Translations under genes and position numbers: made by a program
Notes under the pieces: model-generated
What the model saw: the letters and a program-made list of their open reading frames with translations, nothing else
Told to the model about the DNA's origin: nothing
Databases searched by the model: none
Assembly (NCBI RefSeq): GCF_000275845.1
Contig: NW_006766885.1
Span: forward strand, 1,820,897-1,884,896
Reading direction: 5' to 3'
Length of the DNA stretch: 64,000 bases
Source: Dichomitus squalens LYAD-421 SS1
Taxonomy: Eukaryota; Basidiomycota; Agaricomycetes; Polyporales; Polyporaceae
Shown here: piece after piece, positions 1 through 64,000 of the stretch
Layout of the letters: each line of letters begins with the position of its first letter
Numbering within the stretch: the stretch's first letter is position 1

Positions 1-468
1 CGCTGGTGCCTGTGAGGTAGTTTCGACCTAATGTTACGACTGACTGTCGAGCGAGTAAGTGGAGACGAGCGAGGCAGGCAGGAGCGCCGACGAGCTCTGA
101 TCGCAGTGAGACTGGAGCGGAGCTCAACAGGCAGGACTGGAGACAAGTTGTGTATTGAGCGAGGTATCTACAGAGCGAAATACACGATGGCTTACCTGGA
201 GACAAGAGGTCGAAACTAGAGTCTCCAGGTAGCAAGGGATCCAGCTATATACAGGGAACGAACAATGGGCGCTAGAGAACAATAGCGTCGCCATGGGTAC
301 GGAGTACAAGGGGTGTAGGACAATAGCGGACGTGGGAACAAAGGGAGCTATTGTCCGTGTGTGGACAAAGGGAAACCGTAGCGAGTAGTGAACAATAAGG
401 AAACGTACGAGGCAGTGGTCCGAATCGAAAAGGAAACGTAGCGCCGTGAGGGCGGTTCGTGACAGCGT

Positions 469-510
469 CCCCTCACTCCTCCTCCCGTTCCCCTCACTCC
501 TCCTCCCGTT
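469..510. repeat. 21-bp perfect tandem duplication
   Basis: Two adjacent identical 21-bp copies of a C/T-rich unit (469-489 and 490-510), followed by a third, broken start. This is a short pyrimidine-rich minisatellite. Confidence 0.9.
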
Positions 511-1016
511 CCCCTACCCCCTCCCACCCGCCCTTCCCCCCCTTCCGCTAGTGCCTTCGACAAGGTGCTAGGCAAACTCGCGGCCCTCCGCTGCGAGGCC
601 CTCCTCCTCACCCGCCGCCGCCGTCCTGATAAGATGCCGGCGGCCTCCTCCCCCCGGCCTGCCAACGCGGCCCGGGGCCCCCTTTCCTACGCCGATGCCG
701 CCCGCGGCGCCTCGAAGTCGGGCGGCACTGTTTTCATATTTAACGTCAGCGGGCGGAGGGGAGGGGCGAAATGGGCTAGGGGCGTGGGGCAGCAGGTGGC
801 GTAAGGCGAGGAAAACGCGCACCGCACACGTGTCTGAAGATGGGGTGAGGCTGGTAGGGCGGGTTCCTCTCCACACGCTGACTTCGGTCGTGGTCTGGGC
901 ACGCCGGCGCGATTGCGCCGAGTGGAAATGACCCACAATCCCGGATAAGACGCCTACTTACACGTGTACTGTACCGGTTCTGTGCCTGTATGCGCGTTTG
1001 GTATAAGACGAGAATC

Positions 1017-1037
1017 TAATAATAATAATAATAATAA
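1017..1037. repeat. (TAA)7 microsatellite
   Basis: Seven uninterrupted TAA units in a region with no recognised gene. Confidence 0.9.
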
Positions 1038-1582
1038 CGGTGCTGTTCACCCAAGCAATACCGCCACGATATCTTGCTCTCTGATTCCCACTAGCTGCAC
1101 GACAGAATGTCAGAAAAACTCCTGAACTGGATACAAGTTTCCACGATCTTTTTTGGCGCGACGCAGAGACCGCCAAATCACAGGGCATAATGCTAAATGG
1201 AACATGATGGAAAGCAGGAATGCCTCTTAGGGCGTTACACCAGATATACCAGTGCGCCGTCTTCCTCATCCCATGGCATTTTTATTCCGGGTAATAAGCA
1301 TAAACGTGGCTAGGGATGGCCAGTTCCGCGCGAGTGTCTCGGATGTGAGTGCATGGTGTTGTTCTCCTCTCCGGGTCTGAGATAAAAGGTCGAGCGGCCC
1401 GGAGGAGTCACATAAATACACATGAAATCGGTCATACCGGTCGTTGATGCCGCCGCGCAGTCAGCAGCCTGTGCAAGTTCAACACCGACACATCATCAAG
1501 GACTTTGGTAGACACCGAAGACGTCTTCGCGCATTCCCCATCCTCGCCCGTGGTCGAAACCCACTCTGGCAACCCCTTCGCC

Positions 1583-3531
1583 ATGGACGTCTTCGATGAT
1601 GTAAAGCTGAAGTCCGAGGCTCACGTGTTTCAGCAACCCATTGCAAAGGTCAGCAAGTCGAGTGTCTGCCACAGGCGCACCGTTTTCGGTCGACGAAGCA
1701 AGCTCCTGGTGGTTGTCGCTAGTGTAGTGACCTTAGTCTGGTACCACTACGACTTCTTACACGACACAGAGCTTCCTAATCCAGTACCGCGCTTGCCTCA
1801 GAATTTCGGCGCCGATGACTTCGATTGGTACGCGGTATGTAACGCGAATACCTTCTCGTCGCTCTGCTTCCAAAGCTGACACAGTCGCCGCTAGCTCTCC
1901 CCAAGTCGGGATCTCAATTGGACGTCCTGTTACTCCGGAGAGAAGTGCGCTCGTCTCCTCCTGCCCTTGGATTATGACACTCCGGATAGCCCCGCGACTG
2001 CCATTGCACTTCGCATGATTCCGGCTACGGATCTAGAGAACTATCGGGGCACCATCTTCCTGAACCCTGGCGGCCCCGGCGGCTCAGGCACAGACTTTGT
2101 TCGCCGCGTTGGTCAGAATATTTCACGCGTCGTGGGCCCGTCATTCGACATTCTTGGCTTTGATCCGCGTGGGACAGGGAGGTCGACTCCTTCGGTGATG
2201 TGCTTTGACTCCTAATCTCAGCGCGACATCTGGGATATCCAGGAAGGTCACCAGCTCTTGAACGCCAGCGACAGCTCCTTGGGACTGTTCCATTCCCGCG
2301 CCAAGTTGCTCGCACAGCGCTGTGAAGACAGACTCGGGGGAGAGTGGGGCATCGGGAGGTTCGTCACCACAGCTAATGTCGTGAGCGACATGCTCCAGAT
2401 CAACAAGCAGCTTGGACAAGACAAGTTGCAGTACTGGGGTTTCGTGAGTATCTAGTCGTTTCTCCAATAGCGCCAGGTATTGATGAGAAATTGCGGCAGA
2501 GCTATGGATCTGTGCTCGGCCAGTACTTCGCCGCTATGCACCCCGACAAGGTCAAACGCTTGATTGTCGATGGTGTTTACGAAGCTGAAGACTACCGTCG
2601 CGGGCGCTGGGGTACCAACATCGTTGACGCGGAGCACGTTGCCGACGCTTTCTTCACATTCTGCCATCAAGCCGGTGCTGAGAAATGCAGCCTGCACGAC
2701 TCAAGCCCCGAGCGGATTCGCGAGCGATTCCTCCGCGTCCTCGACGAAGTCGAGAAGTCCCCTGTTGGCGTACCGCGTGCCGAGCCACCGGCAATCGTTA
2801 CACGCAAGGCCCTCATCACCCAGCTGTTCTTCGGGAGCTACAAGCCCCTCGTGTCCTACCCCATTATTGCCAACACGATCCGTGCCCTCGAGACCGGAGA
2901 CCAGAATATCCTCACCGCACTCGCACCGCAGCTCGTCAATCTGGTCGAGTGCCAGTGCGATGCGGTCCCAGACCTCAACAACCCCGCTGACAACGAAGCG
3001 ACGTACTCGATCGCATGTAGCGACAGCGACGGCACGCAGTGGGACGAAGACGCGTTCAGGGAACATTACGCCACGCTCGAAGGCCAGTCGCCCCTCGGGG
3101 CACCCTTGTGGGCGTACCTGCACATGCAATGCCTGGAATGGAAGATACGCCCCAAGACGCGCTGGACGGGCTCGCTGGGGGCGCAGAGCACGTCGCACCC
3201 GATCCTAGTCTTGTCGGCACGGTACGACCCTGTGACGCCGCTCGCGGATGCGCGGTTGGTCCAGACACGGTTCGGGGGTGCGGGGCTGCTCGTGCAAGAA
3301 TCGTATGGGCACTGCTCGTTGTCTTCACCATCCCTCTGTACGGCGCGGCATGTGCGCGAGTATTTCATCAACGGGACGCTTCCGGAGGAAGGGGCCGTGT
3401 GTGGGGTTGACGAGTTGCCGTTCATTGGGTCGGTACAGGGAGATGTCCAGACCTTGTCTAGCGAGGATGCAGAGCTGCTAGACGCACTGCGGGATGCAGC
3501 GACTGCGATGCCGGTCTATAATAGGTTGTAG
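1583..3531 (+). pseudogene. Membrane-anchored TAP-like alpha/beta hydrolase with in-frame stop
   Basis: Homologue of fungal alpha/beta hydrolases with a TAP-like C-terminal domain (tripeptidyl-aminopeptidase-like serine hydrolases). Three exons fit: 1583-1834, 1895-2443 and 2500-3531, with introns of 60 and 56 bp, both in phase. The predicted 610-residue protein starts with a short cytosolic stretch and one membrane helix near residues 40-55, a type II anchor. Next come the oxyanion-type motif NPGGPGGSG, the nucleophile motif GFSYG formed across the second junction, the acid in ARYDPVTPL and the histidine in SYGHCS. All three triad residues are present. However, codon 191 (2213-2215), just after the conserved CFDS, is TAA, and the frame continues perfectly after it through the rest of the family sequence. 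I find no intron that removes the stop without also removing conserved sequence. It is therefore either a recent nonsense allele, a sequencing error or a readthrough gene. I chose the ATG at 1583 because upstream in-frame codons are not ATG. Confidence 0.8.
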
Positions 3532-4735
3532 GCCCTTCGACCGATTGGACCGTTCAGTACCGTGGTCACTTTTGCCTGTACGTGTCCCAGACGATCGCAA
3601 CACAACAAGAACGCCATCGTTACTCGCTTCAAGTTCCGGTGGGCGCGTCTTATACCACGCTCGGATTGAACCGCTCACTGATAGCTCCGTAATCTCTTCA
3701 TTGTATCGGAGTTCAGAACCATCTTCCAGCGAATTGCGTTGTTATATCGCGCGTTGCGCATAGTCGACTGAATGAGTCGTTCAGAGCAACACGCGCACGC
3801 GAATTTTGACTCTGACAGAGCAGATTTCAGAGCCCAGTCAAGTAGCCTGGCTGGAATGCGGGTGCGTAGTCTTGGTTTCCAGTTGCAATAGCCTGAGTAT
3901 TGATCGTCAACCAGGCAAGAAGCGCCTGGCAGCTAAGTAGCACGCTCGCGCCAAAGTACTCCGCGCTGTTTGGTGATGTGCGAGCTCGAGATCCAGTGCT
4001 TGAGTCACGCAGTGTCGTCCCACAAAGCTCATTGATGTTTAACCGCAACAATCAGTCGTCCGAAGCTTGAACGAAGTACATGTGCAGGCCAGCTGTGCAC
4101 CCCGGCTTCCCCCCGCGACTGCCTTTTCCTCTCTGCTACGGAGTCCTCTGGTGTGACAAAGAGGAAGTGGGCTTATGTGCTTGACTAACGGGCTGTGAAG
4201 GTGAGCGAGAGGCATCTACTATTCACGTTGTGTCCGAACCACTCCACAAGCTCCCGCACTCTTACAATCGTCCTGCCGCGAAGGGGAGTACGTGGATAAG
4301 CTGCATGGTTGTATTATCTGTTGACATAGGTCTAGTACACGTTTTGTATAGAAACATTCAGGCGAGAGAGTCAGGATTCAGCGTAAGATAGACAGTCGTA
4401 TAGCGAGGGGGACATTCGGAGAGGACGACGACGACGAAGGAGAGGAGAAAACGAACGGAGGGAGTGAAGAAACTTTGAGCAAGGAAAGAGCATCGCAGCG
4501 ACATATATGTGAGATCTCCGGGTCTAGACGAGTCGTGACATAGACGAAGAAAAAAAAGGGAATGAACGAGTCATCCTGACACAGGTTAATTACGATCCTA
4601 GGGGTACTATCGATATTGACAATGTCCAACGATAAGCAAGCGTTGTATGATACATCCGACGCACTGCGTGTCTCGACTGGAGAGACCTGCCTGCTCCATT
4701 TTGCTTCCGGAACAAACTCGATGTCATGCTACGCC
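3532..4735. other. Intergenic, 3' ends of converging genes
   Basis: This lies between two convergent genes and should hold both 3' untranslated regions. Only short random open frames occur. Bases 4400-4560 are purine-rich (GA-rich). I see no repeat or RNA gene. Confidence 0.5.
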
Positions 4736-7700
4736 TTATGCATGAAGGCCAACCTTGAGCGTAACGATTGCCTTCGTTGCATGGAGGGCGATTCTCAACG
4801 CATGGAGGAACGTCCAAGTGAGGCCGATAATCAAGATGGGAATCCAGAAGAGCACGAGCATCCGGTCATCTACAGAGACCGGAGGTTAGCCACGAGATTG
4901 AGACAATGTCAACGAAACCACATACGCTTCTTCTGAGCCCGACGAGCGGGCTTGCGCGCCGGCCTATAGCCATACAGCTGCACCTCCTCCTCCGGGATCG
5001 CGGCAACACCGTAGCCCACCTGGCGAGGCGCAGGGGCAGGCATCACAATCCTCTCAGCGGCCGCCGTCGCCGCCGCTTTGCTCTCAGCTTGGGGAGCATG
5101 CTGAGGCTTCGGCATCGGCCCCTTCTCGTCCGAGTTGAACGTCGTTGGGTCAATCGCTTCGTCAGTCCCGCGCGGGGTGTAAGCTGGAGGTGGCGCGTTA
5201 TCGTTATCGTGACCCTGGTTGCCCTGGACCCTCATCGCCTGCTGTATCCACTTCTCCCAGGACGCCTTCCAGTCCATCGCATTCGCGAAAGTAAGTCTGA
5301 CCTGGCCGTTGCCCTCAGCGCCCGTGTCCGCTTTGTCAGGTGCGCCGCCGCGGGCCCTGCGGTCACCCCAGAGCTGCGGGATCGGCACGAGGACCGGAAA
5401 GACTGCGGGGATTTGCGGAAGAGCGCCCCAGGTGGGGATTCCGGGGATATTCGGCATCTGGAGATAAGGGATGTTGGGGATCGCGGGGATCATGCCTTGC
5501 GGGTGCTGGAGCTGCGCGAGGGTGCGGTGGAACTTCTCCGTGAACGTCACCGCAGCTTGCTTCTCGTCAGCAGCAGCGAGCCCGGCTTCGAGCGCCTTCT
5601 TCTCCGCCGTGGCCGACGACGTTTTGGGTATTGCTTCTGACGACGACAGCGTCTCAGAGGCAGGAGAGACGTCAGCAAAGCGCGACTTCAATGGTCGACC
5701 GAGCCTGCGACCCGTTCTCCGCCGGAGCATGTTGCGACGCTCAGCCTCGCAGTCCGATTCCTCCTCAACGTCGCCCCAAGCACCATCGTCCGAATCGTGA
5801 GCCCCGCTCTCAGACGAGCGTTCGCTCTCCGAAGCCATGAAGTCGAAGAAGCCCACCGGGCCGACCTCCGCAGGCGTCTTGCCGGCAGCGTTAACAACAT
5901 CCAGTGCAGCACCGGCATCGACGAGCGCGCGCGCACACTCCGTCGAGTTCGTGAGCGCAGCAAGGAAGAGTGCCGTGCAGCCATTCAAATCGCGCGCGTC
6001 GATATCGATGCCCTGTGAAAGGAGGAACTTAACGAGCGATGGGAACTTGGCGAGCGTCGCAAGGTGAAGTAGCGTCTGACCGCTAGCAGTCTGCTTGGAG
6101 ATAACAGCCATGCTTGTGGCGGAGGCGTGGGCCATGGGAACGTCTAGGAGTGCGAGGAAGTCGAGAAGGACCCTCTCAAAGTCGCCGTTGTCACCTGCGC
6201 GACCGAGAAGCAAGTGTGAAGAAAGCTGCATTGCACCGCCGGCGGACATGCCGATATGAGGCTCAGGCTCGGGACCTCCTGTGTTGCCGACGATGCGCAT
6301 GGCGATATGCCTGGCGTCCTCGATCTTACCAGTCATCTTCAGGCCAACGACCTGAAGCGCCAGTTCCATCCTGCAGACGAAGCGTTAGCAAGATAAAGCA
6401 CATGAGTAGACAGATCCAGATACGTACAAAGCACGATCCGTCTCATCCGTGTACGTGAAGAGACACGGCGGCGTACCGTCCTCTTCCTTCGGCATGCCCT
6501 CGAACCATACGTGGACCTGGCCAGGACTCACGCTCGGCGGCAAGATACAGACAAGTGTGTTGTCACTCCAGCGCTGTGTCGACGTCGAAGGCGTGGAACC
6601 AAAGACGCAGTTCAGCTGCACAGAAGGGTGGAAGTTGGCACCGAGAACAGTGACCTCGATACCGCCGAAAGTCGGTCCGGCGGCAGGAATGAGCCGATGA
6701 ATGCGAGGAGGGAGCAAGCTGATAGGCGAAGGACCGTGCTTGAACAGCATATATGGCATAGAAACAGCTGGAGCCGGTACGGGAACGGTAAGGTTCACGG
6801 GCTCGACAGCTGCATGCGGTGCCGGAATGGAAGGCGGATGGTGCACGAAAGAAGGATGTGACAAGTCCTGGTATGAGGAAATGGGGGACTCGAGCTCGCC
6901 ACAATCTGGCATAGGGATGTCGACGTCGAAAGTGGTGTTCAAGAGATCGGCAATGGAGCCATTGGAGTCAAAGGCTGCCAGATCAGGACTAGTCACCGCC
7001 GTCGACGCTAAGCTATCGAGCGCATCAGGATTGACGGAGACAGAGGAGCACGGGGCCTCAAAGTCGAAGGTCGATGGAGGAGATGAAGCCACAGAGGTAA
7101 CGATATGCAAAGGCGCCAAGTGTGTTGTCTGTTGCAGCGGCGACGACGCTCTCGTCGCGAAAGCAGAGGTCATCTCGGACGGCGAGTGAAGGCTGCCACT
7201 GCTACTCTGTCTGTGAAGTTTCGAGACCCTGCCGTTGGCGTCGTACGGCTTGGCGCGCTTCTTCGAGCGATCAGTGCCGTTGGTCACCTTCTTTCGCTTG
7301 GTGACACCTTGCGACTCCGTGCCGGCGACGGTCCAGTCCAACTTCGCACCAAACTCGTTGCTCGTTTTCTGTGCATTCACACCAGTGCTCTTATGATCAT
7401 CGGTGATCATGATGGGCTTTGTCGTTCCGGTGCCGACGATACGACCAGTGTGGTCAAGCATCGTGAGATGCAGGTTGAAGCCTACCTTCTCGCGGTGATG
7501 CCGGCAATAACATGTAATCCGTAGCGGGAGGATGACAGAGCCCGAAGAAAAGTCAAGGACTTCGGGACAGTTGAACTGAAGGATATTGGAAGTGTCTTCG
7601 TGCTTGCCCTTGCCTGGAATCACACGGGGCTCTTCCTGCGAGTCGGAATCGGAGCGCGCAGGCCGAACTCGGGCAGCAATCTTGCGCGCGACACGTTTGG

Positions 7701-8944
7701 CCTGTCAAGTTGGGTGAACCAACTACATTAACAACCATGATGGCACAGCCGGCGCACCTCGCGTGTTTGACAACTGGAACAGACGGACACTCGCGTGTGG
7801 GGAGGAGTTGCACACGTAATCTCCGCTGAGAGATAGAGAGTGTCTTCCGTTGAAGCATCTAGAGAATGATCAGAGCGAGTCGGGGTGTAACAGACGCTGT
7901 TTCACTGACCAACTTTGCCCTCTTTGCGAGTCCTCTTCTTGGTCGTGGTGCCCTTCGGCAATCTCAACCACTTCCAACTCCCAACCTTGTCGTACTTGAG
8001 CGACTCGCCAGAGGAAGAACTAGCGTGGGCTAGGTCGACCGTGAGACGAATTTGCGTCTCAACGCGAGACTTCGTTCCCCCTTCTGGCAGACTCGGAAAC
8101 ATGATAGGAAGACTGGAGAATGATAAGCTCCTGATTCCACGATGAAGAATTGGAACCACCAGTCCTGAATACAGACTGCCATGTCGGGAAGACACTTGGC
8201 CGGAGTGGCAAGCCCTGCGAGACGAAGTCCATAACGTCCCTACCCCACGACTTCTCATGCGCAAGAAGCGTGAACGAATCTCCGGCCGATACTCCGATGA
8301 GAATGGACATCATGCCCGAATCTCAAGCTCGCGAACCGGTCCGTCGCGATGATGATGACCGTTGTGGACGACCCTGCCCAGGTGTCGCAGACTACATGGC
8401 AGATAGTACGCCAACGCTAGCGTTCCATTCTGCCTATTCTACCGATAGTGAGATGCAATACTCACTTTGAGCAAGACTCTTTCTCCGGAAACACGACTCG
8501 CTGCAACGCGGGCGGGTCTTTGCGTATTTGAGCAGGTGGGGGTACCGGTTTAGTGCTAGCGATAGAGGTGTTCTGAGATGCCGGACTGGTAACAGGGCAG
8601 AACATTGACTCTGCAGGAACGTCCAGAGCAGCGGGAGTAGCGCTGTTCGTAGTCAATTAGTATCCGCAGTCCATACTGGACGACTGTCGAGACGCGACTC
8701 ACTCCGAGTACACATGCTCCTGCAGCAAATCCTCCAGATTTAACGAGGGCCTCTCCTCTACTTTGCGGGAGTGTTCTCCAAAGGACAACTGACTGCTGAT
8801 GAGGAATTCGGTGCTAGGGAGGGATTTGCACCAGGCGGAGAAATCCTCCTGGCTCATGATGGGGTCGCGCATATCGGACGCTTCCGGAGTGGTGGGAGAG
8901 GGCGAGGGCGACCTCGAACAAGCGGTCGTCGATGAGGACGACAT
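4736..8944 (-). CDS. Mga2/Spt23-type ER-anchored transcription factor
   Basis: Homologue of yeast Mga2/Spt23, ER-tethered regulators that sense membrane lipid packing and, once freed by the proteasome, activate the fatty-acid desaturase gene OLE1. Supported exons: 8703-8944, 8466-8642, 7910 to about 8130, 7758-7858, 6428-7701, 4926-6370 and 4736-4869. The exon between about 8300 and 8400 could not be fixed. Domains in order: an acidic Ser-rich N-terminus; the conserved SRVETQIRLTVDLAH block; a Cys-pair segment ending CSSCQTRE; a basic patch (KRKK, KKRAK); an IPT/TIG domain (RIHRLIPAAGPTFGG onward); two ankyrin repeats (SGQTLLHLATLAKFPSL and DLNGCTALFLAALTN); and a long low-complexity tail. 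The last exon, joined through a 56-bp intron, encodes the terminal helix LVLFWIPILIIGLTW expected of this family; without it the protein would lack its anchor. The gene is divergent from the nucleoporin gene next door. Identity is secure; the 5' exon structure is partly open. Confidence 0.85.
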
Positions 8945-9403
8945 TGGGGAGGAAGAGACGAGGGAGTGTCGGAAGGAGAGAGTGAGTATGGATTGTGCCG
9001 GGCGCGTCGACGGCCCCTATGCCGAGCACATTTTACGTAAGCACGCTATGGACCTGCCAAAGAGCGATCGCTTCTCCAAATTCGTCCAGCCCAGCCCCAA
9101 CGCAGCGATCCTCCTGTCGATACAACTATTTCTCAGTATTCCTCCCCGGTAAGTCCTAACGCCAAATCACAAGGGGGATAGACTCCATGAGACGGTATAT
9201 CTCATGAGTTAGCTGGGTGAATGGCAACGTGTCGCAAGGATGGACTCCGTCTGAAATTCACAAACTCCGAAACACGCGCCTGTGGAAAGAGGCACGTGCC
9301 AGAACGCAAGCCATGCGACGCGTGCCACAGGCTCAACTTGGCCACAACTTCGTCCTGAACGTTCTTGCCCTCGTCTCAGCCACGTCCGGCGCCGTAAACC
9401 ACC
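8945..9403. promoter_or_regulatory. Shared divergent promoter region
   Basis: The 459 bp between the start codons of the Mga2-type gene (leftward) and the nucleoporin gene (rightward) must carry both promoters and 5' leaders. No TATA box is obvious on either strand. Confidence 0.5.
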
Positions 9404-11734
9404 ATGAAGAGAGCTGCGGAGAAGCAGTTGATAAAAGACGATGACGAGGAGGCCGACGACGATTCGGAGGTCCAGGTGCGTACATGACCACAGGGAACTC
9501 GGCAGGTTGACCAACAATATAATACCAGGAAGTGCCGGAGTCTGGGTTCAAGAAGGCCGACGAGTCTGTCCTCGCCAAGAGACCGTGCGTCCCTCTGCCT
9601 GTGTACCAATATACGTGCTGAACCATTTGCTAGGATGAAAGCTCTTCCGCGACGATCTGGCCTAGCGAACGCTTCAAGTGCGCCTGCTCCCGCTGCAACC
9701 ACCGCCGAGGTACGTTTGGACCGATTCTCCCGCGAACTACCTTCAACTCGTCCTCTTCAATAGCCTGCAGTAAGTAGTAAATTCTCTGGCTTCTCCGGAT
9801 TTGGCGCGTCATCCGCCTCGTCCACACCCTTCTCCTTCTCTTCCGCGCCCTCTGCACCCCCCGCCGCTCCGAAACCCACCCCGGCTGTCCCTGCTACATC
9901 ATCCTTCGCCTTCTCAAGTGCGACCTCCCCTCAGCCATCTTCTCTCTCTGGCGGACCGTCTGTATCGTCTTTGGCGTCTCCTGCCACAAAGGCGTTTGCG
10001 TCCATTGTGGGGTCTTCCTCCCCATCTGCAGAGCCGCCTGCTGCTGCCGAGTCGGCTGACGATGTTCAGAACGAGATCAACTACTACAAAGCGCTGCGTG
10101 GTCTCAACGTCTCCTTCCTGTCGGCCGTCTCCAAAGCCATCGAGTCGGACCCATTCGTGGACGTTGCGGAGTTGCTTGAACGGTACAAGGCCTTGCGAGT
10201 GTCCGTCAAGTCTGACTATGACGACAAGGCCAAGAGCGCACCCAAGATGGCTTCCTCGGAGACGGACCCAGCTCAGCCGCCAAAACCTGCGCCTTCATCC
10301 TCTATGCCTGCTCCCCCAGCGAGTTTCGCGGGCTTCAAGCCAATGTCCACGTCCACATCGTCATCGTCCGGCGGCGGGTTCGTCCCTAAGTTCGACAGCA
10401 GTGATAGTACCGGTTCATCATTAGGCAGTCCGTTCTCCTTTGGTTCGTCCAAGCCGGCAGCAGAACCGTCCGCTACCTCCGAAGCACCCAAGTCTGCGTT
10501 CTCCTTCGGGTCTACATCCACCCCTTCCACCACCGGTTTTGCCGCGGGGTCTACAACGACCCCCACCTCTGCCTTCACGTTCGGGGCACCCGCCGCGTCC
10601 TCGAGCACCACCTCAATTTTCGGCAGCAAGCCCCCGACGTCAACATCCTCGACCTCCCTCTTTGGCTCGTCCTCGTCCACGTCCTCGTCCACGTCCCTCT
10701 TCGGGTCCTCCTCGTCTTCCTCGTCCATCTTTGGCACAGGAAGCAGCTCCGTCTTTGGCAAGAAAGACGCCGCACCTGAACCCGACGACAAAGAGAAAGA
10801 CAAAGCCACTCAAAAGCCGTTCACCTTCGGCTCCGGCACGTCCACTCCCTTCGGCGCCTCGAGCTCAAGCACGGGCACAGGCGCGACGACCCCCGAGAAA
10901 GACAAGGACCGCTCCGCGTCCGCAACATCCTTCTCATTTGGGTCTGCGTCCCCTGGCAAGCCCTCGCTCTTTGGGGGTTTCGGCGGCACCGCCGCCAAGG
11001 CGGGCAGCATCGGGAACCCCGTCGGGTTTGGGTTCGGGAGCCCACCTAAGACGCTGGACGCGGACAGCGGCAGCGGACCCGTCAAGGCATTGCCGTTCTC
11101 GTTTGGGGCACCCAAGTCGACGTCAGCGTTTGGCTCCTCGACGTTCGGCTCTGCTTCAGCTCCTGCCTTAGGAGATGGAGAAGGAGGAGAAAAGAAAGAG
11201 GGCGAAGAAGAGTCTGCAGACGGCACGCCCGCGCCCGCGGAGGACGGTGCGCAGCCCCCGCCGCTGCTCGCGTCGTCGTCTGTGCACGATCTGGAGGGCG
11301 AGGGCGAGGAGGACGAGGTGACGACACATGCGATTCGGAGCAAGGTGTTCAAGATGACGAAGGACAAGGACGGCAAGGCACAGTGGGGTGACCTCGGTGT
11401 TGGGATGTTGCGGCTCAAGAAGCACAAGGAAACGAGCGCGAGGCGAGTGCTGTTGAGAAATAGCAGTACGGGCAAGATAACTATCGTGCGTACTTCATCT
11501 TTTGCTTGGACGTGGGTGCGCGGTGCAGAAAGTTGGCTGATCACGGTGACGTAGAACTTCATGATGCACAGTGCTATGAATCCCTCCGTCTCAGACAAAG
11601 TCGTGTCCTTTATGGGCCATAATGAGGGCGTATCGACGCCATATCGCATACGTTGCAAGACCGCCGACCAGGCCAAGGAGCTCAAGGCCGCACTCGACCG
11701 CGAGATCGAGTTCGTGAAGAGCAAGGACCTATGA
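9404..11734 (+). CDS. Nup2/Nup50-type FG nucleoporin with RanBP1 domain
   Basis: Nuclear-basket nucleoporin that binds importin alpha and Ran-GTP and speeds cargo release. Five exons join in phase: 9404-9475, 9529-9584, 9634-9709, 9764-11485 and 11555-11734, giving 701 residues. The N-terminus (MKRAAEKQLIKDDDEEADDD, then SGFSGFG) matches the Nup50/Nup2 start that contacts importin alpha. Residues 150-220 carry the helical block beginning EINYYKALRGLN. The middle is Ser/Thr/Pro-rich with many FG and FxFG units (SAFTFG, SLFGSS, SFSFGS), some in near-identical TSTS/SSSS runs. The last 120 residues form a RanBP1-like domain (SKVFKMTKDKDGKAQWGDLG, then RVLLRNSSTGKI and the C-terminal DREIEFVKSKDL). 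The ATG at 9404 is the only one that opens the conserved N-terminus. Low-complexity codons in the FG zone make slippage there possible. Confidence 0.9.
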
Positions 11735-12110
11735 TTCTTACATATCGTGACATTGCATTTGTGAAGGTTTGCATCTGGCACGCATGTATCGAACTTGCGT
11801 ACATACCACGGCACTCTGCACAACTCCATGCTCATTCACTATACGGTGTGGTATGATATGTCCCATGTGCACGCGCTGCTGCTCTCCTGATAACGTTTTT
11901 GTTGTACATGCATAAATATGGCTGACTCATTGTGCTTATGTCCTGCCGCCAATCTTCCACGTCAGTCACTTCTGACAGAAACGATGCACAGTAGTGTCGA
12001 GAGGACACGTTGACATCCCCAAACACTGGGCCCCCAGACTGAAGCCGTAGACGCCCACCGCTGCGTAGGGCCGGGACGCCGCCCAGGCGGTGCATGGAAC
12101 CGCAAAGGTA
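11735..12110. other. Convergent 3' region
   Basis: 376 bp between the stops of the nucleoporin and Gyp1-type genes. This is presumably 3' untranslated sequence and terminators; no other structure was seen. Confidence 0.5.
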
Positions 12111-14193
12111 TCATTTGCCTCCAAAGTGGCTCTGCGCATTGTGCCATGTTGAATAGTGCACGAACGCTTCGCTCAGGAGCATCTCGATTTCGTGGTCAGT
12201 CCAACCCTGCGTGGGTAGGGACTGTAGGAACATGATGATACCCTCCAAAATAGAGTCAGCTTGACTCGTTGAGAAAGAAATACAAAAGCCTACCTGGAAG
12301 TCCATCTCTTGCAGCTTCTTGCTCCAGCGCACGAGGAAAGCCGAGCAGACGTATAGGTGGAATTGAGAGAAAGCATCCGTGCCCTCCGCCTTCGAGCACG
12401 CTTCAGCACTGGCACTGTAGAAAGGAAGATGAAGACCAGCGGGACACACCAGATAGGTATCCCACATTCGAATGGTATTCTGCACACTGATTTCCCGCAT
12501 CAGCAGGCAGTTCATCCACCGGAACGCGAACTGCATGAACTCGACGTTCTCCGCATCTAGATGCGCTGCCAGTGGAGCTGGTAAAAGGTATGCACGATCA
12601 GGCTATGCAAGGACGCGCATAGATGCACGGAAACCGGCGACGCACCATCTATTCGAGCGACGAGCTCCGCCATGCGTTTCACGCTCCTCTGGATGCCGGG
12701 TTGACCGGCTATGTAGTTGTCCTGGATACCATCTAGAAGCCGTGACAAGCACCAAAAGGTGTCTGCCTCCACGGCCATTCGCACGCTGTCGGAGAGGAGC
12801 GCAGTGTCGAATTCCTCTGGGTCGGAGTCTGGTATAAACAGAGGATGAGCGTCAAGGCGCATACACCGATGTTCATAAAAGCGTACCAATGTATGCGGAG
12901 AGAAAAACTTGGAAGAAAGGCGTTGCGAGGTCATTGATGCCTTGCACGTAGCCACTGGCTGGATGCCGTATGGCCCAGACGTAAAGTATTCGCTCAAGAC
13001 TCTGAAGAAATCTGTTGAGACGATGTAGTATGAATAGGGTCCGTGAGGTACGCACCCGCTGAGTGGATTCTTGCATCCATAGTCGCACGCCAGGTCTTGT
13101 CCGAGGGACGTCGATCTCGATCTGATGCCAAATCTGCTGGTCAAGACCATCCCGGCCTCGCATGAAGGTAGTTTCCACCAAGGAGGAATATTCACGACGC
13201 TTCCTGGCGAGTGTGGATGCCCTGGTAGGTTTTGGAAGAGGGAGATAGCCCAGAAGCAACGGCCAAACGAGCGGGCGCAGCTCGTCTGGGACTCCGTTCC
13301 AAGCCAGCTTTCGCAGTTGGGCTGCATGAAGTGAACACGATTGAACTCGTCAAGCTATAGAGCCGCCACATACCGATATCTACGTCCTCGCGGGTGATGC
13401 ACTCCACGAACTTCCTCCGTCTGTTTGTGCGGATGGAATGTTCACGCATGAGCTTCTCTGAGTCCCCTGGCTGCGAGTCGACCCGGGACGTACTGGACGA
13501 CCTCCCAGGCTTGGGGTCGATCAGGCGAAGAGGATCTGAGCGTTGGATAAGATGTAAATGAGCACACACAATCCATATGGGCGCACCATCGACTATCTCT
13601 TGCGCATCGTCCCTCACCACGCCCTGGTCATATCGCGGCTTCCCGCCGAGCGCACCAGCTCGCTCGTCAGCCTCCGAGTCCATTTCTCCAATGACCATGT
13701 CCGCATCCAGCTCTTCGTAGCCTGCACTCTTCGCGACAAAATTGGATTCACGCCCTTCGAGGCTATCGCGCTCGGTAGACTTTCTGACGATCGTCCATCC
13801 GTTCTTGCTGGGCGGCTCCAACTTCTCTTTTGGCGGGTATGAGCTCGGTGCAGCGACATGCGTGTATGAGAAGGCGAGTGTAGACGAAGAGTTATTTAGC
13901 GTGGGTCTTGGTACAGGCTTTGGAGCCGTCGTTGAGGATGATGCCCGCGCATTTCCCGAACGCTTCCAATCGGGCTTGCTTGTGGATTCAGAGTCGGAGG
14001 CACTATCCCAGGCGTCATCTTCCCCCCAGTCGTTGACTACGTACGATGAGAACTTGGTGTTAGGGTTCAAGCCGATGTGAGGGCGAGCGGGAGGAGGACG
14101 AGCAGTCATCTCGCGGTCGATGGTAGAGACGGATCTGTCTCCAGATCTCTTCCCTTCGTCTCCCGCAGGCGCTTGCTCACAATGTTCGCTCAT
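12111..14193 (-). CDS. Gyp1-type TBC-domain Rab GTPase-activating protein
   Basis: Homologue of yeast Gyp1 / human TBC1D22, a GAP for Golgi Rab (Ypt1-type) GTPases. Exons: 13374-14193, 13056-13321, 12887-13001, 12646-12828, 12450-12577, 12294-12389 and 12111-12242, giving about 579 residues. The first 270 residues are polar and probably disordered. The TBC domain starts at QLRKLAWNGVP. Both catalytic fingers are present: the arginine finger in IEIDVPRTRPG and the glutamine finger in GYVQGIND. Family-specific blocks follow: NTIRMWDTYL, FSQFHLYVCSAFLVRW and EMDFQ joined to GIIMFLQSLPT. The last two introns (12390-12449 and 12243-12293) would end in AAG and GAG rather than CAG or TAG, and both are multiples of three without stops. 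A third such candidate, 13536-13586, lies in exon 1. Each could be retained without breaking the frame, so isoforms differing by 17-20 residues are possible. I chose the ATG at 14193; the frame extends 27 bases further up only through a GTG. Confidence 0.88.
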
Positions 14194-14551
14194 TGCCGGT
14201 CCAGGCGGATCAGACGACACCCTTGCGGTGTAAGTACCTCCACCTACTTGGCACTACGACTCTCTGCCATAGGTACGCATATGCCATGTGGCACTCTCTC
14301 ATGCAATTGCAAGCATACGTCAGCATCTAAATCATTCAAACCGACGTTATCATCCGTTCCGGCCGAGTAGCAGGTAGGAAGCCAAATCATGGACACTACG
14401 GCGGTATGTTTCTTTCCCAGATGAAGGCATAACTTGAAATCTCGATATGATTGGTTTACTCAAACTCGCGGATGATCGTTTTCAAGATAACGTACGGGGC
14501 ATAAAGCAGATATTGATACAATAGAGGAGCAAAGATATCAGATGCAGCCAG
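14194..14551. other. Upstream region of the Gyp1-type gene
   Basis: 358 bp between the start of the Gyp1-type gene and the stop of the Hsp70-fusion gene. It holds the former's promoter and the latter's 3' end. No element was recognised. Confidence 0.5.
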
Positions 14552-17500
14552 TCACGATCGCGAATGTCTGAGCACGTTCGTGATTGTGATCGACTTCAAG
14601 TTGCCCCTGTCGATCGTCTTCAGCATCGAACTCTAGAGGGGGCTCAGGATGGAAATGTGCTACTCACGTTCCCTTATCCACGGCAGTGACTTGCATGATA
14701 CCATTCATGTCGAGTCTGAAGGTGACGTCTATTTGGGGCACCCCGCGATGGGCGGGTGGGATGCCTGGCAATTCGAACATGCCGAGTAGATGGTTATACC
14801 TCGTCAGACGCTGCTCGCCCTCGAAAACCTTGATGTTCATCGAGGTTTGCCAGTCAACTACGGTGGTGAACATCTCACTCATGCATGTCGGGATGGGGGT
14901 ATTGCGAGGGATGATCGGCGCCATCACTCCGCCCACCGTCTCGATGCCGAGCGTGAGTGAGTTGACATCAAGGACGGCAAGCATGCAGTAGTCGTCGTCC
15001 CCGGCGAGAATCGCGCCTTGGACTCCAGTACCATAGGCAGCTGCTTCTTCGGGGTTTATGGCCGTCGAAGGCTCCTTTCCAAAATAGTCCTTCAAGAGCT
15101 GCTGTACCTTCGGGATGTGGGTGGAGCCACCGACCGTGATGATCTACGCACGAGTCAACGTAAGGTACCGCGTCTAACTGACAACAAGCGATAGAGGCTT
15201 ACGTCGCCGACATCTTCCTTCCTCAGCTTTGCGTCAATCAGCACCTGCTCAGTTAAGAGCATCGTGCGTCGAAATAAGTCCATGTTGAGCTCCTCAAACT
15301 TGGCCCTTGTCAGTGTCTCCGAGAAGCCGTGCTCCCCTTCTAGCGCTTCAATGTCAATGTTCGTCGACTGCTGGCTCGACAGCGTTCGCTTCGCCTTCTC
15401 GACCTCACTCCTAAGCTTGCCCAATGTACGAAGATTCGAGCTGACGTCAATCCCGGTTCTACTTCTGTGCTGCTTGACGAGGTAGTCGAGGACGCGGTTG
15501 TCAAAATCTTCACCGCCGATCTTGGTGTCTCCAGCGGTGGCCAGGACCTTGGAGTCCCCGTCTTTGATAGAGATGAGAGAGACGTCAAATGTACCGCCTC
15601 CAAGACGGTATACTAGGACACGCGATGGTTCGCCCCTCTTGTTCAGACTGTAAGCGATTGCGGCTGCGGTAGGCTCGTTAATGATGCGGATGACTTGCAG
15701 ACCGGCGATTGCCCCAGCATCCTTTGTAGCCTGCCGTTGTGCATCGTTGAAGTCTAGAAAGATTTAGTGAAGATTCAGCACGTGTGGGAGATAGCTCGAC
15801 TTACGGGCAGGGACCGTGATTACGGCTTGCACAACCCGCTGACCAAGGAAAGATTCCGCATCCTGCTTCATCTTCCGTAAGACCATGGCGGCGATCTCCT
15901 CCGGAGTCTGAGGAGACATAAGAAGCATACTCGGAATAAGAACGTGTTCCCAGATGCTCACGAAATTCCGGACGACGCCACAATCCTGAACTTGAATTTT
16001 GAGCTTGCCGTCCTCCTGGACGACCTTGAATGGCCTGAGATGTGTTGATCAATGTTGCTCATGGCATATGCTGAGGAACATACCAGTATTTGAGGTCCTT
16101 CTGCAGTTCAGGATCATCGAAGTCACGACCGATCAAGCGCTTGACGTCAAAGACCGTATTCTGAGGGTTCGACTGGTATGCATTCTTTGCGCTATCTCCC
16201 ACACTGAACGATAGTTTAGCGGAAGTGATTCCGCTCAGGGTAGGCATAGACTCACAGTCGTTCATCAGCGGTAAAGCTGACCCACGAAGGGGTAGTCCGC
16301 TGGCCTTTCGCGTTGGGGATTATTTCTACTCGTTCACCACGTTTCGCGCTGGCGCATGAATACGTGGTTCCCAAGTCTACAATGTGACGTTTCAGGCTGT
16401 CTCAGAGGGCTATGATGAGATGCAGTACTCACCGATCCCTATGACGGGCGGTATGATTTCCAATTCAATCTCGTCGTCGGCAGGAACGGCTTCGGGACCT
16501 GCCACCACCATAGCCGGAGCAGTTATCTCGGAAGCTGGTGCAGGCTGGGATCTCATCTCGAAGCCTTCCTGCGCCAATGCTGAGCTGTCAGGGGACAATA
16601 GGACGCTGCTAGTTGGACCTGTCGTCGCCGAGAGTCCACCTTTTGCATGCAATGCCGAAGCTCCGGGCGCATTGACATCCATAGGGAGTTCATGGAAAGC
16701 TAGGCGAAGAGACTGCGTGGGGTCCGGCTCTCTTGCTGATTCGTCGCCGTGGGCCCGCGTAGGCATGGGGGGAAAGCCAGATCGATCGTAGGTATGGGGA
16801 AGAGCTGCCTTGTTCGGTTCGTCAGGCAACGACCCCCCGTTGTCGCGAAGAGAGTGAATCCTCTCGTTCTGCTTGATGGTTGCATGCGCAGTATCCTTTG
16901 AAGCGTCGCGAGGAGAAGTGACACCAATAGAACGAGCCTGCAGTCGGGTGACCGTGGGAGCGACATAAACATCCCCGTCTGGAGGGCTTGCTACAGATGG
17001 GCAGGTAGGTTAGTGAACTAAACCTCACGAATGGTGTCACATGAGATACGTACAGTATTTTTCCTCACTGCATGTGGAAAAGCCGGCACGCACGCGCGAT
17101 CTTCGCTTTCGAAGGCAGCAACAGAAGACCGCAAGCAAGACCGCTGCGACGAGGGCGATTCCGCCAATCACGCCTCCCACGATGGGGCCGACTCGAGTAG
17201 ACGATGATGCTGTCGGCGATGATAGACCCAATGCGGAAGATCCGTTCGTCGTACTTGATGTGGGCACAATGCTTGCTGCAGTTGACGAGCCCGAGCCACC
17301 GATCTCAGGGTCAGACGTGTTGAAACTGATATAGTCCAGGAAGTAGGGGGCGTCGGCACTTGCATGCGAGATGTTGATCACCAGGGTGTATTCGCCGTAC
17401 GGCATGGTGCTAGACTGGAAGAAAGTGACGTTGTCTCGAGGAGTGGATACATCAGGAGCGATGAACTCTTGACGGTTCCCCGAACCGACACTGTAAAGCG

Positions 17501-17809
17501 AGACGGGCCGCTTGCGCCCATTCGTTACAGGCTCGACGCGGCCAAAAACCGATACCTGTGTGCCTATACCAAGACGTAGTGATGTAGAGTTAACTTTCAA
17601 ACCCTCTTGTGAAGTATGAAGGTGGGGTGCGACGTACCCCAAAAGGTGAATGTCGCTGAGAGACCTGTACACGGTCCCTCACGAACTTCTCCCCCCGAAA
17701 CGTTCCGGTCACTTGGAAGATAATGAGCCCTCCAAATGCTCTCATCATCCACGTTGTAGTAATGTATTTGATCGATATCTAGATCGTCGACAATAATTAA
17801 GCCAGACAT
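14552..17809 (-). CDS. Membrane receptor-like ectodomain fused to a BiP-type Hsp70
   Basis: Ten exons join in phase into 912 residues: 17638-17809, 17054-17563, 16433-16990, 16256-16376, 16084-16203, 15962-16034, 15805-15907, 15203-15753, 14668-15143 and 14552-14606. Residues 1-140 resemble the jelly-roll-like ectodomain of agaricomycete single-pass proteins (TFTFWG joined to TQVSVFG, ending [10 protein letters not shown]). A Ser/Thr stalk precedes the helix at about 185-208 ([19 protein letters not shown]), followed by [10 protein letters not shown], so the C-terminal side should be cytosolic. A polar linker of about 200 residues leads into VIGIDLGTTYS, exactly where mature BiP begins. The ATPase domain keeps FDVKRLIGR and [10 protein letters not shown] but has arginine at residue 602 ([10 protein letters not shown]) where Hsp70s have catalytic aspartate. 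The beta substrate domain ([18 protein letters not shown] onward) ends shortly after SITITN: no helical lid, no HDEL-type tail. No stop separates the two halves. Alternatively there are two overlapping genes, the second starting at a Met inside the linker. Confidence 0.75.
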
Positions 17810-19027
17810 TAGACGATCGGAGGACTGAGGGTCAGATAGTCGGGCTGGGGATATCCAGCTCGTCTCCTATAAAATGGGTGTCCTTGGTAGCTGCGGTAGT
17901 CCAACTAGACCAGCGCCCCCATGAACTCTGCTATGTATGGTTCCCGCCCAGACGCATCCAACTTAATAGTCAGCCTCGAGGTAGAACTGCAGCCTCATTT
18001 GCTGACCACCTACTTCCATTGCGGTCGAGCGTGGGAGCCGTTCGTCTACGCGGTCTTTGCGTGCCGCCCAAGTCCTGCATGAGAATGATTGAACAAGACT
18101 ACTCCAAAACGCTATATGGGCAGGAACGTGGAGAAGCAGAGTACAAATGACTCACGTGTTGCTGGACCACGGGAGAAGACGTTGGAAGTTCGGATGGACG
18201 ATCTTCGCTCGCCGAATCAGCACGAGGTTGAGCCAGAATCGCTGTATTGACGTCTGAATCCCCTTCCATGTGCTCCAGCATGTACACTTGTGAAGCCGGA
18301 GGGATACCGCTATTGGGTAGAATGTCTTCAATGGTACTAGATATGTTCACTTCGTGGTGCTTCAGACGGTGCCATTTCCTCAGCGGCTGGCATCGTGTAA
18401 GGTGGTGTGCAGCGTACGGGAAGCAAACGCGAAATTTGGGAGCGAATGCCCGGGCGACGGCGGGACTTCGTTTGCTTTCGGGCATCAATGAAGTAGATGT
18501 GCAGCGCTACATACAATCTCTGTGAGCAGTCAAGATAACGGGTCTGTCCTGAGTGAAGCTGTCTGGATACACACTATTAGAAGCCTCTTGACTGCAGACG
18601 GTAGGTCACGGTGGATGTGCGCATATATGTAACCTATTGGCGTCTAGCAAAGACGGACTCATGACACCAATAGAGCATGTTGCACATCATTGTGACCTCG
18701 TCGCGGCAGTTAAGCGCGCGTCTAAGCCCCAAGACCGTCTCGGACTAAGGACAGACGCAAATGTCAATGATGCTGTTGTACTTCTGGTACACTCAGGGAT
18801 ACGACTGGCAGTTCACGGAAATCGAGGGGATGATCATTGCATCCTATGTTCGGGAATGTGGGACGCCGAAAGCGCAGTGGAACTTACGAAACTCAGGACA
18901 TTGCATGCTTGAATTGGGAACTCGGAACAGCGCGCACATTATCAGAACATAGTATCGTGACTAGAAAGAGTATTGGTGCTACTGTACAAGTATCGAATTA
19001 CGAGTATACATGACGCGCCTGTTCCAA
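17810..19027. other. Intergenic between fusion gene and AIM24-type gene
   Basis: About 1.2 kb with the promoter of the Hsp70-fusion gene at its left edge. One open frame of uncertain value (18099-18485, minus) is listed separately. Bases 18540-19020 are relatively AT-rich with nothing recognisable. Confidence 0.4.
18099..18485 (-). CDS. Hypothetical open frame of uncertain status
   Basis: An uninterrupted minus-strand frame of 128 residues from an ATG at 18485. Its middle (STIEDILPNSGIPPASQVYM and EHMEGDSDVNTAIL) has a coding-like, acidic composition, and the second half is Ser/Pro-rich. I recognise no domain and see no convincing splice partners. It could be a lone exon, a remnant, or chance. 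Confidence 0.25.
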   Translation of the reverse strand: MPESKRSPAVARAFAPKFRVCFPYAAHHLTRCQPLRKWHRLKHHEVNISSTIEDILPNSGIPPASQVYMLEHMEGDSDVNTAILAQPRADSASEDRPSELPTSSPVVQQHVSHLYSASPRSCPYSVLE

Positions 19028-20167
19028 TCAATTGTTGTTCACGCTGGGAACCTGCTCACGGATCCATTCCCCGAGAGTCTCAGGGTTCCTCGATTGGATG
19101 TACACGACACCAGGACCGGTGAACCTGACATCAACGTGTAAGAAAACGACCCACTGATAAAAACGGATGCTATGAGCCAAGACCTACCGGCAAACTAGGC
19201 CCTCATCGGTGTGCGAAGCGGAGAAAAAGCCTCCCGCGTCGATGCGCTCGACCTTGTACTGCGCCGTCCACGCAACAAGATGACCGTTGTCAACTGAAAA
19301 GTTACGTCAGGAATTCATCCCGCGCACGACATGCACCGCTTTGCGTACCGATCCACTGCTCACCAGGTTGGAGAGTTCGCGAGGTGATCGCGCCCAAACT
19401 CTGCACCCACATGACGCCCTGGCCAGCGATGTTATAGACGAAGAGACCCTCGCCCGAAACTGTACAAGGACATCAGCGACCTCGATTCACAGATGAGATA
19501 ACTCCTCAAGGAAGCACTCACACAACGCCTTGCCGAGCCCCTGACTCTTCGTCGAACGGGTGACGCCCATAGTGCATGCGAGGAACGCATCTCTGCCGAC
19601 GCGCCAGTTCTGCGATCCATCAAGGCGGATGGGCACGACGTCACCCCAGATCTCAGGCGCAAGAAGCACTTCTCCAGGCCCGGTGAAGATGGACTCCGAC
19701 ATCTACACATGCCGCATTGCTACATTTCAATCGCCCGCCCGACGCTAGCATAGGCCAAAGGGGACCAGTCGAAAGCGTACCTCGCCGCCCGTGAATATCT
19801 TCTTCAGGCTGACCTTCAGCTTGCCCTTGATCTGCACAGACGCGTCCATGGCGACCATGCTGCCTGGCTTCGCCTTGATTTGGTAGCCCGGCTGCAGGCG
19901 CAAGGAGAGCATGGAGTTGCTGTCGCGGTGGTCGACGCGGTATTGCGCGCCCTCGACCTCGCCGGTGGACGGGAGCGTCTGAGAGCCACCCTGGTATTGC
20001 TGAGGAGGTGGTCCGCTCGGGTAGCCCTGCGGCGGCGCCGGGGAGCCATATGGCGCCTGTGGCGGCCCGCCGGGGTAAGAGGACTGGTGATGAGGGGGAT
20101 GTTGGCCATGAGTAGCGGCGCCGGGGTAGCCACCACCTGGCTGGGGGTAGGATGGTGCGTAGGACAT
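19028..20167 (-). CDS. AIM24-family protein
   Basis: Member of the AIM24 family; yeast Aim24 is mitochondrial and supports the MICOS complex, but many fungal and bacterial relatives are uncharacterised. Five exons: 19781-20167, 19522-19702, 19349-19459, 19188-19293 and 19028-19124, giving 293 residues. The first 75 residues are a Pro/Gly/Gln/Tyr-rich tail (GGYPGAATHGQHPPHH, then SYPGGPPQAPYGSPAPPQGY). The AIM24 domain follows as repeated beta segments: MLSLRLQPGYQIKAKPGSMV, IFTGPGEVLLAPEIWGDVVP, the GEGLFVYNIAGQGVMWVQS block and VDNGHLVAWT. No mitochondrial presequence is visible; the tail resembles those of cytosolic or prion-like Pro-rich proteins, so location is open. Just upstream of the ATG a GTAAGG...GAGCAG stretch looks like an intron in the 5' leader. 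Confidence 0.85.
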
Positions 20168-21155
20168 TCTGCTCAAGCAAGCGGTCAGCACACATTGTGG
20201 CGTCGATGGAGGTAGAGAAACCTTACGCAATAGTCAAGATAGAGCGAGAGATACGATTCGAAGGTGAGAGGTCTGGAGACCTACCAGGCACGAGTAAGTA
20301 GCGTTATATATCGAATACGCTGATTGCCGCTTTAGAGCGGTGGTGGAGTCGATGGAGGCGATGTTTTGATATCGTCCGCTTGATGGAAGCCCGGCTCAAT
20401 CAGTAAGAGGAAGTAATATCAGGGTGCACGATGACAGCGGTGACAGAACACATCCGTATAGTGCACCGCCGCATTCAATGACCTCGGTGATATGTACGTA
20501 CCTGATACCTGCATACTCACTTACAGCAGCTGGGGGCCCGGCGATGCAGAGGCGATGGCAAAACCCCTGAACCGGGAAACGCCGGACACAGGCTGCATCC
20601 ATCTGGGATGGAGAACAGGTTTCATATATGAGAATGCCCTGGTGGATGTGTTTCCAGGTCAGGATGCTCTCTTGGCGTCCTGTGGCTCACCGTTCAGCAG
20701 CGCTCTAGGCTATGGTGAGAGTCAGACAGTCCACCTGTTCCACCGCAAAAATCAGCGTCGCTAGCAGAGAGATAGTATTTGCCCGCCAAATCCAGCCTTG
20801 TCATAGGCGGAGATCGTGGGACGTACATAAGTATGTACGGACTGGCTGACATGCAGGAAAACATCATGGGCGGCCGGCTATCTAGCCAAAGATAAGATAG
20901 GCGCCTGTGATCGCCCCGCTCCACAGCAGACATGACAAAGGGGTGCTGATGGTCGGCCGATTCACCAGCTTGGTCTCACCTCCTCGCACACTCACGGACA
21001 ACGCAAGACTTGCTCTGAATCCGCGCAGCAGAGAACAGTTCCTTCCAAGACACCACGCTGCCTGCCTGTCTGACAACTTGGCTCTTTGACGTCATATCTG
21101 GCTGGACTCCAGCACCCACCGCAACCGCGTCCCCCTCAACTTCTACCACACCATC
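20168..21155. other. Divergent promoter region
   Basis: About 1 kb between two genes transcribed away from each other. The left end holds a likely 5'-leader intron of the AIM24-type gene (about 20168-20226). Nothing else was recognised. Confidence 0.5.
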
Positions 21156-21916
21156 ATGCCCGTAACACCGTCTGCCGTAGTGGATGCGATGACGGCCTCT
21201 CAGTCGCGCGAGGCCGCACTCCATGGGTACGTATACCATCTCACTCGTTGCAACACCCCGCCGCTCACTGACCGGTCGCACATCCACCCATCCCCCCTTC
21301 TCTTGCAACTCGTGCACACACCCCTCGCAGCCATCGCGCCCTCACACCCATTCTCTCCGGCATCATCTCCGGGGGTATCGTCGGCGTCGCCTGGATCATC
21401 GGCATCATCGTCTGGGCCTTCAAGCGGATCCGCCGCGCCCGCCGCGCGAAAGCCGCCGGCTTCCGGAGCTACCGCGAGTTCCTCGACCCGCCCAAGCTCA
21501 AGGACCCGTTCATCATCCCCCCGGACCCCGCCGTCCTCCAGGGCCAGGTACAGCCCGGGCAGAAGGTCGTCATCGAGAAGGAGAAGGGGGGGAAGGACAA
21601 GGCGAGGGTGCTCAAGCACGCGAACACCGTGCCCATCGTGCGTGTGGAGGATTTCAGCGACGAGCAGTCTGGGCGTGAGGCGAACGGATACGGGGGCGGG
21701 AGTCCAAGCACGCTGAGTTGTGGTGCGAAGGCGGGTGTTCCGCCGGGGATGGAGCACAATGCGTCTGCCCCGGCGAGCATCCCGTCGCCAAACATCGTGA
21801 AGGCCAGGAAGAGCGCAGGGAACTTGAGCCTCAAGCGCGACACGTACCCGCCACTTTCACGAAGCTCGACAGACAGCCAGCGACCTATGGTGAAAGCCCC
21901 AGAAGACCACCAGTAG
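21156..21916 (+). CDS. Small single-pass membrane protein
   Basis: Two exons (21156-21226 and 21331-21916, 104-bp intron) encode 218 residues. A short N-terminus without a cleavable signal precedes one hydrophobic helix at about residues 31-54 (ILSGIISGGIVGVAWIIGII), then a very basic flank (KRIRRARRAKAAG). The rest is a polar tail containing DPFIIPPDPAVLQGQVQPGQ and Ser/Pro-rich sequence up to APEDHQ at the C-terminus. By the positive-inside rule the tail should be cytosolic. This resembles uncharacterised small membrane proteins common in Agaricomycetes; no enzymatic motif is present. The strong GC bias opens long shadow frames over the second exon, but only this frame carries the helix. 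Confidence 0.7.
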
Positions 21917-22197
21917 CGGAAGCGTCGTCTGCTGGAAACTGGCCCGATGTTGCTTTGCCTATACTGCCGCAATTCATTCCTTCCTCCCATTCCACGCACT
22001 TGCGCCCAGACTTCATTCCTTCACCGGGATGATGTACATCTTAGGTGACATTATATCAGCACATTCACGATGATTACGTTTCGGCTCGGACGGTGTTGTA
22101 GCAACATAGGATAGCGTTTGTTGGATTGTACACAATTTGAGGTACAGCACTTCTAATTCTTTCTCCGCGCTCCACAACCATGACCCAAGTTTCGATG

Positions 22198-25039
22198 TCA
22201 ATCGGTGTACGCGCCCACGTTCGCAGGCTGTCAGAAACACACACACACACACACACACATTACCGATCAGACACCCGGGCCAACGACGCAACCGCAGAAG
22301 AAGACTCACCGCGACGTCGCGCGCGTAGCGGTACAGGACACCGCGTTTCTCGGTGTACTCCCGCTGAACCCACTTCTCGCGCCTGCGCTTCTGCTCCTCC
22401 TCGGAAACGAGCCAGTCGATCGACCGCTTCACAGCGTCGATGACGATCTCGTCGCCGTCTTCGACGAGCGCGATCGGCCCGCCAACGAATGCCTCCGGGA
22501 CGACGTGACCTGTAGGGCGCCGGCAGTGAGCAGCTGCGAGTAGACTCTATGACAGAATGGATAGGAGCGAGTGCGCACCGATGATAAACCCGCGAGAGGC
22601 ACCTGAAAAGCGACCGTCGGTAATGAGCGCGGTCTTGCCGCCGAGACCCGCTCCCATGAGGGCGGCGGTTTGACCCAACATCTACAGTTCGCAGTCAGCA
22701 TCGTGAGACTCGACCGGACGTCGTGTGCACGACGGCAGCGGGAGTAGTGATGCGAATACGCACCTCTGGCATGCCGGGGGCGCCCTTGGGACCCTGGTAC
22801 CGGAAGATTATCGCCATTCCTGCGGTGACCTCGCCCCTCTCGAGTGCGTCGAAGAACGGCGGGATGCTACGCAACAGCTCCTCATGAGACCACCCCATCC
22901 TCATGGAGTCTACGTTCGGACGCACCTATCGAAGCACTTCGCGATGCCCTTGAACTGCAGCCCCTCCTTGCCCGTGATCTTCGCAACGGCGGTCTCCGGC
23001 GCGAGGTTCCCGCGGAGTATGGCCAGGTGGCCGGTCTCCTTGAGGGGGTTGCTCAGCGGGCGGACGACGTCCTGGGTCGTGAAGTCGATGTCGGGGACGT
23101 CCTCGAGGTTCTCGGCAAGCGTCTTGCCGGTGACCGTCAGCTGGCTGCCGTCGATGAGGTCCGTGTTCTTGAGCAGGTACTTGAGCAGCCCGGGGACGCC
23201 ACCGACTTTGTGGAGGTCCTCCATGACGTACTTGCCAGAAGGCCTGTGCGTTTGGTATCAGTATGAAAGTGTCTCGAGGAGAGAAAGGGGAGGGATGGAT
23301 ATACTTGAGGTCAGCGAGCCAGGGAGTCTTGTCGGTGATGGTCTGGAAGTCGTCGATGGTGATATTGACGTCCGCCGCACGGGCCATGGCGAGCAAGTGC
23401 AGCACGGCGTTGGTGGAGCCTCCAAGAGCGTTCACAACGACGATCGCGTTCAGGAACGAGTTGCGAGTGAGGATGTCCCTACGACCAGTCAATGGGTGTG
23501 TGCGCATAGGCAAGCATGAGAGCCATACTTCGGCTTGATATCAAGCTCGAGGAGGCGCTTGAGGTAGCCAGCAGCCTTGATGCACTCCTGCGTCTTCTCG
23601 GCGTAGGTCGCAGGGATACTCGCTGAGTAAGGAAGGGAGAGGCCGAGGACCTCCAGAACGGACGACATGGTGTTCGCGCTGCGAGCATGAATAAACATGG
23701 GCTGTATGCGCTCGCGCGGGGAAGGAGTAGCGTATGACGTACGTGAACATACCACCGCAGGCACCAACACCAGGGCACGAGTTGCGGACGACATCGAGGC
23801 GCTGTTCCTCTGTGATTTTCCCAGTAGCGAACGCACCGTATGATTCGAAGGCATCGGCGATGTTCATGTTTTCTCCAGCCTTGAAACCCATGTGCGGGCA
23901 ATCAACTGTACGGACACCAGGCTTTATAGTACCACCGTAGATGATGATCGTCGGACGGTTGTGACGAGCAGCCGCAATAACACAACCGGGCATGTTCTTG
24001 TCGCAGCTGGGACGACACTGCTAAGCATGGACATCATACATGATGATGGGGCAACCTACCCGGGGATTTGAATGTTACCATCGTAGTGTTGTGCCTGTGG
24101 AAGGCTTTGAGAACCGCTTGGTTAAGAGACAAATTCGAACGTACCATGACCACAGTCTCGATCGAGTCCGCGATAAGATCACGACTCGGTAGCCTGAAAG
24201 GTATCTACTCAGCCAGCAGAAGCTGTACTATAGTGCGACCACTCACGAGTAGCGCATACCATCGGTACCCATCGTAATACCATCGCTGCGAGTCGTCAAC
24301 AAGCGTCCATGCTACTGCAAGGTGAATAAACAAACCTGACCCCGATGGTGCTGAATGTCAAGCCGACGAGGCCCTCTTGCTTGCATCCTTCCTTGACATG
24401 CCTGGCGAGATCAAGCTGCGAGGAGCGCGATGCCCTTCAACACAAATATACTTAGTTGTATCCAGGCAATTGAAGACGCACCAAGTGATTGTTGCATGGG
24501 TTGCCTTTGCAGATGTGAGATGCAGACTAATTCACTGTCTTGACCGAAACAACTCACCCTCCCACCAGACCGGAGATATGCCAATCTGCACTCGTCAAAC
24601 CACGGCACGCAGAGCCGACATCCGAATGAGCGGGAGTCCCTCCAATTCGTAGAAGGTGTACACACCTGCGGCTTATCCAAGTCCTCTGGCGTAACGCCCA
24701 CGGCGTGCACTGTCCCATAGTCCCATATATCAGATGCTCGTTATAAGAGAAGGAATGGTAGGTGACATACACATCGCCTGGGCGCCTCCGCGCCTCTACG
24801 AGGTTTGTTAGCCGAAGACGTCATGGGCATATGAAAGCGAAACGTCGTCCGAACCTTGTCCTGAGTGAGGTAACTTGAGTATTTGTTCAACTTCGCGCCA
24901 TTAGGATTGCTGGGCGAAGAAGGTTTGACCGAATGACTATCCAAATCGCATGAATTAGATGAGCTCAGTCAGGGCGCGCGAAGATCTCGGGGTAAGAGAC
25001 GTCCACGTACATTTCGACGTCTCCTGCGTGGGCGGACAT
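22198..25039 (-). CDS. Dihydroxy-acid dehydratase
   Basis: Catalyses the third common step of valine, leucine and isoleucine synthesis, dehydrating 2,3-dihydroxy acids to 2-keto acids with an Fe-S cluster. I trace 18 short exons. The first is 25011-25039 (ATG in a GCCGCCATG context), then 24855-24936 and 24771-24795 (RRGGAQAM). The last encodes PANVGAYTD and stops at 22198. Cluster and active-site blocks are intact: [35 protein letters not shown]. The substrate-side motifs [17 protein letters not shown] and [15 protein letters not shown] are also present. Fungal Ilv3 is mitochondrial, but this N-terminus ([17 protein letters not shown]) is not an obvious presequence. It may be a paralogue or use internal signals. 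One intron (before GNPCNNHL) would end in AAG. The join near 22870-22930 relies on a 60-bp intron ending in GCGTAG. The last intron carries a (GT)12 run next to its acceptor. Confidence 0.92.
22236..22259. repeat. (CA)12 microsatellite inside last ILV3 intron
   Basis: Twelve CA units on the plus strand, read as (GT)12 on the coding strand, ending about 7 bp before the acceptor TTTCTGACAG of the final intron of the dihydroxy-acid dehydratase gene. Confidence 0.92.
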
Positions 25040-25548
25040 GGCGGCGGTCGTGCTAGTCAAGAATCAGGAAACAAGAGACTAAGTCCTCGTCGTCTGCAAA
25101 CGTGTGCAAGCCGTCGATGGTCGCGCGGCCAGAGCTATAAGGAAGACCTGAATATTTGCACCGCGCGACATCTGACCCCTGTCCTTCTCCCGCTCGCCCG
25201 GCGGACCGGCCAGGACGGTAGATATTCACGTCAGATCGATCTGCAGCACGCAATTCCTGCTAGCTACGGTCTCTGAACGTCTCGATCGTGATATCGCCCC
25301 TCATCTTATCGAATCCTGCCATCGCTATTGGCTCCTTGGCTTCACCGGTCGAATTCACTCCGTTCTATAGGCTGAACACTACTTGCGTTACTATACTGTA
25401 CAAACAGCTGCAAGATAGTTCACTGTGCTTAGTCGAGCTAGAATACAGGGAACATAGCGCAACAAAACACGTTACGACTCAATGACACATAGCGATGCGT
25501 ACGACCTCGACGCCCGCTGGGATCCCGTCCTGCGCTCTCTTCGGAAAG
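25040..25548. other. Upstream region of dihydroxy-acid dehydratase gene
   Basis: 509 bp between the start of the dehydratase gene and the stop of PEX5, both on the minus strand. It should hold the dehydratase promoter. Bases 25300-25480 are AT-richer. No motif was assigned. Confidence 0.45.
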
Positions 25549-28546
25549 TCAGAAGTCGAAGCCCTTGTCGCGGAATGCCTCCAGGTTCGTCTCCGGCCGA
25601 GCCATATCAGCCAGGTCCATCCGGTCCTGCAGATGACCCACGTGTGAGCCCGGGAATTGCAAGCAAAGGGCGAACGTGCTTACCATGGCTTGGAATGCTC
25701 GCCGGAGCGTCGTCCACAGCTGCTCGCTCTTCCCGCCCCCAGACGACTCTTGCAATGCGAGCGCGCTCAAGAAGTGCTCGATCGCTTCCTTGTGTGCACC
25801 GATGTTCAGACCTAAATACAATTTCGGTCAGGAGGTCAAGAACGGTCATAAGAAGCAGATACGAACTCGTAGTACTCACAGGCTACGCCAACGTTATAGA
25901 TAGCGCGGGTATACGTGGGCCGGAGCTGTAACGCTTCACGGTACGCACCCAAGGCCTCTTCGGGCTTGTTGCCATTCGACAGGCACGAGCCCAAGCGGTT
26001 CCAAAGGAGGTAGTCCTTGGGCCGCATGCTCAGCGCGGCCTCGAAGCAGTCCTTTGCGCGGTTGTAGTCGCCGCTTGTGTAGAACAGCACCCCTAAGCCG
26101 ATCTGAACGTCTGGATCGACTTCGCCGCGTGTGTATTGCTCGCGCGCGATAGCGAGGTACGCTTCGGTGACCTGTTCTTGAGAATGCCACGAGGATAGGC
26201 TCAGCGACTTCCACTGCTCTTCTGAGATCTTGGCGTCGGGGAAGCGAGCGTGCAGCCAGCGCAGAAGCATCGTGTGCGATGCCCTTTCCAGTGACTCATT
26301 CGTATACGCGATAGCAAGAGACTGTATCCAAGAACCATCAATAGAGCGGAGAGGATATGAGCCGTATCGCCACTCACAAGCATGCCTGCACCTGCAGCGC
26401 CGGCTGCCTCTGCCCGCTTCACACCCTCGCTGAGCGCGCGCATAGCTGCATCGTCACGCTCGTCCATACTCCTCGTCTCCCCGAGCAGGATCCATGCCTC
26501 GTAGCCGCCCTCGCCAAGATCGCCATGCTGAATAGCCGCCTCCAGGAGTAAGGCGGCCTCCGAGAGTGACCCATTCTGTGCGAGCAGATCTTTGGCCTGC
26601 TGTAGCGTTGACCTTGAATGGGTCGGGTCAAGAAACTTGTTGCCCTTCTCTGTAACAGGCGCAAGTAAGAACGCATGATCAGCACATGCAGGCCGGCGAA
26701 CATACCAAACACGTATTCTCCCAGCGCAGGGATACCCTGATCGTCAAACTCGAGCACAGGGTCCGCCGAGAACTCAGAATTGCCCGTGCTGTCCCAAGCT
26801 TTCTGCATCATCCCACCATAGTCGAAATCGAGGTCCTCCCGCTGCGCGTTCATCATCTGATTGAACTGCGCCTCCCATTTCGCCATCTCTTCCTTCGGCG
26901 GCGGTATATCCGAGTTTTGCAGCTGATCCCAGACCCTACATCCCAATACTATGCATTCAGTACACCGACACCGAGAAAGGATACGCGCGAAGCGGGAAAC
27001 AGCTTGTACGTACTCTTGGAAATTCGTTTCCTCATACGGCACATCCTCTGTTGCCTTACTTTTCCCTTTATCCAAGCTCGCACTATCGAGGCCCTCCGCG
27101 AGCTGCTCCAATTCGTCGTCCGTCACCTCCGTTATCCGCGCACCTTCAGTTTGATCCGCAAAGGACGCGTGCACCTGCGCGAACGCCGCGTCGAAGTCGA
27201 TATCGCGTGCCTTGCCCTTCCCGTGGTCCATGCTCATCTGCGACATGCCCATGCCCATGCCATATGACATACCAACGGGCATGCCCCGGCCATACAAGCC
27301 GGGTTGCATGTAAGATGTCTGGTTGACTGGCATATTCGGGTAAGCACTAGCGTCATGAACATAACGTCGAACCAAAGAGGGAGGCAAGACGACCGGGGGG
27401 AGGAATAGATGACTCCTCAAACCAGATACCTGCAAAACATCTGACGACGTGACTTGTTTTAGGCATTGTAGGTGCCACTGCCAAGCATGAAGCGCAGCTG
27501 TCTGGCACGCAATGTGTCATGTCGCGCTATCAGCGCGGGACGCGCCCTGAGGCCGCCATAATGTGCTTCGTTTGCTGGGCCAAGGGATCCGGATGGTGGC
27601 AATGTGCGCCTACCTGCTCGCAAGGCACAAGTCGTCCTGCGCGCGACAGCCCGCAGCATGCTACTGACTCATCTCGAAGGAATTAGAGAGCAGGGGGTGA
27701 AGGGGTCGCACAAGAGCTGGTGGGCGCACGTCAACTGTTCACGTCAACGCACTGGCTAGCCGAAGCCAGGCAGCTATGCACGTCGTTGCTTACGGAAGCC
27801 CGGCACTCCGTAGGAGTCCCATGTCCGTCAACTCGCTCACGGCCCCTCATCAGAAGGCTAGACACGATTGGCCCGTGCCCAATGACAGGACGCCCACCAG
27901 GGTGTCATTTCGCCAATGCATCTTGCGCAGTGCAACGGGCGCACGACGAGAAAGGGGTAAGGAGCTACTCACAGTTGGATTGCATCGGCATGTTCTGCTG
28001 ACTCGAAGGTCGCGCGATCTGAGAAACACCATCGAATTCCGCGCTCCATCCGCCGCTAGCTGTATGCGAACGTAACATCTCTCCGGGCACAGCGCGCCCA
28101 GCCTGCATCTCGTTCCAGGCCTTGGTGAGGTCAGGTCCCGCTTGTGCAGGGGCGCTCATGAAGCGTTCCGGCTCATGAGGCATAACGTGGCGAGGCACAG
28201 CAAACGAAGGAGGTGCGCCGGCCTGTTGCGGCCCACCCTCGAAGAATTGGCGGGCCATGGCGAGATCTTGCTGGGATCCATGTGGCGCTGAAGAGGTGGG
28301 TAGATGGTGAAGCTGAGAGAACGTGAGCGGAATTGTCGTGCAGATCTGAGACACGCGCACCCTTGAGCCGGATGGTCCAGCGACCCTATCCTGAACAACA
28401 TTCAGCGGGGTCCAGTCTGCATTTGACGAACCAGAGGGACACACCTGCTGCAGACTCCGATCGCCCTCGGTGTGCTTCACGACCTGCGAGAGCGGATTGA
28501 AGGGCACCGCGCATTCCGCACCAGATATAAGGCCTTGTAGAGACAT
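25549..28546 (-). CDS. PEX5, peroxisomal PTS1 import receptor
   Basis: Cytosolic receptor that binds C-terminal SKL-type signals through TPR repeats and docks at the peroxisome. The start ([20 protein letters not shown]) holds the conserved cysteine (residue 12) that is mono-ubiquitinated for recycling in this family. Two pentapeptide docking motifs of the WxxxF type are visible, WSAEF and WEAQF. The TPR half shows typical repeats: [40 protein letters not shown] and [14 protein letters not shown], and ends with the helix [12 protein letters not shown]. Introns are many and short. Two in the N-terminal half (after DRSLQQ and after AGPSGSR) are stop-free multiples of three. Between about 27440 and 27975 no exon could be fixed: the upstream exon ends QNMPMQSN with a GTGAGT donor, and coding clearly resumes at [13 protein letters not shown]. 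This is either one long intron, an intron with insertion, or it hides an exon. Confidence 0.88.
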
Positions 28547-28982
28547 TGTGACAACCGAGATGATGATGAGATGAAAGGCAGGACTGGGCCGGGAGGTGAC
28601 GGTGTAGGTATAAGAGGAGGGCTGCAGCAGAATGACAAGTGCGTAAATACACCGGGATCCGGGAGTGTGGGGTCGGGTCGGGGTTTGCCGAATTGAGCAG
28701 TCCATGTGAATCCTTCCGGCGCGCGCCGCCACACCGCCGCACTCGCGACAGGCTCACATTTCAATCCCTATGTACTCTAAAATTCTTCTGGTGCTCTCTT
28801 CGGGAAATCTGCATCAGGTGCAAGGTAACTCAGATTGAGTCTTGAGCTACACCCAAGACATGCGCTCTCATCGCACCTTACCAAATTGATCCGCTTCCAG
28901 TCTAGGTGGTTTAGTGCAATCACCTTGACTTCATTGTACCTACTTTAAGATGCGACTTGATTGCCTAGGTCTTTGTCCCTAG

Positions 28983-29411
28983 ATGCCATCGCCACGAATA
29001 CCAGATGAGCCCAGAGAAGTCTCACTTGAGCGTCCTTCGGCATATAATCCAGAATATCCACCGCCTTCCGTGCCTTCTTCTTGCCGACTCGGAACCAGGG
29101 AACATCAGCTGAAGGTCATTGCGGTGGCCAGAGGTAGAAAGGCAGCGGTCGATGTGTGTATGGGACGTAAGAATGGAATTCCGGTGGCTAAGGTAAGAGC
29201 GTTCGAAGTGTCTTCCTTCGTCAATGACGCTTCGTCCAGCTATGCCGTGTATCGCAATCAACACCAATAGGTGCCATTCGCATACAAAGCCGGCTTGGGG
29301 TATCGACCTGCCGTGGTTCCTTGGTTGTTTGGCTCGGGGATCCTGGTCCAGGCTTCGATTGGAGCACTGGCACAAGGCCAAGATACAGCGCTCCTGCTAG
29401 GGTACATTTAA
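28983..29411 (+). CDS. Possible small hypothetical gene
   Basis: Two exons (28983-29192 and 29271-29411) join in phase across a 78-bp GTAAGA...AATAG intron to give 116 residues. It begins MPSPRIPDEPREVSLERPSA, with a Pro-rich start, and ends with a moderately hydrophobic segment (PWLFGSGILVQASIGALAQ). Codon use is less GC-biased than in the neighbours. I recognise no family. The clean ATG, donor and acceptor support it; the small size and lack of homology count against it. Confidence 0.35.
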
Positions 29412-30055
29412 TATACTGTCAGGTCTTGGTGCGTGCTCGCGTGTGTGCAGTGCTTTTGCGTGTATCATCCGGGTGGTAATAACTCGATCTTCAAGTGAGG
29501 ATGAAGACGTTGGGACAACGAAATACGAGATAAGCGAACCGTTACAGTGAAACCCTGGAAGCTTGAAGTACGAAACCGAGCTGATCTAGACGCTAAGACC
29601 TGAAAACAGGATCACGGACTTGAACGCACGACGCGCGACCTTGCACGCCTATTTTTTGTACAGATGCACCGTCATAGATATCCCTTCATACGCGGTCCCT
29701 CGCGGCAACTGAACTCAAATCCAAGTGTCTGCAGACTGCGAACAACATACTTAGTTGATCGCGGTGCTGTCGCTAGAGAACAAGGGCACTTCCCGGCTAA
29801 TTATCCTCAAGCTTGATTCAATATTGGCGAGCGCTCATGAGGATCACCGTACCCCAGTTACACGCCCACTGCGGAAGTGTCACGCTCACCTAGGTCAATT
29901 TTGCCGAATCACGGCACCTGGCAATCGCTCCATACATAACTTGCTTACCCCCTTCAGGATCGAGCAGACAGTCTCTTGCTCTTCCATCTCGTTCGTCTTA
30001 CCTGTCCACTCCTTACTGAAGTAATTTTGCATCCTTTTTACAACGTCTTACGGCG
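29412..30055. other. Upstream region of secreted hydrolase gene
   Basis: About 640 bp with no gene seen. The last 120 bases are C/T-rich, which is common near fungal transcription starts. Confidence 0.45.
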
Positions 30056-32329
30056 ATGTTGAAAGCCGGTTGGGCAGCGGTCGCAGTTTTCGCGTTCGCT
30101 AACTCAGTATTGACTGCGCAAGCACAAACTTCAAGGCTCTCGAAGTGGGCACCTTGTCCGCAATTTGCCGATCTGTCCTGCGCATACTTCGACGTCCCAC
30201 TGGACTACCACAACACATCTGCTGGTAACGGTCAACTGCTTGTCGTGAAAGCCCCTGCCACTGGCGAACGCAAAGGCACAATCTTTCTGAATCCTGGTAA
30301 GCTACCAGCGTTCAGTGGCCTACTATGCCTGCGTTCCACTCTAACATTTGACCATCAGGCGGACCGGGCGTATCAGGTCTCACGTCTCTATCCACAGACG
30401 CGGAGGCTTTGATGAATCGTACGGGGGGTGCCTATGACTTCGTCAGCTGGGATCCCCGCGGTGTCGGCCCCTACACTTAGTACGCCTTTTCCAAAGTTGC
30501 ACCCAACAGTATCCGCTGACGTAGCGAACGTAGCCCAGGAAATGTTTACTGTATTCCCGACGATGAATACGCCAGCTTTTGGAATGGCACCATCGAGTCG
30601 ACAGGCATTCACCAGATCGGCAACTTCACGAACCAAACCGACATACAGGCCCTCTATTCCCAGGCTCCGGTTCTGGACCAGAAGTGGAAGGAGCTCGGGG
30701 ACCGCTGCTTGTCGGGACCCAACGCCACTACCCTGGGCTACATCGGTACCGCGGCGACCGTGCGCGATTTGGTCGGACTCGCGGATGCCATCGTAGGTCC
30801 AAACAGCACAATCAACTATTGGGGTCTCTCGTACGGTACTTTAGTTGGCGCGTGGTTCATCAACAGTAAGTAATCTGGCGGTGAATTGTTGGATGGTTTG
30901 AGCTGATAGTTGCTTCCCAGTGTTCCCTAATCGTGTCGGCCACGTCATCCTTGATGGAGTGCTCGATGCTACCAGGGTTGCCACTACTCAGTCGTACAAG
31001 GTATCGTAGCTTCCCTGGCCCTATCAATATTGGGTGCTGATCCTGGCTTTTAGCTCTGGCGTGACCAAATCGGATCGGCCGAAGACGCGTATACAGCATT
31101 CACCAACGCCTGTGCGCTGGCGGGTCCTGACAACTGCAAGCTTGCCACTTCCGCCAACGGCACCGGTCAGGATGTCGTCGACTATGTCAACCAGGCAATC
31201 ACGGTACGCGTCACTTCTTAAACCAGAATCACAGCTCAAATCTTGACTGTGTACACCAGCTTGCGCACGACCACCCTGTTGCAAACCAGCTCTTGATACT
31301 TCGTGGTATGTCTGTTGCACCTTGTACTCAGCAACGTTGCCGATACTAATATATGTCCATTGACAGCGACCATGTACAGCAGTCTCTACCAGCCCCAACA
31401 ATGGGCCGACTATGGCAATGATTATCTTCCTCAAACCATTGCCACCATTCAGAACGCGACTGCCGGCGGCAACACCACCGCATTGACGAGGTATATCAGC
31501 ACCAAACCCTGGAGCACACCATATCTAATCGTAATGTTGCGATGCAGACGAGAGCAAGTATTCACTCAGAACAGCTACACCGAGCCTGCCGTTGTCTGCG
31601 CAGACAGTGTTGACGCGGATCCATCGGTAAACACGACGGTCATTTTCGACGACATTGTTGACATCGTCCGCACCGTTTCTCCATCATGTAGGCCTTTCAT
31701 CCGATGGTCTCACAATCCTCGTTCCTTCCGTTGATCTGCATGATCAGTTGGCGCTGTGGGACCCGTGCCTTGGCAACGCTGCTCATACTGGCCCGTTCGT
31801 GCCCCGGAGCGCTACCAGGGTCCCTTCAACCGCACCCTAGCAAATAAGGTCCTCCTGATTGGCAATGCCGTACATGTTCCGTTCATGATTCCGTAGGGAC
31901 ATCTGCTGACAGCAGCGCAGTACGACAACGCGACACCTTTCGCAGAAGCCGCACATCTGGCTGCCGTGCTCGGCGACCAGGCGGCACTCGTGAAGCAGAA
32001 TGGCTTTGGGGTGAGCGGTACTGATTGACATAGCTGTATTAATCGATGCTAATGCCTGAATATACAGCACACTTCCATCTATCAGTCATCTGCTTGTGTC
32101 ACTGACATTATCACGGCGTACCTCAACGATGGAACCGTAAGTCAATTTTCAATTTTCTCTCGAAATCATGTTGCATATTGCAGATGAATGATCGACGCGC
32201 GTCCAGCTCCCGTCTGGGACATCGTCGGATTCCACAGTGTGTGCCATTGACAGCTCTGTGGAACTCTTCTCGGGTGTTGAGTCCGTGGATGTCATCGTCA
32301 ACGGTACCGACCTGTCACGCAGGGATTGA
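30056..32329 (+). CDS. Secreted TAP-like alpha/beta hydrolase
   Basis: Serine hydrolase of the same alpha/beta family with TAP-like C-terminus as the broken gene at 1583, but with a cleavable signal peptide (MLKAGWAAVAVFAFANSVLT) in place of a membrane anchor, so probably secreted. Twelve exons join in phase. Motifs in order: FDVPLDYHNTS; NPGGPGVSG across the first junction; WDPRGVG; nucleophile GLSYGTLVG; WPVRAPERYQGPFN; acid in GNAYDNATPF; histidine in GFGHTS. The last exon encodes STVCAIDSSVELFSG and stops at 32329. An apparent TAG after WDPRGVGPYT is removed by a 54-bp intron (30480-30533) with an ideal CTGAC branch site. The acid motif also appears only after removing a 53-bp GTACAT...GCGCAG intron. 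Substrate unknown; the family includes tripeptidyl aminopeptidases and proline iminopeptidase-like enzymes. Confidence 0.85.
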
Positions 32330-33343
32330 GCCTCTTCATACAAGATACTTGGTAGGTATGTCGATAGGGAGACAAGTAATATACGACGCTACCAGCCCAA
32401 CGTTTGGGCTGCATACATGTTACCATCAATACCCTATATTTTGTCACCTGCAATGCGCCTGCCTCAAGTATCATGACTTCAGCGGGAGCCGGGCAGTTCG
32501 CCTCATTGGGGTAAGTTCATGTTCTCTGTTGGGCTATCAGAATCAACAGTGGCCTCTTTGATCTCACGATCTCCGTTGCAGAATGGTTGAGCTGAAGCTA
32601 GTCACTGAGGAAGAGGTACACGAAGGGGTCATAGTCTAGACTCAGGTGGAAGGAACTCGCGCCACCGTGTAATGAACGCCGTCCAATCAGCTGCTCCAGG
32701 AGCCAGTGTCTTCCCACCAGGTGAGAAGGCCCCATGGGACACACAATCCTTTCGCTCGGTGAACGAGGACGAAGTTAGCGGCAAGTGAGAGAAAAGCTCT
32801 TAAGGGTTCTTGGACTGTCGGAGGAATTGCAATTGACCCTTTCGAGGACCTCTCAAGGGAGTATTGGCCTGCCCGGCGAAGACTGCATGGTGGACAGCGT
32901 CAAACCCTGCGAATGGTTTGTGGCAATCCAGGCGGTCTCATACAAGACGCGCCCACCGGCGCGCCCATCACCTATAGCGCTAATTACGCAGGTGGCAGTT
33001 TGATGGCGGTGAGAGCTCCTAGTATTTCACTGTACCACTAGATGATGTCACGACCTGAACAGCCTTGTCATTAATAGTCGGAGAGCAACAATCAGTCAAA
33101 GCACATTACCGATGGTCCCAAACAGTCAAGGTTGTACGTTTGGCAGCGCTCAGCGCCATACCGTTGCCAAATGGGACACAAACTTCCTCTGATAGACAAC
33201 CGAGGGTGCGACGACCTTGAAACATCGATTGAGTCGTTACAAGCTAGAATCAAAGTACATGGGAAAGCCATTGAAGCCATTAGATCAGCACCAAAAAACA
33301 TTCTTTCAGACCGCCAGCTAAATTGTCTTCGCCAAGATCTCGC
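32330..33343. other. Intergenic with possible gene debris
   Basis: This lies between convergent genes. Bases 32785-33010 hold a plus-strand frame of 72 residues, and an alternative frame at 32925-33010 reads a small-residue-rich peptide (APTGAPITYSANYAGG). Neither could be assigned or extended. The rest looks empty. Confidence 0.35.
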
Positions 33344-34272
33344 CTACACGATGTTCACCGTTAGTAGGGTCACGATGCCGTCGACAGCGATTCCTGCACA
33401 AACATGAATTGATATGATTGCAAGAGCGTCACAGCTTTTGAGATGCGTACCGTGATTCACACCCGCAGAGCCTGCGGGCATGAGGCCCGTGATATTCTGC
33501 GCCGTCGTCGAGTACGTGACGCCGCTGAAGCTCGTCGTGCCAAGCGCACTCTCGACCAACAAGTTACGCCCAATGTCGTACCCGTCTGGGACTATGGTGT
33601 GATTTTCCTCCAAGTCCTCCTCCTTCGAGACCCTGCCGAAGCGGTTACCATCCATTCGGTGCCCTTTGTTGTGAAGACAGGACTCACGCGAGAAAAACAG
33701 CACCGCTGTCAGCCGTGGGGCCGTTCTGGAAGAACACCCGGAAGTGGTTCCCACCTATGAGGGATTCTAGACAGGTACCAAGGGCTGGATCCCCGAAGTC
33801 TTGGCGGAGCTCGACGCTCTGGTTTACGGCACCGTGCCCGTCACCCAAGTTCGCAGAGAAGGGGTTGCCAAGATGGATGTCGAGGCACTCCTGGGAGCTG
33901 TACATCATTTCAGAGGAACTCAGCATCGGCTTGACAGCACGATGAGAAAGCATACAAGCCAATCGCCCTGGCAAAGTTTGTCACACCGTCGAGGGTCAGG
34001 ACGTCAGGGGAACTGAGCCCCGAGATGATGACCTGTTGAAGCCAAGAATAGCTCTTTCAGAGAGACCCCTGCATATGGGAAGAACACGAGCCTGCCTGAC
34101 GCACGTTTAATGGTTCCCCAAGGCCATTGCCAGCGTCGATGAACATAGAGCCACCGCCGAGTACTGGGTCGAAGAAGGCGGCAGCGCGTTTATCAAACAC
34201 CGCACCCAAAGCGTTGGTAGCGATTAAGACGGAGGCAGAGAGGCACAACACAGCGAGCTTGTAGGAAAGCAT
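33344..34272 (-). CDS. Conserved secreted protein of unknown function
   Basis: Five exons (34105-34272, 33956-34032, 33688-33897, 33451-33632, 33344-33393) give 228 residues. A signal peptide (MLSYKLAVLCLSASVLIATN) is followed by AFFDPVLGGGSMFIDAG, GEPLNVIISGLSSPDVL, IGFSQECLDIHLGNP, the block ANLGDGHGAVNQSVELRQDF, LGTCLESLIGGNHFRVF, PDGYDIGRNLLV and GVTYSTTAQNITGL. From memory this is a family widespread in Agaricomycetes and annotated only as secreted or hypothetical. Paired cysteines fit an extracellular fold. I see no catalytic motif that I can name. A TATA-like element lies about 75 bp upstream. All four introns carry standard GT...CAG ends and are in phase. Confidence 0.8.
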
Positions 34273-35286
34273 GACTGCGGAGCGTCGAGGGACAGTCCTG
34301 AGGTCAGACCCAGAGATTCCACCGCTGACCGACTACGCTGCGCAGAATATATACCCTTTCCTCCCCATCGTTGTACAGTCCAGACCGCAAGAGCAAGATA
34401 GGTGTGAAATGGGATCTTGCGCCATATGAGGCTTCAGCGTACACGCGAGAGGGGCGGAACGTGCCTTGCTTCCTTTGCAGCGATTAGTCGGTTCGAATAG
34501 CCCTTCCCATGGATCGTGGCACGAAGCCGGTAATGACCGATGAGCCCGAGGCAAAGGGCGCACTATCTGCGCCGAAGTCGAGGTCAGCGCAGGATAGAGT
34601 ACAGACAGCCCTTAGAGTTGCTCACCTCTAGGTCTTGCATCCTCGGGCCCCGGTAGGTCCGCTTAGACTCTTCATTGATGGCGGCGGGAAAGGTTTGCAG
34701 AAGATCAGATCCGGGCTGAAGCTAACGACCCTATGATGGCTCGCAACTTGACATGATTTGCCCAATGACAGAAATCACGGAGGGTAGAGAACGGTCAAGG
34801 TAGGAACGCGAATGTTGACGCAGTGGACTCAAGAAAGCAAGACCAAGCTCATGCGCAGATATCGTTCACCTGTGTCATCAGCCTATGTGTTGATCGGATT
34901 TGGTGTGGTCCAACTTCTCCGGGACTCCCACGACTGGCATTATGTATCACGATGTAGGAGACAAAGTGTAAGCCAGCACACACAAAGCAGCGGCGAGCCA
35001 CATGTATTCTTGAGGAGTCGTTGTGAAGAGGATGTTTAGTCCGGCCGGAGTTCCACGAGTGGATGCCTGTCAGTTGCCTCCAAAGCCAGCACATGGACAG
35101 ACTTTGGTACAAAATACGCATGTCTATTGCATGGTAAGCAGTCCATTAGTACAGTTCCCCTACGGGATTGTTTTCGCCACCCATTGTACGCGATAATGAC
35201 AATCAGCCATCAATCAACCACTCACACATCACAGGGTCCTTCCACTCCCTCCGCATCTCCTGTTATACAGCAGCGATCATGGCAGC
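34273..35286. other. Upstream region of secreted-protein gene
   Basis: About 1 kb between the start of the secreted-protein gene and the stop of the phosphate transporter gene. Apart from the TATA element I see nothing. Confidence 0.45.
34346..34353 (-). promoter_or_regulatory. TATA-box-like element
   Basis: On the minus strand the sequence reads TATATATT, about 75 bp upstream of the ATG at 34272. This is a plausible core promoter for the secreted-protein gene. Confidence 0.5.
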
Positions 35287-37675
35287 TCAATTGTGGTCGA
35301 GACGATCACGCTCGCGAAGTTCCTCCGCGTAGACAATATCAGGGTCGCGGTCGCGGACCTCCGGGAGTAGGAGCGTGAAGCCCGCCCCAGCGATGCAGCA
35401 CCCGAAGAAGACTAGACGACCGTTAGCAGGAAGGCTTATTGATAGAGACGGATAGAGAGTGGGACGTACTCCAGAGGACTGCGGGCGTGCCGATCTTCTT
35501 CGTGAGGGTGTTGAAGGCGAGCGCGGAAATGATCGCGCCAGCCTTGCCACACGCGGCGGACATGCCGTGTGCGGAGGCACGGAATCGGGTCGGGAAGACT
35601 TCAGCGGGGTAGCACTGTCAGCAGAGTTGACGTCAGCAACCTTTCGCACACCATTTGAATTCAGTTGCAGCATACGTAGGTGGTGCTATGCAATGAACGC
35701 GATTAGCATACGAGCGTAACAGAGAGCAACGGGATGCGACTTACGTGTTAGCGCCGAAGTTGAAGAAGAACTGGAGGAAGGCGAAGCAGACGACGAAGGC
35801 GGGGGTGCTCAGGGTGTGGAATTTACCCGCAAGGATAGCGACTGCAACAAAGAAGTGAACAACCGTCCCGTAAAGTCAAGGGGAAGCAGTAGACACGTAC
35901 GGAACAAAGCAGCGAGAAGGAATCCCTGGATTTGAATCCACTTCCGGCCCAGCTTCTCGATGGTGAGGATGGTAACATAGTACCCAGGAACGAAGCCGAG
36001 CGCAGTGATGATCAAGTTGCCAACACCGATCTTGAACAGCCTGTTCCACGGCGTGCCCGAGCTGCCGTCGAAGCCGATCTGCTGCAGGACCACATTCTGG
36101 TTCAGGTTGATGCCGTAGAACGCGATGTCAAGCAGGAACCAGCACGTGCACGTCCCAATGAGCACCTTCGCGTGCCGCCATTCGGAGAAGTACATGACGA
36201 AGCCCCTGAAGTGGCCCTTCGCCGCCACCACGGGCTGCTTGGTGCTCTCGACTTGTACCGCCGCGGTGGGGGACGACGCCGAAGAATTTGAGGTCCGGGA
36301 CGCGTTGGATCCGGCGGGCTTTTCGGTCACGGCGGGATCTGCGTCTGACTTCTTCTTGAGCTCGGCGATCGACTCTTCATCGACCAGGCGCGCAGCGTTC
36401 TTCCGTGATTCCTCGTAGCGGGTCGATTCGGGGAGAGTAAGACGCTGGTAGAGGGTGCCGAAGGCGGGGACGAGAGATAGGCCGACGAGGATACGCCAGA
36501 CTGAAGACGAGGGTGTCAAATCAACTGTTGAGCCGCAAAGCAAGCATGAGAAAGGACGCACCACCATCGACCTTACTTGTCTGGCCGTCGACGTCCATGA
36601 CGTGCTTGTAGCAAAGCAGGATAATGATGAACGCGAGGGCGCCTACGAACGAGCCCCACCCCTGGTTCGCGAAGATGTACGCGAGGAGCGTGCCACGGCG
36701 GCGGAGGTTCGCGCGATCCGTCGCGACGGACGCGGACATGGGGTAGTCGCCACCCACGCCGATACCGAGAATGATACGCCAGATACCAAGCCATATGAGC
36801 GCGCCGTTGGGGGAAATGGCACCTGCCATCCCAATGGGCGACTCATGAGCAATGTGATCTCACTACGGGGACGTAAAGAGAACGCGATGACTTACCTGTG
36901 GGGTCACATATTGTGCCAATAGTGGCAAATATGATGAGCATGAGCTCCTTGCCATCTAAGCACGCTCGTTCAGCATAACACTCAAACGATAGCGGAAGTT
37001 CCGAGCCGTATAGGCGCGGCGTACGTACAGACTGCTTTACGGCCGAAGTAGTCGGCGGAGTAGCCTGAGTGCGGGGAGGTCCATTAATATGCGATCAGTA
37101 CGGGTATTCAATCCGAGAAGAGTCGAGGAAGGCCGCGAGGGGTCTTCGACCACGTCCTCGATGGTAACACTAGCGGCCGCAGAAGACGTACCGAAAGCAA
37201 ATTGACCGATTACACTGCCGATATTGGCAGCAGCCTTGATGAAACCCTCAAGACCAGGAGGAAGCGAATGACCACCATACAGACGGTATTGCAACATGGT
37301 GGCAACGGGCTAGATGATTGGTTCAGATCGTGAAAAACTTTGCATAAGAACAGATGGGGGCTCACGTTGATTATGAACAAATCATAAGCTTCGGAGGGGT
37401 CAGACATGTATGAACACGCATGAAGATATGTTGCGCATACCATCCAGGAAGAATCCAACCTGTACGAAAGAAGGGGGACGGATGAGGTCTGGTCGGGTGA
37501 TCAAATGCGCGGACGGACGTACCCCAGCTATACCCAACAGCTTCATCTCGCGGTACGTCAAAAGGAATGGCAGCCGCGAATCTCCCTCCCTCTCGAACTC
37601 CTCGAGGTTGGACTTGTAGACGGGCGGGGGATCGTGTGGTGGGGCATCATGTCTGGGAGCCGAGTCGGACGACAT
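35287..37675 (-). CDS. PHO84-type high-affinity phosphate:H+ symporter
   Basis: Major-facilitator plasma-membrane transporter for inorgan phosphate. The start [20 protein letters not shown] is a Pro-rich cytosolic tail. Transmembrane blocks follow over several short exons: [39 protein letters not shown] with the family signature continuing into [26 protein letters not shown], and [20 protein letters not shown] with [10 protein letters not shown] central cytosolic loop rich in Lys, Ser and Thr ([15 protein letters not shown]) separates the two halves. The second half shows [20 protein letters not shown] and [20 protein letters not shown]. The C-terminal tail ([14 protein letters not shown]) is short. 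Homology is firm; some exon edges between 36840 and 37460 were not fixed individually. Such genes are usually induced by phosphate starvation; I saw no clear regulator site. Confidence 0.88.
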
Positions 37676-39360
37676 GGTGGACGCGATGTCGTGAGCGCCG
37701 AGGGGAAGAAGTGATCGGAGGGAAAGCAAAGAGAAAGTGATGAGCCTTTCTCTGAAGATCTAGTGTCTATAAGGCAAAGAGAGTGATGAGCGGGTAGAGT
37801 TAAGACATGCGGGCATGGACGCACGTTCGTCGACTATCACCAGCCAACTCCACACCGAGGTTCCACTTGCTTGATGGTCGACGACAAAGATCCTCGGCGC
37901 TTCTTACCCAGTAAAATAGCGTCCGGGCCACCACCGGCACAGCCACAGCTGATCTCAATCGTAGCGGCCAGACCCAAGGCGGCCAAGCACATACCGAACA
38001 TCATGTTGGCCCGATCACCGATGGCCGAACACCTGTACTCTCTGTCCTATCCGGCCTCTTCTTCAGAACGATCCTCGTGGACCTTCAGCTTGAAACGCCA
38101 CCAGTGTTCCTTGAAGTCTATCATCATGACGTCTACAGGTCAGCGCGCCAGCCTCGCCTGCACTGTACTACCGTACCCGTCCTCACCCACTTGTTTGGTC
38201 ATAAACTGAAAGATGTTCTCGGAATGATCATACGGATTTAGTGCCGTTGCTAGTAAAGATCTTTTACATGTACGGACGCCTTGCTTTGATGCGTGTTGTG
38301 CACTTGAACGTCCTCAGCTGATCATAAGTGACCGGAATCTCTGATCGGCATCTGAACGCAACGCTTCCGGTGAGTACTTGCGAGGGCGAGCGTAAGTACC
38401 TCTAGCCATCCTGCTCTCCGCTGGTGGCTATCTATGTACAGTGTATGCAGCCCTGGGTTTGTACCTCTTGCCGTCGATGACGCACTCTTGGCGGGCTTCC
38501 CCATTGATCGCGGAGAGCCGCACGTCTCGGCATCTGTTCGTCAAACCGACAGCCATGTACGTACACATCCTGCTTGCGGAGATGACGCGTCGAGGATAAT
38601 GGTGGGTGCACGCACGTTCGTTCGGGCAGCATTGATCTATAGCGCTTCAATGCGCGGTCACTGAACCCATGAGGCCGTCCTCATCGTCAGACAAATTTCA
38701 CGTACACCATCATAGCGGCGGCCCACGATGGTTCCATACGCCAAATGAGACGTGCGGACAGTTACAAGCTCCGAAGACCTTTGACTGCGATCGTAGCTTC
38801 TCAGTGACCCTGCCAGTTGGGGTAGCGGTCCCGACGTGGACCAGTGAGCATGTTCACAAGCCACCTAACAATGATGCTCAGAAAGAATGTAACATGATAC
38901 GTAGCTCACGGTAGCATCCCTAGGGCTCTTGATGCACGTACTGGTATACTTTGACTCCGTCAGATAAAGCGCTGGAGGCATTGAGACCGGTGCCAGCCGC
39001 TACATAGAACTGGAACCTGGCCTCGTTCGTGAGTACTGAGGGTGGACCCGCCGAGTCACTCCGGACAAGGGGCAGTCGAGCGAAGAATGTTTGGGTAAAT
39101 AGCTTGTCCTTCGGAGCCGGGGCTCTGAGACAGCGTCTGGGGAAGACGAGACCCTACCCTCATTCTCTGGGACCCTTCTAGAGTTTCTGCTGTTGTTGCA
39201 GATAGAGATGGAGTCTATCTCGACCGAATCCATACGAGGATATGCATGACAGTTTGTGCCCCCTCCCCGTTCGTACATACTTAGATCGTTGCGACTGCCG
39301 TTCTTCTCCTGTTTCCGGCCGCTTTTAACAATAATCGCATAGAAAGCACTGGCTCACTGC
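37676..39360. other. Long intergenic stretch
   Basis: About 1.7 kb between the start of the phosphate transporter gene and the tRNA gene. Bases 37870-38210 have a coding-like composition on both strands but no continuous frame that I can assign. The rest looks empty. Confidence 0.4.
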
Positions 39361-39453
39361 GCTGATATGGCCGAGTCGTTAGGGCGAGTGATTTGAATCC
39401 CATCCAGTATCACTTGGGCGTTGCCCGCGTAGGTTCAAATCCTGCTGTCAGCG
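39361..39453 (+). tRNA. tRNA-Ser (anticodon UGA) with intron
   Basis: A full cloverleaf can be drawn. The acceptor stem pairs GCTGATA with TGTCAGC, and the discriminator is G, as in serine tRNAs. The D arm is GGCCGAGTCGTTAGGGC. The anticodon stem pairs AGTGA with TCACT around a loop reading TTTGA, giving anticodon TGA. An intron of about 11 bases follows the base after the anticodon. The long variable arm (GGGC-GTT-GCCC) marks it as class II. The T arm is GTAGG-TTCAAAT-CCTGC. A weak T-rich stretch about 12 bp downstream may end polymerase III transcription. Confidence 0.88.
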
Positions 39454-40135
39454 AGGTGTCCTTTGCTTTTGTTAAGACCATCCATGTGACGCTCCTGCAA
39501 GACACCAGGTCGACGTCTATTCCTGTGTAGCCGAAGATACGACGACATCTGAGGCTGGGCCCGAGATACAACAAGGCTGGACGTATAAATGGATGTCTAT
39601 TCTCGTCTGAGCTGATGTTCTTGGCAGGCGCCGCGACACCGACAGCGGAGTGATGGACACCATCGTGCAACGGCGTTGGCCGGGATCGCCGCGTTAGGTC
39701 GGAGTTGCGGTATGTGTGACATTTCCTCGTTTTGTCACAATATCCTCAAAGCGCACTACATGGGTATGTAGTGTAACCTTAGGACGCACACAGCCCGCAA
39801 TAGAACGAGGCACACTAGGCCGCGCTGGGAGTGATACCGGTGAACGGGGCCGTGCTGGGTGAGGAGAGGGGGCTCGGAGCGCCCGGCGCCGAGGGATGGA
39901 GCTTGTTCGGGCGTGCTGGCGGTGACGGCGAAGGCGGAGCCAATTTAAGCTCCGCCCGGCGGCTGAGGCTGGGAGGCGGTCGCAACGGGACGCTCAAGGC
40001 TTTCGTCAAGACTCAACGCCATCCTCGTCGCCGCGCTGCGACCGCCCCCAGCATCGTCTCCGCCGTTTATACCAACCAGCCCGCTCCTTTAATTTCTCGC
40101 CGTTTTGTCTTCTCCTTGCTGAGGGTGGTCGAACC
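39454..40135. other. Spacer and promoter of CPS1-type gene
   Basis: About 680 bp. A perfect hairpin lies at 39754-39773. From about 39830 the sequence becomes very GC-rich and opens a 105-codon frame that overlaps the likely 5' leader; I do not regard it as a gene. Confidence 0.45.
39754..39773. repeat. Perfect 8-bp inverted repeat (hairpin)
   Basis: CACTACAT and ATGTAGTG face each other across a GGGT loop. A second, looser inverted pair (TGTGAC / GTCACA) lies about 30 bp to the left. Confidence 0.7.
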
Positions 40136-41903
40136 ATGCTCCGGTTGACCTCGGACCACTTCCCAGTCTGTGAGTACCCGTCCCTCTGTTCTTTATCTCT
40201 GCGTGTGCCCGCGATCTAGTATCTGTCGCTAACCTCGCCGTGCCTATCGTCTTCAGTTGTACCGTTTGGGGTCATTGGGTGAGTCTTCGTCCCCTCCATC
40301 TACTCAATTCCTATCATGATATCTCGCCTGACGACGACCCTAGCTTTTACCGTTACTTGTGGTACCTAATTCGTATAGCCGCCTCCCTCACATACCGTCC
40401 CGTCCCACTCCCCGAGAACCCTACCTACATCGCCGAAGAGGATGTCACCATCATTGTACCCACCATCGATGCTGGTGAGGAATTCAAGGAAGCCGCCCAC
40501 AGTTGGCTGGTCGGTAAGCCCAAGGAGATCCTCATCATCACCGAGGAGAAAATGCTTGGGCCCCTCCAGGAGCTCGCCAATGCCGTCGACCCAGAGCGCA
40601 TCCGTGTCCTGACTGTCCCCTTCGCCAACAAGCGACTGCAGATGTCTCACGGCATCAAAAACACGACGACCGACATCATCGTGTTCGCCGACGATGACGC
40701 CATCTGGCCCCCCACTTTACTGCCTTACACCCTCGCTTGCTTCGAGGACCAGAAAGTTGGTGGGGTCGGCACGTCGCAGCGCGTGCAGCCTGTTGGCGAC
40801 CGCATGACCGTCTGGGAGGTCCTTGCCGCCTTCCGTCTCTCCATTCGAAATATCGAGATCGCGTCCTCAACCCACATCGACGGCGGTCTTCCCTGTCTTT
40901 CAGGTCGTACCGCCGCTTACCGCACCGTCATCTTGAAGGACCCCGAGTTCTTGCACGGCTTCACGCACGACTATTGGCTCGGAAAGTACCAGCTCAACTC
41001 GGGCGACGACAAGTTCCTCACCCGGTGGATGGTCAGCCACGGCTGGAGCACCTATGTCCAGTGCTGCAAGGAAGCGGAGCTGCTCTCAACGATGAAGCCC
41101 AACTGGCGATTCTTAAAGCAGGTCCTCCGGTGGACACGTAACACCTGGCGCTCGGACCTGCGATCGCTGTTCATGGAGCGCCATATCTGGACGTCGCATC
41201 CGTATGTCGCATACACCATGGTAGGCGCTCTGATTCGGTTGCACGCATGGATGGGCACTGATTGTTCGGTCGCAGGTGGACAAGCTGTTTAACCCCTTCA
41301 CGCTTCTCGCCGGTCCCTTCTTCGTCGGCTATGTCGTCTACAAGAGCACCATCCCCCTCGATAAGGGTGGCTACCACTTACCCTGGTGGTGAGCCAAGTC
41401 TCTGATTACGAGGCTGCAGTCCGGTAACGTGAAACTTATGCTTCACTACAGGAACGTCATTGTCAGTTATTTCGTTTGGCTTCTTGCGACGCGGACGGCA
41501 AAGCTGCTCCCCCATCTATGGCACCGGCCACAAGATGTGATCCACGTCCCCGCGTTCATCCTGTTCGGCTACTACTTCTCGGTCATGAAGATTTACGCAC
41601 TACTCACGCTTCACGAGGTTCGTCACGTCGTATGTGAGCACCACGATTGTCGACTGACATGTTCTATTCTAGACTGGTTGGGGTACTCGTGCGGGCATTG
41701 GCGATGCTAGGGCTGCCACCGCAGCGGCTGACGCAGGCGGCCCGCCTGCTGAGGGGTACACCGAGAAGCTTCCGGGCACCCCGAGCTACCCTCAGAACCA
41801 GTACCCCTCACAGCCGTATTCTCCACAGCAGCAGCAATCATACTCTCAACAGCAGTATTACCAGCAGCCCCCACTGGAGATGCAGGAAGGATATGCACGG
41901 TGA
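40136..41903 (+). CDS. CPS1-type family 2 glycosyltransferase
   Basis: Processive membrane glycosyltransferase related to Cryptococcus Cps1 and other type 2 polysaccharide (hyaluronan/chitin-like) synthases. Six exons (40136-40169, 40257-40278, 40344-41220, 41276-41388, 41452-41617, 41673-41903) give 480 residues. Catalytic blocks: VTIIVPTIDAGEEFKEA; the UDP-binding IIVFADDDAIWPP; acceptor-site LSGRTAAYRT; base motif SGDDKFLTRW; and the Q-x-x-R-W equivalent QVLRWTRNTWRSD. Membrane segments follow: FTLLAGPFFVGYVVYKS, VIVSYFVWLLATRTAK and FILFGYYFSVMKIYALLTL. The C-terminus is Pro/Gln/Tyr-rich (SYPQNQYPSQPYSPQQQQSY) and probably cytosolic. The first two exons are tiny; the start is supported by two in-phase introns and family length. 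Polymer product not determinable from sequence. Confidence 0.88.
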
Positions 41904-43157
41904 TAGATGTTGGCGCGACGCCTCCGTGGCTGCGTGGGGAGGACGTATACGGGATGGGATGATCATGACTTGGACCACGATACGTTGGCCTCCACTCCTA
42001 TTTTGACCCTATGTCCCTCTGTTCTCCACCTGCTCCGCTGCTCACTTGCGCCTCAACGGCAACGGCTGCTCCCCCTACCTCCCTGCTGCAGGCGCACTAC
42101 ACTCTCTCATCTACGATACTCAGAATATACCAACCGTCGTCAGGCGGTACATGGAAAATCTAGCTGTTGCTGCTGCCTGCTCGTCTGCATCCCTCGTCGT
42201 CCTCACGCAAACTCGCATCCTCCTCGCATCCGCATCTTGATCTGACATTCATCACGGCTCGCACCCCAGGTAGTGTGCATGTAATCTGTACCAGCTCTCG
42301 CGCTCCCGGTCCCAACAAGAAGTACGCAGTACAAGGATATTTTTGCTTTATTACTGTTCAGCCCTAGATGCCCGTTCGAGCTCGTCCGCGCGGGCCCCGA
42401 GCTCGACAGGGACCTTCACCTTCGCCATTCACCTGCCTCACAACCCGCCTTCTTGCGCAACAGCATGGGTGATGTTCATAGGTCGTTTATACATAACTCC
42501 CCCTAGTCACGGCTTCCTCTTGATCGTATATTATTTGCCTTTTCCTTTTGGGTCTCCCATTCGGTGCCGTGTGCCTTATTTTTTCTTGTAGCGACATGCT
42601 GTTGTCTTTACGCCTTCTAGCACGCAATTGGACGTTGTTTCAAGCACCTCTGCTTCTCGGTGTTGCACTGGGTTCGGGTGTGTGGTCGCCTCTCTCAAGC
42701 TTTGGAGCACTCGATGGCCACCCGCAGCTGCGGTCCTGCAGCCAGTCTCGTCTCCTGCATGTATATTGTCCTCTCGATCGTGGTCGACCGCGGGGAAGAA
42801 TTGAACTGGGCTGGAATCCCAAGCCGGGTCCCGGACGAAATACGGCTATTCTTGGCTTCCGCCGGTATATTCAAGGCGGGCTCAATATTGTAGGTGGGAT
42901 GGATCAGTGTTCGCGTGGATACACGCCTATCTAGGAGGTCTGCCTTTATCTCTGTCTGTTTCCCATGCTTGTGTGTAAAGATACATCGCTATTTGTAGTA
43001 CTTCTCACTTTGGTCGTATCGTGGACTACATAACCATGACTCCACCGCAACCACCCCGTTATGCCGTATATTCGCAGTCCGATGTTGCCCCACGACTGCC
43101 AGGAAGCGCAGTCGGTCTGAGAGCGACCATCGCCCCGCGATCAGCCCCTCCTGAAAC
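41904..43157. other. Convergent 3' intergenic region
   Basis: About 1.25 kb between the stops of the CPS1-type and FGAM synthase genes. The first part is C/T-rich and probably 3' untranslated sequence. No other structure was seen. Confidence 0.45.
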
Positions 43158-46100
43158 TCACGCCCCACACCATTTCCGCGCGCTCTGGAACAGCTTGAAC
43201 CAGGGCCCGGTACCTCGCCAAGTCTCCGCGAACTCAGGCGGGTACCAGCTGTTACTCTCAAGGGCGACGACGCGCTCGGGGTGCGGCATGAGCGCGAGCA
43301 CGCGCCCGTCGGGGGTCTGCACGCCCGTAACACCGCCAGGGGACCCGTTCGGGTTCAGCGGGTACGCCTCCGTGGGCGCCCCAGATGAGTCGACGTAGCG
43401 CAGCCCGACGAGGCTCTGCGCCTCGAGCTGCGCCTGTTGTCCGGGACTGGAGAAGGCCGCGCGGCCCTCGCCGTGTGCGACTGCGACGGGGAGCTTCGAG
43501 CCTGCCATCTCGCGCAGGAAGACGGAGCGGCTGGTGGCGTCGCCCGGGACGACCTCAACGACGGACACGCGTGCCTCGAAGCGCTCGCTCCTGTTTGGCT
43601 TGAAGTCGGGCCAGTGTTCCGTGCCGGGGATGATCTCGCGGAGGTTGGACATGAACTGGCAGCCGTTGCAGACTCCGAGGGCGAACGTGTCTTCGCGGGT
43701 GAAGAAGGCCTCGAATTCGCTCCGTGCTGTTGTGTTGAGGAGGACCGAGTTTGCCCAGCCCTTGCCGGCACCCAGAACGTCGCCGTAGGAGAAGCCACCA
43801 CAGGCGGCGAACCCGCGGAACGTTGAGAGGGAGACGGCGCCGGATAGGATGTCGGACATGTGTACGTCGACTGCGTCGAAGCCGGCGGCGGTGAACGCCC
43901 AGGCCATCTCGACCTGGCCGTTCACGCCTTGTTCGCGGAGAACGGCGACCTTCGGACGGCGGAACAGTGAACGTGAAGGAGAGTACGTGAATGTGAGGTC
44001 GTAGAACAACCCTCTATGGTTTGACGACTTGATGAGGTCGAACTCTTCCTTGGCAGATTGAGGGTGATCGCGCAAAGATTGCATCCGGTAGGATGTTTCG
44101 GCCCACGCCTCCTGCAAGGCAGCGCGGGTGCTGGTGAACACTTCACCTGAGGCGGAGCTGAACCTGATGGTCTCGTCGGCAGTGACAGAACCAAGTTGAT
44201 GGATGGAATCGCTTGGGAATCCCCGTTTTGTGAAGAAATCGACGACATGCTGAATGTCGCTCTCACGAACCTGGACTACTGCACCGAGCTCTTCGTTGAA
44301 CAATGCAGAGACGTGGTCGGTCTTGGAGGAGATGGATTCCAGGTTGATCTGAAGGCCAGTTCTGCCCGCGAACGCCATCTCGACCAGTGTTGTGAAGAGA
44401 CCACCATCCGACCGGTCGTGATAGGCAAGGATGAGCCCTGTATGGGCGGTTCGCATGACCTGGCTCGCCTCAAAGAACGTCTTGACATCCTGCGGGTCGA
44501 CGACGTCTGGCGCCTCCGAACCAACCTGCTTGAACACCTGCGCGATCGCCGAGCCTCCAAGCCGCTGCCTGCCCCTCGCGAGGTCGAAGAACAGCAAAGT
44601 CGTCTCCCCGACGTCCGTTCGCAGCTGTGGCGTCCACGTCTTCCCAACATCCTCCACCGCCGCGAACGCCGTAACGATGAGCGAGAGCGGCGCCGAGACC
44701 TCCCGCCTCTCCTGCGTCTTCGCGTCCTGCCACTTCATCGACATCGACATCGAGTCCTTCCCAACCGGGATCCCTACTCCAAGCGCGGGACACAGCTCCA
44801 GGCCCACCGCCTTGACGGCGTCGTACAGCGCCGCGCCCTCGCCGACCTTGGACGCGGCGCACATCCAGTTCGCGCTGAGCTTCACGCGCCCGAGCTCGCC
44901 GACGTGCGCCGCGGCGAGGTTCGTGAGCGACTCGGCTACGGCCATGCGCGCGGACGCTGCAGCGCTGAGGATCGCCACGGGCGTGCGCTCGCCCATCGCC
45001 ATCGCCTCGCCCGTGCGGACGTCGAAGCCATAAGAGGAGCGCGTGACCGCGACGTCGGCGACGGGCACTTGCCAGGGGCCGACCATCTGGTCCCGCGTTA
45101 CGAGACCGGTGATGGACCGGTCTCCGATGGTGATCAGGAAGGACTTGGAGCCGACGGAGGGGAGACGGAGTACGCGGCTCACCGCCTCCGCGATCCTCTC
45201 TGGGGCCTGGGTATTGGGAAGGTACTCGGCGAGGTCAGTCTTGAAGGGGACAGCGGGAGGGGCGACGTGCGTGTCCGTACGGTGCATGCGAGGAGGCTTC
45301 CCGAACAGCGTCGACATCTTGAGGCGGATGACATCTTGCTGCAGCAGCCTGTCCGTCACGACGAGCTCGTCCGAGTCGTTCGCGATGCCGACGACGGAGA
45401 ACGGACACCGCTCGCGCTCCGCGAGAGTCCTGAACTGCGCCTCCTGCTCCGGGGAGATGGCGAGGACGTACCGCTCCTGGCTCTCGTTACACCAGATCTC
45501 CATCGGCGACATGCTCGAGTCGGCGACGAGGACGTCGCGGATCTCGAAGGTCGCCCCCAAGTCTGAGTCGTGGACGAGCTCTGGGAGCGCGTTCGACAGA
45601 CCGCCAGCGCCGACGTCGTGAATCGATTGGATGGGGTTGGCATCCCCGAGAGCAACGCAGGCATCGATGACCTGCTGGCAGCGACGCTGCATCTCCGCAT
45701 TGTCGCGCTGCACGCTCGCGAAGTCGAGGTCCGCAGACCCAGCACCCGAAACTTGACTGCTCGCTGCGCCTCCCCCGAGACCGATAAGTAGGCCCGGCCC
45801 GCCAAGGACGATGATTTTTGCCCCAGGAGAAATCTTAGACTTGCGCGCGAACGCAGGACGCACGTTTCCGAGGCCACCAGCGATCATGATAGGCTTGTGG
45901 TACCCTCTAACCTCCTGGGTGCCCTCAGGGAGGGAGACGGTCTCCGAGAAGGTGCGGAAGTAGCCTGCGAGCGCCGGGCGTCCGAACTCGTTGTTGAACG
46001 CGCTCGCTCCGAGGGGCCCCTCGATCATGATGTCGAGCGCGGATGCGATGTGCCCAGGACGGCCGAAGTCCGATTCCCATGGCTGTTCGTACCCAGGGAT

Positions 46101-47228
46101 GAGGAGGTTAGAGACGGTGAAGCCCGCGAGACCGGCCTTGGGCTTCGACCCGCGTCCGACAGCACCTTCGTCGCGGATCTCGCCACCAGAACCAGTAGCT
46201 GCACCAGGGTAGGGCGACACAGCGGTGGGGTGGTTGTGAGTTTCTACTTTGATCAGAATGGGCATGTCTTCCTCTTCGCCGTGGTAGAGATTCTTGACGT
46301 CCGGGTTAGCCTTACTTGTCGCATTAGGCAAGACAGCGAAGCGGGGTGCGTTGTGGCCCTCGAAGACAGCGGCATTGTCCGAGTATGCGGAGATAGTGCC
46401 AGTACCATTGAGTTTCTCCGTGTTCCGGATCATCTGGAAGAGGGACGTGTCCTGGGCCTGGCCATTGATATTCCACGACGCGTTGAAGATCTTGTGCCGG
46501 CAGTGCTCCGAGTTCACTTGAGCGAACATGAAAAGCTCCGCGTCGGTGGGGTTGCGGTTGATTGGAGACGCGCCGGTGACGTAGGCATCTACGAGGTAGT
46601 CAATCTCGTCGTCGGAGAGGGCCAGACCAAGCTCTTTGTTTGCGGACACCAGCTTCTCGCGTGCGACATCGCGAGCGGACTCTGAGACGAGGTCTATTGT
46701 GCGCAGACGGCTAGCACTCTTGTGGGAGAAGATGGCCTCCTGATCAGGAAGGGAGAGCTGAACGACCTGAGTCATACGATCGTGGAGGAGGGGAGAGATC
46801 GTCTTCAGCACTACGGGCGTGAGGCTGGATCCATCACTCGTTGTGAAGACAAACGCGAGACCACGTTCCAGACGCTCGACGTAATCCCCAAGTTTGCAGA
46901 TGAGGGCAATGTCGGTCGCCTTGCTGGACCAGGGAGAAACGGAGCCCGGGCGAGGAATCACGTACGCAACATTTTCGCCGGACCGCAGCGCATGCTCGGT
47001 TGTCGAGAACTGGACATTGTCTCCGTAGTCCAGGAGCCTTTCCAGTATTTGCCGGACTGAAGATCCGGGTTTGGACAGCTCCTCTTCGGCCACGGTGGAG
47101 CGAGAGGCGATCAGATGAATATAGACAGCATCGACTGAGGCGATCGGAGGCAAAGCACTCTGGATGTTTTTCAAAAGGACATCGCGCTTCGACTGAGAAA
47201 GTGCTGAGCTTCCTGGAAGAACAAGCAT
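43158..47228 (-). CDS. Phosphoribosylformylglycinamidine (FGAM) synthase
   Basis: Fourth step of purine synthesis: converts FGAR, glutamine and ATP to FGAM. One uninterrupted frame of 1356 residues, the usual length of the fused eukaryotic enzyme. The N-terminal PurS-like region is followed by the linker motif [18 protein letters not shown], two AIRS-type ATP-binding halves ([20 protein letters not shown] and [15 protein letters not shown]) and a glutamine amidotransferase domain ([18 protein letters not shown]). The amidotransferase cysteine lies in GVCNGCQF, and the His/Glu pair in [11 protein letters not shown]. Glycine-rich signature [10 protein letters not shown] is also intact. The start at 47228 gives a normal N-terminus. 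Being intronless over 4 kb contrasts with its intron-dense neighbours. Cytosolic by family. Confidence 0.96.
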
Positions 47229-48022
47229 AGTGCCTGACCTGTACGCTCAGAGGATGCATCAGTCTGGAGTTGTGGGTGCTTACCTGAATATTGACCACTG
47301 ACTCAGGCTACCTAGCTTCGAGTCGGTAAAGCCAACTGAACGCGAGCCTCGATCGCTCCGTAGAGGAACCTGAGAATAGATCGTTCGTCAGGAGATGAAC
47401 ATATCTGGCATCCCACACCAACATACGGCTAAATTCGAGGGTGATGGACACAGGAAACTGAGTGATCGACATCGAGCAAGAGGAAAGGGGGGAGCCAGAA
47501 AGTTTGCGCTACCAGTGACAGATCTAATCTAATCTAAGGTGGAGGTGAGATACGCGCCGGCATAGATCTCGATCAGATGTGGCTCCCGCCGCGACGGTCA
47601 CGGTTGTACACGTTGCTACCTACCGCCATGCGAACCTGAAGCCTCTGGTCGAATCATGCGAAAACACGTAAGGTAACAGCCGGTCCGGGTGCCGCTCAAG
47701 GTTGTGAGCGTGGCGGAAAGGCCCAGAATGTCGAGCCATCCGGACGAGTCCCGATAAGGCGGAAGCGAAGAGACCACATACGAATCGGGGGCAAATGCCA
47801 CCATATCAAGACCTCAACGTGCTTGTTGCATGACGCCCGACGTCCGCTGACTGCCCATACGACAACATAATACAACATCACGGCTTCAGATTTAGGTCAG
47901 AGCTTCCACCCTCGAATATTGGGGTGTTCGATTTGTAGCGCCGTCGTGCTCTGGAACAAGCACAAGGCGACGAGTGCTGCCATGTGCGTCCCCCATCTCC
48001 CGTGTTCATGACATGAGCTGAC
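47229..48022. other. Divergent promoter region
   Basis: About 800 bp between the FGAM synthase gene (leftward) and the O-fucosyltransferase-like gene (rightward). A short repeated word, taatctaatctaag, sits near 47524. No core element was assigned. Confidence 0.45.
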
Positions 48023-49684
48023 ATGGTTGACTTGGCTCTTAGGCACCCGATGAATCACGGATACGCTTGGGGCAAACGACCGGCTATAACACAAAGGCAC
48101 ACGGATGCCGACGTTACTGCTCAGCTACTTTCCGCATCCCAAGAAAGATATGTCAAGCGTACGCGCCGCTCAAGGTCTCGGAGTCCTGGGACAACCTTGC
48201 GAAGGCCATACGATAAGGAGATCGTTATATTGATCATCGCTCTTCTTGTGGTCTCTATCGCATCGCTCTACGCCGCTGGTGTTCTTTTCATGGTTGCCTG
48301 GTCTAGAAACTCTACGCGACTACGCCCTGGAGGCTCTCTACTGTCTAAGGACCATAATCTTGTTCTTCCTCCCGATTCCTCCGCCGGTAGCTCTGGGTCT
48401 CTTCCAAGATACCTCTCATATCTTCCTCATAGCGGTTTCCACAATCAACGCATTGCCCTCGAAAATGCTCTAGTTCTGGCCCAGCTGTTGAATCGCACCC
48501 TGCTGATCCCTCCAATCCGTCTTGGCGCTCCTCTAGCGTACTACCCCTTCGATGAGCTCTACGATATGGTAGCCAACTCTACTAAAGCTGGGCTCGGCCA
48601 CTGCTCTTCAAAGCTTCAGTACGACTCCAACTACCCTCCGGAGTGCGAAGATTACCAGAGCTACACGCATATACCTTGGGACTGGCTCATTGACCTCTCG
48701 AACATCAGCAACTGGCAACCTCTCCTCTCAGGATGGAATTTCACCGACGCCTGGCTCCAGGACACACTGAATCTCCTGGCCGCGGAGGACATATTCCGCC
48801 TCAAGGACGACTCCCGGCACCAGTACGCCTTCCAGGACTTCTTTTCTCTCGACCCGCCCGGGCGGAAGTTCTCCGAGTCCGTCCATATCGCCGCGCTATT
48901 GCGGCGTCCAGAGCGACTCATCATGCTCGGCACACTGTTCGGCTCTTCTCGCCTGCATCTGCGCTCCGAAGAACATTTCCTCTTTCGCGGACGGGTTCGC
49001 GAGCAGATGGTGTTCACAAACGCGCACCTTGTGGACGTCGCCGGAGCCATTCGAACAGCACTTGGCGGTTCGTACCTCGCCGTGCACCTTCGGATAGGCG
49101 ATGGCTCCTTCGAGGTGAACGCTACGAATATCGTTCGCCGATCTTGGTGGAAACTGCTTCAAGTCGGCCTCGAGTTCTCGGATGAAGAAATCCTAGAGCT
49201 CGAGGAAGAGTCCTTCCCAGACGAAGACAACTCAGAACCTCCCATCTTTGCGCCCGACTTGCCGGCCCTACGCTCACCACATCCTCCGCTGCGCCCGTTC
49301 CCCTCTAATGCTACTCCTACCTCCGAGTTCCCTTGCCGCGGCCGCCTGCATAGCGCACCTCGTCTGCGGAGGCTCAACGCTCCCTTGTACATCGCCACCG
49401 ATGCGACCTCGCCTTCGCTTAACCCGCTCCTCTGGCGGTTCCTGCGCACCTTCCCATGCTCGTTCTTCCTCGAGGACTTCGCGGAACAGACTCGCCCGCT
49501 GGATGCGTTGCGGAGCGAGGTAGACGGGGTGCCGCTCGGGTCGTTCTTGATGCCGTTCGTGGAAGCGATGGTGGCGGGACAGGCGTGGCAGGTGATCGGG
49601 ACGGAGTCCAGCACGTTCAGCGCGTTCGTGACGGATGTGCTGTGGAGGAGGTATCATGGGTTCCAAATTGTGCAGAGGGGTTGA
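48023..49684 (+). CDS. O-fucosyltransferase-like type II membrane protein
   Basis: A single exon of 553 residues. A basic cytosolic tail (KRTRRSRSRSPG) precedes a signal-anchor helix at about residues 66-92 (EIVILIIALLVVSIASLYAA), so the catalytic part should be luminal. It contains the GDP-fucose O-fucosyltransferase-like blocks YLPHSGFHNQRIALENALVL, AQLLNRTLLIPPIRLG, the basic-residue motif YLAVHLRIGDGSF and the C-terminal nucleotide-binding segment LYIATDAT...FVEAMVAGQAWQVIGT. A Pro-rich, acidic insert (EEESFPDEDNSEPP) splits the two halves. The family is widespread in basidiomycetes, some members labelled CigA-like. The actual sugar donor and acceptor are unknown. The ATG at 48023 opens the frame; an ATG nine codons later is an alternative. 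Confidence 0.8.
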   Translation: MVDLALRHPMNHGYAWGKRPAITQRHTDADVTAQLLSASQERYVKRTRRSRSRSPGTTLRRPYDKEIVILIIALLVVSIASLYAAGVLFMVAWSRNSTRLRPGGSLLSKDHNLVLPPDSSAGSSGSLPRYLSYLPHSGFHNQRIALENALVLAQLLNRTLLIPPIRLGAPLAYYPFDELYDMVANSTKAGLGHCSSKLQYDSNYPPECEDYQSYTHIPWDWLIDLSNISNWQPLLSGWNFTDAWLQDTLNLLAAEDIFRLKDDSRHQYAFQDFFSLDPPGRKFSESVHIAALLRRPERLIMLGTLFGSSRLHLRSEEHFLFRGRVREQMVFTNAHLVDVAGAIRTALGGSYLAVHLRIGDGSFEVNATNIVRRSWWKLLQVGLEFSDEEILELEEESFPDEDNSEPPIFAPDLPALRSPHPPLRPFPSNATPTSEFPCRGRLHSAPRLRRLNAPLYIATDATSPSLNPLLWRFLRTFPCSFFLEDFAEQTRPLDALRSEVDGVPLGSFLMPFVEAMVAGQAWQVIGTESSTFSAFVTDVLWRRYHGFQIVQRG

Positions 49685-50691
49685 GTGCGGAGGCGGCTAT
49701 GCTCATCTTGTCCTCCAACTCGTTGCAGCATGGATTCGGATTAAATCCTCTGTCAGTGATAGAATGGGTGATCAGCATACACTGCATAACGACCTGAGCC
49801 CAGCGGTTTCGCTCGAGGTGGAGTACCGTATCCGCCCCAAACGGAGGGGCCGGTATTGAGACGTCGGCATCATAGAATATGAACGCACCGGACGAACCAC
49901 GCCGTCCGAGTCGGCGCGGAGCGCTGGGTACCGACGTAGACTCTCGGCAGCTCGAAAGAACATGCGTACCATATGGGTCAGCAGCTGAGCCCGTTCACTT
50001 CGGTCTCGGCACTGCTGCTAGCGGTCTCAGGCTTGACTGTCCGTCAGCCATCGCTTAGAGGTCGACTGGGTGAAAGACCAGAGATTTATAAGCCGAAGAA
50101 GACGAGTCGAATACTTAGGCGCAGGATAGACGATGGCACTAGCCATGCCGGGGGCACACGAAAGTGCGTGCCGGTATGATCACTAATTTGGGGAAGAAAG
50201 AAAGGTCACACGATGGCGATGACAGACAGTGAACGTTCACAACGATCATGTTCGTGATACTCCCCAGAGCTCGGTCCCGTTGATTTCGAGAGAAATATTC
50301 GAGGCGTTGTACGTGGAAAATCGTTGATTGGGAAAGCGCACAATACCCTTGAAGACGAAAGACCAGTGGGATTAAGGCCTACGACGCTCCTTGTCGCAAA
50401 TGAGCACGAATAATGACTGTCTTCTCGCGCTCTCAGAATCGAAGGCCTAGGGAAGCGACGCCGTTATCAGACGCCAGGAAAACTAAAACGCGGAGCTATG
50501 ATCCAATCCTTGGCGAGGTAGGATCGGGTACTGCGGTGCTGACAAGGCATGCATCGAGTGCCCAGTGGCTTTGCCGACATTGATATCTGACGATGTACGC
50601 AGGTATATAAGAAGGACAGTATGCAGCGAGGACCAACAAGCAAACAGCAACACACTCCTGACTACAATCACCACATAACACGACATCTCAA
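49685..50691. other. Upstream region of the DJ-1/PfpI gene
   Basis: About 1 kb with no gene seen. A TATA element near its end is listed separately. Confidence 0.45.
50604..50610 (+). promoter_or_regulatory. TATA box
   Basis: TATATAA about 82 bp upstream of the ATG at 50692, with a short A/C-rich leader between. A good candidate core promoter. Confidence 0.6.
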
Positions 50692-51449
50692 ATGAGCTCT
50701 AAGCAGAACATCGGTAAGTCGATACCGCACGACACTGCTAACAAACTACTCACCTTATGATTGCAGAAGTAACGTCGGGTCAGGTCCACCCAACGAAGTA
50801 CGGCATCATTCTGTTCCCCGGCTTCCAGCTGCTCGACGTCTTCGGACCCCTCGACGCACTCAGTGTGCTCTCCACCAGAGTCAAACTCGACCCTCTCATT
50901 ATTATCGCGGAGACTCTGGATCCCGTCTACAGCGGATCTGCCCAATCGATGTGGAACAGCGCAGGCTCGGACTTCGGCGCGTCCGTCGTCCCCACGCACA
51001 CATTCGAGACCGTGCCCGACGACCTCGAGGTGCTCCTGGTTCCCGGAGGCTCGGGCGCCGTCCAGCCCGGCGCCGACGACCGCAGGGTCGAATTCATCAA
51101 GAAGACCTACCCGAAGCTCAAATACCTCGTCACCATTTGCAACGGGGTCGGCCTCGCCGCTCAGGCTGGGGTCCTCGATGGGAAACGCGCCACGGCGGAC
51201 AAGGCGATCTGGGTCAGGACGACCTCGCTTGGCCCGAGTGTCAACTGGGTGAAGACCGCCCGATGGGTCGCGGACGGGAACATTTGGACGTCCTCGGGAG
51301 TGAGCGCGGGGTTGGACGTCACGTTGGGGTGGATTGCGGAAGTGTTCGGGGAGGAGACGGCCCGGGAGGTGGCGAACGTTCAGGAGTATGAGTGGAAGAA
51401 CGATGCCAACTGGGACGTCTTCGGGTTCATCTGGGGTGATGGCATGTAG
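50692..51449 (+). CDS. DJ-1/PfpI family protein
   Basis: Two exons (50692-50713 and 50767-51449) give 234 residues of the class I glutamine amidotransferase-like DJ-1/PfpI superfamily. The N-terminal block YGIILFPGFQLLDVFGP is typical of the isonitrile-hydratase/ThiJ branch. The nucleophile-elbow cysteine is residue 132 in VTICNGVGLAAQAG. A second conserved stretch, IWTSSGVSAGLDVTLGWIAE, matches the branch as well. Members are hydrolases, hydratases or stress proteins; the substrate cannot be told from sequence. The protein has no signal peptide and is probably cytosolic. The tiny first exon is supported by a consensus GTAAGT donor, a TTGCAG acceptor and a TATA box upstream. Confidence 0.88.
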
Positions 51450-52687
51450 GTTAGGGGAGCGGATAGAATCAGCGAAGCTGCAATGTGGGGTTGTGAACTT
51501 ACTGAAGTGGGATGGAAGGGCATGCATAGATTGAATTGAAGTTGCATTTCGGATTCATTACCGATAGACGTGAAGGCCGAACAGGATCTCGAAGGGTTTC
51601 AAAAAAAAGAGATACACCCTTAGTCAACATCGATGCGCTACGGATATACGAACGGATTAAGTTGTGAAGCCTGGCTAGGTTAGCTTGAAGAGAGAGCACT
51701 GACAGCCGTGCGGAGATCATCGCTATTGTATAGCTACGTTGCAGGATGCAAGTTAGACGACTTCAGGATATTTATGGCGCTGGCTAATGCCGAGATACAG
51801 ATGATAAAGGCGCCGTGGCTCCTCAGGCTCTGCTTACTTACAGGCTCTGCTATGTAGTACTCAAACTTGTAGTCTCATACAGGCTCCATGAGACTCAGTC
51901 CACCACCATTCACGGCAAATTCTCGTCAAAGTACTACTGGTCCAGCGTTACGCTACTGAACCTTCGCCAAATCACCATAGACCCGTTCTAGAGGCTCGTC
52001 GGCCGTACCGCATGTGGGGTGCAATCAATCAGGACTTCAGGACACGTCCGTTGGCCATAATTGTTTGTGGTCTCCGGTCCTCGCCTTCGCCATCATCGTC
52101 ATGTCCTCATATGGCCGCACACAGCTCTAGTCGTCCAGGGCATACAAGTGTGTCAAAGTGAGTGCACCTTGGTCTTCAGCATTGGAGGATGGGGAGTACG
52201 GTGTCCGATGGCAGAAGTGAAGAGGGACCGAGACTTCGCTTGCGAGAGTCAGCTTGTTGCGTCAAGCAAACACGCAGGCGGTGCCAATGTCGCCCTCTTC
52301 CCGAGCTGATACAGGCTGAGTCTAGACAAGGTGCACGGATAGGGCGGGGGCCACGACGGCTGCATCATGGTCCTCTCGTCTACGAGGTCAGTTTGACGGC
52401 AGCACCACTTACATATCGTTTGGCCACTCAATAGTATCTAATGTGATCGATTGATCCCTGGCCTTCATGCACACGTCATTGGGGGTCATCGAGCGTCATT
52501 GAGTAGGATCTCCTTAGATCCAGGCCGACCGTGCTAGCTGCTGTTCGGTCGCTGATGGGAAGGGCATGGTCGACAGTACTGTCCTGTTGATATCCAGCGA
52601 CTATGAATCGGTGTCGGGTCATTGCATGCGGTCATAGCATCAAGCGTGGATGCATAGGGGCAACAGCGCGAAGGGAGCAAGCTCGTT
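51450..52687. other. Intergenic region
   Basis: About 1.2 kb between the DJ-1/PfpI gene and the aminotransferase remnant. I searched it for the missing N-terminal half of that gene and did not find recognisable coding sequence. Confidence 0.4.
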
Positions 52688-53588
52688 TTGGCATTCTGGC
52701 CAAACGCCCTCCATTATCATGAGCCTGTTCTCGGGAAGGACGGCTACGTCCCCGCACCTGCAGAGTTCCTCCATGGGCTCAGGGAGATCTACGACAGGCA
52801 TGGCATCCTGCTCATCATCGACGAGGTACAGTGCGGATTCGGTCGGACGGGCCAGAATTACTACAGAGAGCCTGAGTGCTCGTGTGCACGGCCGGACATC
52901 CTCCTTAGATCGAAGTACATGCTGGGGTTCCTTTCTTGTGTAGGATGCATGCTGACAGTGTATTCGCAGGGTCTCGTCAACGGGTTCCCGTTGAGTACTG
53001 TGATCAGTCGCAAAACGCTGACCGACAAGCACACGCCTGGCTCCATGGGAGGCACTCACGCTGGCAATGCCGTCTCTTGCGCGAACGGCAGGTGCCATTG
53101 AGGAAGAGAGGCTCTTGAAGACCGTCGATGCTCTGTGCGAACCAAGCACTCCATATCTCTTCTCTACGGTCATCTATGACGTCAGTGGTAGCGTGCTGTT
53201 GCCATGCGTCAAACATGTACCATTGGACTTGCTACTCACGTCGAGTCCCAGGTCTACGGAACTCTTCGCCGCACTCAACGAGCTCCGGAAGGACCCTAAG
53301 CTCGCGCCCGCGATCCTCGGCGTGCGAGGCAAGGACCTTATGGTCGCGGTCGAGTTTGCATCCCCGGTGGGATCGAGCCCGTACGACACGTTCACGAACC
53401 CGTCTGTGCTCGAGAAGCTCGCGAGCCGTGTGGCGAGCAACTGCGTGGAGAAGGGCTTGCTCATCTTGACGACGAGCGTGCACGAGGTCGTCCGGTTCAT
53501 TCCGCCTCTGAACATCTCGAAGGAGGACCCCGCGAAGGGCGTGGAGATTTTCAAGGAGGCAGTTTACGAGGTCGTCAAGGATCACTGA
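52688..53588 (+). pseudogene. Decayed class III aminotransferase (GABA-aminotransferase type)
   Basis: The C-terminal two thirds of a pyridoxal-phosphate class III aminotransferase. Clear blocks are GKDGYVPAPAEFLHGLREIY, LLIIDEVQCGFGRTGQN, GLVNGFPLSTVISRK, GSMGGTHAGNAVSCA, then in another frame AIEEERLLKTVDAL, ELFAALNELRKDPKLAPAIL and VVRFIPPLNISKEDPAKG up to a normal stop. The N-terminal cofactor half is absent. Before EPVLG the family's repeated isoleucines are disrupted. After the segment that should carry the cofactor lysine (LLRSK), 54 bases ending in CAG resemble an intron whose donor no longer keeps frame. Near 53085 one extra base shifts the frame. The combination argues for a relic rather than a gene. 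Sequencing error cannot explain the missing half. Confidence 0.75.
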
Positions 53589-54488
53589 GTGTGAGGTTGA
53601 GGTAGGGAGGGGCCGGTGACCATCGCGAAGTGCGTGTATACATACTGACGTTGTGCTCCCATTCCAAGCCTCGCGCCTTGTATATGTAGTAACATATACG
53701 AGTGCCGGGTTTCAGACCTTTGCCGTTGCATATTGTCCGAGGGCCACATGTTCGTTCGACTCTTGTAGCGCGGTCTGTGTTTGATTGCAGTGGACTTCCA
53801 ATGAACGGGCAAACGTCGTTCCGCACACCGAACATATTACAGATGCCGTACAAGGATATCAGTATCCATCGATGGAGTCGGGCCGAATGGATAAGGGCAC
53901 ATTGCTATGTCGAGTCGTCAGATGCTGCTCGGAACCACGGAACGGAGGGCGTACGTGAACGTATCGCTAACCACGGGCCTCAAAGACTCGTCCGCCAGAA
54001 CACAGATGCTGATTCATTTCAAACCCCTAGGACGTTCTCTTTCATCAAGAACTACTATACATCTGTGGAGTCGAGACACTTATCGACCGTTTTATCTCGA
54101 AGGTATGTGTGTAACTATCCGGTCTTCATTGTGCGACTAAACACCTTGCTTTTCAAGATGTCGTGACACCTTACGACTGATGACATTTCTCAGCACAACC
54201 GATGAGGCAACTTACGAGCTGTGATCCGGACTAGAAGATGAAGTGAACCTGACCTCATCGCCGTGTGTCTCGGTAGGAGATTTCAATCAGATGCTGTACT
54301 GTATTCTCACGCTCAACACGATACTAACTGTTACCATGCCCAGTGTCTTCTCCGTCACATGCTTCCTCGCATCGATGTCGTGATGGAACCAAATAGCAAG
54401 GCGCCTCAGCGAGTGCGGACCCTCCTCAAGACCCCTGCTCTACTAGCGACTTAAACCGCCCTCGCCCGCCCTCTGCTGTCGGGTCGCG
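53589..54488. other. Intergenic region
   Basis: 900 bp between two pseudogenes. Only short random frames were seen. Confidence 0.4.
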
Positions 54489-56740
54489 ATGTCTCCTGTA
54501 ATACCCTGGGAAGTCATAGAGAGTATTGTGGACCAAGCTTGTCATGATTTCGACCTCCTACGTAGCTTTTCCCTCACCTGTCGCCAGCTCCATCCTCACA
54601 GTCTCCTAGTCATGAGCAACCATGCCCATCTCAAGAGCAAGGAGCAAGCTCTTGCCTTCTACGAGCTCCTCCGAACAGAGACTGGATTACGGCTTCGGGA
54701 GCACATACGCTCCCTCACCAGTTCCCCCCTCGATGTTCTCCAATTCCCTCCGATGCAACTGCTCCCTAACCTGTCCGCCCTCGCATTTCATCACTCGCAG
54801 ACACCAGGAATACCGCGATGGGAAGCGACCTACTTCATGTCTTCACACGGCGCATCTCCGGTGCTATCACCGGTACGGCCAGAGCATTCGAAGTCTAGAG
54901 CTGGGTCATCTCTCCCTGTCGACATGTACAGATCTGTGCCGATTGATCCTTGCCTTTCCAAATACGACAAACATCGATTGTCGCGATATTTCCGTGAGGC
55001 CGCGGGCGAAGGCTGGACCTGGCATGGTCCTAATGAGGAACAAGCTACCTCAATAATTTCGCCTGTTTACCGTCAACGTGAGGATAGCCCAGTACAGTCT
55101 TTGTGTATTCGATGGACTGATGACTCCTATCTCTTAGATGCGCTCGGACGTAGATGGGGGCGTTCGATTGTTGCTGCTCGACTGTGCCCGGTGCACTGTG
55201 CAGGCTCTAATGCTGACAGGACTTGATGGTGCGTGGTCTGGCCAACGATTGATCCGCGGACTGACCTCTCGCTCTGTAGTTTCCCGCTCATTTTCAGAGC
55301 CGTCAGAATGGAAGCGGTTGCAGACGCATACGATTGGATTGGATCTAGGCTGGATGGCGGACAGTATAGAGAGACTGACCAGGTTTCTCACGGAATTCCA
55401 CCCCCCAAACCTAGAGGACGTCTCTGCGCACTGCCTTGTGAGCCGTGACCCATCCAGACATTCTCAATCAGCAGTTCGTCAACGACAAATTGAGAAAGGA
55501 ATCCAACTGGGTTGACGTATGCTCGAAGCTGGAAGCGGCCCTCTCCACATTCCGTCGACAGCGGCTATCTTTCCTGGTATCGTTATATGATAAGTATCAC
55601 AGTGCCAGGGAGCATCTTTGGACTCGAGAGCTTGGCCAACTTTTCCCCGTATTGCGCGATCGCAAGATACTGACTGTTACGTGCAAACCAAGTAAGCTTG
55701 AACATTTCCAACCTGTGCAGTCCACGACATAGCTGACCACCTCCATAGTCGCTGCTATCGGCCACGAGAAACGTGTGCATGCCCTCGTTGTCTCCCCGGA
55801 CGGCAACTGGTTCGCGAGTGGTTCTGAGGATAACACCATCATCCTCTGGGACTCGGATGGACAGCTGTGCCATGAGTGGATGGCTCACTACGGCTACATC
55901 CGTTCTCTCGTATTTTCCCCGGACAGCGGGTTCCTCGCGTCTGCCGGCGGCGACGGGAAGGTGGTCGTCTGGGATCTGAACCAAGATGCACGTCGAGTCG
56001 GGACACTCGAAGGGCACACAGTCCACGTCCACGATTGCGCCTGGTCTCCGGACGGCACCACGATCGCATCCGGTGCTTATGACACAACACTTCGTCTCTG
56101 GGACACAGACATCCAAGCAGCTTCATCCCTTGGATGGCGCGCACGATGAGACATTTGGTTCGTTCACTTCTCTCCCGATGGACGCTGGCTCGCTTCTGGA
56201 GGGGAGGATCACTACTGCTGTATATGGGATGTCCCGTCAGGCACCTTGCATAAAGTCCTTCGAGAGCATACAAATGAGCTCAATGCTGCCGCTTTTGATC
56301 TGGGGAGCACGCGCCTTGCCACCACGTTCGACGACCACCCGGTGCGGATCTGGGATGTGAAGACGGTGGAGCCAAACTTCGTCTTACAGCGGCACACAAG
56401 TTCGGTATGGGATGTGGAGTTCTCTCCAGATGGGAGCCTGTTGCTGTCAGCTGCGTCGATGGACAGCACAGTGAAGATCTGGGACGTATCCACTGGTGTC
56501 ATGATCATGTCGCTAGAGGGACACTCTTACGCCGTCACGACAGCGTGCTTCTCTCCATGTGGGAGGTACATCGTATCGGCGTCCAGAGACAGGACGGTGC
56601 GGTTGTGGAGGACAAGTGATGGGTCGTGTGTGGAAAGATTCCTCCAACATCGGAAATCTGTGTGGCGCGTATTTTTCTTCCCGGACGGTAAGACACTTGC
56701 GTTTGGAGATCAGGATGGGACCGTCGCTGTCAGACGATGA
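54489..56740 (+). pseudogene. Broken F-box-like / WD40 gene
   Basis: The left part reads as an agaricomycete F-box-like protein. MSPVIPWEVIESIVDQACHD starts in one frame; from about 54835 the match continues in another (YHRYGQSIRSLELGHLSLST, FPNTTNIDCRDISV) with no possible intron between, so one base has been gained or lost. Later segments (LLLLDCARCTVQALMLTG, SFLVSLYDKYHSAREHLW) complete that module up to FPVLRDRKILTVTCKP. A consensus intron (GTAAGC...CCATAG) then joins it in phase to a WD40 propeller: HALVVSPDGNWFASGSEDNT, SLVFSPDSGFLASAGGDGKV, DCAWSPDGTTIASGAYDTTL, then after another frame break near 56148 WFVHFSPDGRWLASGGEDHY, WDVEFSPDGSLLLSAASMDS and ACFSPCGRYIVSASRDRTVR. About seven blades can be counted. 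Such F-box/WD40 proteins would be substrate adaptors of SCF ligases. With at least two frame breaks this copy is probably dead. Confidence 0.65.
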
Positions 56741-58234
56741 TTGTCCACCGTTATTCCGGACGAATACTAGATCTAGTAGTTTATGTAGGTAAAAGGAAGT
56801 CGCGTTTGGGCGCAGTGCAAACGCGTGAGGTACTACGCGTTGCGAGCCAGACTATATATATACATGTAAACAAGACTCTGAGACAAAATATACAGTACGA
56901 GACGAAACAAGACCAGCGTGAGCACAATGTGAGCTCAATTAAATAATATGAGATTCAACAGTTTATATGTGTATATGTCGTCTTGTACTAGTAGTAGGTG
57001 TCGCCCTTCAAGGCTTCACTAGCGGTATACGTGTAGCACAGAGCTTTGTATGCTGATTCTGTCGCAAATATCTGATGTTGTCACATTGACATAAGGGGCA
57101 CCAGTCACAAATGGGCTTCACGACGCCGGGACCAATCTGCGAGAAATGTGAGCACTCGTAGTCTTCCGTGCCAGATTGGCACTGACCATCAGTAGTCACC
57201 TCCTCTCCTCATCGCGTGCAGATCTGTATGGTGGGTCAGGCTTTCAGGCGCGATTTCATCATGAAGCAAGCTGGGGTGCACGGCATCGATGCCGAGTTAT
57301 GGCCGAAGGAGGCGCTGTGGATGAGGCACAAACCTGTTCTCTCCCTCCTTGCTCCTCTGCTCTCACCGGGCGTAGGGTCTGCTGCTCGCGGGCCCACCCT
57401 GCTTGAGGTTCAGACTCCCAGCGCGACCCATTCGCCTCCTTCGTATATGTTACGCTCCCCAGCGCGGACCGGCTGCGAGGCTCGTCATCCTTGCAATTGT
57501 CAGGTGCCATACCCAGCTCTTCGCTCGCTACCTGAGGGACTGGACGGTACTATCACTCCTCATATAAACCTCTGGGATAGAGCTGCTTTGGCCGCAGTCT
57601 CATGCAGTTTAAATCCCAGGTCGTGGTGCGTCAATGTTGAGCGTTGAGCAACTATTGACAAATTGCTTGCCTAGGTGTGGTTCTTGTTCAAGCTCTCCAC
57701 AGATCCGCCAAATGTGAATCGCTGAGGTATCTGCCAAGCGTTGTTCATCTGTTCATGAATATTTCAAGACTGTGGATAGCCAAAATATGCTATTCCGGGT
57801 GCCACATCAAGCCAACGGGGCCTCAGGTATGTTTCTCCTCGACGGAAACATCACCTTCGCCGTACAGACTCTGCACTGGGTTTGATTACGTTCACCAAAA
57901 ACAGCTTCCATCATGCTACTCAAGACTCTGGTAGAGGTGCATCTATCTTCAGGTGCCTAGTATTGGGAGGTGCATGCTGACGTCGGCACAGCGGACTGTA
58001 CTTACAGCGTGCGTCACGATATCTGCAAACCTCACGTAAGCGTTTTCCGCACTCAGAACATATACGTTGTGCCCAGGACCGTACAGAGTGCTCATGGCAC
58101 TTGCAGGCTCTGCGGGCCACGCGAATCGATGGAGTCGTATGCAGTCGCACAGTTGAGTTCCGGCGCTCGGATTGGGTCAGTGTCATCATACAAACCATTT
58201 CTAGCGTCACGCTGCTCGCATCTCCTGATCACAA
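56741..58234. other. Intergenic region
   Basis: About 1.5 kb. Plus-strand frame 57216-57647 is open but has no recognisable family and an arginine/proline-rich, shadow-like composition. Bases 56850-57000 are AT-rich. Confidence 0.4.
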
Positions 58235-58822
58235 CTACAGCCATTTGATCACATCCTCCGTCCTCGCCACCTCTGCAAACTCGCCCTTCAGACTTGCAAC
58301 GCTGACAGCATGTACCGTTTCCGCGTCCCACTTGCCCCTTTCGAAGTTCGCCACCGCGTCTTCCACGAGCCAGATCGTACCCTCCTCCTGACCTCCTTCT
58401 CCCGTCCGGAGTACATGCAAGTTCGCGCCCATGCGAATCGTCGTCGACACGCACCGGTCCGTCTCCAGACCCACAACGAAGAGCGTCCTGATGCCCGCCT
58501 CTCGTATTGCGTCCTCCAAGTTTGTCCCGATGAAGGACGAGTTGACGTTCTTCGTGAACACTCGCTCGCCCTCGCGCGGCTGCGCCTCTGGTATGAACGC
58601 GACGCCTGCGGGATTCTCGGTTGGGTGCAGCATGCTCCCAGGAATGACTGAGTGATGCGCGACGTGGAAGACGGGAAGGCGCGCCTCACGGAAGTGCTGG
58701 AGGAGGCGCGCGAGGTTCGGCTCGAATGCAGGGTTGGAGCGTGCGAGGCCCCAGTGCGTGGGGTGCTTGAAGCCTTCTTGGCAGTCGATGAGCAGGAGGG
58801 CTGGGGAGGGGTGGGCGGACAT
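58235..58822 (-). CDS. Isochorismatase-like cysteine hydrolase
   Basis: A single exon of 195 residues with the Rossmann-like isochorismatase/nicotinamidase fold. The catalytic triad can be placed: Asp13 in LLLIDCQEGF, Lys91 in VFTKNVNSSFIGT and Cys124 in VVGLETDRCVSTTIR. FHVAHHSVIPGSMLHP forms the usual substrate-side strand, and EDAVANFERGKWDAETVHAV the C-terminal helix region. No signal peptide, so cytosolic. Relatives hydrolyse isochorismate, nicotinamide, ureidoacrylate or similar amides; the Thr-Asp-Arg-Cys context does not settle which. Codon use is strongly GC-biased, like the flanking active genes. Confidence 0.88.
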   Translation of the reverse strand: MSAHPSPALLLIDCQEGFKHPTHWGLARSNPAFEPNLARLLQHFREARLPVFHVAHHSVIPGSMLHPTENPAGVAFIPEAQPREGERVFTKNVNSSFIGTNLEDAIREAGIRTLFVVGLETDRCVSTTIRMGANLHVLRTGEGGQEEGTIWLVEDAVANFERGKWDAETVHAVSVASLKGEFAEVARTEDVIKWL

Positions 58823-59740
58823 GGCGCGTACTTCGACGAAAGCAAGTGGCTTGTAGTAGCTGGCTGTGCATACTTATGGGACGTCTAATTTGAACCGACC
58901 GGGTGCTCAGTTGAGTCACTTCGAGGTCATGTGTGCGCAACTCAAACATCCGATAACACAATGTCATGCGCGGGCGCGAGCGAAACGACATACGAGCCTC
59001 GGGCGGATCGGTCATTTCGAGGCAGATCCCTTGAAATGACCAATCCGCCCGGTCACGACCCCGAACGCAATACGCTTAGTCTCGCCCAGACGATCTTTGT
59101 ACAGATATATCGCCACATTTCCAGCACAATAGGGCGCCAGCAAGAGGCTGTCTTGAACGCAGTCCATGCGATGGTCTCGTGGATCCTGCGGAGACAGTTA
59201 GTCCCAGACAGATATAAGTATGAGATTGAAGCAAGGTGTACGTGCGACGAAAGCGCGAGGGACAACAGTCATAATACGAGTACAGACATGTGCGTTGATA
59301 ACAATGAGAGATGTCCAAGAGTCAACGTGAATTGTGCGGAAGAGACGCGTCAACCAGGTAGTAGACGAATAGCCCGATAAGTTAGGCGTCCTGGCGGCGC
59401 ACTACTACACTTATGCTGCAGTGGGAGTCCTTCACGTAAATACGGTATATGTACGAAGCACGGAACCGAACTGGGAAGTCATGGTCGTAAGTCGTAAGCA
59501 AGGGGCAGAAAGACGTGAGGGGGAGACAAAATATGCCTGCGGCGGAGGGTGCGCATGACGACACGACGACTTGACCCACATGGACAGCACGACGACCATC
59601 TGCCACGCCTCTAAGTATCTCCCAGAGGATGGATACAGCCACTTCGATGTCGCGCTGGATCTGATAAACAACATCTTAAGTTATACGCAATAGCCCATCC
59701 GGCAGACCCCCACGTAGTCTATCACCGCTGAGAGTACATA
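58823..59740. other. Upstream region of isochorismatase-like gene
   Basis: About 900 bp. No gene or repeat was supported; it should hold the promoter of the hydrolase gene on its left. Confidence 0.4.
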
Positions 59741-61798
59741 TCATGATGTCCGCGCATGGCTCGGAAACACCGCCTGCTCAGGCGACAACGTCTGTGGCGC
59801 CCTGGGGGGCACCGGTAGCCTCCTCACCGAAGTCGGCGGAGGAGGTGGGAGGGGGAACTTGTTCGCCCAGTTCGGAGGCGCCGAGAGGTCGGGGTCTCGG
59901 CGCAGCTCGGTCGGATACGCCCCGGATACAGTGGAAGACGTGTTCGCGCGCCGGGGGCTGGGCAGCCAGCTCGACGCTGTCACGCCCGTCAGTGGTGAGC
60001 CCGAGTACACCGAGGTTCCCGTGCCCTGTGTACGAACGGGCGATGAGTCAGCATCGTCGAAGATCGTTCAATTGAGATGTGAGGTGCCGAGACAGGAATG
60101 CCAGGAAGCAAGTCTTGCGGATGGGGAAGGGAAAGGAAGGCAGCGCAAAAATGGAGCACGGGAGAAGGGAAGAAGCCGGAGAAGCACACTGACCTGCCGG
60201 GCTGTGGATGGTGTTCGCGGACTGCTGGGGCCGGGCGTCGTGTAGTACTCGCTGTTGAAGTCCTCGCCATCATGCGAGATGACGAGCACCTCGCCCGAAT
60301 ACGGCCGCTGCGGGTCGTAGTCATCTCGCTGTACGACCATAGGCGCGCCGCCTGGGCAATCTTCGTCCTTTTCCTCTTGCACTGTGCTCACGGGGCGCGG
60401 ATAGAATGAAGAAATCGAGGAGTCGGCTGGTTTTTGGAAGCTCTTCCCTTCCGCGTTGAGGCCATTCGCAACTGGCGTGTTCCCAGCCGAGCCGTCGATA
60501 CGGAAGGCAGGGTCCGGAAAGATCGGGGAGACGGTTTTCGCCTTGTAGTTCGGGCTTTTCCGAATCCCATCCTTGAATTTGATGAAGCGCTCGACGGCGG
60601 TCGGCCAGCGGCGTATGCTGGGTAATTCAATATTCGACAGCAGCGAAGTGCTCGATGTCTCCCGTATATGCGGCGAGGTGTGTGGCACGCCCAGCTCGTG
60701 TTCCTCCGCATCGCCGCCGTCAGGAGGCGAGTACGGATCGTAGTACGACGTGCTCCCGCTGCGATTGAGCCGGCGACGGTCCTCGTCAATCTCCCAGTTG
60801 GAGTCTTTCCGCGACGGCCGGAGGCGGTGAGAGCGCCTGCTCAGCCACGTCTCACGCAGCCACCGTTGCGGATACGCGAGCAGGCCGTCCCCGGGGATGA
60901 GTGGGAGAGTCTTCATCCGCGCGTTCCGCTGGTGCCGCCACTTGTGTCCCCGGTAGCACCAGAAGAGCGCCCCGGCGAGGATCGCGACGCCTACCCCAAC
61001 GGCAATGGGCACCGCGATTTGCGCAGCTTTGGACATACCAGATTGAGGCGCTACGGAGAGGAATGGTGTCAGTCGTCCGTAAGATGTGGGTCGATGTGCG
61101 AGGTGCTTACTTGTGGATGCGAGGGCTCCAGTGAGGTTGAAGTCTTCGAAGGAGGAGAGTGGCTGGTGCGCCCAGCTGGGCACCATGCCTTGGTCAAGCT
61201 GCACCGTTTGCGAAGGGAACGAGGCTGGGTTTGAGTCACAGGTGTTGTCCGGAGCCCACTGGGGCCACGGGGCAAGACTTTCCCCTTGACAGACAGCACA
61301 GGCAGCGCGTATGTTGTAGAACATAGTATTGCTGCTCAGTAATCAGTACGACGCTTTGGTACGTAGTCTATGACACGCACCAAGTACAATTTTGCATGGT
61401 CGAGTCGTCTAAGTAACATTCGAAACCAGAACAATGTTGAGAGAATACACATTGCGAACTCACCACGGTCTTTACACGCCTGTAGGATTTGCTGTTGCAC
61501 CGTACATGGCGACTGACCGAGCGTGTTGTCCAACTGTGCGAATATGCAGTATTAGTATCAAGCCTCCAAGGCACCAAGATGCATAGGGGGGGTGTTCGGG
61601 TAGTAAATGACTGTGAAGGGCATCTGGTGGGATGGACGTGAAGAGCAGGGTTGGTACGGAAAGCCAAGCAAAGGCCCACGAGCGAGTGCCTGCACGATCG
61701 ATCGTAGTGCATCCGCCACACCCTTGGCTGCCACCGGCTCCCAGAAAAGCTCTCCTTCCAGCACGCGCCAACGCCAATCCCTCCGGTATACACTCCAT
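59741..61798 (-). CDS. Cysteine-rich ectodomain single-pass membrane protein
   Basis: Resembles a family of agaricomycete type I membrane proteins. The ectodomain is Cys-rich: NTLGQSPCTVQQQILQACKD, then a tiny exon giving STMQNCTCNTMFYN by two in-phase introns, then IRAACAVCQGESLAPWPQW and DNTCDSNPASFP. A 56-bp intron joins it to the membrane exon (AAQIAVPIAVGVGVAILAGA) followed by WCYRGHKWRHQR, so the tail is cytosolic. The tail is long, Ser/Pro-rich and charged. It ends with a separate last exon (59741 to about 60008) reached through an intron of about 180 bp and closing FPSHARTS. The 5' end is unresolved: the intron before NTLGQSP has a perfect TACTAAT branch site, but the signal-peptide exon could be read in more than one frame, so the start at 61798 is provisional. 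Function unknown; it looks like a wall or surface sensor. Confidence 0.7.
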
Positions 61799-63226
61799 CC
61801 ACGCGCGGCGCGCGCAATTGAAATTAGGCTCACCTTGTTGCCTATACCATCGCGTGTGCACTCTGCCTATATAATTCGCAGACGCCAGCCAGTACGAAGA
61901 CGCGTGTCAGCCCCTTAGCACGGAGAAGCACGGGCGAAAGAAGCGCACGGGAGATTGAGCCGCCACGAGCCCGGAGAGCACGACTACGAGTTCCAGAGGA
62001 AGGAGAGCGAACGGCAGCATCGCGCATGTCCACCTTGGCAGGGATGTCGTGTGGAGAGAGAGCGCGGAGCTGGGTCGTCAAGTGGGGGGAAGGAAGAGCG
62101 CAGCGGTGCGAGAGAGACGGAGAGCCCGGAGCCAGGACGCGGTCGCAGGATCCAGATACGAACGGAATTGGAACGCAGTCAGGCGGCGCGTCCCGACCTG
62201 AGCTGTGTGGTCGCTCTAGCTATAGTCCTCGCGGGCAGTCCACAAGGCGTGGGCGAGCGAGATGACGGGCACAGCGAGGACGGTGTGTGCGACTGACCGA
62301 CCCCACGCGGTGGGCCGGCGATGGCGGGAGGCAGCCGCTGCACTTTGCATGTTCCTCGCCGCCCGCTGTCCTCATCCAATCACCGCCCCTGGCAGATAGA
62401 CGCTTCATACTACACTTACGGCACTTCCAAGTTCTGTAACGCGGTTGCCCTTCTATATGATCGCAGGTGCTACGCCGGAGTGCAAGGAGCAGGCACTGCT
62501 TGTGGCTCCCGAAGTTCGCGAAGGAAATGCTGTCTACATCTAGGAACTCACCCGGCGAAGCCGAATATCATGTCCTACGGAGGGATACGCTAACTTGGTG
62601 CTGATAGGTGTTGCAGAAGCTAGTCAAGGGGGGAAGGGATTATCGATGCCCAAATGGCACTCGCAAAGGATCCTCCGTCAACATCACTTGCAGGCATCGC
62701 TCGGCACTGTCGAGTGTTCTCCCGACTGTGGCAGGCAGCACGCTGTCACAATTAATTCCGTGAGCAAACGATCGACAGCAACTTCCTTCTGTCACTGTGG
62801 CTCACAGGGAGCTGAACATGCTGCTATGACGACCGTCAAGTGTTGACTTGGGCTCGTGAAAACACCCTCCGTTGACGGTAGGTCGCCCTTCCCTACGCCA
62901 ACATACACTGGAGTCAGTGTCTGAGTATAGCTGATGCTCTTGCCAACCGTACTAATAGGTCCTTTGCGATGCACTTGATCAACCACCGCAAAGCATGTGG
63001 CGCGCTTCACAACGCCTGTGCCGTTGCATTGTCCTTAGGAGCCAGAAGACAGAAGACACCGCTTTCTAGAATCATTGAATGAATTATTTAGAACGATGTG
63101 CCTTGAGGCAGAGTGCTATGAACCGGGTATGAACCGAACGCGGGCTCCCAGCACGCGTAGTCTCGACCTCAAGCCTACCCCTCGAACCTACCTGCATCTG
63201 ATCGTCATTCATCGGCATTCACACTT
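61799..63226. other. Right-hand intergenic region
   Basis: About 1.4 kb. The left edge holds the leader and TATA element of the membrane-protein gene. Bases 61920-62300 are GC- and purine-rich, 62400-63200 are of mixed composition, and neither shows a gene. Confidence 0.4.
61868..61875 (-). promoter_or_regulatory. TATA-box-like element
   Basis: The minus strand reads ATTATATAG about 70 bp upstream of the provisional start at 61798. A short leader exon ending AACAAG|GTGAGC follows, suggesting an intron in the 5' leader. Confidence 0.45.
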
Positions 63227-63469
63227 ATGTCCAATCACTATTCCCGTTCTACCCATACTACGTTATCTGACCAGCCCGCTAGCGGTTATGCTGTCCCTAC
63301 TGATCTACACAACAGTCGCCTTCAGTCTTCTCAAGGAATCGGAATTAGCCGGCACTCCGAGCAGGCCAACGGGCACAGCGGGCATCCTCTCAACTTCCTG
63401 CCTCATCTTCCATCTCCTCAACACTCGTCATCCATCGCTGCCAATCAATGCAACAATGCGAATACCTGA
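63227..63469 (+). CDS. Possible first exon of an unidentified gene
   Basis: An 80-codon frame from ATG, rich in Ser, His, Gln and Asn (SNHYSRSTHTTLSDQPASGY, PHLPSPQHSSSIAANQ), as seen in disordered N-termini of fungal regulators. It closes at a TGA and no confident donor or next exon was found before the window ends, so it may be partial or spurious. Confidence 0.25.
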   Translation: MSNHYSRSTHTTLSDQPASGYAVPTDLHNSRLQSSQGIGISRHSEQANGHSGHPLNFLPHLPSPQHSSSIAANQCNNANT

Positions 63470-64000
63470 CCTTGACCTCCTACCGCCGTCCGTCTTCATC
63501 ATTTGCGATCTCTACAGGATGTCAGTGTGAGTCCCCTTCCTCTTTCTCTATTCATGCGTCCTAGCAATCACCATCAAGCAGGGCTCTCTGTCCCCACGGT
63601 ATGTACGCGGAAAACAATCGCGACGTCATCAGACTCGTGTTGTGGCTCTCCAAGAGGAGACTCGAGTGAACTTTGGTAGCATGCTGGGAAACGCTGCGAC
63701 CACGTCATTCTGCGCTACCTGCCATAGAACAGGGCGGAGGAGTACAGCCTCGTGTGCGTGTCGGCTGTAAACGAGGCTATGGGATACGCATTTTGTAGCC
63801 GTCGGCTCATGTCTAGTAGTAGAGATTGCTGGCGGCACGTCTTTATCCTCAGCTCCGGTGGATGGTAACCATGTCCCAGTTGGAAGCTTTTGGAGGCGAA
63901 ATTCGACCAGGTTCGTCCATTGTGCAAAGGGATGTCAATGATCGCTTATCCTCGGCTACCCTGAGCTTCTGATCCCAATTGATTTTGTGCGTGTGGACAG
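63470..64000. other. Right window edge
   Basis: No supportable feature. Short minus-strand frames at 63629-63927 start at non-ATG codons and match nothing that I know. Confidence 0.4.

Follow-up and report, generated by a model that had tools for sequence, protein, structure and literature searches.

The minus strand of the genome of the wood-decay fungus Dichomitus squalens LYAD-421 SS1 carries, between positions 17809 and 14552 of the 64 000-nucleotide stretch analyzed here (the window), a gene in which a copy of the endoplasmic reticulum Hsp70 BiP (also Kar2 or HSPA5), without its signal peptide, is fused in frame to the N-terminal part of a receptor-like single-pass membrane protein. An earlier note on this DNA had proposed such an arrangement, and the proposal is supported at the gene level. 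Hsp70s are normally soluble ATP machines. The Hsp70 encoded here ends without a lid and carries Arg at the Asp199 site and His at the Arg342 site, three features that had escaped the earlier note. The explanation we favor, with somewhat better than even confidence, is that the joined BiP copy forms with the receptor a single protein in which the lidless, altered Hsp70 acts as a tethered low-affinity binding arm.

From N- to C-terminus, the predicted fusion protein consists of an ectodomain, one membrane helix, a tail, an Hsp70 ATPase domain and a beta substrate domain. Its ten exons, separated by nine GT-AG introns, maintain a single frame over 2739 nt, corresponding to 912 amino acids and a stop codon, and the exon limits, splice sites and frame first proposed are confirmed. 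Exon 1 (17638..17809; this and all following exons on the minus strand) provides the start codon and the first part of the ectodomain (residues 1-57); it was assigned from its frame and donor site and from the unfused receptor paralogue of the same genome, which has the same start, intron position and phase. Exon 2 (17054..17563), defined with homologues P0003-P0011, encodes the remaining ectodomain, the membrane helix and a basic stretch. The helix, placed as announced at about residues 185-208 (about 17183-17112), is a hydrophobic stretch followed by the basic motif RKRRSRVR. Exon 3 (16433..16990) encodes the receptor cytosolic tail up to residue 409 and the joint, with the VIGI of BiP at 16445-16434; its assignment relies on tail homology, on an identical joint in P0006 and on a donor site located at the position and phase of BiP intron 1. 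The ATPase domain extends over exons 4 (16256..16376), 5 (16084..16203), 6 (15962..16034), 7 (15805..15907) and 8 (15203..15753), of which the last carries the Arg that occupies the Asp199 site (residue 602, 15607-15605). Fusion intron 4 corresponds to BiP intron 2 and fusion intron 6, which spans 54 nt without an in-frame stop, to BiP intron 3. Exon 9 (14668..15143) encodes the end of the ATPase domain, with the His of the Arg342 site (residue 745, 15119-15117), the interdomain linker and the beta substrate domain, and exon 10 (14552..14606) the last strand of the beta domain and the stop codon, without a lid. The gene is flanked on both sides by minus-strand open reading frames that match RabGAP-TBC and AIM24. 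No tandem repeat was detected at score 40 between 14000 and 18600, and a DNA search of the assembly (40.3 Mb, 116 contigs) for a second copy or allele returned only the gene itself, the BiP gene of the same genome and the receptor paralogue on contig C52.

The N-terminal half belongs to a polypore family of receptor-like single-pass proteins, with which it shares ectodomain, helix, basic stretch, tail and introns 1-2; homologues are found in Ganoderma, Fomes, Trametes and D. squalens (12 matches among 7992 scored candidates). The paralogue on C52 matches exons 1-3 with the same start, helix and tail, and its two introns occupy the same positions and phases as introns 1-2 of the fusion gene, within a gap of two residues. 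The two ectodomains are identical at 92 of 149 residues with a dN/dS of 0.17, and 2 of 446 residues distinguish the paralogue from P0004, a D. squalens protein. Pfam searches of the ectodomain gave no match at 0.001 for the exon 2 reading and none at 0.1 for P0004, and P0005 and P0006 yielded only weak matches below the cut-off. Predicted structures are poor, with mean pLDDT values of 38.5 for P0004 and 40.5 for P0001, and the AlphaFold model of P0004 places the only helix of that protein at 183-212. Many further receptor-like matches lie on contigs C10, C11, C22 and C28, several of them clustered, for example at C10:857167-860726 and C11:506191-528903.

The segment of about 200 residues that follows the helix had been called a linker, a description that does not hold. 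Over residues 229-409 the fusion aligns with the unfused paralogue's tail (z 8.5, 300 shuffles) and with that of P0003 (z 10.8); the match to P0005 is weak (3.0) and those to P0007 and P0008 are not significant. Taken alone, the last third of the tail (341-409) shows no match to the paralogue (z 0.9, with scores as high in 95 of 500 shuffles), and it matches P0003 (z 4.3) and P0006 (z 9.9). It is counted as the receptor's own because P0006, whose last 60 tail residues match the paralogue (z 7.0), bridges the two sequences. The six homologues with a complete tail (P0003, P0004, P0005, P0007, P0008 and P0011) terminate in IPPAYT(P/S)(D/E), and P0009 and P0010 have other endings after the helix. 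The unfused paralogues P0003-P0005, P0007, P0008, P0011 and that of C52 end IPPAY(T)(P/S)(D/E) with nothing behind, whereas the fusion gene and P0006 continue into VIGI. Judged from these alignments, the so-called linker is the nearly complete cytosolic tail of the receptor family, interrupted about five codons before the position of the stop codon in the unfused paralogue.

The cytosolic location of the Hsp70 part suggested by the earlier note is indeed predicted by the basic residues behind the helix and by N-glycosylation sequons, which all seven family members listed carry where residues 121 and 139 of the fusion align. Because a reading of the sequences by eye reveals no recognizable N-terminal signal peptide in the receptor family, this orientation is something we infer.

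Recognizable BiP sequence begins at VIGID (residue 410), inside the exon that encodes the tail. The Hsp70 part had been thought to start exactly where mature BiP starts; it really starts about 10 residues inside mature BiP, the signal-peptide cleavage point of the BiP of the same genome being our own reading. In this BiP gene, intron 1 comes after VIGI and has the phase of the intron found there in the fusion gene. Fusion introns 3, 4 and 6 follow codons 413, 453 and 518 in phases 1, 2 and 0, and BiP introns 1-3 lie at codons 52, 92 and 157 in phases 1, 2 and 0, with a constant offset of 361. Since exon 3 encodes the VIGI of BiP and since BiP introns 1-3 match in position and phase, a chance origin of the joint is excluded. 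Descent from BiP is equally apparent in the protein: BiP is the best match of the Hsp70 part in the genome (71% over the largest stretch), and BiP chains head the list of solved structures, human BiP being the best (6hab, E 1.5e-193). Neither end of BiP has been retained, the joint lying after the signal peptide and the C-terminus reading RHSRS where the BiP of the same genome ends with HDEL.

The intron pattern also bears on the source of the BiP copy. The retained BiP introns led us to reject a retroposed copy. A recent copy of the BiP of the same genome was rejected as well, this gene (L045 1879-4108) lacking fusion introns 5, 7 and 8; its own fourth intron, at codon 465, is in turn missing from the fusion gene. 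Besides P0014, 13 of the 119 listed open reading frames matching exon 8 were fetched: 12 of the 13 break before FNDAQ, at the place of intron 7, and 11 of the 13 break, by eye, at the place of intron 8, while the place of intron 5 is merely suggested by two (P0015 and P0016). Because the BiP of the same genome is devoid of introns 5, 7 and 8 and breaks at intron 7 are common elsewhere, the copy probably originated from an older, intron-richer BiP. Downstream of both the BiP gene (L045, from about 4388) and the unfused receptor paralogue (L046, about 3618-4330) lies one and the same element, with inverted ends (GGGGTAGTC...AAGATGGCG); no such terminal-repeat element is present in the window.

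The joint is also found in a second lineage. The metagenomic sequence P0006 carries the receptor helix and tail and the same tail-to-PPVIGI joint, ELEIIPP followed by VIGI, in an open reading frame seen without Hsp70 exons; after VIGI it reads GECQLL and then a stop, which would fit an unspliced donor like that of the window. The Hsp70 part has its own metagenomic relative in P0014, the best of 7996 scored exon 8 matches (120 listed), which carries 18 of the 41 fusion-specific residues, compared with 6 for the next best and a median of 2 among the 120 listed, and which groups with the fusion gene and P0001 in a tree of 123 rows (support 0.996). P0006 shows the joint and P0014 the Hsp70 clade; the two are located on different contigs and neither singly covers the whole fusion. 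Together, these relatives point to an old join that has been retained.

The only annotated relative found for the Hsp70 part is the D. squalens protein P0001, one representative of a four-member cluster; a search among 7990 scored candidates for long proteins carrying the receptor part gave two matches, P0001 and a chytrid protein covering 2% of the query. The P0001 gene model takes as its start an ATG within the tail exon, at fusion codon 303, which raises the alternative of two products from one locus, a soluble tail-Hsp70 started internally in intron 2 or exon 3 and a separate receptor ending in intron 3. Four in-frame ATGs in exon 3 and an early in-frame stop in intron 3 are compatible with it, P0006 having been called as just such a receptor-only frame. 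However, the first 107 or so residues of P0001 are still receptor tail, the frame is kept from ectodomain to Hsp70, and metagenome callers ignore introns, so that the end of P0006 is expected either way. We consider two products unlikely and one transcript the better account. A separate Hsp70 gene would be conceivable only in the form of that alternative, as the receptor tail exon contains both VIGI and the donor of BiP intron 1.

The Hsp70 part belongs to the Hsp70 family: P0001, the D. squalens counterpart on which the score was taken, reaches 663.7 bits against Pfam PF00012 (cut-off 20.6; profile positions 1-503 of 599), and the window exons likewise exceed the cut-off. Compared with the BiP of the same genome it is identical at 343 of 496 residues, and over these 496 codons a simple counting method gives a dN of 0.21, a dS of about 2.0, which is near saturation, and a dN/dS of 0.10 (0.085 for the ATPase domain, 0.167 for the substrate domain). 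Because every codon has stayed open over that synonymous distance, neutral drift is not credible: the Hsp70 part is under retained selection and not decaying. A decaying pseudogene or a functionless chance fusion would agree with the loss of the lid and of the catalytic Asp, and with an evolution faster than that of BiP (tree distances of 0.33 between fusion and P0014 and of 0.08 between the BiP of the same genome and P0015). This selection signal, the mere 4 of 323 residues differing from P0001 in exons 4-8 and the derived residues common to another lineage (P0014) nevertheless make it very improbable.

Two residues of the ATP site are changed, their roles being taken to be those in Hsc70 and BiP. 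Arg occupies the Asp199 site in all three clade members (window gene, P0001 and P0014), and 116 of the 120 listed exon 8 matches have Asp there, the exceptions being P0014 and one each with Glu, Asn and His. The latter three, P0035, P0116 and P0120, are exon-sized BiP-like open reading frames. The Arg342 site is His in both members that cover it (window gene and P0001), P0014 not extending over the site. The other ATP-site motifs checked, D10, T13, K71, E175, T204 and E268/K271/R272, are kept. No helical lid is encoded: the stop codon comes seven residues after SITITN (SITISN in P0001), the C-terminus reads NVL(R/K)H(S/A)RS in the window gene and P0001, and a search for a lid remnant in window positions 13001-15000 found none, its single match being a chance one of five residues (E 2.8).

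Could the protein, for which the earlier note considered a tethered chaperone or a sensor, still be an ATP-driven Hsp70 chaperone held near the membrane? Most ATP-site residues are kept, the dN/dS of the ATPase domain is low and the interdomain linker is recognizable, but the Arg and His replacements run through the clade and the lid is gone. An ordinary tethered chaperone thus appears quite unlikely, the changed Asp199 site and the missing lid making a canonical ATP cycle improbable. A loss of hydrolysis is nonetheless not certain: according to a study of DnaK, in which the residue matching Asp199 helps to hold Mg, changes at this site cause mainly allosteric defects that a second change, in the lid, can rescue (PMC12406271).

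Two non-canonical Hsp70s provide terms of comparison. Ssz1, of the ribosome-associated complex, is described as lidless, binding ATP without hydrolysis and a proline-rich motif at low affinity (PMC7083937). The fusion resembles it in lacking the lid while keeping a complete beta substrate domain (the BiP alignment runs through SITITN) and in the probable loss of hydrolysis; it differs in being BiP-derived and, as predicted, membrane-bound and in having no known J-protein partner, where Ssz1 pairs with Zuo1, and common descent with Ssz1 is not indicated, BiP matching best. HSPA13 (STCH) is a non-canonical Hsp70 tied to the secretory pathway (PMC9691929). It has no substrate domain and an active ATPase, whereas the fusion has kept its beta domain and has an altered ATP site. 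From BiP itself, its closest family, with introns 1-3 in common, the Hsp70 part differs by its position behind a membrane helix and by the losses given above. By analogy, it is probably a membrane-tethered, lidless, non-hydrolyzing module working as Ssz1 does.

The events leading to the favored explanation can be outlined. At the DNA level, a copy of BiP broken between the signal peptide and intron 1 would have been attached to the final exon of an agaricomycete receptor-like gene that had been duplicated. The product would cross the membrane once, with a small ectodomain on the outside and the BiP-derived Hsp70 on its cytosolic tail. Selection would have maintained the Hsp70 part during the loss of the catalytic Asp199 site and of the lid, and this part would most likely no longer run a normal folding cycle. 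The altered ATP site, the absent lid and the Ssz1 precedent favor a tethered low-affinity module for peptides or co-chaperones, which may bind short segments of its own proline-containing tail or of partners and could give the receptor a cytosolic arm that acts as sensor or scaffold.

The window gene and P0001 do not differ evenly: 3 of 111 residues differ in the tail, 27 of 158 in exon 9 and 4 of 18 in exon 10. The excess in exon 9 is significant against exons 4-8 (p 1.5e-10) and against the tail (p 1.3e-4), for a comparison of two sequences. P0001 also has eight extra residues near its end, where a by-eye reading of intron 9 indicates that the window could share its splicing. The divergence sets in where exon 9 starts (15143-14552), as if a recombination or conversion event ended near intron 8. 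When polarized by the BiP of the same genome, five of the exon 9 differences fall on the window side, eight on the P0001 side and 14 differ in all three sequences. Both versions look old because of these changes on both sides and three-way differences. At eight positions that we take to be those of the substrate pocket, picked after the alignment had been seen, five differ (human BiP positions 426, 428, 451, 454 and 461), compared with 20 of 100 across the substrate domain, with an uncorrected p of 0.0075 for this post hoc choice. A more speculative explanation, for which we see only a slim chance, is that the peptide groove of a captive, non-cycling Hsp70 forms the inner recognition part of the receptor, maintained in at least two old versions in the species for self/non-self or pathogen-peptide recognition. 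Alternatively, the divergence could reflect introgression, gene conversion or an old haplotype under relaxed constraint.

No description of such a fusion was found among the listed titles and abstract openings of open-licence literature, a weak negative with most subscription papers outside, nor did any of the listed titles on allorecognition and Hsp70 concern such a gene. In D. squalens, gene editing is in use in the laboratory strain CBS464.89, a monokaryon (PMC8533725). If selection has indeed preserved this capture, the gene would show the Hsp70 fold turned into the cytosolic arm of a receptor. Should the substrate-domain versions prove to be true alleles, the use of chaperone grooves for recognition in fungi could be tested directly at this locus, which, if the recognition explanation holds, would represent a polymorphic fungal receptor for peptides derived from a chaperone.
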